In this document: in pieces, positions 1-64,000 of the stretch
How the letters are laid out: each line of letters opens with the position of its first letter
Position numbering within the stretch: position 1 is the first letter of the stretch
Assembly (NCBI GenBank): GCA_025698865.1
Contig: JAILWQ010000003.1
Coordinates: forward strand, 124,001 to 188,000
DNA length: 64,000 bases
Reading direction: 5' to 3'
Source: Erythrobacter sp.
GTDB lineage: Bacteria; Pseudomonadota; Alphaproteobacteria; Sphingomonadales; Sphingomonadaceae
Program-made: the position numbers and the translations under genes
Notes under the pieces: model-generated
Database searches by the model: none
The model's input: the letters and a program-made list of their open reading frames with translations, nothing else
What the model was told of the DNA's origin: nothing

Positions 1-218
1 GCCTGCAGATAGGTTTTGTGCTCGATCAGCTTCTCGGTGCCGCGATGGAGTAGGCCCACATGGGGATCGATCCGTTCGATGATCTCGCCATCGAGCTCCA
101 TCACCATGCGCAGCACGCCGTGCGCGGCCGGGTGCTGGGGGCCGAAATTGATCGTGTAATTGGTGATCGTCTCATCGCCGGTGGTCGGCGATTTCTCGAT
201 CTGCAAGGCGGAACTCAT
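1..218 (-). CDS. nuoD: NADH-quinone oxidoreductase subunit D (N-terminal part, cut by window edge)
   Basis: This is the first 72 codons of the 49-kDa-type subunit of respiratory complex I, a membrane-peripheral-arm protein that helps form the quinone-binding pocket next to NuoB. The visible protein begins [20 protein letters not shown] and continues with [14 protein letters not shown] and HRGTEKLIE, which are hallmark NuoD sequences. The start ATG (218-216) overlaps the stop of the preceding lipoprotein gene by 4 nt (ATGA), which implies translational coupling. The gene runs off the left edge, so completeness cannot be judged. The other nuo genes would be expected further left. Confidence 0.95.
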
Positions 219-724
219 GTACAGGCCCACTTTCCGGCAATGGTGTGGCCATCGCCCTGGTCATCGGTAATCGTCAGGCGCGCATCGCTGCCCCCGGCCC
301 GCGTCAGCTTCGCCGAGAAGCCCTCGCCGCGGAAGATGGTGCCGCCGCGAACCTCGTCGAGGCCGCCGGGCTGCGCGTCGAGCACCTGCATCCGGCCTGC
401 CAGCTGGACTGTCGCCTTGCCCGGCAGGGTCGGCTCGTCCGGAGCCGCTGCGACGAGAAGCGGCTCGCCACCCGCGGAAAAGGTGCAGCTTCCATCGCTG
501 ATGCCGAGGTCGATCTTGCTGATATCGCCGAGCCGCTGCAGCTGGCGCGCATCGCCGGCCGCGCTGACGACTTGCGCTTCTGCCGGAGCGTCAGTCGCAC
601 CCTCGGCGACCGAGCCGCTCGTGCCCACACGGGCGGCGAAATCCTCGGCGGATTGCGCATCGGCAGCCGGCTCCGATCCGCAGGCGGCGAGCATTGCGAC
701 AGAAAGAAGCACGGCCAGCCTCAT
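215..724 (-). CDS. small predicted lipoprotein embedded between nuoC and nuoD
   Basis: This encodes a 169-residue protein with a lipoprotein signal: a hydrophobic N-terminus, then lipobox LAAC with the acylated cysteine at residue 15. An Ala/Glu/Ser-rich linker follows, then a compact domain of about 100 residues with two further cysteines (in DGSCTF and in the terminal KWACT) that could pair in the periplasm. No enzymatic motif is recognised. Its start overlaps the nuoC stop by 4 nt and its stop overlaps the nuoD start by 4 nt, so it is translated within the complex I operon. It resembles the small 'AprI/Inh-like' secreted domain (GGTIFRGEG and a C-terminal GKWAC), but that is a weak impression. 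A role in complex I is not implied by sequence. Confidence 0.8.
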
Positions 725-1563
725 TCCTTCCCCTCGGTCGCCTCGCCCGTATCGGTGGTCTTGCCTTCGCGCGCAGGGCGGTCGGCGCGATCTTCGGTCG
801 GTTCGGGTGCGGGCGCAGGGTCTTCGCCCGTGGCTTCCTCGGCAGGGGCGCCCGAACTCACCTTCTCGGCAGCCTGCTTGTCGGCTTTCTTGCCGGCCCC
901 GGTATCGGAGGGCTTTTCCGTGACCTTGGGTTCGGAGACCGGCGGCGTGTCCGCCTTCTCGTCGCCGGGAAGGATGTAGTCGGCACCCTCCCAGGGGCTC
1001 ATGAAGTCGAACTGGCGCAGATCCTGCGCGAGCTCGACCGGTTCGTAGACGACGCGCTTCTGATCCTCGGAATAGCGCAGCTCGACATAGCCGGTGAGCG
1101 GGAAATCCTTGCGGAAAGGGTGCCCTTCGAAACCGTAATCGGTGAGGATGCGGCGAAGGTCCGTGTTCCCGTCGAACAGCACGCCGTACATGTCGAAGAC
1201 TTCGCGCTCAAGCCAGCCGGCATTGGGCCAGATGGTGGTGACGGTGGGCACCGGCGTGTCCTCGCCCGCGGACACCTTGACCATGATCCGGTTGTTCTTC
1301 GTGACCGAGAGCAGCATGTAGACCACCTCGAACCGCTCTGCGCGGCCGGGATAGTCGACGCCCGCGATTTCCATCAGCTGCTGATAGGAATGCTCGTCGC
1401 GAAGACGCCGCAGGACCGTCTCGACGCTGTCACGCCGGACGGTGAACATGAGTTCGCCATGCTCTTCGTGCGCTTCGACGAGATCGTCGCCGATCGCGGT
1501 GGAAAGCGTGTCTTTCAGCCCGTCGATCTGGGTGAAGCGCGGCGCGGAATGCAGGACAGCCAT
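721..1563 (-). CDS. nuoC: NADH-quinone oxidoreductase subunit C with long low-complexity tail
   Basis: This is the 30-kDa subunit of the peripheral arm of complex I, which contacts NuoB and NuoD. The core (residues 1 to about 190) carries the family signature ERE(V)[11 protein letters not shown] followed by [21 protein letters not shown]. After about residue 200 the protein changes to an Ala/Pro/Glu/Lys-rich tail of roughly 80 residues with no predicted fold. This makes the protein 280 residues long, against about 200 for a typical stand-alone NuoC. nuoC and nuoD are separate genes here rather than fused. The gene lies 1 nt after nuoB and overlaps the following lipoprotein gene by 4 nt. Confidence 0.95.
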
Positions 1564-1564
1564 A

Positions 1565-2182
1565 TCAGCGCTCGATCGTCCCGACGCGGCGGATCTTCCG
1601 CTGCAATTGCATCACGCCGTAGAGCAGCGCCTCGGCGGTCGGAGGGCAACCGGGCACGTAGATGTCGACCGGCACGATGCGGTCGCAGCCGCGCACCACG
1701 GAATAGCTGTAGTGGTAATAGCCGCCGCCATTGGCGCAGCTGCCCATCGAGATCACGTATTTCGGCTCCGACATCTGGTCGTAGACCTTGCGCAGCGCCG
1801 GGGCCATCTTGTTGCACAGCGTGCCGGCGACGATCATCACGTCGCTCTGCCGCGGCGAGGCACGCGGTGCGACACCGAAGCGCTCCATGTCGTAACGCGG
1901 CATGTTGACGTGGATCATCTCGACCGCGCAGCAGGCAAGACCGAAGGTCATCCACCAGAGCGAGCCGGTCCGGGCCCACTGGAACAGCTCTTCCGTGCTG
2001 GTGACGAGGAAGCCCTTGTCGTTCACCTCGCCGGAGAGGGAATCATAGAAATCCTGATCGGGCTGGCGAAGTTCGCCGCCTCGCGCAGTCGGCGCGTCGT
2101 GCAGAGCCCGGTTGTGATCGGCGGTCAGCGGACGGTAGTGGTCGACCCGCGGCTGATTGTCGATGGTGCGATCTACTCCCAT
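1565..2182 (-). CDS. nuoB: NADH-quinone oxidoreductase subunit B
   Basis: This subunit carries cluster N2, the terminal 4Fe-4S centre that reduces quinone in complex I. All four ligands are visible: the tandem Cys84-Cys85 in GLACCAVEM, Cys149 in MGSCANGGG and Cys179 in [10 protein letters not shown] (numbering from the chosen start). I chose the ATG at 2182 ([10 protein letters not shown], 205 residues) because a GGAG sits 7 nt upstream and the overlap with nuoA is 10 nt. An in-frame ATG at 2203 would add seven residues and deepen the overlap to 31 nt. It is part of the nuoABCD operon. Confidence 0.95.
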
Positions 2183-2559
2183 TCCAGGGCTCCAACTTTC
2201 CAAGCGTAGGCGAAGCCGATGACGAGTTCACCGAGGAACACCATCATCGTGATCCAGCCTGGCCAACCCGTCAGATCGAGACTCACCGCCCAGGGAAACA
2301 GGAACGCTGCCTCCAGATCGAAAATGATGAAGAGGATCGCGACGAGATAGAAGCGCACATCGAACTGGCTGCGCGGCTCCTCGAAAGCGGGAAAGCCGCA
2401 TTCGTATTCGCTGTTCTTCTCGGCCGTCGGATTGTGCGCACCGGTCAGGCGCGAGACGCCCATCGGCAGGAACACGAACAGCGACGAAAGCGCCACCGCG
2501 ACGAACATGAAGATCAGGATGGGAAGGTATTGCGAAAGATCGACCACGTGGGAATCCAA
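2173..2559 (-). CDS. nuoA: NADH-quinone oxidoreductase subunit A
   Basis: This is a small membrane subunit of complex I with three transmembrane helices. The 128-residue protein shows helix 1 (about 10-33), a loop carrying the conserved [11 protein letters not shown] with the family cysteine, helix 2 containing the [11 protein letters not shown] motif, and helix 3 near residues 95-117. It is the first gene of the nuo operon, so the promoter should lie in 2560-2660, shared with the end of the aldehyde dehydrogenase gene. No clear -10/-35 pair could be picked out there by eye. Confidence 0.95.
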
Positions 2560-2625
2560 GCCTGGGGCGGGTTTGGTGGCGCTCTAGGCCCCTCGCGGGA
2601 CGGGTGCAAGGGCGGGAGGGGTGCA

Positions 2626-2647
2626 AAGCACGAAGCTTTCCGTGCTT
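2626..2647 (-). terminator. possible hairpin terminator after the aldehyde dehydrogenase gene
   Basis: A perfect 7-bp stem (AAGCACG / CGTGCTT) with an 8-nt loop lies 15 nt beyond the stop codon of the aldehyde dehydrogenase gene. There is no long T-run after it on the minus strand, so termination may be weak, and transcription could continue into nuoA. Confidence 0.35.
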
Positions 2648-2661
2648 CGCGTTCACCGGTC

Positions 2662-4092
2662 CTACTTCATCTGGCTGCGGATCGCCTTGTCGGTCCCGTT
2701 GCCATAGGGCGGCTTGAACCCAGCGAGCTTGGCAACGTCGATCCTGGGCTGGGTGTAGATGCTTCGCGCATGGCTGAATTCGCGAAAACCCTCGACACCA
2801 TGATAGCTGCCCATTCCGCTCGCTCCGACACCGCCGAAGGGAAGGTCGTCCATCGACACGTGGAAGATCACGTCGTTGATGGTAACACCGCCCGAGATCG
2901 TCTTCTCGAGGACCCGCTGTTCCTCGCGGCTGTCGGCACCGAAATAATAAAGGCCGAGCGGACGGTCGTGCCGGTTCACATACCCGATCGCCTCGTCGAT
3001 ATGCGCATAGGTCTTGACCGGGAGGACCGGTCCGAAGATTTCCTCCTGCATCGCATGCATGTCGTCGGTGACGTTGCGAAGGATGGTCAGCGGCATCTTG
3101 CGTGAATTGATATTCGAGAAATCCTCGTCGCCCGGATTGACCTCGATGACCTCGGCGCCCTTGTCGCGGGCATCCTGCACCATGGATTGCAGGCGATCGA
3201 AATGGCGGTCGGTCACGATGCTGGCATAGTCGTCATTGGCGAGCAGTGAGGGATACATCTGCGCCGCCCCCTGCCAGATACCGTGCACCGCCTCGTCGGC
3301 CTTGCTTTCGGGAACGTAGAGGTAATCGGGCGCGAGGCAGATCTGGCCCGCATTCATCATCTTGCCCATTGCGATCCGCTCGCCGGCCTTTGCGAAGTCC
3401 GCGCTTTCGCCCAGAAACACCGGCGACTTGCCGCCCAGTTCGAGCGTCACGGGAACGAGGTTTCTGGAAGCGGCCTCCATCACCTTCCGGCCCGTCGCGG
3501 TCGAACCGGTGAAGACCAGATGGTCGAACGGCAATTCGGAAAAAGCGGAAGCGATTTCCGGCCCGCCGGTAAAGACGGCACATTCGTCGGCCGAAAAGCT
3601 CGCTTCGACCAGTCGCTTCATCAGCGTGCTGGTCTTCTCCGTGAACTCGCTCGGCTTGATCATCGCGCGGTTGCCCGCGGCGAACACCTGCATCAGCGGC
3701 CCGAAAGTGAGATTGACCGGAAAATTCCACGGCGAGAGTATCCCGATCACCCCCTTGGGCTCGTAACGGAGCTCGGCCTTCGCGCCCAAAAGCCCCAGCG
3801 GAAATTGCACGTGGCGCTTTTCCGCTTTCGCCCATCGGTCCATGTGCTTGAGGCAATATTTGCCGAAATTCACCGTGCCGACGATGTCCGTCATCATGGA
3901 TTGGCGCGGCGAACGGTTACCGAAATCCGCGCTCATCGCCTCGCACAGTTCCTCGGCATTGTCCCTGAGCAGTTTGATCGCGCGTTCGATGCGGTTCTTG
4001 CGCAGGCCCATGGGTTCGGGACGCATGGCCTCGTGCGCTGTCCGTTGATCGCGCAACACGGCTTCGATCGCGCTCGTCCTGTCGTCGGCCAT
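2662..4092 (-). CDS. aldehyde dehydrogenase, coniferyl-aldehyde-dehydrogenase-like
   Basis: This is an NAD(P)-dependent aldehyde dehydrogenase of about 476 residues. It shows the family signatures PWNFP (residues 121-125, with the oxyanion-hole Asn123), FTGSTATGRKV, the general base Glu218 in LELGGKSP and the nucleophile Cys252 in NAGQICLAPDY, then EEIFGPVLPV. The NAGQICLAPDY form and the C-terminal FREFSHARSIY fit the branch that includes coniferyl aldehyde dehydrogenases and fatty-aldehyde dehydrogenases, which lack an N-terminal extension; the substrate cannot be deduced. I chose the ATG at 4092 because GGAG lies 6 nt upstream. The gene is divergent from the acetyl-CoA acetyltransferase gene, with 85 nt between them that must hold both promoters. 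Confidence 0.88.
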   Translation of the reverse strand: MADDRTSAIEAVLRDQRTAHEAMRPEPMGLRKNRIERAIKLLRDNAEELCEAMSADFGNRSPRQSMMTDIVGTVNFGKYCLKHMDRWAKAEKRHVQFPLGLLGAKAELRYEPKGVIGILSPWNFPVNLTFGPLMQVFAAGNRAMIKPSEFTEKTSTLMKRLVEASFSADECAVFTGGPEIASAFSELPFDHLVFTGSTATGRKVMEAASRNLVPVTLELGGKSPVFLGESADFAKAGERIAMGKMMNAGQICLAPDYLYVPESKADEAVHGIWQGAAQMYPSLLANDDYASIVTDRHFDRLQSMVQDARDKGAEVIEVNPGDEDFSNINSRKMPLTILRNVTDDMHAMQEEIFGPVLPVKTYAHIDEAIGYVNRHDRPLGLYYFGADSREEQRVLEKTISGGVTINDVIFHVSMDDLPFGGVGASGMGSYHGVEGFREFSHARSIYTQPRIDVAKLAGFKPPYGNGTDKAIRSQMK

Positions 4093-4177
4093 CATGCTCT
4101 CCATTTGCCATTGCTGCGGCGCAACACTAAGTCGCATCCAGCAACCGATATTTCAGAACCGAAAGGCCAGCACAAGC

Positions 4178-5374
4178 ATGACCCAGTTCAGCGCGTCCGA
4201 CCCCGTCGTGATCCTCTCCTACGCCCGCACGCCGATGGGCGGCATGCAGGGCGCCCTCTCCGATGTCTCCGCAACCGATCTCGGCGCCACGGCCGTCAAG
4301 GCGGCAGTGGAGCGTTCGGGCGTCGCGGGCGAGAAGTTCGACCGTGCCTATATGGGCTGCGTGCTGCCCGCCGGGCTCGGCCAGGCGCCGGCGCGCCAGG
4401 CGATGGTCAAGGCGGGCCTGCCCAAATCCGTGCAGGCGACCACCGTCAACAAGGTCTGCGGCAGCGGCATGCAGACCGTCATCATGGGCGCTGAGGCGCT
4501 GGCGAGCGGCTCCGTCGACTATGTCGTCGCCGGAGGGATGGAGAGCATGACCAATGCTCCCTATCTTTTGAAGAAGCATCGCAGCGGCGCGCGGCTCGGC
4601 CATGACACGGCCTATGACCACATGTTCCTCGACGGGCTGGAAGACGCCTACGAGGAAGGGCGCGCCATGGGCACCTTCGCGCAGGACACCGCCAACGAAT
4701 ACCAGATGACGCGCGAGGAGATGGACGACTATTCCATCGAGAGCCTGCGCCGCGCCAACGCCGCGATCGAGAGCGGCGCCTTCGCCGACGAAGTCGTCCC
4801 GGTCACCTTCACCAATCGCGCCGGCGAACAGACGGTCGAGCATGACGAACAGCCCGGCAAGGGCAAGCCCGACAAGATCCCGACGCTGCGTCCCGCCTTT
4901 GCCAAGGACGGCACGATCACCGCGGCGACCTCGTCCTCGATCTCGGATGGCGCGGCAGCCGTCGTTCTTAGCCGCGAGAGCGTGGCGAAGAGCGCCGGCC
5001 AGACTCCGGTCGCGAAGATCGTCGCCATCTCGGCCCATGCGCAGGAGCCTGCCGAGTTCACCGTCGCCCCGATCGGCGCGATCGAGAAGGTGCTCGAAAA
5101 GGCCGGCTGGTCCGCCGACGCGGTCGACCTGTGGGAAGTGAACGAGGCTTTTGCCTGCGTGGCCATGTTCGCCATGCGCGACATCGGCATCCCGCACGAC
5201 AAGATCAACGTGAACGGCGGCGGCACTGCGCTCGGTCACCCGATCGGCGCCAGCGGCACGCGGATCATCGTGACGCTTCTCAACGCGCTCAAGCAGCAGG
5301 GCAAGAAGCGCGGCATCGCCTCGCTCTGCATTGGCGGCGGCGAAGCGACGGCGGTCGCGGTGGAAATGGTCTGA
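4178..5374 (+). CDS. acetyl-CoA acetyltransferase (thiolase II)
   Basis: This cytosolic thiolase condenses two acetyl-CoA to acetoacetyl-CoA, or runs in reverse in fatty acid and polyhydroxybutyrate metabolism. The 398-residue protein has the acyl-accepting Cys94 in NKVCGSGMQ, the GHPIGASG histidine motif, and the second catalytic cysteine in ASLCIGGGEA near the C-terminus. NEAFA is also present. The start at 4178 gives the normal family length and begins MTQFSASDPVVI; the frame is open upstream to 4094, but that extension has no family similarity. The gene stands alone, divergent from the aldehyde dehydrogenase. PhaA- and AtoB-type roles cannot be separated from the sequence. Confidence 0.93.
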   Translation: MTQFSASDPVVILSYARTPMGGMQGALSDVSATDLGATAVKAAVERSGVAGEKFDRAYMGCVLPAGLGQAPARQAMVKAGLPKSVQATTVNKVCGSGMQTVIMGAEALASGSVDYVVAGGMESMTNAPYLLKKHRSGARLGHDTAYDHMFLDGLEDAYEEGRAMGTFAQDTANEYQMTREEMDDYSIESLRRANAAIESGAFADEVVPVTFTNRAGEQTVEHDEQPGKGKPDKIPTLRPAFAKDGTITAATSSSISDGAAAVVLSRESVAKSAGQTPVAKIVAISAHAQEPAEFTVAPIGAIEKVLEKAGWSADAVDLWEVNEAFACVAMFAMRDIGIPHDKINVNGGGTALGHPIGASGTRIIVTLLNALKQQGKKRGIASLCIGGGEATAVAVEMV

Positions 5375-5433
5375 GCTCGGCTCGCGGCACTTCCCCGATC
5401 GCGGCGCGTTGGTGCTGCGAAAGGGGAAATGCC

Positions 5434-5853
5434 ATGAGAAATAGGATGCTCGCCGCCGCGGCCTGCGCAATGCTGGCTGCATGCGGCAATCCCGCCGAGG
5501 AAGCGGACGATCCGATCGTGCCGGAAACACCCACGGCAACGACCAATGCGGTCGATGGAATGGCCGGTACGTTCGAGGTTGTCATGGCAGACGGAACGCT
5601 CGTCACCCAGACGATCCGCTCCGACGGCACCTACAGCGACGTGGCAGACGGCGAGGTGGTCGAGACGGGCAACTGGCGAGCGGACGGTACGCGCCTGTGT
5701 TACGATCCCGAGGGCGACGAGCCCGAGCAGTGCTTTGCAGGCGGGCAACCGGTGGCGGATGGCAGCTTCCAGACGCGCGACGATCAGGGCAACGTGATCT
5801 CGACCGTACGTCGGATCGGCGACGAGAACATGACCACCGAACCCACGGCCTGA
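5434..5853 (+). CDS. small predicted lipoprotein
   Basis: This encodes a 139-residue secreted lipoprotein of unknown function. The signal peptide MRNRMLAAAACAM leads to lipobox LAAC with Cys17. The mature part starts with an acidic linker and then has a small beta-rich domain of about 90 residues, with repeated elements (TFEVVMADGTLV, DGTYSDV, GNWRADGTRLCY) and a cysteine pair in RLCYDP and EQCFAGG. The start is supported by an AGGGG about 8 nt upstream. The thiolase stop is 59 nt away, so co-transcription is possible. The domain has the look of many short sphingomonad envelope proteins. Confidence 0.75.
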   Translation: MRNRMLAAAACAMLAACGNPAEEADDPIVPETPTATTNAVDGMAGTFEVVMADGTLVTQTIRSDGTYSDVADGEVVETGNWRADGTRLCYDPEGDEPEQCFAGGQPVADGSFQTRDDQGNVISTVRRIGDENMTTEPTA

Positions 5854-5878
5854 CCGTAAAGCCCGCCGGAGGGGATCG

Positions 5879-6358
5879 TCAGTTCGCGTCGGTCCCCCAG
5901 ATGCGGTCCTCGCGAACCCATCCGCGCCGTCCGTCGACATCCATCTGGCACCAGTCATCGTCGCAGTCGCCGAGTTCGCCGACGACGCCCGGCTCCAGGC
6001 GCCAGCGAAGTTCGCCTTCGTCCGATGCCGAACCACGGACCGCCGCCAGCCCCTCGCCCACGATGATGCCGGCTCGATCGGGACTGAGAAGGCGTGCCAC
6101 CACCCAGCCTGTCGCCCCGTCCGGATCCTGGATGAAACGCCAGCCCTCGTGAACGCGGAGCACCTTCACCGGGAGCCCCGCCCTCCGATAGACCCATTTG
6201 ACCTTGTAATCCGCGCTCGGGCCCACGCGCATGTTCATCTCGCTCGCCCGGATCGAGGCCCAGTACGGAACCTCGCGATCCTGCGCGGACGCCGTGCTCG
6301 CCTGGCTCAGAAGAACCAGCGAAAGGATCGGGAGAAGCGTGCGAAAAAGGACGGCCAT
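5879..6358 (-). CDS. secreted SH3-like domain protein
   Basis: This encodes a protein of about 159 residues with a classical Sec signal peptide (hydrophobic core LLPILSLVLLS, probable cleavage after ASAQ) followed by two bacterial SH3-like repeats. The first repeat has MNMRVGPSADYKVKW and GWRFIQDPDGATGWV; the second is more diverged, with a CDDDWCQMDV cysteine pair. Such domains generally bind peptidoglycan or other envelope partners. I chose the ATG at 6358; another at 6373 adds five residues and cannot be excluded, since neither has a convincing ribosome-binding site. It is convergent with the preceding lipoprotein gene and divergent from the 2-hydroxyacid dehydrogenase. Confidence 0.82.
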   Translation of the reverse strand: MAVLFRTLLPILSLVLLSQASTASAQDREVPYWASIRASEMNMRVGPSADYKVKWVYRRAGLPVKVLRVHEGWRFIQDPDGATGWVVARLLSPDRAGIIVGEGLAAVRGSASDEGELRWRLEPGVVGELGDCDDDWCQMDVDGRRGWVREDRIWGTDAN

Positions 6359-6472
6359 GACGGAGTGTGGCATAGGATTGCGGGGCGGCGGGCGCAATCG
6401 GGTTCTGCTGTGACCATCGCCCTTGGCAATGGACCTTGACCGCGTCGCGAACGAGGGCCTAGCGCTGCGCGA

Positions 6473-7483
6473 ATGCCTGCCGAACCGCACCACAAGCCGC
6501 TCGAGCGCCTGCCCCGGGTCGTCGTCACGCGCCATCTGATGCCGCAGGTGGAAGAGCGCATGGAACAGCTTTTCGAAACCCAGCTCAATTCGGACGACAC
6601 GCCCTTCCCCGCGCAGCGACTGGCCGAGGCCGTCCGGGACTGCGACGTGCTGGTGCCGACGGTAACAGACCGGATCGATACCGCCCTGATCGAACAGGCC
6701 GGCCCGGACCTGCGCCTGATCGCCAGCTTCGGCGCGGGGGTCGACCACATCGACATGGCGGCGGCGCAGGCGCGCGGGATCATGGTCACCAACACGCCCG
6801 GTGTCTTCACCGATGACACGGCCGACATCGCGATGGAGCTGATCATCGGCATCCCCCGGCGCGTGCGCGAAGGGGTGTCGATGGTGCGGCGCGGCGAGTG
6901 GACCGGATGGGCGCCGACCGCCCTGCTCGGCGGCAAGCTGGCGGGCAAGGTGCTCGGCATCGTGGGCATGGGCCGGATCGGCCAGGCAGTGGCGCACCGG
7001 GCCCGCGCCTTCGGGCTGGAAATCGCCTATCACAACCGCAAGCGGCTGCCCGAGGCGGTCGAGCGCATGTTCGCCGCGCGCCACGTCGCGACGCTGGACG
7101 GATTGCTGGCGGAGGCGGACATCCTCACGCTCCATTGCCCGGCGAACGAGCAGAGCCGCCACATGCTCGACGCCCGCGCCTTCGGCCTGATGAAGAACGG
7201 CGCCTGCCTCATCAACACCGCGCGCGGGGAACTGGTCGATCAGGAGGCGATGATCGCGGCCCTGCAATCGGGCAAGCTCGCCGGGGCGGGCCTCGATGTC
7301 TATCCCAGCGAGCCGGACGTCGATCCGCGCCTGCTCGACATTCCCAATGTGATGACCCTGCCCCATATCGGCAGCGCGACCCGCGAGGGGCGCGAGGAAT
7401 CGGGCCACCGGGTCATCGCCAATATCCGCGCATGGGCTGACGGCCACCGCCCGCCCGATCAGGTGCTCCCGGATCGAAGCTGA
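6473..7483 (+). CDS. D-isomer-specific 2-hydroxyacid dehydrogenase (glyoxylate/hydroxypyruvate reductase-like)
   Basis: This NAD(P)H-dependent enzyme of 336 residues reduces 2-oxoacids such as glyoxylate. The Rossmann motif GMGRIG is at residues 165-170. The catalytic set is Arg251 (NTARGE), Glu280 (PSEPDVD) and His298 (LPHIGSAT), all in canonical spacing, and the substrate loop FGAGVDHID is at 86-94. HNRKRLP after the second strand, where an acidic residue would favour NAD, suggests NADPH preference, as in GyaR/GhrB-like glyoxylate reductases; this is inference. The 99-nt gap to the divergent SH3-protein gene must hold its promoter. Confidence 0.9.
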   Translation: MPAEPHHKPLERLPRVVVTRHLMPQVEERMEQLFETQLNSDDTPFPAQRLAEAVRDCDVLVPTVTDRIDTALIEQAGPDLRLIASFGAGVDHIDMAAAQARGIMVTNTPGVFTDDTADIAMELIIGIPRRVREGVSMVRRGEWTGWAPTALLGGKLAGKVLGIVGMGRIGQAVAHRARAFGLEIAYHNRKRLPEAVERMFAARHVATLDGLLAEADILTLHCPANEQSRHMLDARAFGLMKNGACLINTARGELVDQEAMIAALQSGKLAGAGLDVYPSEPDVDPRLLDIPNVMTLPHIGSATREGREESGHRVIANIRAWADGHRPPDQVLPDRS

Positions 7484-7564
7484 GGCGAGCCGCAGCAAGA
7501 GCGGTTGCGCCAGCCTCGCAGCGATGAAACATGCTCGGCGCACAGTCCCAGCTAGGAGGCGATG

Positions 7565-7993
7565 ATGGACGAATTCGCCTCACGCATTGAAGCGCTCGAG
7601 CACCGCTGGATGCGTGGCTGGATGCAGCGCGACCGAAGCGGCATGAAGGGTCTCGCGACGCGCGATTTCATCTTTCTGCTCGGATCAACCAAACCGGCCA
7701 TTCTCGATCGCGCAAGCTGGCTGGAAGCGGCGACGACGCGCTGGCTCTGTAACGGATACCGCTTTTCCGAAGTCTATGTCCGCCGCCACGGCAGGCTCGC
7801 TGTATTTGCCGAGCAGATGGAAATCGAGGCGGAAATGGACGGACGCGAGTGGTCCGGTCCGGTCTGGATCACGGATTTGTGGCAGCGCGGTCGCGTGCGC
7901 CGCGGGTGGCGTATCGCCGAACGAACCTTGTCGCGGCCGGACTATGATCCAGCGACGACAGACGCTGTCCGCTCGATGCAACTTTGGCGGTAA
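7565..7993 (+). CDS. NTF2-like (SnoaL/DUF4440-type) protein
   Basis: This 142-residue cytoplasmic protein has the cone-shaped NTF2-like fold pattern: an N-terminal helix (RIEALEHRWMRGWMQRD), then DFIFLLGS, then beta strands that include VFAEQMEIEAEM and WITDLWQRG...RGWRIAERTLS. Members are small isomerases, ligand-binding or stress proteins, and no active-site residues can be assigned here. A perfect AGGAGG at 7554-7559 fits the second of two tandem ATGs (7565, 5 nt spacing) better than the first (7562, 2 nt). It is convergent with the GNAT gene, with a 4-nt gap. Confidence 0.75.
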   Translation: MDEFASRIEALEHRWMRGWMQRDRSGMKGLATRDFIFLLGSTKPAILDRASWLEAATTRWLCNGYRFSEVYVRRHGRLAVFAEQMEIEAEMDGREWSGPVWITDLWQRGRVRRGWRIAERTLSRPDYDPATTDAVRSMQLWR

Positions 7994-7997
7994 ACCC

Positions 7998-8453
7998 TCA
8001 GAGCCGGCATTCGTAGAAGATGTTGAATTCGCTGGCGACGTAATCCGCGAACGGGCCGCGGGGCGTAAAACCGTTCCGCAGATACAGCGCGTTCGCCGCC
8101 GCGAAAGGCGCGCCCGTTCCGGTTTCGAGAAGTAGCGTCTCGTATCCGCGCCCCCGCGCGACTGCCATCAGGTGATGGAGCAGCGCCAGCCCCACGCCGG
8201 AGCCGAGCGCATCGTCCGCGACGCGCATCGACTTGACCTCACCGCACTGGCGGTCGAGCTGCTTGAGCGCTGCCACGCCCAGCAACCCCGCGGCTCCACG
8301 AGCTTCGAGAACAGTCACGCCGCGCGCTGCCAGACCGGAAAGATCGAGTGCGAAGGAGGTACCCGGCGGCGAGGCATCGAGCATCCGCCGCTGGTGTTCG
8401 GCCAGCAACGCTCTCGTATCGGGATCGTCGAGGCTGGCGATCCCGATTTCCAA
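7998..8453 (-). CDS. GNAT family N-acetyltransferase
   Basis: This acetyl-CoA-dependent acyltransferase has 151 residues. Motif A is visible as EVKSMRVADDALGSGVGLALLHHLMAVA, followed by the beta5-alpha4 region YETLLLETGTG...NALYLRNGF and the typical PRGPFADY. The C-terminal FNIFYECRL resembles YsnE/PseH-like acetyltransferases acting on small amines or amino acids, but the substrate is unknown. The start codon lies 1 nt after the stop of the nitronate-monooxygenase-like gene, so the two should be one transcript. Confidence 0.85.
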   Translation of the reverse strand: MEIGIASLDDPDTRALLAEHQRRMLDASPPGTSFALDLSGLAARGVTVLEARGAAGLLGVAALKQLDRQCGEVKSMRVADDALGSGVGLALLHHLMAVARGRGYETLLLETGTGAPFAAANALYLRNGFTPRGPFADYVASEFNIFYECRL

Positions 8454-8454
8454 T

Positions 8455-9861
8455 TCAGTCGCCTGTCAGTATGCGGTCGACCAGTTCCTTCACCGTCGGC
8501 GTGTAGCCGTTGGAATAGAACGGGTCCTGCTTGAAGCGATAGGCCGCGTGCCCGGCAAAGGCCAGGTTCTCGTCGACCGGCCCGCCATGGGCGATCTCCT
8601 GCAACGTTTTCTGAATGCAGAAGCTGCGCGGATCGGCGAGGCGGCCGGTGGTGTAGTCGCCGTGATCCTTCCAGCTCGAGAACTGGCAGTGGGACAGACA
8701 GCCCATGCAGTCCTTCTGGTCGGTGCGGATTTCGTCGCGCTTTTCCGGCGTGACATAGACGATCGTATCGTCGGGCGTCTTCAGCGCCTCGGTATGGCCG
8801 GCCGCGAACCACGCCTGCGCGCGTTCGTAATCCTTGGGCGCGACCCAGAAATTCTTGCCGCGAACCCCGACATCGAGCTGACGCGTGTGCTCGCCCGCCT
8901 CGACCTTGCTGTAGGGAATTTGCCGCTCGCTGCGATGGATCAGGTCCCACAGGAAGGGGTTCTTGACCGCGCTGGAATAGAAGCCCGTGGGGCTGAACTT
9001 GTGCAGCAGGATGTCGCCCTCATCGAGCGTACGCAGCATGTCCTTCCACTCGATCGGGATCGGGCTTTCCTGCGTCAGCAGCGGGCGCGTGCCGAACTGG
9101 AAGGCGATCTTGCCGAGCTCCGGATTGTCGATCCAGTTCTCCCATTCGCGCAGGAACCACACGCCGCCCGCCATGACGATCGCGGTGTCCTCGGAAACGC
9201 CCTCGGCGCGCATCGTGTCGCGCAGCGCCTTGACGCGGGGATATGGGTCTTCCGGCTTCTTGGGGTCCTCGGCATTGGAAAGGCCATTATGCCCGCCGGC
9301 GAGCCACGGATCCTCGTAGACCACCGCGGCCATCAGCTCGGGCACCTTGGAATAGCTGCGCTTCCACAGGGCGCGGAAGGCCCGGGCCGAGCTGACGATC
9401 GGGAGGTAATGCACGCCGAAACGCTGGGCGATCTCGGCCAGCTTGTAGGGCATCCCCGCGCCGCAGGTGACGCCGGTGACGAGCCCGCGCGTGTTCTCGA
9501 GCACGCCCTCGAGCACTTCCTGCGCGCCGCCCATTTCCCACAGCACGTTGATGTTGATCGCGCCGTTGCCGCCCGAAATCTCGTGCGCACGCTTCACCTG
9601 TTCGGTGGCGCCGTCGATGGCATAGCGGATCAGCTGCTCGTGGCGTTCCTTGCGAGTCAGTTGATCATAGACCTGGGGCACGATCTTGCCCTCGGCATCG
9701 TAGCTGTCGGCGTTGACCGCGCTGACCGTACCGATGCCGCCCGCCGCCGCCCAGGCGCCCGAGCTCGTGTGATTGGTCGCGGAGACGCCCTTGCCGCCTT
9801 CGATCAGCGGCCAGACTTCCTTGCCGCCGTAGCTGATGGGCTGCAGACCCTTGAATGCCAT
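8455..9861 (-). CDS. nitronate monooxygenase-like FMN enzyme with C-terminal Cys cluster
   Basis: This encodes a 468-residue TIM-barrel flavoprotein related to 2-nitropropane dioxygenase and FabK-type NADH-dependent flavin oxidoreductases. It shows VTCGAGMPYKLAEIA, HYLPIVSSARAFRALWK and AIVMAGGVWF (phosphate-binding glycine loop), then FGTRPLLTQES. It is about 100 residues longer than classical nitronate monooxygenases. The extension carries CMGCLSHCQF (cysteines near residues 385-392) and a fourth cysteine near 413, which may be a metal or Fe-S site. The start at 9861 gives MAFKGLQPISYGG; the ribosome-binding site is weak. It shares a transcript with the downstream GNAT gene. Confidence 0.85.
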   Translation of the reverse strand: MAFKGLQPISYGGKEVWPLIEGGKGVSATNHTSSGAWAAAGGIGTVSAVNADSYDAEGKIVPQVYDQLTRKERHEQLIRYAIDGATEQVKRAHEISGGNGAININVLWEMGGAQEVLEGVLENTRGLVTGVTCGAGMPYKLAEIAQRFGVHYLPIVSSARAFRALWKRSYSKVPELMAAVVYEDPWLAGGHNGLSNAEDPKKPEDPYPRVKALRDTMRAEGVSEDTAIVMAGGVWFLREWENWIDNPELGKIAFQFGTRPLLTQESPIPIEWKDMLRTLDEGDILLHKFSPTGFYSSAVKNPFLWDLIHRSERQIPYSKVEAGEHTRQLDVGVRGKNFWVAPKDYERAQAWFAAGHTEALKTPDDTIVYVTPEKRDEIRTDQKDCMGCLSHCQFSSWKDHGDYTTGRLADPRSFCIQKTLQEIAHGGPVDENLAFAGHAAYRFKQDPFYSNGYTPTVKELVDRILTGD

Positions 9862-9886
9862 TAAACTACTTTCTCTGGCGAACGGC

Positions 9887-10624
9887 TCAGCCGTCCGTCT
9901 TCCTCGTCCCGAGCGTGTCGCCTCGACACGGTTGGATGTTTTCCGGTTCCGGCCTGTTAGCGGCTCTTTCGAACTGTGCATAGTATCCCGCCAGTTCGGG
10001 GGCGTCGCGGAAGGCGATCAGGCGGTATCCCGCGCGCTCGAACTCGCAGGAGAGCAGCAGCGGAGCAATGCCGTGCCGGTCGGTCGAACGGTCGACATCG
10101 ACCACGATCACCCGCCCGCCCGGCCGCAGCGAGGGCCACATGCGCCACAGCAGCGCGTAGGGTTCCGCGATCTCGTGATACATGTGGACCATGAAGATCC
10201 GGTCGAAACTGGCTTCGGGCAGATGGGGATCGTCGATCGCGCCGAGGGCGATGGAAACGTTGTCGAGCCGCTCGCGCACCACCCGCTCGCCCAGCCGGTC
10301 CAGCACCGCGCGGTCGATATCCTGCGCCAGCACCCGGCCGTCCTCGCCCACCCGGTCGGCCAGGCGGACGGTGTAGTAGCCCTCGCCCGCACCGATATCG
10401 GCGACGCGCATACCGGGCCGGATGTCGGCGAGATCCATGACGGTCTCGGCCTCGCCCCGGCTGTCGCGGTTGATCTCGGTCGAGAACTGGCTCGCGCCCA
10501 GTTCGGATACCGGACGGTCGGGCCGCGGGAACGCGAGCGCGCTTTCCGCCCGGTCGGAGGGCGCGGCCTCGCACGCCGTCAGCGCCATGGCGGCGCTGAG
10601 AGCGAACAGGCCGAGAGGTCTCAT
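9887..10624 (-). CDS. SAM-dependent methyltransferase-fold protein with lipoprotein signal
   Basis: This encodes a 245-residue protein with a Rossmann methyltransferase domain: motif I is VADIGAGEGYYTVRLA (about residues 74-89), followed by LAQDIDRAVLDRL, the FDRIFMVHMYHEI motif and a post-strand PGGRVIVVDVDRSTDRHG. The N-terminus, however, is a textbook lipoprotein signal, MRPLGLFALSAAMALTAC with Cys18 in lipobox LTAC, which would place the domain in the periplasm where SAM is not expected. It matches a known group of predicted signal-bearing methyltransferases. The start overlaps the prfB stop by 4 nt (ATGA), so it is the second gene of the prfB operon. Confidence 0.85.
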   Translation of the reverse strand: MRPLGLFALSAAMALTACEAAPSDRAESALAFPRPDRPVSELGASQFSTEINRDSRGEAETVMDLADIRPGMRVADIGAGEGYYTVRLADRVGEDGRVLAQDIDRAVLDRLGERVVRERLDNVSIALGAIDDPHLPEASFDRIFMVHMYHEIAEPYALLWRMWPSLRPGGRVIVVDVDRSTDRHGIAPLLLSCEFERAGYRLIAFRDAPELAGYYAQFERAANRPEPENIQPCRGDTLGTRKTDG

Positions 10625-11748
10625 TCGACGTCCTCCACCTCGACCGCCTCGCCCGTCACGCGCTGCGCCAGCGCGGCCGAGATGAAATCGTCGAGCGATC
10701 CGTCGAGCACGGCATCGGGCGAGGTCGAGGTGACCCCGGTCCGCAGATCCTTCACCATCTGGTAGGGCTGAAGGACGTAGCTGCGGATCTGGTGGCCCCA
10801 GCCGATATCGGTCTTGGAATCGTATTCCGTACCCGCCGCTTCCTCGCGCGCCGCCATCTCGCGTTCGTAGAGCCGGGCCTTGAGCATGTTCATCGCGGTG
10901 GCGCGGTTCTTGTGCTGGCTCCGGTCGTTCTGACTGGCAACCACGATCCCGGTGGGCTGGTGGGTGATGCGGACCGCGGAGTCGGTGGTGTTGACGTGCT
11001 GGCCTCCCGCACCTGATGCCCGGTAGGTGTCGATCTTGAGGTCGCTCTCGTTGATCTCGATCTCGAAATCGTCGTCGATCACCGGATAGACCCACACCGA
11101 GCTGAAGCTGGTGTGGCGCCGGGCCGAGCTGTCATAGGGGCTGATGCGGACGAGGCGGTGGACGCCGCTTTCGGTCTTGGTATAGCCGTATGCGTTCTCG
11201 CCCTTGATCTGCAAGGTGGCGGACTTGATCCCGGCTTGGTCGCCTGCCTGATATTCGACCGTGTCGACCTTGAACCCGCGCCGTTCGGCCCAGCGGGCGT
11301 ACATGCGTAGCAGCATCTCGGCCCAGTCCTGGCTCTCGGTGCCACCAGCCCCGGCGTGGATTTCGAGATAGGTGTCGTTGCTATCCGCCTCGCCCGAGAG
11401 AAGCGCCTGGACCTTGTCGGCATCGGCGCGGGCGGCGAGCCGTTCGAGCGTGGCGAGCCCTTCGTCGGCGACATCGCTGTCGCCTTCGGCCTCGCCCATC
11501 TCGACGAATTCGATCGCGTCGTTCTTCTCGCTCTCGATCTCGCGAACCGTGGTGATCGCGCTTTCGAGCCGCTTCTGCTCCTGCGTGATCGCCTGCGCCT
11601 GCTTGGGATCGTCCCACAGCTTGGGGTCCTGCACGCGGGCGTCGAGTTCCTCGAGCCGGCGCAGCGCGCGATCCCAGTCGAGCGACTGGCGCACCAGTGC
11701 CAGTGCGGCGTCGATCCGGTCGATATGGGCCTGCCCTTCGGCACGCAT
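10621..11748 (-). CDS. prfB: peptide chain release factor 2
   Basis: This translation factor recognises UGA and UAA stop codons. The 375-residue protein has a coiled N-terminal domain (DWDRALRRLEELDARVQDPK), the PCRF domain, the codon-recognition region RISPYDSSARRHTSFSS and the peptidyl-tRNA hydrolysis motif GAGGQHVN. The frame is continuous from the ATG, so the programmed +1 frameshift used by many bacteria to autoregulate RF2 is absent here. The anticodon tripeptide reads SPY rather than the SPF of Escherichia coli. AAGGA lies 7 nt before the start. Confidence 0.95.
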   Translation of the reverse strand: MRAEGQAHIDRIDAALALVRQSLDWDRALRRLEELDARVQDPKLWDDPKQAQAITQEQKRLESAITTVREIESEKNDAIEFVEMGEAEGDSDVADEGLATLERLAARADADKVQALLSGEADSNDTYLEIHAGAGGTESQDWAEMLLRMYARWAERRGFKVDTVEYQAGDQAGIKSATLQIKGENAYGYTKTESGVHRLVRISPYDSSARRHTSFSSVWVYPVIDDDFEIEINESDLKIDTYRASGAGGQHVNTTDSAVRITHQPTGIVVASQNDRSQHKNRATAMNMLKARLYEREMAAREEAAGTEYDSKTDIGWGHQIRSYVLQPYQMVKDLRTGVTSTSPDAVLDGSLDDFISAALAQRVTGEAVEVEDVE

Positions 11749-11839
11749 TGCTGAATTCCTTACTTGTCGCGCAGGGGCGGGAGAGAACGTGCCGCCCGCT
11801 TAACGCGCGGCACATGATTGTAAAGCCGGGCCCCGGCTC

Positions 11840-11860
11840 GACCGGGCGCGAAACCCGGTC
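11840..11860 (-). terminator. hairpin after the PBP1A gene
   Basis: A 7-bp perfect stem GACCGGG / CCCGGTC with a 7-nt loop lies 10 nt past the PBP1A stop codon. A second GC palindrome (11825-11837) follows on the minus strand and ends in a short CTTTA. Together they probably stop PBP1A transcription ahead of prfB, but the T-tract is poor. Confidence 0.45.
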
Positions 11861-11870
11861 AGAACCCGGG

Positions 11871-14387
11871 TCAGTAGATGCCGCCCTGTTCCTCGACGAA
11901 ATCGGCAGTCTGTTCGCTGCGCGCCGGTCGCGAAACGGTGTTGCGGGCAACGCGGGCGCGGCGGAGCAGGTCGAGGATTTCCTCGCGCTTGGCCGCGATC
12001 TCGTCCTGCCGAGTCGCGCGGGGCGGTTCTGTGTCGGGCTTGAAGGCTTCCCAGATGACCGCCGCGAGCGGTTCGTCCGAAGGCGTCGCATCGAACACGC
12101 GCTTGCCGCTGCGGCGGTCGATCTTGACCATCCGCACGCCGGGCGGGGCAACGAAGTCCTCGCCCTTGCTCCAGTGATCGGGCGTCTGCTCGACGAAGGT
12201 CTTGAAGATCGGCGCGGCGGTGTTGCCGCCTTGGACCCAACCGCCAAGGTTTCGGGGCTGGTCGTAACCGACATACATGCCCGCCACGATCTCCGGAGAG
12301 CCGCCGACGAACCAGGCATTGGTCGGGCCGGTGGTCGTCCCGGTCTTGCCGAACAGCGGGAGACCGAGGCTGCGCAGACGCACCGCCGTGCCGCGCGTGA
12401 CCACGCCCTGAAGCATGTGGACGACCTGGAAGGCGGTGCGCGGGTCCATCACCTGCCGCCCGCTTACGCCTAGGCGCGGCATGGGCTGGCCATCCCACTG
12501 CGCCATGTTGCAGCCCTTGCACTCGCGCCGGTCTGCCCGCCAGATCACCTTGCCGCGGCGATCCTGGACATAGTCGATCACCGTGCCCTGCCCGTTCTGG
12601 CGACCCCAGTTGGCGAGCGCCGAATAGGCGTTGACCATCCGGCGCACCGTCGTGTCGCCCGCGCCCAGCGCATTGGCGTAATAGGGGTCGTAATCGCCGA
12701 TGCCGACCCGCTTGAAGGTGCCCACCACATTGGTCATTCCGGCATCGTCGGCGATGTGGACCGTCATCAGGTTGCGCGACTGCTCGAGGCCCCAGCGCAT
12801 CGTGTGCACGCCGCCGCCCCCGCCGCCGAAATTGCGGAAGCACTTGTCGCCCAGATTGGCGCCTTGCCACACGCAGAAGGTCTGGTCGGGCACCGCGCTC
12901 GCGGGCGTGAGCCCCTGATCGAGGCCCGTCGCATAGACGAAGGGCTTGATCGTCGAGCCCGGCTGGCGGTCGGCCTGCGTGGCGCGATTGAAATCGCCGA
13001 GCCGGCTGTCGAAACCGCCCTGCATGGCGAGGATCCGCCCGGTCTGCGGGTTCTGCGCGAGAAAGCCGCCCGACACGTCGGGCACGTTCCGCAAACGATA
13101 GCCGCTGCCAGAAGGCTGCGAGGCCACCACGTCCCCGACCTTCAGCGCGTCCGGAAAACCGGAGAGCGGATAGGTCTCGCCGTCGCTGAACCCGATCGTC
13201 GCCGACGAACCGCTGCGCTCGGTGATGACGCCGATCCGCCAGTCCTCGTAACGAATGCCGAGATTGGCCGAGGCGAGCTGGCTGGTCAGATCGCCATTGT
13301 CGGGATCGATCGTCGCCACCGGCTTCGTCCAGGCGCGATTGCCCTGATAGGCCATCAGCCCGCGCCGCAGCGCAACCCGAGCCGCATCCTGCAATTCGGT
13401 GTCGAGCGACGTCCGCACCCACAAACCGCCCGCATAGACGCTGTTGTTGCCGTCTTCGGCCGTCTCGCCGAAATCGTCGATCAGCTCGCGGCGCACCTCC
13501 TCGAGGAAATAGCCCGCATCGGCCGACCGTTCGCTGCGCTCGGTCACGAGGCCGAGCGGCTGCGCCTTCGCGGCGTTCGCCTGCGCCGGAGTGACGAATT
13601 CGTTGACCGCCATCTGGTCGAGCACGAAATTGCGCCGCGCAATGGCGAGGTCCGCATTGCGAGCGCGGCCATAGCGTTCGGGCGCCTTGGGCAGGATAGC
13701 GAGGAAGGCCATTTCGTGCAGGTCGAGATCGCCGACATCCTTGTCGAAATAGGCGCGCGCCGCGGCCTGCACGCCGAAGCTGCGCCGGCCGAGCGGAATC
13801 TCGTTGAGATAGAGCGTGAGGATTTCCGGCTTGGTCAGCACGCCTTCGATCCGGCGGGCCAGCACCATTTCCTTGAGCTTGCGGGTCACCGAATATTCGT
13901 CGGTCAGCAGCAGGTTCTTGGCGACCTGCTGGGTGATCGTAGAGCCGCCGACCGCGCGCTGCCCCGAACCCATCTTGGACGCGTAATCGAACACCGCGTT
14001 CAGCGTGCCGGTCAGATCGACGCCGCCATGGCTGAAAAAGGTCTTGTCCTCGGCGGCGAGGAAGGATTCCACCAGCGGCCGGGGAAAGTCGGCATATTGG
14101 AGCTGCACCCGCCGTTCGCGCGCATAGGAGTGGACGATCTCGCCATCGATCCCGCGCACAACGGTCGGCAAAGGCGTTTCGTAATCGAGCAGGCTTTCGG
14201 CGTCGGGAAGGCCGCGCACCAGCAGGACCCAGGCGAAAACCAGTACGGTGAGGCCGACGCCGACCGCCAGCGCAAGATAGCGGAAGCCCCGCCGTTCGCG
14301 CCAGTTCCGCCTGAACCAGGCGAGCGCGCGGCGCGGATCGTCGCGCAGCCGGTAGCGGAAATAGTCGAGGCGCGATTGCTCGGTCAT
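11871..14387 (-). CDS. mrcA: penicillin-binding protein 1A, bifunctional class A PBP
   Basis: This inner-membrane peptidoglycan synthase has a periplasmic glycosyltransferase and transpeptidase. The 838-residue protein has a cytoplasmic Arg-rich start, one membrane helix (about 37-58), and a GT51 domain with catalytic Glu113 in AAEDKTFFSHGG and GGSTITQQVAKN. An OB-like insert precedes the transpeptidase domain with Ser478-X-X-Lys481 (STIKPF), the SRN triad at 537-539 and KTGT at 681-684. The C-terminal tail is rich in Arg and ends TADFVEEQGGIY. It lies 82 nt after an amidase gene on the same strand, a pairing that suggests joint control of wall synthesis and cleavage. Confidence 0.95.
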   Translation of the reverse strand: MTEQSRLDYFRYRLRDDPRRALAWFRRNWRERRGFRYLALAVGVGLTVLVFAWVLLVRGLPDAESLLDYETPLPTVVRGIDGEIVHSYARERRVQLQYADFPRPLVESFLAAEDKTFFSHGGVDLTGTLNAVFDYASKMGSGQRAVGGSTITQQVAKNLLLTDEYSVTRKLKEMVLARRIEGVLTKPEILTLYLNEIPLGRRSFGVQAAARAYFDKDVGDLDLHEMAFLAILPKAPERYGRARNADLAIARRNFVLDQMAVNEFVTPAQANAAKAQPLGLVTERSERSADAGYFLEEVRRELIDDFGETAEDGNNSVYAGGLWVRTSLDTELQDAARVALRRGLMAYQGNRAWTKPVATIDPDNGDLTSQLASANLGIRYEDWRIGVITERSGSSATIGFSDGETYPLSGFPDALKVGDVVASQPSGSGYRLRNVPDVSGGFLAQNPQTGRILAMQGGFDSRLGDFNRATQADRQPGSTIKPFVYATGLDQGLTPASAVPDQTFCVWQGANLGDKCFRNFGGGGGGVHTMRWGLEQSRNLMTVHIADDAGMTNVVGTFKRVGIGDYDPYYANALGAGDTTVRRMVNAYSALANWGRQNGQGTVIDYVQDRRGKVIWRADRRECKGCNMAQWDGQPMPRLGVSGRQVMDPRTAFQVVHMLQGVVTRGTAVRLRSLGLPLFGKTGTTTGPTNAWFVGGSPEIVAGMYVGYDQPRNLGGWVQGGNTAAPIFKTFVEQTPDHWSKGEDFVAPPGVRMVKIDRRSGKRVFDATPSDEPLAAVIWEAFKPDTEPPRATRQDEIAAKREEILDLLRRARVARNTVSRPARSEQTADFVEEQGGIY

Positions 14388-14469
14388 CTTGTCCTGAAAA
14401 TACAGCGTCGCATGGGTGCGGAGCGGCCCTCTAGCATGGCCCGTCTGTATCGCGCCAGAACGAAGCGCA

Positions 14470-15402
14470 TCACGCCTCCGGGCTCGGTCCGGTGGCGGGC
14501 GCGGCGGCGGAGCCAGTTCCCGTGCCGAGCTCCCCGCTTCTGGCGAAATAGATGCGGATCGCGCGCGCCAGCACTTCGGCGAAGCGCCTGCGTCCCTCGG
14601 GCGAGGACAGCCGCTCGGCCTCGCTTTCGTTGGTGATGAAGCCGCTTTCGTAAAGGATCGAGGGGACGTCGGGCGCGCGCAGCACGCGAAGCGCCGCCGA
14701 ACGCCGCGGCTGCGGATGGAACGGCAAGACCCCCTTGCCCTCGCGCTCGATCAGCCGGGCGAGTTCGTCCGAGCGGCCCTGCGTCCGGCGCTGCGACAGC
14801 TCGACCAGGATCGCGCTGACATTCTCGCCCTGTCCGGTAAGGAGCTGACCATTGATGCGGTCGGCAGCGTTCTCGCGCTCGGCGAAGCGGCGGGCCGCCT
14901 CGCTCGATGCGTCGTTGGACAAGGTGTAGATGCTGGCCCCGGCAACCTCGGCCGCTTCGCCGGCGGAGTCCGCGTGGATCGAGATGAACAGATCGGCATC
15001 GAGCCTGCGGGCGATCTCCGAGCGTTCCTCGAGCAGGAGATAGGTGTCGTCGTCGCGCGTCAGGGCGACACGCAGCCCTCCTCGCCTCACCAGCTCGTCA
15101 CGCAGCGCTCGGGCAAGTTCGAGCACCAGCGTCTTTTCCACCAGCCCCTGCCCGCTGGCGCCGGGATCGTGGCCGCCATGACCCGGGTCGATCACAACCA
15201 GCGGACGGTCGTCGTCTGTCTCGCCGGCGACATCGGGCAGATCGAAGGCGGCGGCAGGGGGAAGCTCGCTACGCATCACGTAATTGCGCCCGATCGCGGG
15301 CACGGGCAATTGCCGCCCCGCGACGGCGAGCGCCGCGCCGACGAAGACGAAGGCCGCCAGCGCGATAAGGAACGCGGCCGTGATCCTGCCGAACGGTGCC
15401 AT
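14470..15402 (-). CDS. N-acetylmuramoyl-L-alanine amidase (AmiC/Amidase_3 family)
   Basis: This zinc hydrolase cleaves the stem peptide from muramic acid in the periplasm. The 310-residue protein has an N-terminal hydrophobic segment (about 7-28, signal anchor or signal peptide), then the Amidase_3 domain from about residue 67. Zinc ligands and catalytic residues are in canonical motifs: His75 in DPGHGGHDPGA, Glu89 in LVEKTL, the second histidine in FISIHADSA, and the catalytic glutamate in LYESGFITN. No AMIN domain precedes the catalytic domain. The start at 15402 was chosen because the in-frame upstream codons lack signal-peptide character. It heads the amidase-PBP1A pair and is divergent from rne. 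Confidence 0.92.
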   Translation of the reverse strand: MAPFGRITAAFLIALAAFVFVGAALAVAGRQLPVPAIGRNYVMRSELPPAAAFDLPDVAGETDDDRPLVVIDPGHGGHDPGASGQGLVEKTLVLELARALRDELVRRGGLRVALTRDDDTYLLLEERSEIARRLDADLFISIHADSAGEAAEVAGASIYTLSNDASSEAARRFAERENAADRINGQLLTGQGENVSAILVELSQRRTQGRSDELARLIEREGKGVLPFHPQPRRSAALRVLRAPDVPSILYESGFITNESEAERLSSPEGRRRFAEVLARAIRIYFARSGELGTGTGSAAAPATGPSPEA

Positions 15403-15825
15403 GCGCAATTGGTTAATGCGCGGAAGGCACGTCGCGCAATATGGTTGCCGCCAGATACCCACGGTGCTAGCGCCTGCAATGACGAGAGGTCCGCTGCCGT
15501 CCGGCCGCAGCTCTCGCCCATGGCCCGGCGATCCGCCGGCCGTTCGAAGACAGGTTGATGCAGGACACGAACAGTCCCTCCCCGCAGATTTCCGAGCGAG
15601 CGAGCGCTGGCGCGATTTCGCTCGCGCCGGTTCCCTTCGCGACGGGGATGGCTTGCGTTCAGGCAGGCGGGTTCAGTCCGGCAGACACGACATTCCGGCA
15701 AGACGGCGCTGTCCGCCCTGCCCGGTACCTCACGATCGCCAGGCGGTTTGCCGGCGATTTTCACAACAGGAAGCGCGGGACGACCGCCGGGCCTGCCCCG
15801 GCCGTCCGCGCACGGAGATATATAC
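15403..15825 (+). other. 423-nt intergenic region: rne leader plus divergent promoters
   Basis: No convincing gene was found between the amidase and rne. Short frames here either run into rne in the wrong frame or lack a ribosome-binding site. The region must hold the promoter of the amidase-PBP1A genes (minus) and the promoter and untranslated leader of rne (plus). The leader contains a terminator-like hairpin at 15735-15761 (separate entry). The rne ribosome-binding site is GGAG at 15813-15816. Confidence 0.6.
15735..15761 (+). terminator. terminator-like hairpin in the rne leader
   Basis: The stem is ATCGCC (15735-15740) pairing with GGCGAT (15753-15758), with an inner GGC/GCC after a one-nucleotide bulge and a GGTTT loop. 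It is followed directly by a short T-run (15758-15761). It sits 65 nt upstream of the rne start codon, so it could be an attenuator, an RNase E target in the leader, or the 3' end of a short leader RNA. Confidence 0.45.
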
Positions 15826-18600
15826 ATGGCAACGCGCATGCTAATCGATGCGCGCCACTCGGAAGAGACCCGGGTGGCGGTGCTCAAGGGAAACCGGATT
15901 GAGGAATTCGATTTCGAATCTGCCGACAAGAAGCAAATAAAGGGCAATATCTATCTGGCGAAGGTGACGCGGGTCGAACCCTCGCTCCAGGCCGCATTCG
16001 TCGATTTCGGTGGCAATCGCCACGGCTTCCTCGCCTTCAACGAAATCCATCCCGATTATTACCAGATTCCCAAGGAAGACCGCGAGGCGCTCCTCGCCGC
16101 CGAGGCCGAGGCGGCCGAGGAAGAAGCGCGTCTGCGTGCCGAAGAGGAAGAGCGCGGCGAGATGCCGGGCGACGAATACGACGCCGACGACGAGAGCTCC
16201 GAAGCGCTGGCCGAGGATCTGGCCGAGGATGGCCTCGAAGAAGTCGACACCTCCGACAAGGACGACGTCTCGACCTTCGAGGAAGGCCGCTTTTCGGACG
16301 GCGATGAAGACGAGGACGAGGACGAGGCGGAAGACGACGAGAGCGGCGACGACAATTCGCGCGGCCGTCGCGGTCGCGGACGGCGTCAGGGCCGCAGCGG
16401 TGGCGGTCGTGCCCGTGCCAAGGAAGTCGACGACGCGCGTGCCCGCCGCATGGCTCTGCGCCGCAAGTACAAGATCCAGGACGTCATCCAGCGCCGCCAG
16501 GTGCTCCTGGTGCAGGTCGTCAAGGAAGAGCGCGGCAACAAGGGTGCGGCGCTGACCACCTATCTCAGCCTCGCCGGGCGCTACACCGTGCTGATGCCGA
16601 ACAGCAGCCATGGCGGCGGGATCAGCCGCAAGATCAGCTCGGCCAGCGATCGCAAGCGGCTGAAGTCGATCGTCGGCGATCTCAAGTTGCCCAAGTCGAT
16701 GGGCCTGATCGTGCGCACCGCCGGCCTCAGCCGGACCAAGACCGAGATCAAGCGCGACTTCGATTATCTCGCCCGCCTGTGGGACGAGATTCGCGAGAAG
16801 ACTCTCGCCTCCAGCGCGCCGACACTGATCCATTCGGACAGCGATCTCATCAAGCGCGCGATCCGCGACATCTACAATCGTGAGATCGAGGAGGTCGTGG
16901 TCGAGGGCGACGAGGGCTACAAGTCTGCCAAGGCCTTCATGAAGATGCTGATGCCCAGCCATGCGCGGCGGGTGAAGCAGTATGCCGACCCGGTGCCGCT
17001 GTTCCAGCGCTATGGCGCGGAGGACCAGCTCAAGGCCATGTACGATCCGATGGTCCAGCTGAAATCCGGCGGCTATCTGATCATCAACCCGACCGAGGCG
17101 CTGGTCTCGATCGATATCAACTCCGGCCGCTCGACCAAGGAGCACGGGATCGAGCAGACCGCGCTGCACACCAATCTCGAAGCGGCGAAGGAAATCGCCC
17201 GCCAGCTGCGCCTGCGCGACATGGCGGGCCTGGTCGTGATCGACTTCATTGACATGGAACGGCACGGCAACACCCGCAAGGTCGAGCGCGCGATGAAGGA
17301 CGCGCTCAAGAACGACCGCGCGCGCATCCAGGTCGGCCGTATCTCCAGCTTCGGCCTGATGGAAATGAGCCGCCAGCGCCTGCGCACCGGCGTGCTCGAG
17401 GCGACCACCCGCGAATGTCCGCATTGCGACGGCACCGGCCTCGTCCGCACCGCGTCGAGCGCAGGGCTCTCGGCGCTGCGCCTGATCGAGGACGAGGCGG
17501 CCAAGGGCAAGGGTTCGGTCATCACGCTGGGCGCCAGCACCGAAGCGGCCGTCTACCTGCTCAACCAGAAGCGGTCCGAACTGATGGAGATCGAAACGCT
17601 CTACGGCGTCTCGGTCGAGGTCGTGCCCGAAGGCGAGGACGAAGGCGCCAAGATGAGCGTCTCCAGCTCTGGCCCGCGCCCGCAGAACACGCCGAAATTC
17701 GAGACTCTCGCCGCCGATGAGGAGGATGAGGACGACGACATCGTCGAACAGGACGACGATGATGCCGATTTCGACGACGAAGATGTCGACAATGGCAACC
17801 GGAAGCGCAAGCGTCGCCGCCGCGGTGGCCGCGGTCGCAACAAGAGCCGCGACGATGACAGCCGGTCCGATGACAAGAGCTCGGACGACAACGGTTCGGA
17901 CGAGGCTGATGCCGACGAGGAATCCTCCGAGGATCGGGAGCAGGCCGAGAGCGACGGCAAGCCGAAAAAGCGTCGTCGTCGCGGCGGTCGCGGTCGGCGG
18001 GGCGGTCGTGGTCGCAAGGACGGCGATGCTCAGGACGAGAACGGCGACGACACCGTGACCGAGGCCGACGCCAAGAAGCTCGATGAAGTCTCCGAACACG
18101 TGGTCGAGGACATGGCGGTGGTTGCCGGACCCGAGGATTCGCCCGAGACCGCCGAAGCCGAGGCTGATACCAAGGCCGCCAAGCCGAAGCGCACCCGGCG
18201 CAAGAAGGCGGACGATGCCGCTCCGGCCGAGGCCGCTGCCGAAAAGCCCAAGCGCACTCGGCGCAAGAAGGCGGAACCGGCTGACGCGGAATCGATTGAA
18301 GCCGCCGAGGCCAAGCCCAAGCCGCGCGCCCGCTCGCGCAAGAAAGCGACGGACGAAACGGACGCCACAACACCGGCGGACGCGGCCTCGGAGCCGGCGA
18401 AACCAAAGAAGCCTGCCCGCCGCTCGCGCGCATCGGCGGCCAAGCAGGCCGATCCGGCGCCGGTCGAGGAAGAGGTGAGCCAAGAACCCGCCGCCGCTCC
18501 CGCGCCTGCCCCGGCTCCCGCTCCGGCCGAGGAAAGCGCTGGGACGATCGAGGAAGCCAAGCCCCGCCGCGGCTGGTGGCAGCGCACCTTCGGCGATTGA
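15826..18600 (+). CDS. rne: ribonuclease E
   Basis: This is the endoribonuclease that organises the RNA degradosome and matures rRNA, tRNA and mRNA. The 924-residue protein starts with MATRMLIDARHSEETRVAVL. Its S1 domain (about 37-250) is split by an acidic insert of roughly 120 residues rich in Glu and Asp, which is typical of alphaproteobacteria. The catalytic DNase I-like subdomain has Asp430 (SIDINSGRS) and Asp473 (VVIDFIDME), and the Zn-link is CPHC at 531-534. From about residue 620 the protein becomes a long alternating acidic and Arg/Lys-rich tail with repeated KPKRTRRKKA blocks that should bind RNA and partners. GGAG lies 9 nt upstream. Confidence 0.96.
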   Translation: MATRMLIDARHSEETRVAVLKGNRIEEFDFESADKKQIKGNIYLAKVTRVEPSLQAAFVDFGGNRHGFLAFNEIHPDYYQIPKEDREALLAAEAEAAEEEARLRAEEEERGEMPGDEYDADDESSEALAEDLAEDGLEEVDTSDKDDVSTFEEGRFSDGDEDEDEDEAEDDESGDDNSRGRRGRGRRQGRSGGGRARAKEVDDARARRMALRRKYKIQDVIQRRQVLLVQVVKEERGNKGAALTTYLSLAGRYTVLMPNSSHGGGISRKISSASDRKRLKSIVGDLKLPKSMGLIVRTAGLSRTKTEIKRDFDYLARLWDEIREKTLASSAPTLIHSDSDLIKRAIRDIYNREIEEVVVEGDEGYKSAKAFMKMLMPSHARRVKQYADPVPLFQRYGAEDQLKAMYDPMVQLKSGGYLIINPTEALVSIDINSGRSTKEHGIEQTALHTNLEAAKEIARQLRLRDMAGLVVIDFIDMERHGNTRKVERAMKDALKNDRARIQVGRISSFGLMEMSRQRLRTGVLEATTRECPHCDGTGLVRTASSAGLSALRLIEDEAAKGKGSVITLGASTEAAVYLLNQKRSELMEIETLYGVSVEVVPEGEDEGAKMSVSSSGPRPQNTPKFETLAADEEDEDDDIVEQDDDDADFDDEDVDNGNRKRKRRRRGGRGRNKSRDDDSRSDDKSSDDNGSDEADADEESSEDREQAESDGKPKKRRRRGGRGRRGGRGRKDGDAQDENGDDTVTEADAKKLDEVSEHVVEDMAVVAGPEDSPETAEAEADTKAAKPKRTRRKKADDAAPAEAAAEKPKRTRRKKAEPADAESIEAAEAKPKPRARSRKKATDETDATTPADAASEPAKPKKPARRSRASAAKQADPAPVEEEVSQEPAAAPAPAPAPAPAEESAGTIEEAKPRRGWWQRTFGD

Positions 18601-18618
18601 TGTAACTCGAAAACGGAC

Positions 18619-18648
18619 CCCCGCCCGCTCTGGGATAAGCGGGCGGGG
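18619..18648. terminator. bidirectional terminator between rne and a methyltransferase gene
   Basis: A perfect 10-bp GC stem (CCCCGCCCGC / GCGGGCGGGG) with a 10-nt loop starts 18 nt after the rne stop and ends 11 nt beyond the stop of the convergent methyltransferase gene. On the minus strand it is followed within five bases by TTTT; on the plus strand the T-tract is poor. Confidence 0.65.
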
Positions 18649-18659
18649 TCAATCCGCCG

Positions 18660-19295
18660 TCAGGCCCCCCGGCGGCGCGCCACACCCCATTCCATCCATC
18701 CAAATATCCGCGGCACACCGCCGAGATAGTCCTGCCCGAGCGGTTCGACCTCGAAGCCGTTGGCGCGCAGGCTCGCCCCGGCCGCCCAGGTCAGGTGGCA
18801 GCCGCCCGCGAGGGGCTTCCAGAAAGGCTCGACGCGTTTCTGCCAGCGAAGGATTTCGGCATCCGGCGCGCGGCCATGCTCGAGGAAAAGCAAACGTCCG
18901 CCCGGTTTCAGGATGCGCCGCAATTCGCGCAGCACCCGTTCGGGATGCTCGACCGAACACAGCGTATAGGTGCACACCACCGTATCGAACCGGCTATCCG
19001 GGAAGGGTATATCCTCTCCCCGGCCATAGCGCATATCGGCATCCCATCCGAAGGCTCGCGCGGATGCGCGGGCCTGTTCGAGCAGTTTCTCGTTCGGATC
19101 GATCCCCGACAGTGATACCACCTTCGCCGGATCGTAAAGCGCCTGGTTGAAGCCGCCGCCGCATCCGATCTCGAAAACGTGACCTTCGGCCAGTGGCACC
19201 ACCAGGCGGCGGTGATCGCCGATACCTTCCCGTCCGCAGGCGAACGCGATCAGGCGCGGCGTCACATGCGCATCGTAAAGGCCCCTCAACCTCAT
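18660..19295 (-). CDS. class I SAM-dependent methyltransferase
   Basis: This encodes a 211-residue cytoplasmic methyltransferase of the UbiE/phospholipid N-methyltransferase-like type. Motif I is HVFEIGCGGGFNQALYD, followed by LSGIDPNEKLL, DTVVCTYTLCSVEHPERVLRE and the post-strand LKPGGRLLFLEHGRAPD. The C-terminal half (WQKRVEPFWKPLAGGCHLTW and FEVEPLGQDYLGG) matches METTL7-like and phosphatidylethanolamine methyltransferase-like proteins, so a lipid or lipophilic thiol substrate is possible. The ATG at 19295 has GGGAG 5 nt upstream and gives the family length; the frame continues upstream to 19436 without similarity. Confidence 0.82.
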   Translation of the reverse strand: MRLRGLYDAHVTPRLIAFACGREGIGDHRRLVVPLAEGHVFEIGCGGGFNQALYDPAKVVSLSGIDPNEKLLEQARASARAFGWDADMRYGRGEDIPFPDSRFDTVVCTYTLCSVEHPERVLRELRRILKPGGRLLFLEHGRAPDAEILRWQKRVEPFWKPLAGGCHLTWAAGASLRANGFEVEPLGQDYLGGVPRIFGWMEWGVARRRGA

Positions 19296-19403
19296 TGATT
19301 CTCCCGCCTTCTCAAAAAGGCCGTTTTTCGCGTCTAGAGAGCTACCGCGCTTCCGTTTCGTAGCAAGCCCCTTTCGCAACAGGCCATCCCGGCGCTGGCG
19401 GGC

Positions 19404-19433
19404 TGGTCGCATCGAGGCTAGAGCGCGCGACCA
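19404..19433 (+). repeat. inverted repeat upstream of the ATP-grasp gene
   Basis: A perfect 7-bp inverted repeat TGGTCGC / GCGACCA is separated by 16 nt and ends 24 nt before the start codon. It could be a leader hairpin or an operator, but a match of this length is not rare in GC-rich DNA. Confidence 0.3.
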
Positions 19434-19457
19434 CAATCATGACGGAGAACGTCGCCG

Positions 19458-20480
19458 ATGACTCACCCCATCGCTCCGCTGCATATTTCCGAGGATGCCA
19501 AGGAGCGCATCCGTATCCTGTTCATGGCCAAGCACGCCCTGTGGGGCGGCGGAATGCATCCAGAGGATGGCAACCACGCGATCTACCACCACGAGGTCCG
19601 CACCACGCTCGAAAACCTCGGGCTCAACCTCAGCTTCGCGGACAGTTACCGTGTCCTTTTCGAAGATCCGGAGGTCGATTTCGTCTTCCCTCTGCTTAAC
19701 CGCGGCGGTTTCGTGAACTCGGAAATGCTGATCCCGACCCTCTGCAACATGTGGCGGATCCCCTATGTAGGGGCGATGCCGTTCCTGCGCGGTCTCGGCG
19801 ACGACAAGTCCGTGTCCAAGCTGGTCGCTCGGCACGCCGGCGTGCCCACCGCGCCATGGTTCTGCTATCGCCGCGGCGCTGCCGTGCTCGAGCGCGACCT
19901 GCCGCCGTCGCAGCGAGGGCGCTGGGTCATCAAGCCCAACGCCTCTTCCGCCAGCTGGGGCATTTCCGATGCATACGATTTCAATGGCGTGGCCAATGCC
20001 GTGGCGAACATCCACGGCCAGGGCCATGATGCGATCGTGGAGCCCTATCTCGACGGATACGACGTGCAGGTCGCCTTCATCACGATCGATGGCGCCCCCG
20101 TCCAGCTACCGATGCTGTGGTACGAGCGCGACGATACGCAGCGCCTGTGGACCTACTACGAGAAACGCGATCTCATACAGAACACGGAAAAGAGCGCTCT
20201 GAAAAGGTTCGACGATCCCGAATTCGAACCGCGGATGACGGAGCTTGCCGGCCGGGTCGCGCGGGAATTCCACCCCTTCGATTACGGGCGCATCGAATTC
20301 CGGTTCGATCCCCGGACGGGCGACATGAATTTCATCGAGATCAACCTCAACTGCAACCTGTGGTCGGAGAAGGTCATGGCCAAGGCGGCGGCGCAGGCCG
20401 GTTTCAGCCATGCCGATCTGCTCGAAACGATTCTGGCCGAGGCTTTCCGCCGCAACGGGCTGATCGCGGAAACGGCTTAA
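19458..20480 (+). CDS. ATP-grasp ligase, D-alanine-D-alanine-ligase-like
   Basis: This encodes a 340-residue enzyme with the ATP-grasp fold. It shows [18 protein letters not shown] (the N-terminal subdomain boundary), [15 protein letters not shown] in place of the VKP...GSSVGVS loop of Ddl, [16 protein letters not shown] for the EE.I.GRE.. segment, and the Mg-binding [12 protein letters not shown] where Ddl has EINTLPG. The ATP site therefore looks intact, but the acceptor-binding region differs from true D-Ala-D-Ala ligase. The protein probably joins another carboxylate to an amine or hydroxyl group. It is not next to mur or fts genes; sdhB follows 94 nt downstream. A weak GGAG lies 10 nt before the ATG. 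Confidence 0.75.
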
Positions 20481-20574
20481 GCAACAGGGACGGTGCGGCG
20501 CATCGGCGGGCAGGCCCTTGCACCTGCGGCCACACCGTCTATGTCATCCCCCGCGCAACAGGACCACGAGCGAC

Positions 20575-21357
20575 ATGGCGACTTTCACTCTTCCGAAGAA
20601 TTCCAAGATCACCGGCAAGGGCCGCTCCCATGCCGCCGAGACCGGCGGGCGCACGCGCAGCTTCAAGATCTATCGCTACGATCCCGACACTGGTGACAAT
20701 CCGCGTTACGACACGTTCGAGATCGATCTCGACGAGTGCGGGCCGATGGTTCTCGATGCCCTGTTCAAGATCAAGAACGAGGTCGACCCGACGCTGACTT
20801 TCCGCCGTTCGTGTCGCGAGGGGATCTGCGGTTCGTGCTCGATGAACATGAACGGGAAGAACGGCCTCGCCTGCACCACGGCGATCGAGGATCTGAAGGG
20901 CGAGGTGCGGATCACCCCCCTGCCCCACATGGACGTGATCAAGGACCTCGTGCCCGATTTCACGCATTTCTATGCGCAATATGCCAGCATCCGTCCGTGG
21001 CTGCAGACCGTCTCGACCACGCCGAGCGGGAAGGAGCGGCTCCAGTCGCCCGAACAGCGCGAGAAGCTCGACGGCCTTTACGAATGCATCCTGTGCGCCT
21101 GCTGCTCGACCGCGTGCCCCAGCTACTGGTGGAATTCAGACAAGTTCCTCGGCCCGGCGATCCTGCTCCAGGCCTATCGCTGGCTCGCCGACAGCCGCGA
21201 CGAGATGACCGGCGAGCGGCTCGACCAGCTGGAGGATCCGTTCCGCCTCTATCGCTGTCACACGATCATGAACTGCGCCAATGTCTGCCCCAAGGGCCTC
21301 AATCCGGCCAAGGCGATTGCCGAGACCAAGAAGATGATGGTCGAACGCAGCATCTGA
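20575..21357 (+). CDS. sdhB: succinate dehydrogenase iron-sulfur subunit
   Basis: This is the electron-transfer subunit of respiratory complex II. The 260-residue protein has the plant-type ferredoxin domain with 2Fe-2S ligands Cys80, Cys85, Cys88 and Cys100 ([14 protein letters not shown] and GLACTT). The C-terminal domain carries the cluster motif [12 protein letters not shown] (Cys171, 174, 177, 181) and the second set in [19 protein letters not shown], giving the 4Fe-4S and 3Fe-4S centres. sdhA, sdhC and sdhD are not adjacent: the upstream neighbour is the ATP-grasp gene and the downstream ones are a thioesterase and zapE. Confidence 0.96.
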
Positions 21358-21360
21358 CGG

Positions 21361-21840
21361 ATGCCGCACGACGACGTTTTCGAGCACGGGCCGGACCCGG
21401 ACAACCCCGGCTGGCGGCACTGGAACCTCAGGGACGATACGCTGTTCAACGGCGCAGTGATGGGCAAGCTCATCACGCGCGTCGAGGACGATGAGCGCGG
21501 TGGGTCTCGCGCTCGGCTGCGGATGTTTCCGGAGCGGCGGCACCAGAACCTGCAAGGCATCGTCCATGGCGCGGTGACGCTGGCGCTGATCGATATCAGC
21601 CTGTTCACCACCATGCACACGCTCGGCAGCGGCAATGCAGGGCCTTCGGTGACGCTCGAGCTGTCCACCCAGTTCACCGGGGCCGGATCACCCGACAAGC
21701 CGCTCGACGCCGTGACCGAGATCATGCGCGAGACGGGGAGCTTCGTGTTCGTGCGCGGCACGGTCGAGCAGGAGACGCATGTCGTCGCTAGCTTCTCGGG
21801 CATCGTAAAGAAAATGCAAGCGCGCCAGCCCGCCGGATGA
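21361..21840 (+). CDS. PaaI-family hotdog thioesterase
   Basis: This 159-residue hotdog-fold acyl-CoA thioesterase carries the family signature HGAVTLALIDISLF (about residues 69-82, with the catalytic acidic residue) and SVTLELSTQFTGAG. Members hydrolyse medium-chain or aromatic acyl-CoAs and often have a housekeeping role in freeing CoA. The gene begins 3 nt after the sdhB stop codon and overlaps zapE by 4 nt, so sdhB, the thioesterase and zapE form one operon. Confidence 0.85.
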   Translation: MPHDDVFEHGPDPDNPGWRHWNLRDDTLFNGAVMGKLITRVEDDERGGSRARLRMFPERRHQNLQGIVHGAVTLALIDISLFTTMHTLGSGNAGPSVTLELSTQFTGAGSPDKPLDAVTEIMRETGSFVFVRGTVEQETHVVASFSGIVKKMQARQPAG

Positions 21841-22970
21841 GCGGTGTTCTCGCGCAGTACGAGAGCCTCGTCGAGGCGGGCGAACTACGGCCGGACGCCG
21901 ACCAGCGCGGTGCGGGAGAGCGCCTCCAGCGCTTGCAGGATGAGCTCGAGGCACCCCCGACCAGCGGAGGGTTTCTGGGACGCCTGTTCGGCTCCGCCCC
22001 CCCGCCCCGCGCACGCGGGATCTACATGTGGGGCGGCGTGGGACGAGGCAAGTCGATGCTGATGGACCTGTTCGTCAGGACGCTTGAAATCGAGGAAAAG
22101 CGCCGGGTCCATTTCCACGAATTCATGCTCGAGGTCGATCGCCTGATTCGCGAGGAGCGCACAAAAGAGAGCGGCGATCCGATCGCCCCGGTCGCGGCGC
22201 GGATCGCCAGCGGCGTACGCTGTCTCGCTTTCGACGAGATGGTGGTCAATAACACCGCCGACGCCGCGATCATGAGCCGGCTTTTCACCGCGCTGATCTG
22301 CACCGAGGGCGTCACCGTCGTCACCACCAGCAACCGGCCACCCAAGGACCTTTACAAGGACGGGCTCAACCGTTCGCTCTTCCTCCCCTTCATCGACCTT
22401 ATCGAGGCCGAGCTGGACGTGCTGCCGCTCGACGGGCCGACCGATTACCGCATGGAGCGGATCGGCGGGCTCGCGACCTGGCATACGCCGCTCGGTGACG
22501 CGGCCACCGAGGAAGTGCGCGAGGCCTTCTTCCGCCTCACCGATTACAAGCCCGAGGATGCCGAGAACGTTCCCTCGAGCGAGCTCGATCTGGGTGGGGG
22601 GCGCACGCTCCATGTTCCCAAGAGCCTCAAGGGCGTGGCCGTGTTCAGCTTCAAACGGCTGTGCGGCGAGAACCGGGGCGCGGCCGACTATCTTGCCATC
22701 GCCCACGCCTTTCATACGGTGATCGTGGTCGGAATACCCCGACTTTCGCCCGAAAACCGCAACGAAGCCATCCGCTTTACCAAGCTGGTCGACGCGCTTT
22801 ACGAAAACCACGTCAAGCTGTTCGCCACGGCCGAGGCCGAGCCGGAGGACCTCTACACGGCGGGCGACGGCAGCTTCGAATTTGCCCGCACCGTCAGCCG
22901 GTTGAAGGAAATGCAGAGCGCGGACTACATGGCGCTCGGACACGGGCCGGGTCACGGCTCCGAGACTTGA
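21837..22970 (+). CDS. zapE: cell division protein ZapE (AFG1-like ATPase)
   Basis: This encodes a 377-residue P-loop AAA-type ATPase that associates with the division ring in Escherichia coli; its mitochondrial relative is AFG1/LACE1. The Walker A is GGVGRGKS (about residues 66-73), the Walker B is CLAFDEM, and sensor/arginine elements are in TTSNRPPKDLYKDGLNR and FSFKRLCGENRGAADY. The start overlaps the thioesterase stop by 4 nt. Adjacency to sdhB agrees with a reported link between AFG1-type ATPases and respiratory-chain maintenance, but that is inference. Confidence 0.9.
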   Translation: MSGVLAQYESLVEAGELRPDADQRGAGERLQRLQDELEAPPTSGGFLGRLFGSAPPPRARGIYMWGGVGRGKSMLMDLFVRTLEIEEKRRVHFHEFMLEVDRLIREERTKESGDPIAPVAARIASGVRCLAFDEMVVNNTADAAIMSRLFTALICTEGVTVVTTSNRPPKDLYKDGLNRSLFLPFIDLIEAELDVLPLDGPTDYRMERIGGLATWHTPLGDAATEEVREAFFRLTDYKPEDAENVPSSELDLGGGRTLHVPKSLKGVAVFSFKRLCGENRGAADYLAIAHAFHTVIVVGIPRLSPENRNEAIRFTKLVDALYENHVKLFATAEAEPEDLYTAGDGSFEFARTVSRLKEMQSADYMALGHGPGHGSET

Positions 22971-23041
22971 TCGCGACGCAGCGGCGACTATCTTCGAACC
23001 ATTCCGGCGGCCATTCATCCCCGCCGATGCGAGAAAATCCG

Positions 23042-23740
23042 ATGATCGAAGTACGACCTTTCTCCAGCCTCGGCCACGCCGACCATGGCTGGCTCGACGC
23101 GCGCCATCATTTCAGCTTCGCCTCCTATCACGATCCGGAGCGGATGCATTGGGGCTCGATCCGCGTCTGGAACGACGACACCATCGCGCCGCGCTCGGGC
23201 TTCCCGCCACACCCGCACAGCGACATGGAGATCGTCACCTTCGTCCGCACGGGCGCGATCACGCACAAGGATTCGCTCGGGAACCAGGGCAGAACTGCCG
23301 CCGGCGACGTGCAGGTGATGAGCGCCGGGACCGGCATCACTCATGCCGAATTCAACATCGAGGACGAGGCGACGACGCTGTTCCAGATCTGGATCGTGCC
23401 CGATCGCCGGGGCGAGCAGCCCGGCTGGGGCCAGCGCGAATTTCCGAAGGCAAGCCGCGCGGGCGGCTTCGAAATCCTCGCCAGCGGCACGCCGGACGAG
23501 GACGACGCCCTGCCGATCCGCACCGACGCGAAAGTTGCCGCTGCGACGCTGGATGCCGGTCAGACGGCGAGCTGGCAGACCGATCCCTCGCGCCACCAGT
23601 ACCTCGTCGCGCCCAAGGGGCGGGTTAAGGTCAACGGCGTCGAGGCAGCACCGCGCGACGGAATTGCCGTCACCGGCGAAGGCACGATCACCGTCGAAGC
23701 GCTCGACGATGCCGAAGTGGTGATGGTCGACGCGCGCTGA
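23042..23740 (+). CDS. pirin family protein (YhhW-like quercetinase-type bicupin)
   Basis: This 232-residue bicupin has the pirin signatures FPPHPHSDMEIVTFV (metal ligands His-X-His), LGNQGRTAAGDVQVMSAGTGITHAEFN (third histidine and glutamate) and IWIVPDRRGEQPGW. Bacterial homologues such as YhhW bind a divalent metal and can oxygenate quercetin; the physiological role is unclear. The gene lies 71 nt after zapE and ends 7 nt from the convergent crotonase gene. Confidence 0.88.
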   Translation: MIEVRPFSSLGHADHGWLDARHHFSFASYHDPERMHWGSIRVWNDDTIAPRSGFPPHPHSDMEIVTFVRTGAITHKDSLGNQGRTAAGDVQVMSAGTGITHAEFNIEDEATTLFQIWIVPDRRGEQPGWGQREFPKASRAGGFEILASGTPDEDDALPIRTDAKVAAATLDAGQTASWQTDPSRHQYLVAPKGRVKVNGVEAAPRDGIAVTGEGTITVEALDDAEVVMVDAR

Positions 23741-23747
23741 ATCCGCG

Positions 23748-24701
23748 TCAGGCCGCGCTGGTGAGCCTCGTCTGAGCGCTCACCAGCCGGTCCATCAGCT
23801 TGAGGTCCTTCGCGCCGAGCTGCAGCGCGGCATCGGCCCATAGCTCGGTGATCCGCGTCAGCTCATCCAGTTCGAGGTTGAGCGCGACCTTCATCGCTCG
23901 GCGCGAATTGACGAGCCCGGCGTGCTTGCGCTGCGACTTGCGGATGAATTCGCGCGTCGCCTCCAGCCCCCCTCCATCCTCGGCGAGATGGTGAACGATG
24001 CCGAGATCGTACATCTGTTCCGCCGTGTAGATCGCGTGTGACACGATCAGGCGGTCGGCCATGGCGCCGCCCAGCTTGCGGCTCAGCAATGAATGCGCGC
24101 CCATGCCCGGAAACAGGCCGAACATCATTTCGGGCAGACCGAACGTCGCACCGCGTTCCGCGACGATATAGTCGAAGCTCAGCAAGGCCTCGAACCCGCC
24201 GCCCAGCGCATCGCCCTGCACCATGCCGACCGTCACAATCGGGAGACCGAGCGAGTTGATGTTGCGGTGGAGGATCTGGCAGCAGCGATGACCATAGGCC
24301 ACCAGGCTTTCGCGATCGCGCGCCTCGATCAGGCGCCGGAAAAGGTCGAGATCGCCGCCGAAACAGAACACGCCAGGTGCGCGGCTTCCCAGAACGAGGA
24401 AGTCGAGCGGCACCCTGTCCGGGCCGAACCCGGTCCCGATCAAGCGCTGCCAGCTGACGAAGTCCCGCAGCATCTCGGGATTGAAGCTCGGCCTGCCCTT
24501 GGGCCGCATGAACGTCCAGAGCGTCCGGAAATCGCCATCGTAGAGGACATCCAGCTGTTCCAGTCCGAACAGCTCGTCGGGAATGGCGGCATGGCGCGCG
24601 CTTTCGACATAAAGCTCGGCCTCGTCGGTCAGACCGATGGCGCGCTCGTCGCCCGCACCGTCTTCCGCCGGATAGCTGGTTGCGGTTCTGACCTGTTCCA
24701 T
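23748..24701 (-). CDS. crotonase-fold enzyme resembling the DSF synthase RpfF
   Basis: This 317-residue member of the enoyl-CoA hydratase superfamily is closest by eye to RpfF, which makes diffusible-signal-factor fatty acids from 3-hydroxyacyl-ACP in Xanthomonas. The diagnostic segment VQGDALGGGFEALLSF...GLPEMMFGLFPGMGAHS is present, with Glu171 and Glu191 20 residues apart, the spacing of the catalytic pair Glu141/Glu161 of RpfF. The oxyanion loop is CFGGDLDLF. The long N-terminal extension (about 40 residues before ELFGLEQLDV) is not seen in ordinary enoyl-CoA hydratases. The start at 24701 has AGGGGG 4 nt upstream. It lies 186 nt after the XrtA-locus amidotransferase gene on the same strand, with its own likely promoter. 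Confidence 0.78.
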   Translation of the reverse strand: MEQVRTATSYPAEDGAGDERAIGLTDEAELYVESARHAAIPDELFGLEQLDVLYDGDFRTLWTFMRPKGRPSFNPEMLRDFVSWQRLIGTGFGPDRVPLDFLVLGSRAPGVFCFGGDLDLFRRLIEARDRESLVAYGHRCCQILHRNINSLGLPIVTVGMVQGDALGGGFEALLSFDYIVAERGATFGLPEMMFGLFPGMGAHSLLSRKLGGAMADRLIVSHAIYTAEQMYDLGIVHHLAEDGGGLEATREFIRKSQRKHAGLVNSRRAMKVALNLELDELTRITELWADAALQLGAKDLKLMDRLVSAQTRLTSAA

Positions 24702-24807
24702 TGCGCCCCCTGCAAACCTCGCAGTCACGCCGATCCCTGTATCGAACGATGCTGCGAAGAACCCGGTATTATGCGAGGCTAACGTCGCCGGGGTTACAGT
24801 GGCAATG

Positions 24808-24813
24808 ATTATA
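24808..24813 (-). promoter_or_regulatory. candidate -10 box for the crotonase gene
   Basis: A perfect TATAAT on the minus strand lies in an unusually AT-rich patch about 107 nt upstream of the crotonase start codon. No TTGACA-like -35 is present at 16-18 nt spacing; the inverted repeat at 24822-24851 occupies that place. Confidence 0.45.
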
Positions 24814-24821
24814 TTCGTCTC

Positions 24822-24851
24822 GAACCCGTGCTTTAGATGGTTAACGGGTTC
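24822..24851. promoter_or_regulatory. 8-bp inverted repeat at the -35 position of the crotonase promoter
   Basis: A perfect dyad GAACCCGT - 14 nt - ACGGGTTC lies between the asparagine-synthase-like gene (stop at 24888) and the crotonase gene. Its centre falls about 26 nt upstream of the TATAAT box, in the region where an activator or repressor would bind. It could instead fold as a terminator for the upstream gene, but it has a long loop and no T-run. Confidence 0.45.
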
Positions 24852-24887
24852 CCGATTGTGCGTTGCGGCATTTGCGCCACACCTCGC

Positions 24888-26786
24888 TCAGTGGGCTAAG
24901 TCCAAGCGCGCCAAGGACTTTTCGAGCATTAGCAGCTGCCACAGCACCCTGCCGTTGTCCGACCGCCCGGAAATGTGTTTTTCCGCCAGCGCGGCCAACG
25001 CCGACTGGTCGAACCAGCCGGATTGCAGCAGCCGTTCCGAACGCACGATACGGCGTGCCTGATCTGCCAGATCGCCGCGAAACCACGCCGCCAGAGGAAC
25101 GGAAAATCCCTGTTTGGGCCGGTAGAGAATGTCGTCGGGAAGATAGCGCTCCATCGTTCGCTTCAGCAGAAACTTGCCCTGCCGGCCGCGCACCCGCTGG
25201 CGGTGCGGCAGAGTGGCGGCGAATTCGACGAGGCGGTGGTCGAGCAGCGGCTCGCGCGCCTCGAGACCCACCGCCATGCTCGTCCGGTCGATCTTGGTGA
25301 GGATGTCCCCGGGCATCCAGAACTTGAGGTCGGCATATTGCGCGGCGTCGAGACCGCTGCGGGCCGGCGCCCGATCCATCGTCCTGATCCACTCCTGCTC
25401 CGCCCGGTAGGCACCCCGGACGCGCTTGAACCCCTCGCCGAACAGCCGGTCGCGCTGCTCCGGCGCAAGGACCGAGACGGCGCGCGCATATCCCGCCGCG
25501 CCCCCCTCTGCCAGCGACTGGAAGGTGGACTTGGCGCGGAAGGCGCGCGGGGCCCAATCGGCTTTGGGCCAGGCTCTCCCAAGCCCGCCGAACACCGGCT
25601 CGCGAAGGAATTGCGGGATTGCCCCGCGCAGCTGTTCCTCGCGGTGGTGAAACATCTGGCGGCGATAACCGGCAAAGGCCTCGTCAGCTCCGTCCCCCGA
25701 CAGTGCGACGGTAACGTGCTCTCTTGCGAGCGCGCAGACCTGCAAGGTCGGCAGGGCGGAGGCGTCGGCGAAGGGCTCGTCGAAGATCTCCACGAGCCGG
25801 TCGAGATCGGCCATGCGGTCGGGCGAGACTATGCGCTCGTAGTGGTCGGTACCGAAGCGTGCTGCGACTGCGCGGGCATGGTCGGTCTCGTCCGCCTCCG
25901 CAACATCGAAGCCGATCGAACAGGTCGTTACCGGCGCACGATCCGCTTCGGCCATCAGCGCGACCACGCTGGAGGAATCAACCCCGCCCGAAAGGAACGC
26001 GCCAAGCGGCACGTCGGCCACCGTCCGGCTGGCGACCCCTGCGCGCATGTGATGAAGCAGTTCGACCGAAAGGTCGGCTTCGCGCCCGCGCGCGCGGTCG
26101 GCAAAAGAAATGTCCCACCACTGCTGCGGAGGCGCGGGAGCGCGTCCGTGCTCCAGCAGGCGAAAATGGCCGGCGGGCAGCTTTTCCACCCCGGCGATGA
26201 TCGAGCGGTGATCGGGGACGTAGCCCCAAGTCATGTAATCCTCGATCGCCAGCGGATCGATCTGCCGCCGCATGAGAGGATGCGCGAGCAAACCCTTGAG
26301 TTCGGATGCGAAAGCGAGGCTGCCGTCGCTCAGCATTGCGGTGAAGAGCGGCTTCACTCCGAACCGGTCCCGTGCGAGGAAGAGACTGCGCCGATCGCGG
26401 TCGTAGAGCGCGAAGGCGAACATTCCCTCCAGCCGGTCGAGGCAGCCTGTTCCCCAGCGCTGCCAGGCGGCGAGGATGGTTTCGGTATCGCCCTCGGTCC
26501 GGAAGCGGGCGCCCTCCTGTTCGAGTTCGCGCCGCAACTGGCGGTAGTTATAAATCTCGCCGTTGAAGACGATCACCGCGCGTCCGTCCGCCGAATGCAT
26601 GGGCTGCGGCGAGCCTTCGAGGTCGATGATCGACAGACGACGATGGCCGAGGCCAACCCCGTGCTCGGTCCATACGCCCGAACCGTCCGGCCCCCGATGC
26701 GCGAGCGCGTTGCACATCGTCCGGACCCGCTCCGGATCGACCGGCTTGGGCGTGCCGCAATGGAAAAGACCCGCTAATCCGCACAT
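24888..26786 (-). CDS. XrtA-system-associated amidotransferase (asparagine synthase-like)
   Basis: This 632-residue protein has a class II glutamine amidotransferase domain beginning with the nucleophile Cys2 (MCGLAGLFH), with AHRGPDG, RLSIIDL and FNGEIYNY. An asparagine-synthase domain follows, with the PP-loop FLSGGVDSSSVVALM and ALSGDGADEAFAGY. In exosortase A loci this family is thought to amidate a sugar acid or peptide component of the exopolysaccharide rather than make free asparagine. It is the last gene of the ten-gene operon, 16 nt after xrtA. The start is fixed by the requirement for an N-terminal Cys after Met. Confidence 0.92.
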   Translation of the reverse strand: MCGLAGLFHCGTPKPVDPERVRTMCNALAHRGPDGSGVWTEHGVGLGHRRLSIIDLEGSPQPMHSADGRAVIVFNGEIYNYRQLRRELEQEGARFRTEGDTETILAAWQRWGTGCLDRLEGMFAFALYDRDRRSLFLARDRFGVKPLFTAMLSDGSLAFASELKGLLAHPLMRRQIDPLAIEDYMTWGYVPDHRSIIAGVEKLPAGHFRLLEHGRAPAPPQQWWDISFADRARGREADLSVELLHHMRAGVASRTVADVPLGAFLSGGVDSSSVVALMAEADRAPVTTCSIGFDVAEADETDHARAVAARFGTDHYERIVSPDRMADLDRLVEIFDEPFADASALPTLQVCALAREHVTVALSGDGADEAFAGYRRQMFHHREEQLRGAIPQFLREPVFGGLGRAWPKADWAPRAFRAKSTFQSLAEGGAAGYARAVSVLAPEQRDRLFGEGFKRVRGAYRAEQEWIRTMDRAPARSGLDAAQYADLKFWMPGDILTKIDRTSMAVGLEAREPLLDHRLVEFAATLPHRQRVRGRQGKFLLKRTMERYLPDDILYRPKQGFSVPLAAWFRGDLADQARRIVRSERLLQSGWFDQSALAALAEKHISGRSDNGRVLWQLLMLEKSLARLDLAH

Positions 26787-26802
26787 GGGCGCGTCGCTAG
26801 CC

Positions 26803-27807
26803 TCAGAGCTGGCCTGCGGCAATTGCCGTTGCAACCGCCACCACCGCCATGGCGAAGAGGATGGAGCCAAGCCGTCCGTCGCCGCGCCGGAGCGCCCTGA
26901 CAATCGGGTTCCGCTCCGCTTCCTCGACGCTCAGCCCCGCTTCTTCCGGCACGCGCTGGAAGAAGGGCCGAGCGCCGCCGATCAGGATCGCCAGTACGAT
27001 GGCGAAGAATATCCAGCCATAGACGATGTGATCGAAGCCCGAGGCGAACTCGACACCCTGGCTCTGCGCAATATTGATCGTGCCCCAGGCCCGCACCCCG
27101 TTGGCGAGGATCGGCACGAGGATACTCGCGGCCATGAACGCGGCACGGCGCGCCCAGCTGTCGAAGGCGGTGAAGCAGACCAGCACGCCGATGGCGAAAG
27201 CGGCGACGAGGAAATTGACCCCGGAACAGGCTTCGGCGACCACGAACAGCCCGGCGGGCGTGTCGATGAAAATGCCATTGGTCTCCGCAGGAATGCCGCT
27301 CCAGTGGGTGAGGACGATGGCCAGCCGCGCGGTGATCGCCTGCATCGGCGGGACGATCTCCTGACCGAAGGGGACGAGAAAGACCATCATGCCGAGCGGC
27401 AATGCAAGGAGCGCCGCCGCCCGCACGCCGAGAATGGCGAGGATCGCGGCCTGAAGCATTCCCACCGCGCCCGCATGGGCCAGCAGATTGATCCCACTTG
27501 TTCGTCCCGCCAGCCACAAGACGCATGCCGCGATGAGGGCGGCTAGGCCTGTCCAGGATGCGTGCGGCGTAATGCGCGCAAGGTCGGCGCGCCGCTCCCA
27601 GGCCAGCCAGCCGACGATGAAGGGGATCAGCAGGATGTGGCTATAGGTGGCGATATTCCACCATTGATGCGCCATCTCGCCCCACTCGCGCGCGGTCATC
27701 AGAATGAGTGCAAGCGCGGCGACGGCGAGCACCGCCAATGCGCGCGGCCAGTCGCTGCTTGCAGCAAGCGTGAGGTCCAGCGGCTGCGAGGCCCCGTCAG
27801 GCTGCAT
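26803..27807 (-). CDS. xrtA: exosortase A
   Basis: This integral membrane transpeptidase-like protease cleaves the PEP-CTERM sorting signal of secreted proteins. The 334-residue protein has about eight hydrophobic helices and the catalytic triad Cys194 (AEACSGVNF), Arg239 (NGVRAWG) and His260 (FDHIVYGW). It ends soon after the last helix: the EpsI (DUF3485) domain that many XrtA proteins carry at the C-terminus is missing. I chose the ATG at 27807 (GGAG 9 nt upstream, 11-nt overlap with the glycosyltransferase); an ATG at 27834 would add nine residues. No PEP-CTERM substrate protein is encoded in this window. Confidence 0.93.
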   Translation of the reverse strand: MQPDGASQPLDLTLAASSDWPRALAVLAVAALALILMTAREWGEMAHQWWNIATYSHILLIPFIVGWLAWERRADLARITPHASWTGLAALIAACVLWLAGRTSGINLLAHAGAVGMLQAAILAILGVRAAALLALPLGMMVFLVPFGQEIVPPMQAITARLAIVLTHWSGIPAETNGIFIDTPAGLFVVAEACSGVNFLVAAFAIGVLVCFTAFDSWARRAAFMAASILVPILANGVRAWGTINIAQSQGVEFASGFDHIVYGWIFFAIVLAILIGGARPFFQRVPEEAGLSVEEAERNPIVRALRRGDGRLGSILFAMAVVAVATAIAAGQL

Positions 27808-29029
27808 CCCTGCCGCTCCGGTCTGGATCCGCATCGACAATCCGGCGCAACGCCTCGTGGACGGAGGCCCAGCTATGTTCGCGCAGTATGAAATCGCGCG
27901 CCATCCGGCCCATACGGCGGGCCTTTGCTCCGTCCTCGATCAGGGCGACGATCTCCTTCGCCATCTGTGCGTCGCTGCGGGCGATGACGAGATGCGTACC
28001 GTTGGTCGCCGAGATGCCTGTCGCGGCCTCCTCGCTCGCCACCACGGGGCGGCACATCGCCATCGCTTCGAGCACCTTGTTCTGGACGCCGCGCGCAAGA
28101 TCGAGCGGCGCGATCACCACGTCGGCGGCGAGCAGGAAGGGGCGCACATCGACCACCTCGCCCCAGACGGTTACCCCGTCGCGGTCATCACGGGCGATGA
28201 GTTCAAGTGCGGGAGCGCGGCCTACCACGTGAAACTCGGCTTCGGGGTAACGCTGGCGGACGAGCGGCAGGATGTTGTCGATCCCGCGCTTCGCCGCGGC
28301 GATATTGGGCGGATAGTCCATCTGACCGGTGAACACGAGATGCGGCCCTTGGCGCGAGGCGATGGATGGCTCCTCCCCCGCATAGGCCGGGTCGAAGAAA
28401 CTCGCATCGATCCCGTTGCCGAGCGCGACGAGATTTGCGTCGCTTCCACCGCAAAGTCGGCTCTCGAACAGCGCCTTCTCCTGTTCGGTGATGAGCAGTG
28501 TCGTGTCCGCCCGCTCGGCCAGCCTAGCCTCCTCTATGCGAAGCAGGCGATCCTCGCGCCGCAGGAGCGCGGATCGCGGCCAGCCGGCGGTTTCCGCGTA
28601 GGTGCCGAACTTGACCGAGTCGACATCGCACAGATCAACGACCACGCGGCTCGCGAAATCCTCGGGGACATACTGGCCCATCTGGCCCGAAAACACGAAG
28701 ATCGTCTCGATCGGGCGCTCGGCCAGCGTGCTGGCGACCCATTCGCGCAATTTCCGGTCGGCGAAGGCAGTAAGGCTCACCGGTTTACCGGTCGCGAGCG
28801 CTTCCAGTCCGGCGAGCGCCATCGGCTTGCTCCGCGTGACGAGGCAGTGGCTGGCAGCGACATCGGCGAGTACAGCTTCCTGCTCGCGATCGCCCGGCGT
28901 GTCGGCGAAAGTGCCCACATGAACCGGCGCGATGGCGGCAAGCCCGCGCAACAGGTGGTGCGAGCGGATCTTGTCGCCGCGATCGGGCGGAAAGGGCACG
29001 CGATGCGCGAGGAAGAGGATCTCGCCCAT
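27797..29029 (-). CDS. XrtA-associated glycosyltransferase (GT4-like)
   Basis: This 410-residue sugar transferase of the PEP-CTERM/EpsH1-associated family has the GT-B fold. The N-terminus MGEILFLAHRVPFPPDRGDKIRS is diagnostic. The C-terminal half has HLVFTGQMDYPPNIAA, EFHVVGRAP and the nucleotide-sugar-binding stretch APLDLARGVQNKVLEAMAMCRPVVAS, which contains the conserved glutamate. It should act at the cytoplasmic face of the membrane during exopolysaccharide repeat-unit assembly. It lies 17 nt after the FemAB gene and overlaps xrtA. Confidence 0.92.
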   Translation of the reverse strand: MGEILFLAHRVPFPPDRGDKIRSHHLLRGLAAIAPVHVGTFADTPGDREQEAVLADVAASHCLVTRSKPMALAGLEALATGKPVSLTAFADRKLREWVASTLAERPIETIFVFSGQMGQYVPEDFASRVVVDLCDVDSVKFGTYAETAGWPRSALLRREDRLLRIEEARLAERADTTLLITEQEKALFESRLCGGSDANLVALGNGIDASFFDPAYAGEEPSIASRQGPHLVFTGQMDYPPNIAAAKRGIDNILPLVRQRYPEAEFHVVGRAPALELIARDDRDGVTVWGEVVDVRPFLLAADVVIAPLDLARGVQNKVLEAMAMCRPVVASEEAATGISATNGTHLVIARSDAQMAKEIVALIEDGAKARRMGRMARDFILREHSWASVHEALRRIVDADPDRSGRDAA

Positions 29030-29046
29030 CGGCCCGCCCCCGCCCG

Positions 29047-30111
29047 TCAGCCGAGACCGCGCGCGATGGCCGGCCCGATCCGGTTCGCCAGGCCGAGCGG
29101 CAGCCGTTTCCAGAGGTCGATGGCGCGCGAATGGCCCTCATCCGAAGGATCGATGTTGCGCGCCGGGCGGTCGAGTGCGGTCCAGTGGCGGTAGGTTAGC
29201 GGTTCGGCTGCGAAGCCCCAGTTCTTCTTGAAACGGTAGGGTCCGCTCCCGGTCTTGGAACGCCCGAAATCGAAGCGTGTACAACCGCGCGCGCGAGCGT
29301 GGCACATCAGCGCGTAATACATCCGCTCGGTCGAATGCAGCCCTCGCGCCGCCGTGGTGCCGCCTCCCCAATAGGGCATGACCGTACCGCGATGGTAGAA
29401 GGACAGGACGCTCGAGACGGGAACGCCTTCATGGCGGACAGTCATGATCTCCGCATCCTCGCCGAATGCGTCCATCATCGCATCGAACAGCGAGCGGGGG
29501 AACACCGGCGTGCCGAGATTGCGCACACTCTTAGCATAGACTGCATAATGCGCGGCGCGTTCGGTCTCGTCCTGGCCGGTGGTTATCTCAAGGTCGGCGG
29601 CCAACCCCTTGCGGACCTCGGCCCGCGCCTTGCGGGGAATGGCTAGGAGCTGGGCTTCGTCATCCGGGGCGAGGTCGGCAGCGAAATTGGCATGGCGGCC
29701 CTCGACCAGCGCCCAGTTCTCCGGAGCGACCGGATCGCGCAGTTCGACCCCGTCCACGCCTAGCCTCCCCGCCAGTTCCTCGGCCGCGCGGCAGAGCCGG
29801 ATGCCGTCCTCGGAGCGCACCGCAAGCGCCCCACCGCCAATGCCGAAACCGCTGGAGACGAGCACCTGTCCGAAAATCGGCGAACGGACTTCGCTCAGCG
29901 GCAACCAGCCCGCAAGCGCCCCGCCGCGTTCAAGCACCAAGCCGCGTGCACGATTGCCGGTCCCGCGCTCGACCGCCGTCAGCCAGGCAGGGCGCTGGAA
30001 GATCGAGCCCCCCTGCTCGGCGACGAAACGCTCGATCCGAGTGGCCTCGTCCGGTTCGCGCAGATCGGCGAGGCGGATTGTCGGGCTGGAAAGGATGACC
30101 GGCGCGTTCAC
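29047..30111 (-). CDS. XrtA-associated FemAB-like acyltransferase
   Basis: This encodes a 354-residue protein with a double GNAT fold, related to FemA/FemX peptidyltransferases but with no peptidoglycan context. It shows FQRPAWLTAVERG, VELRDP, FAADLA...IPRKARAEVRKG and YYALMCHARARGCTRFDFGRSKTGSGPYRFKKNWG, the PEP-CTERM-type signature. It probably transfers an acyl or aminoacyl group to the exopolysaccharide or a precursor. I chose the GTG at 30111, which overlaps the deacetylase stop as GTGA and is preceded by AGGCGG; ATG codons further upstream would lie deep inside the deacetylase gene. Confidence 0.88.
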   Translation of the reverse strand: MNAPVILSSPTIRLADLREPDEATRIERFVAEQGGSIFQRPAWLTAVERGTGNRARGLVLERGGALAGWLPLSEVRSPIFGQVLVSSGFGIGGGALAVRSEDGIRLCRAAEELAGRLGVDGVELRDPVAPENWALVEGRHANFAADLAPDDEAQLLAIPRKARAEVRKGLAADLEITTGQDETERAAHYAVYAKSVRNLGTPVFPRSLFDAMMDAFGEDAEIMTVRHEGVPVSSVLSFYHRGTVMPYWGGGTTAARGLHSTERMYYALMCHARARGCTRFDFGRSKTGSGPYRFKKNWGFAAEPLTYRHWTALDRPARNIDPSDEGHSRAIDLWKRLPLGLANRIGPAIARGLG

Positions 30112-31043
30112 GCCGCCTGCCTGCCCGCCGTCTCTACGCATGTCGCCGCCTGTTTTCGGGCCAGCGCATCCATCCGCTCCCACGCGAATTCACCGCACAG
30201 GCGAGCAAGCTTGCGCTCCATCGTGTCGAGATTGGTGTAATGCCGCAGCCGGGAACGGAGCGGCGCATTTTCGACGCGGGGCTGCTCGGAATCGATCTCC
30301 CACGGATGGAAATAGAACGCCGCGGGGCGGGCCTCCTCGCGATTGACCTGACATATCGCCCAGCGGGTGAAGGCATAGGGCAGCACGCGGAAGAAGCCGC
30401 CCCCGCCCGCCGCCATCCGCCGCTTGCCGAGCATCGCCGTCGTTACGGGAATCTCGACCAGCGCGGAGCCCGCGACGGGGCGGAAGGCGAAGCGCGGCGC
30501 CTCGCGCCAACCGTAATGGTCGTGCGCGACCGGAGCGACGCTGGAGGAATAGGCATAGCCATGTTCGGCGAGGATTTCGTGCGCCCATGGCGTGCGCTCG
30601 TCGATCGAGAAGCTCGGCGCGCGGTAGCCTGTGACCGCGCTGCCGCTCGCATCCTCGAGGATCGCGCGGGTTCGAGCGATGTCTCGCGCGAATTCGTCTG
30701 GGCTCAGCGTGAAGACGCGGGTGTGATCATAACCGTGGCTCGCGATCTCGTGCCCCGCATCGGCGATGCGCCGCATCATCGCGGGTTCGCGTTCGGCGAT
30801 CCAGCCAAGGGTGAAGAAAGTGGCGCTCACCTGCGCTTCGGCGAAGAGGTCAAGGACCCGCGCGACATTGCCGGCGACCCGCAGGGCGAGCCCGTCCCAG
30901 TCATCGCGTGCAATCGTCTTCTCGAACGCGCCGACCTGAAACCATTCCTCGATGTCGACCGACATCCCGTTAACAATCGCGGCAGAGGCCATCGGAGCCG
31001 TACCGCCCTGCCCGCCTGCGCCGCCCGTTCCGCCTTGCGTCAC
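30108..31043 (-). CDS. XrtA-associated polysaccharide deacetylase
   Basis: This 311-residue NodB-type deacetylase is of the family found in exosortase A loci. The metal-site motifs are visible: the aspartate in MSVDIEEWFQ, HEIASHGYDHTR (the two metal histidines), YRAPSFSI and the terminal FYFHPWEID histidine. It removes N-acetyl groups from a polysaccharide, probably in the periplasm or at the membrane, although no signal peptide is evident. Coordinates use the GTG at 31043 with AAAGG 7 nt upstream, which gives a Gly-rich 17-residue leader. An ATG at 30992 (MASAAIVNGMSVDIEEW) is the main alternative and fits family length better. Confidence 0.9.
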   Translation of the reverse strand: MTQGGTGGAGGQGGTAPMASAAIVNGMSVDIEEWFQVGAFEKTIARDDWDGLALRVAGNVARVLDLFAEAQVSATFFTLGWIAEREPAMMRRIADAGHEIASHGYDHTRVFTLSPDEFARDIARTRAILEDASGSAVTGYRAPSFSIDERTPWAHEILAEHGYAYSSSVAPVAHDHYGWREAPRFAFRPVAGSALVEIPVTTAMLGKRRMAAGGGGFFRVLPYAFTRWAICQVNREEARPAAFYFHPWEIDSEQPRVENAPLRSRLRHYTNLDTMERKLARLCGEFAWERMDALARKQAATCVETAGRQAA

Positions 31044-31066
31044 CGGATCGCCTTTCCGCTCGCGTA

Positions 31067-32257
31067 TCAGGCGGCTTCGCGCCGTCCGCTCGTCTCGAGG
31101 ATCTCGATGAGCGAGGCCATCACCTGGCGCAAGGACTGTTCCTGCTGGTCGAGCCGCGCATCGATGGCGGCAAGCCGCTCCCCCACATCGTCGCCTGTCT
31201 GGAAAGCGGCGGAGGGACGCAGAGCGTCCATGTCGCGGCGCAGTTCCTTCATCGCGCGGTCGCGGTCGGAAAAGGCCTGCTCGATAGCGGCGATCTGCGC
31301 CTCGGCCAGCCCGCCATCGGGAGCGGCGGCCTGCGGACGCTCCGCGCGGTCCTCGCGCGTGCGGGCTTCCGCCAGCGCATGGGCGGCGGGCAGATTGTCG
31401 CGTTCGGGGCGCGGCCGGGGCGCCTCCTCGACCGGATGCTCCGAGGCATCGTCATGCATCTCGATCAGCACCGCCTCGAGCAGATCGGGCTCCAGCACCG
31501 ACTGCTCCTCCACCGCGCCGAGCAACAGCAAGCGAGTCATCACCTGGTTGATCTTGCGCGGAATGCCGCCGGTCGCCTTGTGGATCGCATTGAACAGACC
31601 GCGGTCGAGCTCGGGATTGCCATCCCACCCGACATGGCCGAGCCGGTGGCGGATATAGGGTTCGACCTCGCCCGGCTGCATCGGCTCCAGGTGATGGGCG
31701 GCGATGATCCGCTGGCGCAGCTGTTCGAGCTCGTCGGATTTGGCGATCAGCTGGCGGAATTCGGGCTGGCCGAGCAGCAGGGTCTGCAACAGCGGATGCG
31801 CGCCGAGCTGAAAGTTGGAGAGCATCCGCAGCTCTTCCAGCGCGCCGATCGAAAGGTTCTGTGATTCGTCGACGATCAGCAGCACGCGCCGCCCCTCACG
31901 CGCTTCCTCGTGCAGGAAGGCTTCGATCGCGGCGAGCGCGCCGGCCTTGTCCTGTCCCGCGACGTCGAGGCCGAAACTGCGCGCGGCGACATGGACCATC
32001 TCGTCCCCGTCGAGCGCGCTGGTGACGACCTCGCCGACCGTCATCCGGTCTTCCTCGAGCTTTTCCTTGAGATGCGCGACCAGCGTCGACTTGCCCGAGC
32101 CGATCTCGCCGGTGATGACCACGAAGCCCTCGCCCTGGTTCAGACCGTAGCCGAGATAGGACAGCGCTTTCTTGTGCGTCAGGCTCTCGAAATAGAAAGC
32201 CGGATCGGGGGTCAGCTGAAAAGGCCGCTCGCTGAAACCGTAGAATTCTTCGAACAT
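31067..32257 (-). CDS. XrtA-associated AAA ATPase (ExeA/GspA-like)
   Basis: This encodes a 396-residue ATPase of the secretion-associated ExeA type. The start MFEEFYGFSERPFQLTPDP is diagnostic, Walker A is TGEIGSGKST (about residues 49-58) and Walker B is VLLIVDESQNL. The arginine-finger and sensor region has GQPEFRQLI and LRQRIIAAHHLEPM. After about residue 270 a Pro/Glu/Ala-rich linker leads to a predicted coiled coil (EAQIAAIEQAF through EERLAAID-type heptads) not found in ExeA. It lies 12 nt after the outer-membrane barrel gene, consistent with a role in envelope assembly of the export machine. Confidence 0.92.
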   Translation of the reverse strand: MFEEFYGFSERPFQLTPDPAFYFESLTHKKALSYLGYGLNQGEGFVVITGEIGSGKSTLVAHLKEKLEEDRMTVGEVVTSALDGDEMVHVAARSFGLDVAGQDKAGALAAIEAFLHEEAREGRRVLLIVDESQNLSIGALEELRMLSNFQLGAHPLLQTLLLGQPEFRQLIAKSDELEQLRQRIIAAHHLEPMQPGEVEPYIRHRLGHVGWDGNPELDRGLFNAIHKATGGIPRKINQVMTRLLLLGAVEEQSVLEPDLLEAVLIEMHDDASEHPVEEAPRPRPERDNLPAAHALAEARTREDRAERPQAAAPDGGLAEAQIAAIEQAFSDRDRAMKELRRDMDALRPSAAFQTGDDVGERLAAIDARLDQQEQSLRQVMASLIEILETSGRREAA

Positions 32258-32269
32258 GAAGCTTCCCTA

Positions 32270-33922
32270 TCAGAAATCGTAACGCAGGCCGACCAGCGCC
32301 GATGCGGTTTTCAGATCCTCGGCGGTGAGGTCGCTGTCGAGATAATTGAGCGCGATCGCCGCCCGTGCGGTGAGATTGCGAGTCAGATTGCGATAATAGG
32401 CGGCCGAACTGCCCAGCGCGAAGGTGTCGCCCAGACTGGCCGCGCCGCTGTCGAACCAGCTGGCATAGGTGGTGACGGTGTAGCTCGAATTGCGGCTGAG
32501 CGGCCCGCTCGCCCCGGCATTGAGGTAAACGGTCTCGTCGACAATGCCGTCGGCCGCGGCGAGCACCGTGCCCTCGGCCCCGATGAAGTTGCGCCGGTCG
32601 TAGCCCGCCCCGACGCTGACCGTCGAGAGCCCGACCGTGCGCGAATAGCTGGCGGCGATGCCTCGGCTGCGGAAGACCGAAGAACGGATCGAACCGAACG
32701 CTCCGTCGAGGCACGAGCCGGCGCCCACCGCGCCCGAGCAACCGATGATCTCCCCGCTCACCGGGTCGCGGATGACCTGGAAGTCGGTCGGAAGGGCGGC
32801 AAGCGCGTTGGTCAGTCGCCCGCCGAAGCCGGAGATCCCGTCATAGACCGCGATGCCGACATTGCTGTTGCGATCGGGTTGCCAGGCGAAATTGCCGTAG
32901 AAGGTCTCGCTGTCGTAGCGGTGGCCGAAATGCGCCTCGAGCGAAGTGCGGTTGCTGGGGCGCCAGACTACGCCGACATCCCAGATCAGGCCGTCGGCCT
33001 CGAAGGCGAGGCGGCGCGGACTGGATTCGTCGGTGACGAACCGGCCGTCGGCGCCCACCACCGGCACGCCGGCGGCATTGCGCGCTGCGTCGCGGCTCGA
33101 CACCTCGACGTCCTCGATCCCGACGCCGCCGACCACGGCCAGCACCGGGGTGATCGGGATCGTGACGTCGCCGCGCACATAGAGGTCGCGCACGCGTTGA
33201 TCGAGATTGTTGACATCCTCCTGAAAATAGCCCGCGCCGATACCAAGGCCGACCGGCAGGGGTTCGTAAGGGGCGACGCCCGCGCGGACATTGGCGCTGT
33301 GCGTCACGCTCTCGTCGAACACGTCGATCCGGTTGCCGCCAGTCGCGAGAAGATCGGGGCCGTCGACCTTGGTGTAACCGAGCCGGTAATTGGCGGTCAC
33401 CTCCACATCGTCCACGCGTGTGGCGAGGTTCGGGCCAATATAGCCGGCATAGGTCTCGGTCGAGAAATCGCCGTCGAAGGCCGGATTGAAGCCATTGCGC
33501 CCGCCGGTATCGACGCTGCTGCGCGAGGCGAGCCCCCCCGCCTCCAGCGTCAAAGCGTCACGCACCAGTGTGGTGTAGCCACGCGCGAGGCCGGTCAAAG
33601 CGTCGCTGTCCGCCGCATCGCCATATCCTATGTTCCGCTCGTAGCGCACCGATACGCTGGCGGCGTTGTTGCGCCCCTGCACCGACGCATCGATGCCCGC
33701 GGCGAGCTGCGTGTAGGTCAGCACGTCGTCGCCCGGCGAGATCTGCCAGGTCACGATCTGCGAGGCTTCGATATATGGCTGGATCGATGCGCTGCGGGTG
33801 GCGGATCCGGGCGCTTCGCTTGTTTCCCCGCCCGGTCGCGCAGAGGTATAGGTCTGCGCGGAAAGCGGCCCGGCGCAAAGCGTCAGCGGGGCGAGCGCGA
33901 AGATCAAAGCGAGGCGGCGCAC
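32270..33922 (-). CDS. XrtA-associated outer-membrane beta-barrel protein
   Basis: This encodes a protein of about 550 residues with a signal peptide (MRRLALIFALAPLTLCAGPLSA, cleavage near SAQ), followed by a long run of alternating amphipathic strands ending in the barrel signal VGLRYDF. Members of this family occur only in exosortase A loci and are presumed to form the outer-membrane exit pore or a scaffold for the polysaccharide. A GTG at 33922 is the start: GGAG lies 7 nt upstream and the preceding kinase gene ends 4 nt before it. Four or more repeated strand pairs of similar composition are visible. Confidence 0.88.
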   Translation of the reverse strand: MRRLALIFALAPLTLCAGPLSAQTYTSARPGGETSEAPGSATRSASIQPYIEASQIVTWQISPGDDVLTYTQLAAGIDASVQGRNNAASVSVRYERNIGYGDAADSDALTGLARGYTTLVRDALTLEAGGLASRSSVDTGGRNGFNPAFDGDFSTETYAGYIGPNLATRVDDVEVTANYRLGYTKVDGPDLLATGGNRIDVFDESVTHSANVRAGVAPYEPLPVGLGIGAGYFQEDVNNLDQRVRDLYVRGDVTIPITPVLAVVGGVGIEDVEVSSRDAARNAAGVPVVGADGRFVTDESSPRRLAFEADGLIWDVGVVWRPSNRTSLEAHFGHRYDSETFYGNFAWQPDRNSNVGIAVYDGISGFGGRLTNALAALPTDFQVIRDPVSGEIIGCSGAVGAGSCLDGAFGSIRSSVFRSRGIAASYSRTVGLSTVSVGAGYDRRNFIGAEGTVLAAADGIVDETVYLNAGASGPLSRNSSYTVTTYASWFDSGAASLGDTFALGSSAAYYRNLTRNLTARAAIALNYLDSDLTAEDLKTASALVGLRYDF

Positions 33923-33926
33923 CCGG

Positions 33927-34985
33927 TCACTCCCCCATCCCGTAATAGCGACCGAAACTGCGCCCACTCGGACTGAACGTCGCATCGTTGAGCAGCAGAC
34001 GAATGTCGCGGCACCCGGCGAGCAGATCCACCGCATCCTCCAGCGCCACGCGCGGCGTATTGTCGGCGCGAGCCACCAGAAGCGTCTGGCCGACATGCTT
34101 GGCAAGCTCCGCCGCGGGCGAGGCGGCGAGCGCGGGCGGACTGTCGAAGACGAGCACTCGGTTGGGCGCGCCGCGCGTCAGGCGGCCGAGGATCTCGAAG
34201 GTCCGCTCGCTGGCGAGGAGTTCGGCGTCGCGCTGCGTCCGCTGCCCGGCAGGCAGGACGAAGAGATTGGCGATGTCGGTCCGCAGCACGCTCTCCTCGA
34301 CCGGTTTAGAGGAACCGGCGAGCGCGTCCATCAGGCCCGTGCCGGCTTCGAGGCCGAGCCGCCTGGCGATCGAGGGCTTGGCGAAATCGGCATCCACGAG
34401 CAGGAGCTCGATGTCCTGTTCGGCGGCGAGCGCCAAAGCGAGATTGATCGAACAGAAGGTCTTGCCCTCGCCCATGTGGGGCGATGTCACCAGTACACGG
34501 CGGGAGGGCGCGGTTCCTTCGGCCTGTGCGGTGGCGAGGACCTGCCGCTTGACGATGCGGAACTCCTCGAACAGCGCGCTGGTCGCGGCGTCGGGATCAA
34601 TCAGGGCGTGGGCGCGGAGCTGTTCGCGCGAGACCGTGTGGGTCTTCGCGGGGAACCTGACCGCTGGACCCGAGACTTCCTCCCGCTGCTGGCGAACCGG
34701 GACTGCGGCAGCTTGAGGCGCCGGAGCGGAAGCAGGTGCGGGCGCCGGCTCAGCAGGCACGGGAACCGGAGCGGTCGGCTCCGACGCAACCGCCGGCGTG
34801 ACGGATTTCGGCGGCGGCATCCGCTTCTTTGCATCGGGCAGGCGCGGCGGGACCTTGGCCGGGGTGAGCCTATCGAAGCCGAAAGCGTTTCCGGCGCGCT
34901 CAAGCAGCGAGCCGCGCTTGCGCTCGTTCTTTCCGGTGTCCTCGGTGGCCGCCTCGGGAGGGACGATCTTGACAGGCTTGTTCAC
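33927..34985 (-). CDS. XrtA-associated tyrosine autokinase (Wzc/CpsD-like)
   Basis: This 352-residue BY-kinase has the catalytic domain separate from its membrane partner. The N-terminal 110 residues are disordered and Pro/Ala-rich (a run of PAPAPAS-like repeats). The kinase domain has the P-loop SPHMGEGKT (168-176), Walker A' LLVDADFAKPS and Walker B VLVFDSPPALA. The C-terminus ends FGRYYGMGE, a short tyrosine cluster suited to autophosphorylation. It should regulate polymer length together with the chain-length protein encoded just upstream. I chose the GTG at 34985 (AGGAGGGG 3-6 nt upstream); a GTG at 35000 in a GTGA overlap is the alternative. Confidence 0.92.
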   Translation of the reverse strand: MNKPVKIVPPEAATEDTGKNERKRGSLLERAGNAFGFDRLTPAKVPPRLPDAKKRMPPPKSVTPAVASEPTAPVPVPAEPAPAPASAPAPQAAAVPVRQQREEVSGPAVRFPAKTHTVSREQLRAHALIDPDAATSALFEEFRIVKRQVLATAQAEGTAPSRRVLVTSPHMGEGKTFCSINLALALAAEQDIELLLVDADFAKPSIARRLGLEAGTGLMDALAGSSKPVEESVLRTDIANLFVLPAGQRTQRDAELLASERTFEILGRLTRGAPNRVLVFDSPPALAASPAAELAKHVGQTLLVARADNTPRVALEDAVDLLAGCRDIRLLLNDATFSPSGRSFGRYYGMGE

Positions 34986-34996
34986 ATCCCCCTCCT

Positions 34997-36517
34997 TCAC
35001 GCCACCGTGCCGACCTGGATGAACTCGATGGCGAGCAGCACCACGCACAGCCCCCCGAGCGCCGCGAGCCCGCCCGCGAACTGCTTCAGTCGCAGCCGTT
35101 CATGGCTCTTGCGCGCCGTCGTCATCGAGCGCGAGATCGTTCCGGCGACCGGCAGATCGAGCGTTCGCTCGAGCCGATCGGCGGTGGCGAAACCGGCCTT
35201 GAGCCGCCCCAGCGCGAACGCCGTGCCCGCGCCCGCCGCGATGCCGGCGAACAACACTCCGAGCAGCAACAGCGGGCGGTTGGGCGAGGCCGGCCGGCGT
35301 GGCGCCGTCGGCGGGTCGATCACCTGGAACTGGAACGCGCTCCGCTCCGTCTGCACGTCGCCGCGCAGCCGCATCTCCTCGCGGTTCTTGAGCAGCTCGT
35401 CATATTTGGTGCGGAGAACGTCGTAATCGCGGCTGATCCGGTTGCCCTCCGCCGCGACCGCCGGTTCACTCGACTGCGCGGCCATCATCGCGGTGATGTC
35501 CGACTGAAGCGCGGCCTTGCGCGCCTGAAGCGCCTGCAAATTGGCCTGGCGCTCGGCCCGGATCGAGATCAGCGAGGTGTAGGCCGGGTTGGGCGAACCG
35601 TAGCTGCCGTCGCCCTCCGACGCGGCCTGCTTCTCCAGCAAGGCGATCTGGCGCTGCACCGCCTGCAAGTCGGGGTGCCCGTCGGTCAGCCCGCGCGAAC
35701 GCATCCCGGCAAGCTGCGAGCGCGCTTCGGCTAGGGCCTGTCGCGCCCCGCCGCCCTGACCTGGCACGACCATGGTGCGCGGCGTGCTGGCGATCTGTCC
35801 GCTGATCGCGGCGAGCGCGCTCTGGGCCGCAGCGAGATCGGCATCGACGCCGCGCATCTCGCTGCGCAGATTGGTGATCCGGGTCGACATCGTGGCGCTG
35901 CCACCGATCAGCTCGGGATTGGCCGCCTCGAACGCCATGCGACGCTGTTCGGCCGCCTCCAGCTCCTGCTTGCGCTCCTCGAGTTGCTCGTCGAGGAAGA
36001 CGATGGTGTCCGCGACCTCGCCGCGTGCGCCGGCGACGTTTTCCTCGCGGAAGATGTCGATCATCTTCTGCGTCACATCCTGCGCCAGTGCGGCGTTCTC
36101 GGCATCGGAGAGATCGCTCTTGCCGATAGTCGCCGAGATCTCGAACAGATTGTCCTGCTGGCTTTCGACCTTGATGTTCTCGGTCAGCTTGGCGACGGCC
36201 GCCTGCATTTCGGGCTCGGTCCGGATATCTTCGCCGAGCTTGGTGGCGCGCACGACCTTTTCCAGATTGACCGCGCTCGCCAGCGTCTGGCGCACCTTGA
36301 CCAGTTCCTGGCGCCCCTCGCCTGCGATCTGGAGCTGTTCGGACAGCACGTCGTCGAGCTCGACGAAGATGCGCGCCCGGCTCTCGTAGCTATTCGGGAT
36401 CAGGGCGACGACCAGCCACCCCGCGACGCACACGCCCCAGGCGATGCCAAGCGCGAGCCAGCGGCGGTTCCACACCGTGTGCAGTGCCGCGCGCACCTCG
36501 TCGAAAGCCTGATCCAT
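34997..36517 (-). CDS. XrtA-associated chain-length determinant protein (Wzz/GNVR)
   Basis: This 506-residue polysaccharide copolymerase-type inner-membrane protein has transmembrane helix 1 at about residues 20-41 and helix 2 near 425-447, a periplasmic coiled-coil region between them (ERKQELEAAEQRRMAFEAANPELI and further heptads), and a GNVR-like FQFQVIDPPTAPRRP motif just before helix 2. A third hydrophobic stretch lies at the C-terminus (GGLAALGGLCVVLLAIEFI). With the separate tyrosine kinase it forms the split equivalent of Wzc. It is the second gene of the operon, 14 nt after the export lipoprotein gene. Confidence 0.93.
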   Translation of the reverse strand: MDQAFDEVRAALHTVWNRRWLALGIAWGVCVAGWLVVALIPNSYESRARIFVELDDVLSEQLQIAGEGRQELVKVRQTLASAVNLEKVVRATKLGEDIRTEPEMQAAVAKLTENIKVESQQDNLFEISATIGKSDLSDAENAALAQDVTQKMIDIFREENVAGARGEVADTIVFLDEQLEERKQELEAAEQRRMAFEAANPELIGGSATMSTRITNLRSEMRGVDADLAAAQSALAAISGQIASTPRTMVVPGQGGGARQALAEARSQLAGMRSRGLTDGHPDLQAVQRQIALLEKQAASEGDGSYGSPNPAYTSLISIRAERQANLQALQARKAALQSDITAMMAAQSSEPAVAAEGNRISRDYDVLRTKYDELLKNREEMRLRGDVQTERSAFQFQVIDPPTAPRRPASPNRPLLLLGVLFAGIAAGAGTAFALGRLKAGFATADRLERTLDLPVAGTISRSMTTARKSHERLRLKQFAGGLAALGGLCVVLLAIEFIQVGTVA

Positions 36518-36531
36518 CGGCCCGCGGCTCC

Positions 36532-37176
36532 TCAGAAAGTGGATTCGGGGATGATGATGACATCCCCAGGCTGGAGCATGACATTGGCCTTGCTGTCGCC
36601 GTGGCGCAGCAGATCGGCGAGGCGCAGGGCGTATTCGCGCTGGCGGCCCGACTGCTTGTCGAACCGGATCAACTTGGCGCGGTTGCCCGAGGCATATTCC
36701 GACAGACCGCCGACCGCGATCATCGCGTCGAGCACGGTCATGTTGGCGCGGTAGGGCAGGCTCGCCGGTTTCTCGGTCGCGCCGACGATGCGGACCTGCT
36801 GGCTGAACGTGCCGGCGAATTCGTTGACGATCACGCTGACCAGCGGATCCTCGATATACTGGCTGAGCTGGAGCCGGATGTCCTCTTCCAGCATGGCCGG
36901 CGTCTTGCCCACGGCGGGCATGTCCTTGACCAGTGGGATCGTGATGCGTCCGTCGGGCCGCACCTGGATTTTCTCGGCGCCGAGTTCCGGATTGCGCCAG
37001 ACGTGGATGGTGAGATTGTCGAGCGGGCCGATGATGTATTCCTCGCCCGGACCTTCCTGCAACGCGACGAAGGTCGCCGGCGGCAGTTCGGTTCCACCCG
37101 TGCCGGCGCAGCCCGCCAAGCCCGATGCCGCCAGTGCGAGCATTCCCAGGCCGGAAATCCTGCGAGAAATCGTCAT
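36532..37176 (-). CDS. XrtA-associated polysaccharide export lipoprotein (Wza-like)
   Basis: This encodes a 214-residue outer-membrane auxiliary protein. The signal MTISRRISGLGMLALAASG leads to lipobox LAGC with Cys23. The mature part has the Poly_export domain (EEYIIGPLDNLTIHVWRNPEL, ITIPLVKDMPAVGKT) and a SLBB domain (QVRIVGATEKPASLPYRANMTVLDAMIAVGGLSEYA), ending in the typical LQPGDVIIIPES. It is the first gene of the ten-gene exopolysaccharide operon, so the promoter should lie in 37177-37353, where a long inverted repeat is found. The start at 37176 gives the signal peptide. Confidence 0.94.
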   Translation of the reverse strand: MTISRRISGLGMLALAASGLAGCAGTGGTELPPATFVALQEGPGEEYIIGPLDNLTIHVWRNPELGAEKIQVRPDGRITIPLVKDMPAVGKTPAMLEEDIRLQLSQYIEDPLVSVIVNEFAGTFSQQVRIVGATEKPASLPYRANMTVLDAMIAVGGLSEYASGNRAKLIRFDKQSGRQREYALRLADLLRHGDSKANVMLQPGDVIIIPESTF

Positions 37177-37241
37177 GCTACTCGATCCCCAAACATCACC
37201 ATGACGGGCGACCGGCACGCCTGCTGGCGAGCGTACCACCC

Positions 37242-37278
37242 CTGTTCACCGGATTTGATGGCATCGAAAGGTGAACAG
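37242..37278. promoter_or_regulatory. 9-bp inverted repeat in the promoter region of the exopolysaccharide operon
   Basis: A perfect dyad CTGTTCACC - 19 nt - GGTGAACAG is centred about 84 nt upstream of the Wza-like gene start. On the minus strand, TATGAT lies about 13 nt further upstream of the dyad (37291-37296), so the dyad would overlap or follow a start site. It may be an operator for a dimeric regulator or a leader-RNA hairpin. No gene occupies the 177 nt between the Wza-like gene and the decarboxylase. Confidence 0.5.
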
Positions 37279-37353
37279 ACAGTTAGTCATCATACGCGAT
37301 CCGCCGAAATCCAGGAGATTCACCCCCCGACGTCCCGTTCCAGTACACGTTCG

Positions 37354-38604
37354 CTAGACGAGGAGTTCGGCCGCCGGTCCCTGGCCGAGAAACGCGCTCG
37401 GGCTAGCGCTCGCACCATACGCGCCCGCGCAGAACACGGCAACCAGATCGCCCACCTCGGCCCGTGGCAGATGCGCGCGGTCCGCGAGACGGTCGAGCGG
37501 GGTGCAGAGGCAACCGACGACGTTGGCGATCTCCTCGGGCGCGGCGTCGAATCGGTCGGCTATCGCGAGGGGGTAGTTGCGCCGCACCACCTGACCGAAA
37601 TTGCCCGAGGCGGCGAGCTGGTGATGAAGACCCCCATCGGTGACGAGATAGGTCTCTCCGTGGCTTACCTTGCGATCAACGATGCGCGTGAGATAGACCC
37701 CTGCGTCGCCCACTAGATAGCGCCCGAGTTCGATGAACATCTCGGCCGCCGCCAGCGTATCGGGGAGTTCGGCGAAGCGTTCCGCCAGCGCGTTGCCCAC
37801 CCGCCCGATGTCGAGTGGGGTGTCCCCCGGAAAATAGGGAATGCCGAAGCCGCCTCCCATATTGAGCTTGGGCAGGACCACCCCCGCCTCGCTGGCGATC
37901 CTGTCGGCGAGTGCGAGGGTGTTCGCCTGCGCTTCGACCAGCGCCTCGGCATCGAGCGCCTGACTGCCGGTGAAGATATGCAGCCCTCGAAATTCGCAAC
38001 CGGCATCGGCAATGAGGCGGACAAGCGCCGGGACCCGCTCGGCATCGACGCCGAAAGGCTTGGCACCGCCGCCCATCTTCATGCCCGATCCCTTGATCTC
38101 GAAATCGGGATTGACCCTGACGGCGAGGCGCGGGGTTTTGCCCAGCCTGTCGGCGATGGCGAGCGCGCGCGCCGCCTCGTTCTCGCTCTCGAGATTGAGC
38201 GTGACGCCGGCGATAATGGCCGCTTCGAGTTCGGCATCGCGCTTGCCCGGCCCGGCAAAGCTGACCCGTCCCGGATCGATCCCTGCCGCGCGGACCATGT
38301 CGAGCTCCCCGCCGGACGCGATGTCCAGCCCGTCGACCAGCTTCGACATTGCGAGAAGCACGGGCTGGAAGCTGTTGGCCTTTATGGCATAATTGATCTT
38401 GAGACGCTCAGGCATGGCGGCGCGCAATGCGGTCACGCGCCCTTCGATCATGATGCGGGAATAGACGAAAAGTGGGGTACGGCCGCCCCGCTCGACCAGC
38501 GCGGCAGCGGTCTCCCCGCCAATGGTCAGCTGGCCGTTCTCCGCCCCATATCCGGCGGGAACGGGGCCGAGCGGTTTCGGCTTGATCGCAGGCGCATCGC
38601 TCAT
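37354..38604 (-). CDS. XrtA-associated PLP-dependent decarboxylase (LysA/DapDC-like)
   Basis: This 416-residue fold-type III PLP enzyme is related to diaminopimelate and ornithine decarboxylases. The PLP lysine is Lys75 in INYAIKANSFQ. Also present are the HIFTGSQ loop, the Gly-rich phosphate loop NMGGGFGIPYF, FIELGRYLVGDAG, and VGCLCTPLDRL where decarboxylases have the CxxxD motif. The substrate of this family is not known; in exosortase A loci it always pairs with the acyl-CoA ligase. The start codon overlaps the ligase stop by 4 nt. Confidence 0.92.
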   Translation of the reverse strand: MSDAPAIKPKPLGPVPAGYGAENGQLTIGGETAAALVERGGRTPLFVYSRIMIEGRVTALRAAMPERLKINYAIKANSFQPVLLAMSKLVDGLDIASGGELDMVRAAGIDPGRVSFAGPGKRDAELEAAIIAGVTLNLESENEAARALAIADRLGKTPRLAVRVNPDFEIKGSGMKMGGGAKPFGVDAERVPALVRLIADAGCEFRGLHIFTGSQALDAEALVEAQANTLALADRIASEAGVVLPKLNMGGGFGIPYFPGDTPLDIGRVGNALAERFAELPDTLAAAEMFIELGRYLVGDAGVYLTRIVDRKVSHGETYLVTDGGLHHQLAASGNFGQVVRRNYPLAIADRFDAAPEEIANVVGCLCTPLDRLADRAHLPRAEVGDLVAVFCAGAYGASASPSAFLGQGPAAELLV

Positions 38605-40136
38605 CCTGCCAGTGCTCCCGACATCCCTTCGGCTAGTTCGCGCGCAAGCGCCGCCCGGTCAATTTTCCCGTTCGGATTGAGCGGCAGCGTCTCGCGCCAG
38701 TGGATTTGCTGAGGCTGCATGAAATTCGGCAGTTCGCGCGCGAGCGCCGATTTGAGCGCCTCGGCGTTACCGCTGCCGCGCACCACGAGATGGACCGCTT
38801 GACCAAGCCGCTCGTCCGCCACGCCGAGCGCCACCGCCTCGGCCACCAGCCCGGTCGCACGCGCGACGTCCTCGATCTCCTGCGGGCTGATCCTGTTGCC
38901 GGAGCTCTTGATCATCGCATCCCTGCGGCCGACAAAATGGAGCAGACCGTCCGCATCGCGGCGCACGCGATCGCCCGACCACACTGCCGTTCCCCCGCTC
39001 CCGCTGCCCTCAGGAGCCGCGCGAAAGCGCTCCGCCGTCCGCACATCGTCCTGCCAGTAACCCTGCGCCACCAGCGGTCCGCAATGAACGAGCTCCCCTT
39101 CCTCTCCAATCGAGGCAATGGCGCCGTCATCATTGACCACGAGGATCTCGGCGAAGGGAATGGCCGTCCCCATCGAGGTCGGGTGACTGTCGACGAGATC
39201 GGGATCGAGGTAGGTTGAACGGAAAGCTTCGGTGAGCCCGTACATCGGAAAGATGCGCGTTTGCGGGAGGATGCGCTGCAAGTCTCGCACCAGTTCAACG
39301 GTCAGCGCGCCCCCGCTGTTCGTCACCCGCCGCATTGCCGCCACCGCCTCCTGCGGCCAATCGACTTCGGTCAGCTGCACCCACAGCGGCGGGACGGCGG
39401 CGAGTGTCGTCACGCTGTGTCGGGCGCAGGCCTTGGGCACGTCGCGCGGGAAGAGATAGTCGAGCGGCACCACGCTCCCCCGGGCATACCAGGTCGAAAG
39501 AAGCTGGTTCTGACCGTAATCGAAGGACAGCGGGAGAACGGCGAGCGTCACCTCGTCCACCCCGAGGCCAAGATAATGAGCGACCGAGACCGCGCCCAGC
39601 CACATATTGGCATGGCTCAGCATCACCCCCTTGGGCCTGCCGGTCGAACCGCTGGTGTAGAGGATTGCCGCCAGATCGTCCGGATCCCGGTCCGATGGTT
39701 CCGGCATGGGGTCGCTGCCGCGCGCAAGGCCGAGCGCCTCTTCCTCGGCAAACAGGCGGCAGGCGGCGGATGCATCGCCCTCCTCCAGCGTGGCGAGCCG
39801 CGCGCGCGTTCCGACCAGCGCCGCCGCGCCGCTGTCCGCCAGGATATGTGCAACCTGCGCGCGCTTCAGCAGCGGATTGATGGGAACGTGAACGAGCCCC
39901 GCACGGGCCGCAGCCAGCGGAAGCAGGCAGGTGATCTCGCCCTTGGCCGCCCAGCTGGCGATCCGAGCGCCCGGCTCCGCCAGGCTCGACAGCCATCCCG
40001 AAAGGCGCGCCAAACGCTCTCTTAACCGCTCGTAGCTAACATCCTCGCCGCGCAGGACCAGCGCCGTCGCACTCGGATCGCCTCTTTCGAGAAGATGGTC
40101 GAGCGGGCGCGGAACGGGGTCTGGCGAAAGGTTCAT
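38601..40136 (-). CDS. XrtA-associated acyl-CoA/AMP ligase
   Basis: This 511-residue adenylate-forming enzyme activates a carboxylic acid as acyl-AMP. It shows the P-loop ILYTSGSTGRPKGVMLSH (about residues 158-175), the MYGLTEAFRSTYLD motif, the hinge region WSGDRVRRDADG and the catalytic lysine in LPLNPNGKIDRAAL. The N-terminus is short. With an acyl carrier protein encoded on the opposite arm, transfer to ACP rather than CoA is plausible (inference). It is the first gene of a two-gene operon. Its ATG is only 23 nt from the divergent GNAT start and has no recognisable ribosome-binding site. Confidence 0.92.
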   Translation of the reverse strand: MNLSPDPVPRPLDHLLERGDPSATALVLRGEDVSYERLRERLARLSGWLSSLAEPGARIASWAAKGEITCLLPLAAARAGLVHVPINPLLKRAQVAHILADSGAAALVGTRARLATLEEGDASAACRLFAEEEALGLARGSDPMPEPSDRDPDDLAAILYTSGSTGRPKGVMLSHANMWLGAVSVAHYLGLGVDEVTLAVLPLSFDYGQNQLLSTWYARGSVVPLDYLFPRDVPKACARHSVTTLAAVPPLWVQLTEVDWPQEAVAAMRRVTNSGGALTVELVRDLQRILPQTRIFPMYGLTEAFRSTYLDPDLVDSHPTSMGTAIPFAEILVVNDDGAIASIGEEGELVHCGPLVAQGYWQDDVRTAERFRAAPEGSGSGGTAVWSGDRVRRDADGLLHFVGRRDAMIKSSGNRISPQEIEDVARATGLVAEAVALGVADERLGQAVHLVVRGSGNAEALKSALARELPNFMQPQQIHWRETLPLNPNGKIDRAALARELAEGMSGALAG

Positions 40137-40159
40137 GGAAATGGGATGACGGCCGGGTG

Positions 40160-41152
40160 ATGAATGCGATCAGCTATCACGACACGGTCGGCAAACTGCA
40201 AGCCCCCGATTTTGCGCCGGGTGGACCGTTCGACGATCTGGAATGGTATGCGCTGCTGGAAAAGCACGGCGCGCGGCCGGTGATGGCGGAGGTGTGCGAA
40301 GGGCAAACACGGTTGGTCCTTCCGCTGCGCGACAGCGAGGATGGCGAGTGCATGGCCAGCCTGCGGCATCCCTTCGCCTTCGTCTGGCGGCCGCTGGTGC
40401 TTTCGGGCGACGCGAGCGATGCGGCGCTTGTCGCGGCCGCCCGTGCTCTTCGCAGCCGGACCCACCGGATCGTGCTGGAAGCGCTGCCGGAGGAAGATGC
40501 GACCGGGGAACGCCTCGCCGCTGCCTTTCGCGAGGGGGGCTGGATCGTCAGGCTCGAACCCAGCGACGAGAACCATGTCCTCGAGACCAGGGGGCGCAAT
40601 TTTACCGAGTACTGGGCGAGCCGGCCCGGACCGCTTCGCACCACGGTTAAGCGCAAGGCGAGAAAGGTCGAGATCGCGATTGTGGAGGATTTCGATGCCG
40701 TCATCTGGGCCGAATACCGACGGATCTACGACCTCAGCTGGAAAACGCGGGAGGCGGATATCGCGCTGCTCGAGGATTTCGCGCGACAGGAAGGCGCCGC
40801 GGGTCGCCTGCGCCTCGGGATCGCCCGGCATGGGGACACCCCGGTCGCCGCGCAATTGTGGACCATTCAGGATGGCACTGCCTACATTCACAAGCTCGCT
40901 CACGACGAGGCTTTCCGGCACCTGTCAGCCGGCACGACGTTGAGCGCCGCCCTGTTCGAGCATGTCATCGATCACGACGGAGTACAGATCATCGATTTCG
41001 GAACGGGCAATGATGCTTACAAGCGTGACTGGATGGAGCGTGTCCGCGTCCGCCACACCCTCACTTGCGTCGATCCGTGGCAGTGGGGCGGGCTGCGCTT
41101 CCTGCTGCGCAAGGCCGCGGCTCGCCTTGCGCGCCCGTGGAGGCGCGGCTAA
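40160..41152 (+). CDS. GNAT/FemAB-like acetyltransferase (CelD/BcsL type)
   Basis: This encodes a protein of about 330 residues with the GNAT fold of the group often found near exosortase A genes. The C-terminal half is most typical: FTEYWASRPGPLRTTVKRKARKVEI, IYDLSWKTREAD, RLRLGIARHGDTPVAAQLWTIQDGTAYIHKLAHDE and IDFGTGNDAYKRDWMERVRVRHTL, the last being the strongest signature. It should transfer an acyl group to a sugar or carrier. The ATG at 40160 is used; a GTG directly before it (40157) is equally possible. Its promoter must lie inside the divergent ligase gene. Confidence 0.85.
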   Translation: MNAISYHDTVGKLQAPDFAPGGPFDDLEWYALLEKHGARPVMAEVCEGQTRLVLPLRDSEDGECMASLRHPFAFVWRPLVLSGDASDAALVAAARALRSRTHRIVLEALPEEDATGERLAAAFREGGWIVRLEPSDENHVLETRGRNFTEYWASRPGPLRTTVKRKARKVEIAIVEDFDAVIWAEYRRIYDLSWKTREADIALLEDFARQEGAAGRLRLGIARHGDTPVAAQLWTIQDGTAYIHKLAHDEAFRHLSAGTTLSAALFEHVIDHDGVQIIDFGTGNDAYKRDWMERVRVRHTLTCVDPWQWGGLRFLLRKAAARLARPWRRG

Positions 41153-41186
41153 GTCGCGCATACCCCGAACCCAATCGAGAACGATC

Positions 41187-41495
41187 ATGCAGACCGCTCA
41201 GTCCACGGCAGGCACCAAGGCTACCGGCCCGAGCCGGATGGAACTCGACACCACGCTCAAGGCCATCCTGCGCGATGTTCTCGGGCTCGGAGAGGATCAG
41301 GTTGCCGCGTTCGACGCCGAGACAGGACTGTTCGGTCATCTGCCCGAACTCGATTCCATGGCGGTTGCAGGGCTTCTGACCGAAATGGAGGATCGCCTCG
41401 ACATCCTCATCGAGGACGAGGACGTCGATGGCGAAATGCTCGAGACCTATGGCGGGCTCCTCGCTTTTGCTGAAGCCAAGACGGTCGAGACCTGA
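41187..41495 (+). CDS. acyl carrier protein of the XrtA-associated module
   Basis: This 102-residue carrier protein has the phosphopantetheine attachment serine at residue 57 in the helix-2 motif LPELDSMAVAGLL. The protein is acidic (DRLDILIEDEDVDGEML), as carrier proteins usually are, with an N-terminal extension of about 18 residues before MELDTTLKAILRDVLGL. It probably accepts the acyl group activated by the ligase encoded on the other arm. The gene starts 34 nt after the GNAT gene and is followed within 8 nt by hydrolase 2, so the plus-strand arm is an operon. Confidence 0.9.
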   Translation: MQTAQSTAGTKATGPSRMELDTTLKAILRDVLGLGEDQVAAFDAETGLFGHLPELDSMAVAGLLTEMEDRLDILIEDEDVDGEMLETYGGLLAFAEAKTVET

Positions 41496-41503
41496 GCGCA
41501 CCC

Positions 41504-42187
41504 GTGTTCGTCGAATGGCCGGCTTCCCTGCCCGATGGCGGGGTGTCCGGGGAAATGGCTCTGACCTTCGATAGAGCACGCGAGCGGCGCCTGCTGGTTG
41601 TGCCGCCGCTGTTCGAGGAACATAACAAGCTCCGCCGGCAACTCGTCGCAATCATGCGGAATCTCGACCGTGCGGGATTCGACGCCGTGCTGCCGGACCT
41701 GCCCGGCCTGAACGAAAGCGGCGAGCCTCTGGAACGCCAGACCCTGAGCGGCTGGCGCCACGCCATCGACGTTGCGGCAACGCATTTTGGGGCTACTCAT
41801 GCATTCGCTCTTCGCAATGCCGCCCTGTTGCTTCCAGAGCGGCTTCCGGCAGCGATCCATGCGCCGCACAAAGGCGCGCAGCTTCTGCGCGGAATGGTCC
41901 GCGCGCGAACGATCGCCGCGCGCGAGGCCGGCCGCGAAGAAAGGGCGGCTGATCTTCTCCAGACGGGACGCGAGGCCGGGCTGGATCTTTCGGGCTGGTC
42001 ACTCGGCCCCCAGATGATCCGGGACCTCGAGAACGCGGATTGTCGTATCCTCGAAACTGATCGAACGATCGACCCCGGCGAAATCGGCGGCGCTCCGCTT
42101 TGGTTGCGCGCCGAGCCGGGGGAGGATGCCTCGCAGGCCGCCGCGCTGGCGGAAATCGTCGCGGCGTTCATGGGCGCGCAGCGATGA
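41504..42187 (+). CDS. XrtA-associated hydrolase 2 (alpha/beta-hydrolase-like, no visible nucleophile)
   Basis: This 227-residue protein has an alpha/beta-hydrolase outline: RRLLVVPPLFEEHNKLRRQL, then DAVLPDLPGLNES, then the nucleophile-elbow position FALRNAALLL (about residues 101-110) where no serine, cysteine or aspartate is present. It may therefore bind but not hydrolyse, or act as a partner of hydrolase 1. A GTG at 41504 is the start, 8 nt after the acyl carrier protein stop. It overlaps the hydrolase 1 gene by 4 nt. Confidence 0.85.
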   Translation: MFVEWPASLPDGGVSGEMALTFDRARERRLLVVPPLFEEHNKLRRQLVAIMRNLDRAGFDAVLPDLPGLNESGEPLERQTLSGWRHAIDVAATHFGATHAFALRNAALLLPERLPAAIHAPHKGAQLLRGMVRARTIAAREAGREERAADLLQTGREAGLDLSGWSLGPQMIRDLENADCRILETDRTIDPGEIGGAPLWLRAEPGEDASQAAALAEIVAAFMGAQR

Positions 42188-42978
42188 GCCGCCTGCACCT
42201 TACCTTTCCTTGCGAGGGCGACAATCTGGCTGGCACGCTGGACACGGCTCCGGCCGAGACCGGCCTCCTGATAGTGACCGGCGGCAACGAAATTCGCAGC
42301 GGCCCCTTCTCCGGCCAGGCACGTCTGGCCGCTGAACTCGCGCGCGCGGGCTTCCCCGTTTTTCGCTACGACCGGCGCGGTGTGGGAGACAGCGAGGGCG
42401 ACAACCGCGGCTTTCGCGAAAGTGGTGCCGACATCCGCGCAGCGTTCGCCAGCTTTCGCGTCGTGGCGCCGCAAGCGACTCGGATCGTCGCGTTCGGCAA
42501 TTGCGACGCCGCGTCCGCACTGATGCTGGCGCGGGGGGCGGGTTGCGATGCGCTGGTCCTCAGCAATCCCTGGACCATCGACGGCCCGGAAGGCAGCGAA
42601 CAGTCCGGGGCGAGCGCCCTGCCGGCCTCGGCAATCCGCGCGCGCTACCTATCGAAACTGAAGAACCCGCGCGAAGTGGCCCGGCTGCTGTCGGGCGGCG
42701 TGAACTATCGCAAGCTGCTCCGCGGTCTCGCGCGTCTCGCTGGTCCGGAGCCAGAAGCGAGCACACTCGCTGCCGAAATGCGCGCCGGTCTCGACGGGTT
42801 CTCAGGTTCCGTCCGTATCCTCTTGGCGGAACGTGACAGGACCGCGCAAATCTTCGCGGAGAATTGGGACACCGCCGACCCCCGCATCGCGCGCTGCCCC
42901 GGCGCCGGGCACGCCTATGTCGAGCCGGAGGCCCGCCAATGGCTGCGCGAACGCCTGCTCGAGGTCCTGCGCGCCTAG
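42184..42978 (+). CDS. XrtA-associated hydrolase 1 (alpha/beta-hydrolase, Cys elbow)
   Basis: This 264-residue alpha/beta-hydrolase has the oxyanion segment IVTGGNEIRSGPFSGQARLA, FRYDRRGVGDSEGDN, and the elbow AFGNCDAASALML with Cys107 at the nucleophile position instead of the usual serine. The histidine is in CPGAGHAYVEPEA near the C-terminus. Thioester hydrolysis or transfer from the acyl carrier protein is a reasonable guess. The start ATG overlaps the hydrolase 2 stop (ATGA). The stop codon shares the palindrome CTAG with the stop of the convergent rRNA methyltransferase gene. Confidence 0.88.
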   Translation: MSRLHLTFPCEGDNLAGTLDTAPAETGLLIVTGGNEIRSGPFSGQARLAAELARAGFPVFRYDRRGVGDSEGDNRGFRESGADIRAAFASFRVVAPQATRIVAFGNCDAASALMLARGAGCDALVLSNPWTIDGPEGSEQSGASALPASAIRARYLSKLKNPREVARLLSGGVNYRKLLRGLARLAGPEPEASTLAAEMRAGLDGFSGSVRILLAERDRTAQIFAENWDTADPRIARCPGAGHAYVEPEARQWLRERLLEVLRA

Positions 42979-44186
42979 CGCACGAACAGGCTGGTCAGTT
43001 CGACATGGGTCGACCAGCGGAACTGCCCGACCGGGCGCAATCGCTCGAGCCTGAACCCCGCATCGACCAGCGTCCGCGCATCGCGAGCCCAGCTCGACGG
43101 GTTGCAGCTGATGTAAGCGACCCGCTCCACTCTGCTCGCAGCGATCTCGCGGACCTGGTCGCGCGCACCGGCGCGGGGCGGATCGAGAATCACCGCTGCG
43201 AAGCGGTTCAGCTCGTCGGGTTGGAGCGGCGCCCGGAACAGGTCGCGATGCAGGCAGGCGACCTTGCGCCCGTGACGATTGGCCGCCGCGAGCGAGGCCA
43301 GATGCGTGTCGCGCGCCGCCTCGACCGCCAGAACCTTCGTCTCTGCCGGCATGGCGAAGGCGAAGGTGCCCAATCCTGCAAACAGGTCGGCCACGCTCCC
43401 CGCATCGCCGACGAAAGCGCGGGCGTCCGCCACCAGCGCCTGCTCTCCGTCCAGTGTCGGCTGAAGGAAAGCGGCGGGCGGGAGCGAAACCGGAACGCCG
43501 GAGAGCGAGACAGTGACCGGCTGCGGCTCCCACAGGGCCTCCGCGCCGAAGCCCTGATCAAGCGAGAGCCGGGCCAGATTTTGCTCCCGCGCGAAGTCGA
43601 GCATCGCCTCGGTAGGAGCGAGGCCATCGAGTTCCAGCCCGGAAATGGCCACGTCCGCGCCCTGATCCGCGAGAGTGAGCGCAACGTCGACAGGCTGCTT
43701 GCCCGCCGCCGTCGCCAGAGCCTTGCGCAAGGGGGCGACAAGATCGAACAGCTCGGGTCGCGTCACCGGGCATTCGGCGATGTCGATGATCCGGTGTGAG
43801 CCCGCCTCGCGAAACCCGAGGACCACGCCGCGCGCTGTCCTCAATCCGTGCAGGGTCGCGCGGCGTCGGCTGCGGGGCGGGGAAAGATGGGTCGGGAGAA
43901 GCGCCTCCACCACGATGTCCTGCGACGCGGCGGCGTGGGTGACGCGCTCGGTGACGAATTGGCGCAGCGCCGCCTCGTCCGCATGCTGGAGCTGACAGCC
44001 GCCGCAATGCGAGAAGTGGCGGCAAGGGGGATCGACGTGGTGCGGCCCGCGCTGCAACTGACCTTCGGGAAGGACCATGTCGCCCGGCACGCCTCGCGGC
44101 ACGTGGCGGCCGGACGCGGTGACGCCGTCCCCCTTGGCCGCGATGCGGAGGATCGGTTCCGCGCCTTCCTGGTGGATCGCGCTCAC
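42975..44186 (-). CDS. 23S rRNA (uracil-5)-methyltransferase, RlmD/RumA-like
   Basis: This 403-residue SAM-dependent RNA methyltransferase has an Fe-S cluster with ligands Cys55, Cys61, Cys64 (CX5CX2C) and Cys139. The Rossmann part has the motif SVADLFAGLGTFAFAMP, AVEAARDTHLASL and ILDPPRAGARDQV, and the catalytic cysteine lies in VAYISCNPSSWARDA. The TRAM domain seen in some homologues is reduced to a short N-terminal segment. The start is a GTG at 44186 that overlaps the stop of the NAD(P)HX repair gene as GTGA, with no separate ribosome-binding site, which suggests coupling. Confidence 0.88.
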   Translation of the reverse strand: MSAIHQEGAEPILRIAAKGDGVTASGRHVPRGVPGDMVLPEGQLQRGPHHVDPPCRHFSHCGGCQLQHADEAALRQFVTERVTHAAASQDIVVEALLPTHLSPPRSRRRATLHGLRTARGVVLGFREAGSHRIIDIAECPVTRPELFDLVAPLRKALATAAGKQPVDVALTLADQGADVAISGLELDGLAPTEAMLDFAREQNLARLSLDQGFGAEALWEPQPVTVSLSGVPVSLPPAAFLQPTLDGEQALVADARAFVGDAGSVADLFAGLGTFAFAMPAETKVLAVEAARDTHLASLAAANRHGRKVACLHRDLFRAPLQPDELNRFAAVILDPPRAGARDQVREIAASRVERVAYISCNPSSWARDARTLVDAGFRLERLRPVGQFRWSTHVELTSLFVR

Positions 44187-45574
44187 AAAAACGACGCCAA
44201 AGCACGCTGCACGGCATCCGCCAGCTGTCCGGCAGTGAAGGCGGCCCCGGCGAGGTGCGAGGCTTCCTGATGCAGCCAGACCGCCTCTTCCGCAGCGCGA
44301 ACAGGATGGCCGGTGACCGCCAGACGCGCCGCGATCACGCCGGCAAGAACGTCGCCCGAACCGGCCACGGAGAGCCAGCTCGACCCTCGGGGAAAATAGA
44401 TCGCGCCGCCCTCTGCCGGGGCGAGGATCGTGTCGGGGCCCTTGGCAAGCACGGTTAGCCCGGTCGCGTCGCGCAGACCGATAGCGCGGCCCCGCTTGTT
44501 GTCGGCGACGACGTCGAAAATCTCGCAAAGCTTGGCCAGCTCGCCTTCATGCGGTGTCACCACGATCCGGCTGGCGTCGGCTCCTGCGAGCATTGTCGGA
44601 TCGAGAAGATGGAGCGCGTCGGCGTCCAGCACGAGCGGGTGCCCCGAAGCCACAGCCGCTTGGAGCCGGTCGCGCGCTTCCGAACCGCGGCCCAGGCCGG
44701 GGCCGATCAGCGCGGCACTGATCCGCTCGTCTCCAAGAGCCTCGTCCAGCGTCTGATCGTCGATGACGAGTTCGGCCGGGGCGTCCGGATGCGAATGCTC
44801 GCTCATCAGCTTCACATAACCCGCTCCGGCATGCATCGCCGCCACCGAGGACAAGAGCGGCGCGCCCGGCATCTCGCCTGCCACCACGGCCACGAGACCG
44901 CGTGTGTATTTGTGGCTGTCCGGCGCCGGAGCATCTAAATGCGGACGCCTGGATGCGCGCTCAGTGTCATCCGTCAGATCGAGCCCGATGGGCACGAGCC
45001 GCGCGATCCCCATATCGGCGCGGGCCGGCATGAGGAAATGCGCGCGCTTCCATGCGCCGAGCGCCAGCGTATGATCGAATTTGTAAGAAGCACCCAGCCA
45101 TTCTCCGATATCGGCCCGGACCCCGCTTGGCACATCGATTGCTATGGAAGTTGAATGGCTTGCGTAGGCCAGTTCGAGCAGTCTGGCAAATTCGCCCTCG
45201 ACCTTACGCGACAGGCCGTAGCCGAACAGACAGTCGACCAGCACGTCGCCGCTCGCGGACGGAAGCGTGTTGTCCACTTGGCCGGCATATGCAGAACGGG
45301 CCCTGCGGGCTGTCTCGCTGCCCGGCTCGACCGGGGCGACGACGGTGACCGTACCGCCCCTTGCGCACAGGGTCTCCGCGATCACATAGCCGTCGCCGCC
45401 ATTGTTGCCCGGTCCGCACAGGACGGTGACCGGCCGGCCCGCCGCGATCCGCCAGACCCATTTGGCCGCACCCGCCCCCGCCCGCTGCATGAGATCCCAT
45501 TCGGAAAGCCCGTTCTCCATCGCCGCACGCTCCGCCGCGCGCATCTGCTCGACCGAAAGAACGGGTTCAGTCAT
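44183..45574 (-). CDS. nnrD: bifunctional NAD(P)HX epimerase / ADP-dependent NAD(P)HX dehydratase
   Basis: This enzyme of about 463 residues repairs hydrated NADH and NADPH. The N-terminal epimerase part (YjeF_N) has TVLCGPGNNGGDGYVIAE and the catalytic DVPSGV, and the C-terminal dehydratase (carbohydrate kinase-like) has GLVAVVAGEMPGAPLLSSVAAMHAGAGYVK, DADALHLL, VVTPHEGELAKL, and the ATP-site SVAGSGDVLAGVIAARLA. The start at 45574 gives MTEPVLSVEQMRAAERAAMENGL, and overlaps the upstream lipoprotein gene by 8 nt. Both halves look complete. Confidence 0.94.
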   Translation of the reverse strand: MTEPVLSVEQMRAAERAAMENGLSEWDLMQRAGAGAAKWVWRIAAGRPVTVLCGPGNNGGDGYVIAETLCARGGTVTVVAPVEPGSETARRARSAYAGQVDNTLPSASGDVLVDCLFGYGLSRKVEGEFARLLELAYASHSTSIAIDVPSGVRADIGEWLGASYKFDHTLALGAWKRAHFLMPARADMGIARLVPIGLDLTDDTERASRRPHLDAPAPDSHKYTRGLVAVVAGEMPGAPLLSSVAAMHAGAGYVKLMSEHSHPDAPAELVIDDQTLDEALGDERISAALIGPGLGRGSEARDRLQAAVASGHPLVLDADALHLLDPTMLAGADASRIVVTPHEGELAKLCEIFDVVADNKRGRAIGLRDATGLTVLAKGPDTILAPAEGGAIYFPRGSSWLSVAGSGDVLAGVIAARLAVTGHPVRAAEEAVWLHQEASHLAGAAFTAGQLADAVQRALASFL

Positions 45575-45923
45575 GGGATTGCCTTTCCAGAGCGGCAGCC
45601 GGCACGATATAGCGATCGGGGCCGACCGCAAACGCAACGCCGCCACTGGCACCATTCCCGGCGTTCACCAATTCGTCCGCACCGTCCGTCACTGCTATCC
45701 TGCCGTCGGCACCGAGAGAAAAGCGGCGGAAGCCGCCATCAGGGTGATGGATGACGAATTCGCCCTCCCCGCCTGCCGTCTCCAGAGTGCACACCTTTTC
45801 GAACTCCGCCGCTCCGGCGAGCGCGCAATCGATCTTCCGGCCCGCCGGTTCGTCCTCGGCATCCGGCGACTGGGAACACGCCGCCAAGGCCGCGACCGCG
45901 AAGAGGAATAGGGAGTTCCGCAT
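45567..45923 (-). CDS. small predicted lipoprotein
   Basis: This encodes a 118-residue lipoprotein: signal MRNSLFLFAVAALA, lipobox LAAC with Cys16, then an acidic linker and a compact domain. It contains two cysteines in IDCALAG and EKVCTLET, FVIHHPDGGFRRF and a C-terminal GVAFAVGPDRYIVPAAAL segment. The motif set DCALAG...C and HHPDGGFRR recurs in other short sphingomonad secreted proteins but has no known function. The start at 45923 has GGGA 4-7 nt upstream. It overlaps the repair enzyme gene by 8 nt. Confidence 0.75.
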   Translation of the reverse strand: MRNSLFLFAVAALAACSQSPDAEDEPAGRKIDCALAGAAEFEKVCTLETAGGEGEFVIHHPDGGFRRFSLGADGRIAVTDGADELVNAGNGASGGVAFAVGPDRYIVPAAALERQSHD

Positions 45924-45977
45924 AATTCCCGCGCGGCTGCCACGCCTGCGCCCGCTCCGCAAGATCGCTGCGCGTGA

Positions 45978-46706
45978 TCAGGCGCTTTCGAGCGCGAGCA
46001 GGGTACGGCCCGCGACGTCCGCGATCATCGTCGCCCAGCGCGCCTGCCCGGCCTCGGTCGCGATCTGGTCGTTCCGGATCTCAATGGTGAGATAGGGCAG
46101 TCCGCGGGCCTCGGCATGGCGGTCCATCGTCGCGTTGAGCTGTTTGCCGGAATAGGGTTCGTTGTCGCCCACCGTCAGCCCCTGTTCGCCGAACAGTCGA
46201 ATGGCATGCTGGGCGGCCCGATCGTCCTCATTGTAGAGCAGCGCGACCTCCCACGGGCGCCGCGTGTCACTCGTTTCGAGCTTCGGCGTGAAGCTATGGA
46301 TCGCGACGAGCATCCTCGGGCGAACCTCGTCAATCATCCGCGCAAGCGCATGGTGATAGGGCCGGTGGAAGCGGTTAAGCCGCATCTCGATGTCGGCGCC
46401 GATGTTCCCCGCGATAAGATGCCCGTCACTCTCGGCCGGGACCAAAGCGGGCTCGTCTTCCTTGCGATGGAGGTCGCAGACGAGGCGGCTGACCGTCGCG
46501 ATATGAGCTGGAATGCCGTGGCGCCGCGCGATCCGGTCGGCCACGCCCTCCACGCCGATATCGACCGCGATATGCACGTCGAGCAGCGCCGGGTCGATGC
46601 CCAACTCGATGTCAGGAGGGACGAAGTTGGACGCATGATCCGCGACGCAGAGGATACCGGTGGGGCCAGGCTCTCCGACCTGCCGGTAGGGCTTTCCATC
46701 GATCAT
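45978..46706 (-). CDS. N-formylglutamate amidohydrolase family protein
   Basis: This 242-residue hydrolase of the FGase family (HutG-like) removes formyl groups from N-formylglutamate in histidine degradation. It shows ADHASNFVPP near the N-terminus, DIGVEGVADRI, ATVSRLVCDLHR and the HSFTPKL motif with zinc-type histidines, then EIRNDQIATEAGQARWA. No other hut genes are adjacent, so a role in general deformylation of related N-acyl amino acids is equally likely. The start overlaps the ispE stop by 4 nt (ATGA). Confidence 0.85.
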   Translation of the reverse strand: MIDGKPYRQVGEPGPTGILCVADHASNFVPPDIELGIDPALLDVHIAVDIGVEGVADRIARRHGIPAHIATVSRLVCDLHRKEDEPALVPAESDGHLIAGNIGADIEMRLNRFHRPYHHALARMIDEVRPRMLVAIHSFTPKLETSDTRRPWEVALLYNEDDRAAQHAIRLFGEQGLTVGDNEPYSGKQLNATMDRHAEARGLPYLTIEIRNDQIATEAGQARWATMIADVAGRTLLALESA

Positions 46707-47512
46707 CGCAGCTTTCCTTCCATCAGCCACCAATGCGGATGGGCGGCGCGAAGTGACGTCACGGCGTCGGAGCATTCCTCCGCCGTCGCAAACAGCGCGA
46801 AGCACGTCGCGCCCGAGCCCGACATACGGGTGAGCCACGCACCTGTTCCGTGAAGGGCGCTCAGAACCTCGGAAATCTGCGGGACGAGCGCGATCGCAGG
46901 CGCCTCGAGATCGTTGCGACCGGCAAGCGAGATTTGGCGTGCCGAGCCCTCGGGCAAAGCCCCCCGATCCGTGCCGTCCCATCCGGCGAAGACCGGCCCG
47001 GTCGCGAGCGGAATGCGCGGATTGACGAGCAGCACCGGAGTACCGGCGAGACTCTCGTCCTCCAGATTTTCAAGCTCTGTCCCGGTGCCGCGTCCGATAC
47101 AGGTCCGGCTCTCGACACAGGAGGGAACGTCGGCGCCTAGCGCAGCCGCCCTATCGCGCCAGTCTTCGGGGAGGCCATGGCAATCGCGAACGATCCGGAA
47201 GACCGCGCCAGCATCGGCTGAGCCGCCCCCCAGCCCGGCCGCGACCGGAAGGTTCTTCTCGAGCGTGAGTGCCAGCCCCTCTGTCCGGGGAAGCCTGCCG
47301 AGCGCCTGGGCGACGATGTTTCCGGAAAAATCCGACAGTTGGGGCGCAAACTCCCCAACAACTGTCAGCTCGTCGTGCGACGAGACCCCCGCGGAAAGCA
47401 CGTCGCCGCCATCCACGAAGGCGAAGAGCGTTTCGAGCTCGTGATAGCCGTCATCCCGCCGCCTACGGACATGAAGGGCGAGGTTGATCTTGGCGTAGGC
47501 GGTTTCGCGCAT
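46703..47512 (-). CDS. ispE: 4-diphosphocytidyl-2-C-methyl-D-erythritol kinase
   Basis: This GHMP-family kinase of the non-mevalonate isoprenoid pathway has 269 residues. The N-terminus ETAYAKINLALHVRRRRDDGYHELETLF is diagnostic (Lys8 and the substrate-binding DGYH). The ATP loop is LPVAAGLGGGSADAGAV (about residues 88-104) and the C-terminal signature is LTRMSGSGATCFALF. It is upstream of the N-formylglutamate amidohydrolase gene with a 4-nt overlap, but its function is unrelated. Confidence 0.95.
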   Translation of the reverse strand: MRETAYAKINLALHVRRRRDDGYHELETLFAFVDGGDVLSAGVSSHDELTVVGEFAPQLSDFSGNIVAQALGRLPRTEGLALTLEKNLPVAAGLGGGSADAGAVFRIVRDCHGLPEDWRDRAAALGADVPSCVESRTCIGRGTGTELENLEDESLAGTPVLLVNPRIPLATGPVFAGWDGTDRGALPEGSARQISLAGRNDLEAPAIALVPQISEVLSALHGTGAWLTRMSGSGATCFALFATAEECSDAVTSLRAAHPHWWLMEGKLR

Positions 47513-47546
47513 GGCTGGCTGCTCTCCCGGACCTTCGGGAGAGCCG

Positions 47547-49193
47547 TCACATGTTCGGATAGTTCGGCCCGCCCCCGCCTTCCGGCGTCGTCCATTCGAT
47601 GTTCTGGTTGGGATCCTTGATGTCGCAGGTCTTGCAGTGGACGCAGTTCTGCGAATTGATGACGAAGTTCATCTCGCCGGTTCCTTCCTGCTCGACCCAT
47701 TCGTAGACCCCGGCGGGGCAATAACGGGTCGAGGGTCCGGCGAATACTTCAAGCTCGCTGCGCTTCTGCAGGTCCCAGTCCTTCACCTTGAGATGGCAGG
47801 GCTGGTCCTCGGCATGGTTGGTGTAGCTGTAGGCGACGCTGGTCAGCCGGTCGAAGGTGATCTCGCCATCGGGCTTGGGATAGGCGATCGGCTTGTAGAG
47901 ATCGGCGCGCTGCAAATGCTCGTAGTCGCGATCGTGCTTCATGGTGATCGGCAGGCCGATGCCGAGCTGGCGCATCCACATGTCCACACCGGCGACGATG
48001 GTGCCGATATCCCCGCCGAATTTCGAGACGGCGGGCTGCGCATTCTTTACCTTCTTGAGTTCGGTCGCGATCCAGCTCGAACGGACGGCATCGTCGTAAT
48101 CCATCAACTCGGTGTGCTCGGCGCCGCCGGCGATGGCCGCCGCGATGCTTTCGGCCGCGAGCATTCCGCTCTTCATCGCCGTGTGACTGCCCTTGATCCG
48201 CGGTACGTTGACGAAACCCGCGGCACAGCCGACCAGCACGCCGCCCGGGAAAGCGAGCTTGGGCACGGACTGCCAGCCACCCTCGTTGATCGCACGCCCG
48301 CCATAGGCGACGCGCTTGCCGCCTTCGAGCATGTGGCGGATTGCCGGGTGCTGCTTCCAGCGCTGGAATTCCTGGAAGGGCGAAACATAGGGGTTCTTGT
48401 AGTCGAGCGCGGTGACGAAACCGATCGCGACCTGGTTGTTCGCCTGGTGGTAGATGAAGCCGCCGCCCCAGCTCTCGCTTTCCGAAAGCGGCCAGCCTTG
48501 CGTGTGGATCACGAGCCCCGGCTTGTGCTTGCCCGGCTCGATGTCCCAAAGTTCCTTGACGCCCAGACCGTAGACCTGTGGCTGACAATCCGCCTCCAGA
48601 TCGTACTTGCCTTTCAGCATCTTGGTGAGGTTTCCTCGCACGCCTTCCGCGAAGACGGTGTACTTGGCGTGGATCTCCATTCCGGGCTGGTAATCGGGCT
48701 TGTGTTCGCCCTTCGCGTCCACGCCCATGTCCTGCGTGATGACGCCGGTGACCTTTTCTCCGTCGAACATCACCTCGGCGGCGGGAAAGCCGGGGAAGAC
48801 CATGACGCCCGCCTCTTCGGCGCGCTCGCCCAGCCAGCGGGTGAGATTGGCGAGGCTGACCGTGTAATTGCCGTCGTTCGACATGAAAGGCGGCATCATG
48901 ATGTGCGGCATCTCGCGCTTGCCGCGCGCGCTCATCATCCAGTGCTGGTTGTCGACCACCGGAGTGTCCTTGAGCGGGCAGTCCGTGTCGCGCCAGTCGG
49001 GCAGAAGCTCGTTCATCGCCCTAGGATCGACCACCGCACCCGAGAGAATGTGCGCGCCGATCTCGCTGCCCTTTTCGAGCACGACGACCTCAAGCTCCTC
49101 ATTCAGCTGCTTCAGCCGGATCGCGGTGGCGAGGCCCGCCACGCCGCCCCCGACGATGACGACATCGCAGGGCATGGATTCGCGTTCGCTCAT
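47547..49193 (-). CDS. electron transfer flavoprotein-ubiquinone oxidoreductase
   Basis: This 548-residue membrane-associated enzyme passes electrons from acyl-CoA dehydrogenases, through ETF, to ubiquinone. The N-terminal FAD motif is VVIVGGGVAGLATAIRLKQL (about residues 11-30), followed by LEKGSEIGAHILSGAVVDPRA and the GGWQSVPKLAFPGGVLVG region. The C-terminal 4Fe-4S domain carries CPAGVYEW and NCVHCKTCDIKDPNQNIEW, giving the four cluster cysteines. The start at 49193 has a GAGAGAG purine run directly upstream. It faces the uracil-DNA-glycosylase-like gene across a 93-nt divergent gap. Confidence 0.96.
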   Translation of the reverse strand: MSERESMPCDVVIVGGGVAGLATAIRLKQLNEELEVVVLEKGSEIGAHILSGAVVDPRAMNELLPDWRDTDCPLKDTPVVDNQHWMMSARGKREMPHIMMPPFMSNDGNYTVSLANLTRWLGERAEEAGVMVFPGFPAAEVMFDGEKVTGVITQDMGVDAKGEHKPDYQPGMEIHAKYTVFAEGVRGNLTKMLKGKYDLEADCQPQVYGLGVKELWDIEPGKHKPGLVIHTQGWPLSESESWGGGFIYHQANNQVAIGFVTALDYKNPYVSPFQEFQRWKQHPAIRHMLEGGKRVAYGGRAINEGGWQSVPKLAFPGGVLVGCAAGFVNVPRIKGSHTAMKSGMLAAESIAAAIAGGAEHTELMDYDDAVRSSWIATELKKVKNAQPAVSKFGGDIGTIVAGVDMWMRQLGIGLPITMKHDRDYEHLQRADLYKPIAYPKPDGEITFDRLTSVAYSYTNHAEDQPCHLKVKDWDLQKRSELEVFAGPSTRYCPAGVYEWVEQEGTGEMNFVINSQNCVHCKTCDIKDPNQNIEWTTPEGGGGPNYPNM

Positions 49194-49286
49194 ATCTCTC
49201 TCTTCTCGTCGCAATTGCGTGCTGCAACGCCTTGACCCACGGCCCGGCACGAGGTCAAGACCGCAGCGAATGACGGTCCTTCGGCG

Positions 49287-50027
49287 ATGAACCAGCATAC
49301 CACCCTTCTCGATGGCTACAGGGCCGCGCTCGACTGGTGGCGCGAGGCCGGGGTGGACATGGATTTCGCCGAGGAACCGGCGGACTGGCTGCGCGCCGCC
49401 GAGCCCGAAGCCGTAGCGGAAACGCCGCCCGCCCCGCCGCCCCGCCCGCGCGAGACGAATGCGCTCGAACGCGCGCTGGCGACGTCGCAGGCGGCAAATC
49501 CGATCGGCGGAGCCCGAGCGAACTGGCCGAAGACGCTTTCCGAATTTCGCGAGTTCTGGCTGCACGAACCCTCGCTCGATGGTGGCGGAATGAGCGATCG
49601 GGTGGTTCCGCGCGGCACGGATGGAGCGAAGGTCATGATGCTGGTCGGCCAGCCCGATGACGGCGATCGGGAGGTCCTCCTGTCGGGCGAGCAGGGCCGC
49701 GTGGCAGAAGCCTTCGCCCGCGCGGCTGGGCTTTCGGAAGGCGAGATCTACATCGCCAGCGCGCTCCCCCGCCTCACGCCTCTGCCGGACTGGGAAGCGC
49801 TGGCAGCGCGCGGGCTGGGTGATGTGCTGGACCTCCACATTCGTCTAGCCCGACCGCGGCGTCTGCTCGTGTTCGGCCGGGGTCTCGCTCCGCTGCTCGG
49901 CGATGCTGGCGGAAGCGATGACTGGAACGGGCTGCCGGTCATGCTGGCCCCCTCGCTCGAGAATATCGACCGCTCGCCTGCGCGCAAGAAGCGGTTCTGG
50001 AACAATTGGTTGGAGTGGACTTCTTGA
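49287..50027 (+). CDS. uracil-DNA glycosylase superfamily protein, motifs degenerate
   Basis: This 246-residue protein keeps the outline of family 4 uracil-DNA glycosylases. KVMMLVGQPDDGDRE sits where the first active-site motif (GExPG) belongs, GRVAEAFARAAGLSEGEIYIASALPR covers the core helices, and PVMLAPSLENIDRSPARKKRFW stands at the second motif (HPS). Neither motif is intact, and the protein has no cysteines, so the 4Fe-4S cluster of family 4 enzymes is gone. The N-terminal 85 residues are Ala/Pro-rich. Glycosylase activity is doubtful. The gene overlaps the lytic transglycosylase gene by 4 nt. Confidence 0.75.
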   Translation: MNQHTTLLDGYRAALDWWREAGVDMDFAEEPADWLRAAEPEAVAETPPAPPPRPRETNALERALATSQAANPIGGARANWPKTLSEFREFWLHEPSLDGGGMSDRVVPRGTDGAKVMMLVGQPDDGDREVLLSGEQGRVAEAFARAAGLSEGEIYIASALPRLTPLPDWEALAARGLGDVLDLHIRLARPRRLLVFGRGLAPLLGDAGGSDDWNGLPVMLAPSLENIDRSPARKKRFWNNWLEWTS

Positions 50028-51742
50028 AACTGCGCAAATGCCTCATCGCCGCCGTGAGCCTTGCGGGCGCGGCCGGAATGTCGCCGCTCGGCGCCAATCC
50101 GCAGAGCGTCGCCTATTTTACGCAAGGGCGCCCGGCGGCTCTCCCCGTCCTGTTATCGAACGACGACCGGCTCTATTACGCCTCGCTCTACGAAGCGATC
50201 GACGCGAAGAATTGGGACCGGGTCGAACTCGCTCTGACGCAGCGGACGGACGGGCCGCTGCACGGGGCGGCGCTCGCCGAATATTATCTCCATCCCGAAA
50301 GCCCTCGGATCGAATTGCCGCGCCTCACCGCCTGGCTCGATCGCTATGCGAGCCTGCCGCAAGCCGCCGGGATCATCCGTCTCGCCCAGACGCGCGGGCT
50401 TTCCTACGCGCCCGATCTCCCGCGCGAGCGGCCGTTGCAGCGGCAGGGCGGCTTCACGCGCCGCACCCTGCCCTCGGGCATTTCCGACGGGACGATGCCG
50501 GGCGACATCTCGACCGCCATCCTCGACCGGATCAAGACCGACGATCCCGACGGAGCGCGGCTGCTTTTGGACGGCATCGACGCCTCGCTTTCCCCGCAAG
50601 CGAGGGCCGAGTGGCGCCAGCGCGTGGCATGGAGCTACTACATCGAGAACCGCGATGCCGAGGCGTTCGGCATGGCCCAGACCGTGTCTGCCGGGTCCGG
50701 CCCCTGGGTTGCGGAAGGCGAATGGGTGGCGGGGCTCTCCGCCTGGCGGCTGGGCGATTGCGCCAGCGCGACCGACGGTTTCCAGCGCGCGGCAGGCTTC
50801 TCCACCGATCCCGAACTGACCGCCGCGGCGCAGTACTGGGCAAGCCGCGCGCTGCTGCGTTGCCGGCGCCCCGAAGCTGCCGCCGAGCAATTGCGGGGCG
50901 CCGCCCGTTTCGTCGAAACCCTCTACGGCATGCTCGCCCGCGAGCAGTTGGGGCAGGAACTGCCCGACGATCACGCCCGGCCCGATCTCACTGCCGCCGA
51001 CTGGCAGCGCCTGTCGGACGAACCCGCGGTGCAGCAGGCGGTGATGCTCTACGATCTCGGTCGCCGCGCGCAGGCGGAAGAAGCGCTGCAATATCAGGTC
51101 CGTGTGGGCGATCCCGGAGAATTCGCTTCACTCTCGCGCCTCGCCCGCAGCCTTGGCCTGCCGGGCGCCCAGACCTTCATGGCCTACAACGCGCCGCGCG
51201 GGGCCGGAGCCGATCCCTATCTGCGCTGGCCGATCACGACCCAGACCCCTTATGGCGGCTGGCGGGTCGATCCGGCGCTTGGCTATGCCCATGCCTTGCA
51301 GGAATCGAATTTTCGCGAACGCGTGGTCAGTCCAGCCAATGCCATCGGGCTGATGCAGGTGAAACCGATCACGCAGCGCGAATATGCGGCGTCGATCAAT
51401 ATGAGCGCGGCGTCTGACCTGAAAGAGCCGGCGACCAACCTCGCCTTCGGGCAGCGCACGCTCGAGGCGCTGGCCGGCGCGAACTACACGCGCGGTCATC
51501 TGCCCAAGGTGATGGCCGCCTACAATGCCGGGCCGACGCCCGTCGCACGGTGGGAAAGCGAGATCGTCGACCAGAACGATCCGCTGCTCTACATGGAATC
51601 GATCCCCTATTGGGAGACGCGCAGCTACGTGAACATCGTAATGCGCAATTACTGGATGTATCTGCGCCAGGCCGATGCACCCGCCCCCAGTCGCACGGCG
51701 CTTGCCCAGAACGACTGGCCCCTCTTCCCCTCGGAGCGATAG
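50024..51742 (+). CDS. soluble lytic murein transglycosylase (SLT)
   Basis: This periplasmic enzyme of about 572 residues cleaves glycan strands of peptidoglycan. It has a signal peptide (MKLRKCLIAAVSLAGAAG), a helical U-shaped domain built of repeats (about 100-400) and a C-terminal SLT domain with catalytic Glu427 in HALQESNFR, then GLMQVKPITQRE, YNAGPTPVARW and YVNIVMRNYW. I chose a TTG start at 50024: it overlaps the preceding stop as TTGA, GGAG lies 8 nt upstream, and it yields a good signal peptide. In-frame TTG (50006) and GTG (50015) codons further up are less suited. Confidence 0.88.
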   Translation: MKLRKCLIAAVSLAGAAGMSPLGANPQSVAYFTQGRPAALPVLLSNDDRLYYASLYEAIDAKNWDRVELALTQRTDGPLHGAALAEYYLHPESPRIELPRLTAWLDRYASLPQAAGIIRLAQTRGLSYAPDLPRERPLQRQGGFTRRTLPSGISDGTMPGDISTAILDRIKTDDPDGARLLLDGIDASLSPQARAEWRQRVAWSYYIENRDAEAFGMAQTVSAGSGPWVAEGEWVAGLSAWRLGDCASATDGFQRAAGFSTDPELTAAAQYWASRALLRCRRPEAAAEQLRGAARFVETLYGMLAREQLGQELPDDHARPDLTAADWQRLSDEPAVQQAVMLYDLGRRAQAEEALQYQVRVGDPGEFASLSRLARSLGLPGAQTFMAYNAPRGAGADPYLRWPITTQTPYGGWRVDPALGYAHALQESNFRERVVSPANAIGLMQVKPITQREYAASINMSAASDLKEPATNLAFGQRTLEALAGANYTRGHLPKVMAAYNAGPTPVARWESEIVDQNDPLLYMESIPYWETRSYVNIVMRNYWMYLRQADAPAPSRTALAQNDWPLFPSER

Positions 51743-51743
51743 C

Positions 51744-52271
51744 ATGGCGATCGACGAAACCCGCAGCTTCCGCCCGATCAACATCGCCGTCCTGACGGTG
51801 TCCGACACGCGGACCGCAGCCGACGACACATCGGGTGACATTCTCGCCGCGCGAATCGAGAGCGCGGGCCACCGCCTCGCGGCGCGCGAGATCAGCCGCG
51901 ACAGCCAGGACGAGATCGTCGCGCACCTCCACCGCTGGATCGAGGACGAGGAGATCGACGCCATCGTCACCACCGGCGGGACCGGACTGACAGGGCGCGA
52001 CGTCACGCCCGAGGCGCTCGACCGGATAAAAGACCGCGACATTCCGGGTTTTGGCGAGTTGTTCCGCTGGATCAGCTACGAGACAATCGGCACCAGCACG
52101 ATCCAGAGCCGCGCCTGCGCGGTGCTGGCGCGGGGGACGTATATCTTCGCCCTTCCCGGTTCCAACGGAGCGGTGAAAGACGGGTGGGACCGGATCCTTG
52201 CCGAACAGCTCGACAGCCGGAACCGGCCCTGCAATTTCGTCGAACTGATGCCTAGACTGCGGGAGAAATAA
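51744..52271 (+). CDS. moaB: molybdenum cofactor biosynthesis protein MoaB/Mog type
   Basis: This 175-residue molybdopterin-binding protein is related to the MPT adenylyltransferase. It shows NIAVLTVSDTRTAADDTSGD, the phosphate-binding IVTTGGTGLTGRDVTPEA and FALPGSNGAVKDGWDRIL at the second site. The start codon is 1 nt after the stop of the lytic transglycosylase gene, so co-transcription is likely although the functions are unrelated. Confidence 0.92.
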   Translation: MAIDETRSFRPINIAVLTVSDTRTAADDTSGDILAARIESAGHRLAAREISRDSQDEIVAHLHRWIEDEEIDAIVTTGGTGLTGRDVTPEALDRIKDRDIPGFGELFRWISYETIGTSTIQSRACAVLARGTYIFALPGSNGAVKDGWDRILAEQLDSRNRPCNFVELMPRLREK

Positions 52272-52315
52272 TCCCGAGGCTGGCACGGCGACAATGTTCG
52301 CTGTATGTTCCGATC

Positions 52316-53401
52316 ATGGAACGACGACTCGCCCCTGCCGTCGCCGGGCGCGGCGCCCAGTCGGACGAGGTGCCGACCCGGTTCGGGCTGGCTACGCGCG
52401 AAATGGACGGCGACTGGCGCGATTATGTGGAAAGTCTGGACGGTCCGGCGGTAAAGTTGCGCACTTTCGTGACCGAAGAGCGTCCAAAATCGATCCTGAC
52501 GTTCAACCGCTCGCCCGACATCTTCTTTGACCGGTCGGTGAACGCCTATCGCGGTTGCGAGCATGGCTGCGTCTACTGCTTCGCGCGGCCGACCCATGCC
52601 TATCACGATCTGTCGCCGGGTCTCGATTTCGAGACGCGCCTGTTCGCCAAGCCCAATGCAGCCGAGCTGCTTCGCGAGACTCTCGCCAAGCCCAATTACC
52701 GCCCCCGGCCGATCGCGATGGGAACGAACACCGATCCCTATCAGCCGATCGAGCGGCGATACCGGATCACGCGCGAGGTTCTGGAGGTGTGCCTCGATGC
52801 CCGGCATCCGGTCACCATCACCACCAAGTCCGACAGGGTGTGCGACGATATCGACTTGCTGGCTGAGATGGCGAGGATGCGGCTGGTGGCAGTGGCCATC
52901 TCGGTCACCAGCCTCGATCCGGTATTGTCCGCAAAGCTGGAACCGCGCGCAGCTTCGCCATCCAAGCGTATGGCAGCGCTCGCGAAACTGGCGGAAGCGG
53001 GGGTGCCGACCCACTGTTCGGTCGCCCCGGTGATCCCAGCCATCACGGACGAATTCATGGAGGAGATCGTCCAGCGCGCCGCCGCCATCGAGGTGGGCAG
53101 CGTTGGGTGGATACCCCTGCGCCTGCCGCACGAGGTTGCGCCGCTGTTCCGCGAATGGCTGTCCGTCCATTTCCCGGATCGCGGCGACAAGGTGATGAGC
53201 ATCGTTCGCTCGATCCGTGGCGGCAAGGACAACGATCCCGATTTCTTCACGCGCCTGCGACCGACCGGCGTATGGGCCGACATGTTTTGCGCCCGATTTC
53301 GCCTGGCGTGCAAGCGCGCCGGGATTGGCAAGAACACATTCGAACTCGACTGCACCCGGTTCCGCCCGCCTGAGACCGGCGGTCAGATGCGGCTCCTCTG
53401 A
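52316..53401 (+). CDS. radical SAM protein (PA0069 family)
   Basis: This 361-residue enzyme has the 4Fe-4S cluster motif CX3CX2C at Cys81, Cys85 and Cys88 (YRGCEHGCVYCFARP), with the preceding SILTFNRSPDIFFDRSVNAYRG diagnostic for the PA0069 group. It includes IAMGTNTDPYQPIERRYRI and TITTKSDRV. Related proteins are DNA-repair-like (spore photoproduct lyase relatives) or of unknown substrate. It lies 44 nt after moaB and is convergent with the flavin reductase gene. Confidence 0.9.
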   Translation: MERRLAPAVAGRGAQSDEVPTRFGLATREMDGDWRDYVESLDGPAVKLRTFVTEERPKSILTFNRSPDIFFDRSVNAYRGCEHGCVYCFARPTHAYHDLSPGLDFETRLFAKPNAAELLRETLAKPNYRPRPIAMGTNTDPYQPIERRYRITREVLEVCLDARHPVTITTKSDRVCDDIDLLAEMARMRLVAVAISVTSLDPVLSAKLEPRAASPSKRMAALAKLAEAGVPTHCSVAPVIPAITDEFMEEIVQRAAAIEVGSVGWIPLRLPHEVAPLFREWLSVHFPDRGDKVMSIVRSIRGGKDNDPDFFTRLRPTGVWADMFCARFRLACKRAGIGKNTFELDCTRFRPPETGGQMRLL

Positions 53402-53420
53402 CCGGGGTGGTGAGCGGAGG

Positions 53421-54038
53421 TCAGTCCGGGCGCTTCATCCGGAAGAGCGCCTCCGGCCCGATCTCGAAATAATCGGCCGGTCCGCCACCCCGGGTGATCG
53501 GGCGCGGGCGGGCGGTCTGGTAGATGCCATCGTCCAGCATCGCCTCGTCGATATGGATGCCGACCGCCTCGCCGATGACGAGCCACTGGTCGAGCTTTTC
53601 GCCTTCCTTGTCCTCCAAGCGGATTAGCTGGGTGAGGCGGCATTCGAAATGGACCGGGCTTCCGGCGACACGATCGGGCTTCACGACGCTCGAAGGCAGG
53701 GCCGCGAGCCCCGCCAGATCGAACTCGTCGACCCCGGCCTCGACGCTTGCCGAACTCGCATTCAGCGCCTCGGCTTGCGCCTTTGTCGCCAGATTCCACA
53801 CGAATTCGCCGGTTTTCTCGATGTTTTCGACCGTGTCCTTCCATCCCGACGAGGAGAAGGCGATCAGCGGCGGGCGGTAATTGATGAGGTTGAAGAAGCT
53901 GTAGGGAGCAAGGTTGCGCACGCCCGTTTCCGACCGGGTGGATATCCAGCCGATCGGACGCGGAGCGACGATGGCGTTCAGCGGATCGTGCGGCAGGCGA
54001 TGCCCGTCCGCCGGACGGTAGAAGTGAAACTGGCTCAT
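53421..54038 (-). CDS. flavin reductase-like FMN-binding protein
   Basis: This 205-residue split-beta-barrel protein of the flavin reductase family has IVAPRPIGWISTRSETGVRNLAPYSFFNLI, which binds FMN, then FVWNLATKAQAEALNASS and PVHFECRLTQLIRLED. Members either reduce FMN for a partner monooxygenase or act as flavin-binding proteins. No partner monooxygenase is close. It is downstream of the DUF1330 gene with a 62-nt gap, on the same strand. Confidence 0.88.
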   Translation of the reverse strand: MSQFHFYRPADGHRLPHDPLNAIVAPRPIGWISTRSETGVRNLAPYSFFNLINYRPPLIAFSSSGWKDTVENIEKTGEFVWNLATKAQAEALNASSASVEAGVDEFDLAGLAALPSSVVKPDRVAGSPVHFECRLTQLIRLEDKEGEKLDQWLVIGEAVGIHIDEAMLDDGIYQTARPRPITRGGGPADYFEIGPEALFRMKRPD

Positions 54039-54100
54039 ATGTGGTCCGGAACCCGCCGCGATCCGCGGTGTTCCGCATTTCCGTCAGCGAGTGACCCGCG

Positions 54101-54532
54101 TCAGAACCCCTCGCCCGAGGAGCCCGGCTTGAACCGGACGAGCCGGCTGTCGGCAAGAGCCGCCGTCCGGTTGACCACCGCCTTCTGATATTCGGCGTCC
54201 TTGATCATTTCGAAAAAGGCGTCGGCGCTCGGATAGGAAGCGATGAAGCCGTCGTGCCAGTGCATCGCCTCCGGGCCGGTGACGACGGTCTGGAAAGCGC
54301 CGCGCCAGACGATGCTGCCGCCCACCCGGCGGAAGATCGGGCCGCTGGTCTTGCCATATTCCTGATAGGCCCGCCGACCGCTCCAGCCCTTCGCCGCATT
54401 GTCGTGCCCTTCAGGATAGTCCGCTTCCTCGCGGTACTGGAGGAGGTTCAGCATATGGATCGGCTCGTCGCGCGGCAGGTCCTTGAACGCCTCGAAATTG
54501 GCGCGGCTCGGGTCGATATAGCGTTCGGTCAT
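54101..54532 (-). CDS. DUF1330 domain protein
   Basis: This 143-residue protein of the ferredoxin-like (dimeric alpha/beta barrel) DUF1330 family has IHMLNLLQYREEADY, GQ-like GSIVWRGAFQTVVTGPEAMHWHDGFIASYPSADAFFEMIKDAEYQKAVVNRTAALADSRLVR split across strands and helices; the segment FIASYPSADAFFEMI is the family signature. Function is unknown. It follows the pseudouridine synthase gene by 13 nt. Confidence 0.8.
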   Translation of the reverse strand: MTERYIDPSRANFEAFKDLPRDEPIHMLNLLQYREEADYPEGHDNAAKGWSGRRAYQEYGKTSGPIFRRVGGSIVWRGAFQTVVTGPEAMHWHDGFIASYPSADAFFEMIKDAEYQKAVVNRTAALADSRLVRFKPGSSGEGF

Positions 54533-54545
54533 TGTTTCGGGCTCC

Positions 54546-55091
54546 TCAGATTGTCACGTCGCGCCATTCGCCGGGGCCGAGCCCGTCGAGGCACCATTCG
54601 CCGACCTGCCAGCGCACCAGGCGCAGGGTCGGCAGGCCGACGGCGGCGGTCATCCGGCGCACCTGCCGGTTGCGCCCCTCGGTGATGGTCAGCTCGATCC
54701 AGCTGTCGGGCACGTTCTTGCGATAGCGCACTGGCGGGTCGCGCGGCCAGAGCGAGGGCGGATCGATCCGGCGCGCCTTCGCCGGGCGGGTGCGCCCGTC
54801 CTTCAGGTCGACCCCGCCCTGCAACCGGGCGATCTGGTCCTCGCCGGCCTCCCCCTCGACCTGTGCAAGGTAGGTCTTGGCCACCTTGTGCTTCGGTTCG
54901 GCGATGCGCGCCTGCAAACGTCCCTCATCGGTCAGCAGCAGTAGCCCCTCGCTGTCCTTGTCGAGCCGACCCGCCGGATAGACGCCGGGCACGTCGACCA
55001 GATGGGCGAGCGTGTCCGCCACCCCGTCCTTGCCGCCGGTGAACTGCGAAAGCACGCCGAAGGGCTTGTTGAGCAGGATCAGGCGCGCCAT
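54546..55091 (-). CDS. rluE: 23S rRNA pseudouridine synthase (RluE/RsuA family)
   Basis: This 181-residue pseudouridine synthase without an S4 domain has the catalytic Asp44 in GRLDKDSEGLLLLT. It begins MARLILLNKPFGVLSQFTGG, shows VAKTYLAQVEGE and ends with LTITEGRNRQVRRMTAAVGLPTLRLVR. Length and start match RluE, which modifies U2457 of 23S rRNA. The frame is open upstream but only inside the acyl-CoA synthetase gene, whose stop lies 8 nt before this start. Confidence 0.9.
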   Translation of the reverse strand: MARLILLNKPFGVLSQFTGGKDGVADTLAHLVDVPGVYPAGRLDKDSEGLLLLTDEGRLQARIAEPKHKVAKTYLAQVEGEAGEDQIARLQGGVDLKDGRTRPAKARRIDPPSLWPRDPPVRYRKNVPDSWIELTITEGRNRQVRRMTAAVGLPTLRLVRWQVGEWCLDGLGPGEWRDVTI

Positions 55092-55099
55092 CCGGGTTG

Positions 55100-56740
55100 C
55101 TATTCCGCGTCGGGCAGGCGGTAGTCGGAGAAGCGTTCGCGCAAATCCTTCTTGCTGATCTTGCCGGTCGCGGTGTGCGGAATTTCGTCGATGAACTCCA
55201 CCGCGTCGGGCAGCCACCACTTGGCGACCCGGCCGGAAAGGAATTCGACCATCTCCTCGCCCGAGCATTCGGCGCCTTCCTTGCGGACGACGAACAGGAC
55301 CGGGCGCTCGTCCCATCGGGGATGGTGCATTCCGATGCAGGCCGCCTCGGCGACGGCGGGGTGGCCGACCGCTTCGTTTTCCAGTTCGACCGAGCTGATC
55401 CATTCGCCGCCCGACTTGATGACGTCCTTGGTCCGGTCGGTCAGCTGGAGCGTGCCGTCGGGATGGAGGATGCCGACATCGCCGGTGTCGAACCAGCCAT
55501 CGGCATCAACCGCGTCCTTGTCCGCCTTGAAGTAGCGCTTGATCACCCACGGCCCGCGAATGTGGAGCGCGCCCGCGGTCTCGCCGTCGCGCGGGAGTTC
55601 CTTGGTGCGGTCGTCGAGATCGACCGTGCGCAGTTCCACGCCGAAGGTTGGGCGGCCCTGCATCATGGTCTTGGCGACCTGTTCCTCGAAGGAGAGGTCT
55701 TCCCAGTTCGCGGTGGGGCCGCCGACCGTGCCGATCGGGCTCGTCTCGGTCATGCCCCAGGCGTGCTGGATCCGCGTGCCGTTGCGCATCAGCCGTTCGA
55801 TCATGAACTTGGGCGCGGCCGACCCGCCGATCGTCGCCGATTTGAGCTTCGGCAGATCCTTGCCCGCCGCGTCGCAATGCTGGAACGTGGCGAGCCACAC
55901 GGTCGGCACCCCGGCGCTGTCGGTCACCCCTTCGCGGTCCATCAGGTCGCATAGCACCGCCGGGTCGTTGACCGCGGAGAAGACGAACTTGATCCCCGCC
56001 ATCGCGCCCGCATAGGGCAGGCCCCAGCTCGCCGCATGGAACATGGGCACCACCGGCAGCATCACGCTCGACGCGCTGAAATTGAAGGCGGCGGGCTGCA
56101 ACCCGGCGAGCGCATGCAGCATGGTCGAACGGTGTTCGTACTGCACGCCCTTGGGGTGGCCGGTGGTCCCGCTGGTGTAGCAGATCATGCACGGGTCGGT
56201 CTCGGCCCCGCGCACCCATTCGTAATTCCCGTCCTGCTCGCCGATCCAGTCCTCGAAGGCAGGGGCGTGCTCGGCGGAATCGAAGCAGATGTAGTGTTCG
56301 ACCGTGGTCCAGCGATCGCGCATCCGGTCGACGATTGGCTGGAAGGCCGCATCGTAGAGCAGCACCCGGTCCTCGGCGTGATTGACGATGTATTCGAGCT
56401 GGTCCTCGAACAGCCGCGGGTTGACGGTGTGGAGCACACCGCCCATCCCCGCGACACCGAACCAGCTGACCAGGTGGCGCGCATGGTTCATCGCCAGGCT
56501 GGCCACCCTGTCGCCCGGCTTCAGGCCCAGCGCCTCCAGTGCCTGCGCCAGTTTCAGCGCGTCGCGGCGGATGCCCGACCAGTCGGTGCGGGTCTCGCTG
56601 CCATCGGCCCAGTGGGTCACGATCTCGCGCGATCCGGCCTCGCGCGCGGCGTGGTCGATCACATGCGTCACCCGCATGGTCCAGTCCTGCATGGCGCCCG
56701 ATGCCTGAGCTCGTGATTGGGTGGGTACTTGGGTGCCCAT
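55100..56740 (-). CDS. acyl-CoA synthetase (AMP-forming)
   Basis: This 546-residue adenylate-forming enzyme activates medium- or long-chain fatty acids as CoA esters. Motifs are the P-loop ICYTSGTTGHPKGVQYEHR, GMTETSPIG, the hinge region DGWFDTGDVG, and the C-terminal catalytic lysine in HTATGKISKKDLRE. It shows PMFHAASWGLPYAG, typical of fatty-acyl-CoA synthetases of the long-chain type found in alphaproteobacteria. The start at 56740 has GGGAG about 14 nt upstream and a GAGAAG run nearer. Confidence 0.9.
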   Translation of the reverse strand: MGTQVPTQSRAQASGAMQDWTMRVTHVIDHAAREAGSREIVTHWADGSETRTDWSGIRRDALKLAQALEALGLKPGDRVASLAMNHARHLVSWFGVAGMGGVLHTVNPRLFEDQLEYIVNHAEDRVLLYDAAFQPIVDRMRDRWTTVEHYICFDSAEHAPAFEDWIGEQDGNYEWVRGAETDPCMICYTSGTTGHPKGVQYEHRSTMLHALAGLQPAAFNFSASSVMLPVVPMFHAASWGLPYAGAMAGIKFVFSAVNDPAVLCDLMDREGVTDSAGVPTVWLATFQHCDAAGKDLPKLKSATIGGSAAPKFMIERLMRNGTRIQHAWGMTETSPIGTVGGPTANWEDLSFEEQVAKTMMQGRPTFGVELRTVDLDDRTKELPRDGETAGALHIRGPWVIKRYFKADKDAVDADGWFDTGDVGILHPDGTLQLTDRTKDVIKSGGEWISSVELENEAVGHPAVAEAACIGMHHPRWDERPVLFVVRKEGAECSGEEMVEFLSGRVAKWWLPDAVEFIDEIPHTATGKISKKDLRERFSDYRLPDAE

Positions 56741-56878
56741 CGCTGTTCTTCTCTCCCGCTGCGGTTCCCGCATTGGTGCGGAAATCCGTTTCCTCGCGGG
56801 GATCATGGCGAGTGCGCGCGCCCTTGGCAATCGCGCAATCCGGCCCTTTTTGCGCGCCGGACTGTCACGAGCCCGCGA

Positions 56879-59800
56879 TCAGGCGACGAGGCGCAAATGG
56901 CCTCCGCCGCGCCGCGTGGTCAGCTGCACTTCGGCAAGTCCCGGCACCCCGGCGAGCCGTTCGGCAAGCTCCCCGTCCAGCCGGAAATCGCGGCCGAGGC
57001 GCAGCACCGGCTCGATCGCGGTGCCGGTGCGCAGCGTGGCGATGACCTCTCCGGTGCCCTCGCGCTCGCCCAGTTCGGCTTCGAGCGCGGCGAGCCCGGC
57101 TTCCTCGGTGATCTCCAGCGTCAGCAGCATCCGCGCATCGGCGCCGAGCTTGGCGAGCGGGGTCGCACCCCGCACCGTGACGCGCGGCGGTTCGTCGGGG
57201 CTGGGACTGTCGAGCTCGACATGGAGCAGCACGCAGGTGCCGTCCTTCACCCATTCCTCGAATTGCGAAACGAGGCTTTCCTCGAAACAGGCGGCGCTGA
57301 ACTGGCCCGAACTGTCGGAGAAATCCGCGCGCACGAAGGGCTTGCCGCGCCGCGTGGTGCCCTTGTTCACTTTCTCGACCATGGCCGCCATCACCGCCGG
57401 AGCGCGGCCGCCCGACGGCCCGCCCCCGCCCATCAGCGAGGCGTAGGAGCGCGCGCCGTTGGCGCTGGCCACCTGCCGCCAGCTTTCGACCGGGTGGGCG
57501 GAGAAATAGAAGCCGAAATTGTCCTTCTCGCGCGCCATCTTCTCGGCCCGCGACCACGGTTCGACGGATTTGAGGCGCAGGTCCGCGACCTCCTGGTCCT
57601 CGCCCCCGAACAGTCCGCCCTGCCCGCTCGACCGCTCGCGCTCCGCCGCATCGGCGACGGCCAGCAGCATGTCGGCATTGGCGAACACCTTCGCACGGTC
57701 GGGCTCAAGCTCGTCGAGCGCGCCGGCGGCGGCCAGCGCCTCCAGCCCGCGCGAGTTCATGGCGCCCTTGGGCAGGCGTTCGAACAGGTCCTTGAGGCTG
57801 GCGTAATCACCGCTCGCCTCGCGCTCGGCGACGAGCGCGTCCATCGCCTTCTCGCCGACATTGCGGATTCCGGCGAGAGCGTAGCGCACGCCGTAGCCTT
57901 CCTCGGTCGGCTCCACGGTGAACTCGGCGACCGAGCGGTTGATGCTGGGCGGCAGCACCGCGATGTCGTGGCGGCGGGCATCGTCGACGAACAGCGCCAG
58001 TTTTTCCGACTGGTGCATGTCGAAACACATCGAGGCGGCGTAGAACTCCTCCGGATAATGCGCCTTCATCCACGCTGTTTGGTAGGCGAGCAGCGCATAG
58101 GCGGCGGCGTGGGACTTGTTGAAGCCGTAGCCGGCGAACTTGTCGATCAGGTCGAACAGCGCGTTGGCTTCCTTGGGCGCGATGTTCGACACCGTGCCGC
58201 AGCCGTCGATGAAGCGCTGGCGCTGGGCGTCCATCTCGGCCTGGACCTTCTTGCCCATCGCGCGGCGCAGCAGATCGGCATCGCCGAGCGAATAGCCGGC
58301 GAGGATCTGCGCCGCCTGCATCACCTGTTCTTGATAGACGAAAATGCCATAGGTCTCGGCGAGTATCCCCTCGAGCCGGGCATGCGGATATTCGATCGCG
58401 ACCTCGCCCGCCTTGCGCTTGCCGAAGAGGGGGATGTTGTCCATCGGGCCGGGCCGGTAGAGCGAGACGAGGGCGATGATGTCCTCGAACTTGGTCGGCT
58501 TCACCGCGGTCAGTGTGCGGCGCATCCCTTCCGATTCCAGCTGGAACACGCCGACCGTGTTGCCCGCCTTCATCAGCTCGTAGACCGCCGGATCGTCGAG
58601 CGCGAGCCGGGCGAGATCGATCGTCACGCCGCGCTTTTCGAGAAGGTCGGTCGCCTTGCGCAAGACCGACAGCGTCTTGAGGCCGAGGAAGTCGAACTTC
58701 ACCAACCCGCTCGATTCGACATGCTTCATGTCGAACTGGGTCACCGGCATGTCCGATCGCGGATCGCGGTAGAGCGGGACCAGCTGCGCCAGCGGCCGGT
58801 CGCCGATCACCACGCCCGCGGCGTGGGTCGAGGAATTGCGCGGGAAACCCTCGAGTTGCATCGCCAGGTCGACGAGGCGCTTCACCTGATTGTCGTTGTC
58901 GTATTCGCGCTTGAAATCGGCCGCGCCGTTGAGCGCGCGCGGCAGGGTCCACGGGTCAGTCGGGTGGTTGGGCACCATCTTGCACAGCCGGTCGACCTGG
59001 CCGTAGCTCATCTGGAGGATGCGGCCCGTATCGCGCAGCACGGCGCGCGCCTTGAGCTTGCCGAAGGTGATGATCTGCGCGACGTGGTCGTGGCCGTATT
59101 TGCGCTGGACGTAGCGGATCACCTCGCCCCGGCGGGTTTCGCAGAAGTCGATGTCGAAGTCCGGCATCGAGACGCGTTCGGGATTGAGGAATCGCTCGAA
59201 CAGCAGGCCGAGCCGGATCGGGTCGAGATCGGTGATGGTCAGCGCCCATGCGACCAGACTGCCCGCGCCGGAACCACGCCCCGGGCCCACGGGGATGCCC
59301 TGATCCTTGGCCCATTTGATGAAGTCGGCAACGATCAGGAAGTAGCCGGGAAAGCCCATCTGGTTGATGACGCCGACCTCGAAATCGAGCCGGTCGACAT
59401 AGGTCTTCAGCTCCTCGTCCGACATCGGGCCGTAGGGTTCGAGCCGGGCGGCAAGGCCGCGCCGCGCATCCTCGGCCAGCATCCGCGCCTCGCCTTCGAG
59501 ATCGCCAGCAAGGCTCGGCAGGATCGGATCGCGCATCGGCGGGGCAAAGGCGCAGCGCTGAGCGATAACGAGGGTGTTGGCGGTCGCTTCGGGCAGGTCC
59601 TCGAAGGTCTCGTCCATCATCGTGGCCGATTTGACGAAACTTTCGGGGTTGGAGCGCACCCGTTCTTCGGCATCGACATGGGTCGAACCGGCAATGCAGA
59701 GCATGGCGTCGTGCGCCTTGTGCATGTGGGGCTCGGCGAAATTGGCGGGATTGGTCGCGACGAGCGGGAGGTCGCGTTCATAGGCAAGATCGATCAGCGC

Positions 59801-60361
59801 GGCTTCGGCCGCTTCCTCGATCCGGTCCCCGCGCCGGGCGAGTTCGACGTAGAGCCGGCCGGGGAACAACGCCTCGAGCCGGTCGAGACAGGCCGCCGCA
59901 TGGCTCGCCTGTCCCTCGGCGAGCAGGCGGGCGAGCGCCCCCTCGCTTGCGCCCGTCAGCGCGATCAGTCCCTCGGTCCGCCCTTCCAGATCGCCCAAGC
60001 GGATATGCGGTTCGTATTCGAGCGGCCGGTCGAGATGGGCGCGGCTGACGAGATGGCAGAGATTGTCGTATCCGGTCTCGTCCTGCGCGTAGAGCGGCAG
60101 CCAGTCGACCTGCCGGCCCTCCTCGCCATCCTTGCCGGGGCGGGCGATGCCGAGCAGCGTGCCGATGATCGGCTGAACGCCTTCGTCCATGCAGGCCTTG
60201 GCGAACATGACCGCGCCGTAGAGGCCGTTGCGGTCGGCGAGCGCAATCGCCGGAAAGCCGCGCTCCTTCGCCAGCTTCGCCATCGCCTTGGGTTCGATCG
60301 CGCCTTCCAGCATGGTGTAGGCGGACAGGACACGAAGCGGCACGAAGGGAGCGAAGGGCAT
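56879..60361 (-). CDS. dnaE: DNA polymerase III alpha subunit
   Basis: This is the replicative DNA polymerase, 1160 residues. The C-family palm has catalytic Asp401 and Asp403 in SMPDFDIDF, preceded by VGPGRGSGAGSLVAW. It shows GYGFNKSHAAAYALLAYQTAW and the OB domain near the C-terminus. In the N-terminal PHP domain the usual metal ligands are lost: the FVHLRVHS motif reads FVPLRVLS and TDHGN-like reads ADRNG, so the domain is structural only. The start at 60361 gives MPFAPFVPLRVLSAYTML. The gene is monocistronic, and the 90 nt before it hold its promoter. Confidence 0.97.
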   Translation of the reverse strand: MPFAPFVPLRVLSAYTMLEGAIEPKAMAKLAKERGFPAIALADRNGLYGAVMFAKACMDEGVQPIIGTLLGIARPGKDGEEGRQVDWLPLYAQDETGYDNLCHLVSRAHLDRPLEYEPHIRLGDLEGRTEGLIALTGASEGALARLLAEGQASHAAACLDRLEALFPGRLYVELARRGDRIEEAAEAALIDLAYERDLPLVATNPANFAEPHMHKAHDAMLCIAGSTHVDAEERVRSNPESFVKSATMMDETFEDLPEATANTLVIAQRCAFAPPMRDPILPSLAGDLEGEARMLAEDARRGLAARLEPYGPMSDEELKTYVDRLDFEVGVINQMGFPGYFLIVADFIKWAKDQGIPVGPGRGSGAGSLVAWALTITDLDPIRLGLLFERFLNPERVSMPDFDIDFCETRRGEVIRYVQRKYGHDHVAQIITFGKLKARAVLRDTGRILQMSYGQVDRLCKMVPNHPTDPWTLPRALNGAADFKREYDNDNQVKRLVDLAMQLEGFPRNSSTHAAGVVIGDRPLAQLVPLYRDPRSDMPVTQFDMKHVESSGLVKFDFLGLKTLSVLRKATDLLEKRGVTIDLARLALDDPAVYELMKAGNTVGVFQLESEGMRRTLTAVKPTKFEDIIALVSLYRPGPMDNIPLFGKRKAGEVAIEYPHARLEGILAETYGIFVYQEQVMQAAQILAGYSLGDADLLRRAMGKKVQAEMDAQRQRFIDGCGTVSNIAPKEANALFDLIDKFAGYGFNKSHAAAYALLAYQTAWMKAHYPEEFYAASMCFDMHQSEKLALFVDDARRHDIAVLPPSINRSVAEFTVEPTEEGYGVRYALAGIRNVGEKAMDALVAEREASGDYASLKDLFERLPKGAMNSRGLEALAAAGALDELEPDRAKVFANADMLLAVADAAERERSSGQGGLFGGEDQEVADLRLKSVEPWSRAEKMAREKDNFGFYFSAHPVESWRQVASANGARSYASLMGGGGPSGGRAPAVMAAMVEKVNKGTTRRGKPFVRADFSDSSGQFSAACFEESLVSQFEEWVKDGTCVLLHVELDSPSPDEPPRVTVRGATPLAKLGADARMLLTLEITEEAGLAALEAELGEREGTGEVIATLRTGTAIEPVLRLGRDFRLDGELAERLAGVPGLAEVQLTTRRGGGHLRLVA

Positions 60362-60451
60362 GGCCCCAATATGCGAAGCCCGACCGGATTCGCCAAGCGG
60401 AGAAACCCGGCCGTCCACCGCCGTCGCGCGCGCCCCCGCGGCCGAACGCCG

Positions 60452-60931
60452 CTAGAGAAGCTTTTCGATGTCCCCGGCGATGCTTTCGGGTTTGTCGGTC
60501 GGGGCGTAGCGGGCGACGACCTTGCCCTCGCGGTCGATCAGGAACTTGGTGAAGTTACACTTGATCGAGCGCGACCCCATCAGGCCCTTCGCCTGGCCCT
60601 TCATCCAGTCGAACAGAGGCGAGGCATCGGCGCCGTTCACGTCGACCTTTTCCATCAGCGGGAAGGTCACGCCGAAATTGACCTTGCAGAACTCGGCGAT
60701 CTCGTCGTCGCTGCCCGGTTCCTGCGCACCGAACTGGTTACAGGGAAAGCCGAGCACTTCGAAACCGCGATCCGCGAAACGCTGGTAGAGCCCCTCGAGC
60801 CCGTCATATTGCGGGGTGAAGCCGCATTTGCTCGCGGTGTTCACCACCAGCAGCACCTTGCCCAGCTTGCCGGCCAGATCGACGGGAGCACCGCGATTGT
60901 CGGTGACGGTGAAATCCGCGATCGTGGTCAT
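60452..60931 (-). CDS. glutathione peroxidase-like thiol peroxidase
   Basis: This 159-residue cytoplasmic peroxidase has the catalytic Cys36 (NTASKCGFTPQY), Gln70 in CNQFGAQEPG and Asn126 in KCNFTKF. In other glutathione peroxidases the residue before the Asn is the tetrad tryptophan (WNF); here it is cysteine (Cys125). It has Cys64 in FPCNQFG, which is shared with many two-Cys homologues. The start overlaps the stop of the small protein gene by 4 nt (ATGA). Confidence 0.93.
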   Translation of the reverse strand: MTTIADFTVTDNRGAPVDLAGKLGKVLLVVNTASKCGFTPQYDGLEGLYQRFADRGFEVLGFPCNQFGAQEPGSDDEIAEFCKVNFGVTFPLMEKVDVNGADASPLFDWMKGQAKGLMGSRSIKCNFTKFLIDREGKVVARYAPTDKPESIAGDIEKLL

Positions 60932-61221
60932 CGGGCGGTCCGGTCTTGTGCGGGAAAGTCGGGGTGCCCGGCCAGTCCGGCGACCTCCTCGGCCGAATAT
61001 TTACGGTCGCCCGCCTTGTCGATGTAGTACTGCCCGCGCTCTTCCTCGGGCAGCAGCATCATGTGCGCGATCAGCTCGGCGAAGGTGCCCGACCGCAGGC
61101 CCTTGCCCTTGTCCAGCACGCCGCCGCCATCGTCGGTGCGATGGAGCGAGGCGCGGTCGTCCCACTGGATGCCGGTGCTCTCGTCGGTGTCGGCCTGAAA
61201 AGTGCTGGGATGGTCGGTCAT
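60928..61221 (-). CDS. conserved hypothetical protein
   Basis: This encodes a 97-residue hydrophilic protein with an acidic N-terminus (MTDHPSTFQADTDESTG), a central helical stretch GLRSGTFAELIAHMMLLPEEER and a C-terminal KYSAEEVAGLAGHPDFPAQ. No known function is recognised. It begins with an ATG preceded by GGAG at 9 nt spacing and overlaps the glutathione peroxidase gene by 4 nt, so the two are co-expressed. Its position suggests an oxidative-stress link, but this is only inference. Confidence 0.7.
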   Translation of the reverse strand: MTDHPSTFQADTDESTGIQWDDRASLHRTDDGGGVLDKGKGLRSGTFAELIAHMMLLPEEERGQYYIDKAGDRKYSAEEVAGLAGHPDFPAQDRTAR

Positions 61222-61272
61222 ATCTGAAAACTCCTTCGATCCCGCCAACGAACGAGGGGCGGTACGGGTCCG

Positions 61273-61947
61273 CTATTCCAGCACGCCGTCATGCAGGCGG
61301 ACGATCCGGTCCATCCGCTGGGCGAGCCGCTCGTTGTGGGTGGCGATCAGCGCCGCGCTGCCTTCCTCGCGCACGAGGGAGATGAGCTGCTCGAGCACCC
61401 GGTCCGACGTCGCCTCGTCGAGATTGCCGGTCGGCTCGTCCGCCAGCAACAGCTTGGGCCGGTTCGCCAGACCGCGCGCCACCGCCACGCGCTGCTGCTC
61501 GCCGCCCGAAAGCTTGCTCGGGCGATGGGTCATGCGCTCGCCGAGACCGAGCTCGGTCAGCAGTTCCTCGGCCCGCCGCTCGGCCTCGTCGCGCGGCTTT
61601 CCGGCGACCAGCTGCGGCAGGACCACGTTCTCGCGCGCGTCGAAATCGGGCAGGAGATGGTGGAACTGGTAGACGAAGCCGAGATGATCGCGCCGCAGCT
61701 CGGTCCGGGCCTGCGCGTTCGATTTCTCCGCCGCGTAGCCGGCGATGACGATCTCGCCGCCGAAGCCGCCCTCGAGCAGGCCGACCGCCTGAAGTAGCGT
61801 CGACTTGCCCGAACCCGACGGGCCGAGGAGCGCGACGATCTCGCCCGCGCCGATCGACAGGTTCACACCGCGCAGCACGTCGATCCGCACGCCGCCCTGC
61901 TCGAAGCTGCGGGTGAGCCCGCGCAATTCGACGACTGACTTATTCAT
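61273..61947 (-). CDS. lolD: lipoprotein-releasing system ATP-binding protein
   Basis: This 224-residue ATPase powers extraction of outer-membrane lipoproteins from the inner membrane. It has Walker [10 protein letters not shown], the Q-loop [18 protein letters not shown] (the HLLPDF segment is typical of LolD), the signature [15 protein letters not shown] and Walker [13 protein letters not shown]. It overlaps the permease gene by 8 nt, giving one operon. Confidence 0.95.
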
Positions 61948-63181
61948 AGCGAAGCACCTCCACCGGATCGGTGCTGGCCGCCTTCCAGGCGGGATAGAGC
62001 GTCGCGAGGAAGCTGAGGAACAGCGCGAGCCCGACGATCAGCGCGATCTCCACCGGATCAATGCGCGACGGCAGGGTGGAGAGGAATCGCACTTGGGGGT
62101 CCCACAGGTTCTGCCCGGTCACGAGACCGATGAAACCGACGATCGGCTCGCGGAAGAACAGGACGATGAAGCCGAGCACCAGCCCGGCAACGGTGCCGAT
62201 CGCGCCGACCGTGAAGCCTGTGGTGACGAAGATCTTCATCAGGCTCTTCCGCGTCGCGCCCATGGTCCGCATGATCGCGATGTCGCGGGTCTTGGCGCGG
62301 ACCAGCATGACGAGGCTGGACAGGATGTTGAACGCCGCCACCAGCACCATGAAGCTGAGCGCGAAAGCCATCGCCACGCGCTCGACCTGAAGCGCCTCGA
62401 ACAGGGTCGAATTGATTGTCTTCCAGTCGCTCACCACCGCGCGCCCGGCAAGCGAGCGGGTGACCGGCGCGAGGATCTCGGACACCCGGTCGGGATCGGT
62501 CACCTTCACCTCGATCATGCCGATCGTATCGCCGATGAGCAGCAGGGTCTGCGCGTCGGGGATCGGCATGATGACGAAGGCCTGGTCGTAATCGTAGATG
62601 CCGACCTCGAAGATGGCCGCGACGCGGTAGCCGATCTGGCGCGGGACGGTGCCGAACGGCGTCGAGCGCCCCTGCGGATTGATGATCGTGATCGTGTCGC
62701 CGACCCGCGCGCCGATATTCTGCGCAAGACGCGAGCCGATCGCGACATTGCCCTCGCCCGGCTGAAGCTCGGAGATGTTGCCCGAGACGACGTTGGGCGA
62801 CAGCTCGGAGATGTCGCGCATCGTGTTGCCGCGCACCAGAATTGCCTCGACCCGGCCGTTGAACGTGGTCAGCAGCGGCTGTTCGATCAGCGGAGATGCC
62901 TCGGTGACGCCCGGCGTGGCGCGGACCTCCTGCAGCACGTTCTCCCAGTCGTCGAGCCGCCCGCCATAGGCCTGGACGATGGCGTGCCCGTTCAGCCCCA
63001 CGATCTTGTCGAGCAGTTCGGCGCGAAAGCCGTTCATCACGCTCATCACGATCACCAGCATGGCGACCGAGAGCATGACGACGCCGATCGAGATACTGGC
63101 GACGAGCGCGATGAACGCCTCGCCCCTGCCCGGAAGCAGGTAGCGCTTGGCGATGGTCCGTTCGAATGGGGATAGCAGCAA
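61940..63181 (-). CDS. lolC: lipoprotein-releasing ABC transporter permease (LolC/LolE family)
   Basis: This 413-residue inner-membrane protein has four transmembrane helices: one N-terminal (about 23-47), then a large periplasmic domain, and three at the C-terminal end (around 270, 320 and 380). It shows the start [34 protein letters not shown] and [28 protein letters not shown] at 63181 ([16 protein letters not shown]) is used as start, since the family begins in that way and no ATG is available nearby; no clear ribosome-binding site is seen. LolC and LolE cannot be told apart by eye. Confidence 0.9.
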
Positions 63182-63268
63182 GGGTGTCGGGCTTTGTCCG
63201 GCGAGAGTGTGCGGCGGTCTTTAGGAACAGCAACCTTGCCGCGCAATGAAATCGTGCGGCGTGGCCCA

Positions 63269-63368
63269 AGCGGACGGCGCGAGCCTTGTAATCCGGACGC
63301 AACATCGCCATTGGCACCTCCACGAGCGGACGGCCCCTCTCGAACGCGATGCAAGGCAGGCGGACAGC
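63269..63368. repeat. three near-identical 10-bp direct repeats upstream of purF
   Basis: AGCGGACGGC occurs at 63269-63278 and 63325-63334, with a variant GGCGGACAGC at 63359-63368. They lie in the 190-nt divergent gap between the Lol permease and purF genes, which otherwise contains no gene that I can see. The repeats could be binding sites, but GC-rich composition makes such matches less surprising. Confidence 0.25.
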
Positions 63369-63371
63369 CCG

Positions 63372-64000
63372 ATGAACCTGACCCATCCCTTCTTCGATTC
63401 CGAAGGCGACAAGCTGCGCGAGGAGTGCGGCGTCTTCGGCGCGATCAACGCTGCCGACGCTTCGGCGGCGACCGCTCTTGGCCTCCACGCCCTCCAGCAT
63501 CGCGGGCAGGAAGCGGCCGGGATCATCAGTTTCGACGGGCAGGAGTTTCTCGTGCGCCGAGGCCTCGGCCACGTGGCGGAGAACTTCTCCAGCCAGGACG
63601 CGATCGCCGAGCTGCCGGGCATGATGGCCGCGGGCCATGTGCGCTATTCGACCACCGGCGGATCGGGCCTGCGCAACATCCAGCCGCTCTACGCAGACCT
63701 TGCGAGCGGCGGCTTCGCGGTGGCGCACAACGGCAATATCTCGAATGCCGGCACCCTGCGCGAGGATCTGGTCCGGCGCGGGGCGATCTTCCAGTCGACC
63801 AGCGATACCGAGGTGATCATCCACCTCGTCGCGACCAGCCGCTATCCCACGATCGTCGACCGGCTGGTCGACGCGCTTCGCCTGCTCGAGGGCGCCTATG
63901 CGCTGATCGTGATGACGCCGCAGGGCATGATAGCCTGCCGCGATCCACTGGGCATCCGCCCGCTGGTGATGGGCAAGATCGGCGATGCGACCGTCTTCGC
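63372..64000 (+). CDS. purF: amidophosphoribosyltransferase (N-terminal part, cut by window edge)
   Basis: This enzyme catalyses the first step of purine biosynthesis, transferring glutamine ammonia to phosphoribosyl pyrophosphate. The visible 209 codons hold a short propeptide ending REE, then the mature nucleophile Cys19 (ECGVFGAINAAD), LHALQHRGQEAAGIIS, GHVRYSTTGGSGLRNIQPL, AHNGNISNA and the beginning of the CRDPLGIRPL loop. These are hallmark class II amidotransferase motifs. The gene runs off the right edge, so the phosphoribosyltransferase domain is not seen. Confidence 0.95.
   Translation, partial: MNLTHPFFDSEGDKLREECGVFGAINAADASAATALGLHALQHRGQEAAGIISFDGQEFLVRRGLGHVAENFSSQDAIAELPGMMAAGHVRYSTTGGSGLRNIQPLYADLASGGFAVAHNGNISNAGTLREDLVRRGAIFQSTSDTEVIIHLVATSRYPTIVDRLVDALRLLEGAYALIVMTPQGMIACRDPLGIRPLVMGKIGDATVF

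Follow-up and report, generated by a model that had tools for sequence, protein, structure and literature searches.

An RpfF/DfsA-type crotonase gene beside the exosortase A locus of an Erythrobacter genome and a putative, unlinked GGDEF-EAL receptor

The crotonase encoded at the end of an exosortase A (XrtA) locus in Erythrobacter sp. belongs to the RpfF/DfsA branch (PRK08788 family) and is not an ordinary enoyl-CoA hydratase, a placement on which family HMMs, PDB sequences, predicted fold, tree, and pocket residues agree. The reading that we favor, and consider reasonably probable, is that this protein is a diffusible signal factor (DSF)-type synthase acting through a membrane cyclic di-GMP (c-di-GMP) receptor and that its gene was captured beside the XrtA locus. 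The gene lies in a window of 64,000 nucleotides (contig JAILWQ010000003.1, positions 124,001 to 188,000), which is the whole stretch of DNA analyzed, and window coordinates are used below unless a contig is named.

The crotonase frame is intact on the minus strand, running from an ATG at 24701 to a stop at 23748 and encoding 317 amino acids (aa). A GTG at 24728 is an alternative start, the frame from 24728 to 23748 being open, and the plus-strand frame over 23748 to 24701 is interrupted by stops. The interval 23748 to 24701 given in the earlier note is therefore correct, with the gene itself on the minus strand. The GGGFEA, GLPE, and FPGMGA motifs that the same note listed are all present, and in the alignment Glu171 and Glu191 are the counterparts of E141 and E161 of Xcc RpfF. 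Every one of the 87 RpfF-like sequences aligned for the tree has both glutamates. The note had also taken their spacing of 20 residues as a mark of RpfF, which we rejected: the spacing is not diagnostic because the aligned positions are 20 residues apart in six of six ordinary paralogues of this genome, two of which carry both glutamates (six of the eight other ECH_1 matches in the genome were compared, with L006 and L008 left out). A catalytic Glu pair common to DSF synthases and enoyl-CoA hydratases is described in PMC9864630. Judged by sequence comparison, the pair is necessary but not sufficient for membership in the DSF synthase branch.

Assignment to the RpfF/DfsA branch is carried by several kinds of comparison. 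The crotonase scores 359.9 bits against PRK08788/NF006452 (curated cutoff, 177), a sequence likeness far above chance; the next-best model after the RpfF types is a hydratase at 71.1 bits, and ECH_1 gives 75 bits. The four best PDB sequences are all of the RpfF type (7zq7, 3m6m, 5fus, and 6dgn; 169.9 to 188 bits), and the fifth is an ordinary hydratase-like protein at 58.7 bits. An AlphaFold model of the crotonase (pLDDT of 88.7, with low confidence for residues 1 to 36) retrieved only RpfF/DfsA chains at Foldseek ranks 1 to 12 (TMt, 0.90 to 0.94), ahead of other crotonases. In a quick tree of 93 rows, 87 RpfF-like sequences, among them the solved Xcc and Burkholderia enzymes, part from six hydratases of the same genome with an SH-aLRT support of 100, although the outgroup branches are long and drew a program warning. 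Placement among ordinary hydratases had been named beforehand as the outcome that would speak against a DSF synthase-like crotonase; it did not occur, and the tree groups the protein with RpfF. Finally, the residues reported to line the Xanthomonas RpfF pocket, G85, L136, G137, G138, M170, W258, and L276 (PMC9864630), are all identical in the aligned crotonase. The equivalents of W258 and L276 are W288 and L306, and neither was found at the aligned positions in the six ordinary paralogues, whose C-terminal region aligns poorly. On these alignments, W288 and L306 appear more telling than the Glu pair for RpfF membership. The RpfF equivalog NF053515 (Xanthomonas type) was tried as a membership test and set aside. 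The crotonase scores 210.6 bits against a cutoff of 550, and L066, placed almost on top of 5fus/BCAM0581 by the tree, also falls below it at 183.5 bits, so that this cutoff does not mark all DSF synthases.

The crotonase gene is the last gene of an XrtA locus that is otherwise recognizable from its HMM matches. Directly upstream, also on the minus strand, lies the XrtA/PEP-CTERM amidotransferase gene (TIGR03108; 24888 to 26903, with a real start probably near 26786), followed outward on that strand by exosortase A (TIGR03109; 26803 to 27840; 301 bits, cutoff 208), an XrtA-system glycosyltransferase (TIGR03087; 27797 to 29029), a FemAB-family XrtA-associated protein (TIGR03019; 29047 to 30183), an XrtA-system polysaccharide deacetylase (TIGR03006; 30108 to 31043), and an XrtA-associated ATPase (TIGR03015; 31067 to 32257). 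Beyond these are a possible XrtA-locus outer-membrane protein (TIGR03016; 32270 to 34105, minus strand; a weak match of 23.2 bits, below the cutoff of 90.85) and an XrtA-associated tyrosine autokinase (TIGR03018; 33927 to 35048, minus strand; 193.6 bits, below the cutoff of 230.65). The minus-strand series ends with a chain length determinant (TIGR03007; 34997 to 36517), an XrtA/PEP-CTERM exopolysaccharide export protein (TIGR03027; 36532 to 37239), and two exosortase A system-associated enzymes, a pyridoxal phosphate (PLP)-dependent decarboxylase (TIGR03099; 37354 to 38604) and an acyl-CoA ligase (TIGR03098; 38601 to 40136). On the plus strand are a small acyl carrier protein (ACP) (PF00550; 41238 to 41495; a weak match of 23 bits, cutoff 20.8) and the exosortase A system-associated hydrolase 1 (TIGR03100; 42100 to 42978). 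The claim that the crotonase gene directly follows an exopolysaccharide operon holds for its position, 186 bp past the amidotransferase stop, but the gap contains a separate conserved promoter-like element. The statement that no sensor genes are near stands for c-di-GMP phosphodiesterases, as none of the nine EAL domains or proteins of the genome is inside the window, and no histidine kinase was found among those window open reading frames (ORFs) that were scanned. A suggested link to the ACP module did not gain from the analysis: the ACP exists, but nothing ties it to the crotonase in particular. A gene resembling AMP-binding acyl-CoA ligases lies about 30 kb from the crotonase gene (55100 to 56830, minus strand).

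Outside the XrtA context, rpfF is frequently accompanied by signaling genes. Among the best 80 of at least 552 confirmed relatives in named genomes, 21 loci (L094 to L113 and L116) share the pirin/ZapE side and at least 60% identity to the crotonase gene. XrtA-locus genes are visible in the fetched DNA of 18 of these; the contigs of L105 and L107 end less than 420 bp upstream, and 2.3 kb of upstream DNA is visible in L094 without an XrtA gene. In the other 59 loci of the best 80, no XrtA-locus gene was found within the score limits of the script and up to 10 kb on each side (less at contig ends). Neighboring genes in named loci were taken from a simple ORF picker, and by this count the 59 loci include 43 with a GGDEF-EAL gene and 21 with a hybrid histidine kinase (15 with both, 10 with neither, and 49 with at least one). 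A common N-terminal helical domain is found in 28 of the 43 neighboring GGDEF-EAL proteins. Genes with this domain are convergent with rpfF in 23 of the 28 cases, 21 of them with a gap of less than 30 bp, and the other five (L122, L129, L132, L133, and L135) lie upstream of rpfF on the opposite strand. Where both neighbors occur, the GGDEF-EAL gene is beyond the kinase gene and lacks the shared N-terminal domain. The 21 loci in which rpfF adjoins a hybrid kinase fall among L143 to L172 (Hyphomicrobiales, Rhodospirillales, and others); the one kinase that was scanned, from L143, has HisKA, ATPase, receiver, and Hpt domains in an RpfC-like layout.

The genome under study encodes its own relative of these paired proteins, L178, at an unlinked site (C1:242271-244265, plus-strand frame, about 656 aa from the ATG), followed by mdh. 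L178 matches the rpfF-paired GGDEF-EAL proteins end to end, with 52% identity to that of L114 over 613 aa. The N-terminal pieces of 28 of the 43 paired proteins match L178, whereas at most 3 of 43 match any other EAL protein of this genome, and those matches run through stretches near the GGDEF domain. The GGDEF and EAL domains of L178 are matched in full by Pfam. Its N-terminal domain is modeled as helices (pLDDT of 87) with hydrophobic stretches typical of membrane helices; in the three proteins searched, Pfam matched nothing in this domain, and against the PDB nothing convincing was found, the best hit being ImcA with an E value of 0.18. Invariant R, N, R, and Y residues lie in and near an RNAGR-like stretch of the domain (alignment A2 / L178:271-2265), and they could hold a carboxylate. 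When 20 further XrtA-linked genomes were fetched from the 46 that carry the domain, all 20 encoded a receptor 62 to 67% identical to L178, with mdh adjoining in 19. We regard L178 as the most likely, putative receptor for the product of the crotonase.

The distribution of the two genes across the family is consistent with this pairing. In 119 genomes drawn evenly from the family, PRK08788 exceeded its cutoff in 43, with a wide score gap below (318.7 to 90.2 bits), and a search with the N-terminal alignment placed the receptor domain in 46 at a threshold of 125 bits or more that was set after the scores were seen (gap from 125.9 to 70.7). The receptor occurs in 39 of 43 genomes with rpfF versus 7 of 76 without it (Fisher P of 1e-19, uncorrected for ancestry). 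Within genomes carrying the XrtA amidotransferase, it occurs in 35 of 39 with rpfF versus 6 of 37 without it, and the receptor thus tracks rpfF more closely than XrtA. Wherever rpfF is found 6 kb or less downstream of the amidotransferase gene (30 genomes), the receptor is also present, either on a different contig or separated from rpfF by 190 kb or more. On an amidotransferase tree of 80 sequences (75 family genomes over the cutoff plus five genus members), supported branches allowed 12 independent pairs, of which a mean of 7.1 went in the same direction and 0.1 in the opposite one; the median P was 0.016, and P ranged from 0.004 to 0.22 over pairings. A control GGDEF-EAL protein, called at a threshold of 110 or more that was also set after seeing scores (gap from 111.7 to 98.7), gave 1.0 and 0.0, respectively. 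This control was found in 39 of 43 genomes with rpfF and 41 of 76 without it, again uncorrected for ancestry, an association weaker than that of the receptor. Because the control co-occurs too, shared ancestry contributes part of the receptor signal; being widespread, the protein is also a weak control. Across 176 genomes sampled from the whole order, some of them shared with the family set, the receptor (again at 125 bits or more) was present in 16 of 22 genomes with rpfF and 10 of 154 without it. The exceptions in the family are four of 43 genomes with rpfF and no receptor (G051, G068, G084, and G089) and seven of 119 with the receptor and no rpfF over the cutoff (G010, G014, G044, G047, G064, G078, and G102), which are possible listeners or remnants. 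The crotonases of G084 and G089 (L018 and L037) branch apart from the XrtA-linked clade. The putative fatty-acid signal proposed in the earlier note is supported both by the c-di-GMP or kinase genes beside rpfF in relatives and by this co-occurrence.

The same data bear on the possibility that the crotonase, though RpfF-like in fold, serves as a general acyl-ACP thioesterase, freeing fatty acids for lipid turnover and playing no part in signaling. RpfF enzymes are described as broad acyl-ACP thioesterases (PMC4504480), and a patchy presence in 43 of 119 genomes fits an accessory lipid enzyme, but against such a role stands the association of rpfF with one particular GGDEF-EAL protein, both in gene neighborhood and in co-occurrence, and we regard the role as unlikely.

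Linkage of rpfF to the XrtA locus is conserved but far from universal. TIGR03108 exceeded its cutoff in 75 of the 119 family genomes, which become 76 XrtA-positive genomes with G116, a partial match at a contig end that was left out of the amidotransferase tree. The rpfF gene follows the amidotransferase gene on the same strand within 500 bp in 27 of the 43 genomes that have it and within 6 kb in three more. The 31 XrtA-linked tree rows form one side of a branch, with a single change of label, and because they form one clade, the tree suggests that rpfF was captured beside the XrtA locus probably once. This label count includes L043 and L044, for which the amidotransferase gene lies 5.4 kb upstream of rpfF in G239 and G228, and L038, which was taken to share a contig with L103, where XrtA-locus genes lie upstream. 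However, rpfF is absent from 37 of 76 XrtA-positive genomes and so is not needed for the XrtA system; it is no core component of XrtA/PEP-CTERM systems and no core enzyme of exopolysaccharide assembly. All eight genus relatives inspected have the amidotransferase gene followed by pirin or ZapE without rpfF.

These counts also weigh on a second alternative, that the crotonase makes a building block and not a signal, by supplying or trimming an acyl group used in the XrtA exopolysaccharide or by the ACP/acyl-CoA ligase module of the locus. The position of rpfF at the end of the XrtA locus, the presence of an ACP and an acyl-CoA ligase in that locus, and the adjacency of ligase and decarboxylase genes to rpfF in L102 all lend this idea some weight. 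It fits poorly with the many XrtA-positive genomes that lack rpfF, including the eight genus relatives, with the 59 other named loci, in whose fetched DNA no XrtA-locus gene was found and 49 of which have signaling genes nearby, and with a promoter element belonging to rpfF itself, and we give it a low probability. The broader proposal of a link to exopolysaccharide is plausible, since the position is conserved in the clade of 31 tree rows. Absence from nearly half of the XrtA-positive genomes, together with an own promoter that persists despite intervening genes, argues against a role in polymer assembly, and we consider the crotonase unlikely to be an assembly enzyme.

The promoter-like element became visible only by comparing relatives; a generic sigma-70 scan called no promoter at its position in this genome (24776 to 24805, minus strand). 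In the gap before XrtA-linked rpfF genes, the conserved element consists of an A/T-rich stretch, TTGCCA, 18 bases, and TAgatT, and in most XrtA-linked relatives a GANTC starts nine bases into the 18-base spacer. The crotonase gene studied here has retained TTGCCA-18-TAGCCT but lost the GANTC. Among 44 distinct XrtA-linked upstream regions, the core pattern was found in 22 and a loose pattern in 28 (shuffles, loose pattern: mean of 2.3, maximum of 9), the loose pattern being absent from the remaining 16. Three of these regions (L094, L105, and L107) were counted as XrtA linked by identity and the pirin/ZapE side alone, and leaving them out gives 19 core and 25 loose matches among 41 regions. 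The 113 other upstream regions gave 0 core and 9 loose matches (shuffles, loose pattern: mean of 6.1). The variable base of GANTC is C in 18 cases and G in 10, so that the middle of the palindrome changes and the palindrome itself is preserved. The strict form of the pattern matched 11 times in 838 kb of strand-bases of L094 to L116, every time before rpfF, and the element accompanies rpfF even when other genes intervene after the amidotransferase gene (L010, L043, L044, L106, L111, and L112). As related sequences are not independent, these counts show conservation and not separate origins. The GANTC promoter pattern was found at the receptor gene in none of 20 loci. Promoter activation by GcrA at methylated GANTC sites has been reported (PMC7987155; the extended motif in Caulobacter is YGAKTCK), and by analogy cell-cycle control of the rpfF promoter is no more than a fair guess.

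The missing GANTC is relevant to a third alternative, in which this strain has a genuine synthase that is now vestigial, left over from a DSF system that the genus is losing. Among 13 sampled genus members, this genome is the only one with rpfF, whereas 10 have the XrtA amidotransferase and 5 the receptor. Both this count and the altered promoter raise the possibility that the lineage is losing the gene. That it is already a relic seems improbable to us, given an open 317-aa frame with intact catalytic and pocket residues, a retained TTGCCA-18-TAGCCT, and a receptor with full-length matches to both GGDEF and EAL. An ordinary beta-oxidation enoyl-CoA hydratase located here by chance, for which only superfamily membership and the ECH_1 match speak, is very improbable in the face of sequence, fold, tree, and pocket residues.

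We return to a DSF-type synthase with a membrane c-di-GMP receptor as the preferred reading; the activity, the chemical signal, its binding by the receptor, and an effect on exopolysaccharide are what we infer. DfsA/BCAM0581 is reported to dehydrate 3-hydroxyacyl-ACP to cis-2-enoyl-ACP and then to hydrolyze the thioester (PMC4504480). By the same chemistry, E171 and E191 would dehydrate 3-hydroxyacyl-ACP to cis-2-enoyl-ACP, and thioester hydrolysis by the crotonase would release a diffusible cis-2-unsaturated fatty acid. The hydrophobic helical N-terminal domain of L178 would bind this acid and thereby alter c-di-GMP turnover, with control of surface polysaccharide and attachment as the likely output. 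The synthase gene, under a promoter of its own, would have come to lie beside the XrtA locus, and the receptor gene would have remained at a separate site.

Comparison with known systems places the putative pair close to, but apart from, each of them. The crotonase resembles DfsA/BCAM0581 (5fus) and Cronobacter RpfF (6dgn) in predicted fold (TMt, 0.92 to 0.94), Glu pair, and pocket residues, although it is about 35% identical to them. The genes rpfF and rpfR are described as convergent in Burkholderia (PMC6361424, PMC4504480), and in a similar way rpfF is convergent directly against a GGDEF-EAL gene in 23 of the 59 non-XrtA loci from the best 80. The putative receptor, like RpfR, has a GGDEF and an EAL domain in one protein. 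Unlike RpfR, which is described with FI and PAS domains (PMC6361424, PMC4504480), L178 begins with a hydrophobic helical domain, and Pfam found no PAS domain in it. The RpfF/RpfR arrangement also differs in that here synthase and receptor are unlinked and the synthase lies beside an exosortase locus. Xanthomonas RpfF (3m6m, 3m6n) shares the predicted fold, the catalytic pair, and the pocket residues described in PMC9864630, whereas the equivalog score of the crotonase is far below the cutoff, no RpfC-like gene was seen beside the crotonase gene, and, in contrast to RpfC/RpfG, the candidate receptor has no kinase. A genome search with one RpfC-like N-terminal query, run without a positive control, gave no match. 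DspI, a crotonase described as needed for cis-2-decenoic acid (PMC4504480), is structurally further away (5wyb; rank 46, TMt of 0.74, 23% identity).

Most work on DSF signaling has concerned gamma- and betaproteobacteria. In the open-licence PMC literature, we found no paper on RpfF with exosortase, which does not in itself show absence from print; a search for diffusible signal factor with exosortase matched only work on LuxI/LuxR homologues in Gram-positive bacteria, and RpfF, Alphaproteobacteria, GGDEF, and diffusible signal factor together returned no paper. If the preferred reading is true, many free-living alphaproteobacteria would have their own version of DSF, with a membrane c-di-GMP receptor that is directly testable, and the exosortase A locus would gain a candidate signal. 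More tentatively, and with the balance of probability against it, we propose a third DSF architecture in Alphaproteobacteria, comprising an RpfF-type synthase and a membrane receptor in which an undescribed helical domain is fused to GGDEF-EAL. In Erythrobacteraceae and neighbors, the pair would be split, with the synthase beside the exosortase A locus under a promoter that carries a CcrM methylation site (GANTC) between the -35 and -10 elements, and the timing of signal production would then be set by the replication-methylation cycle, with the signal acting on surface polysaccharide through c-di-GMP. Through a functional GANTC promoter, a quorum signal would be tied to the methylation cycle of the chromosome. 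Under the preferred reading, the seven receptor-only genomes would be candidates for listening to the signal of others. In three Novosphingobium loci (L106, L111, and L112), HlyD-type and ABC transporter genes lie between the amidotransferase gene and rpfF, which may represent an export route or a mere insertion.
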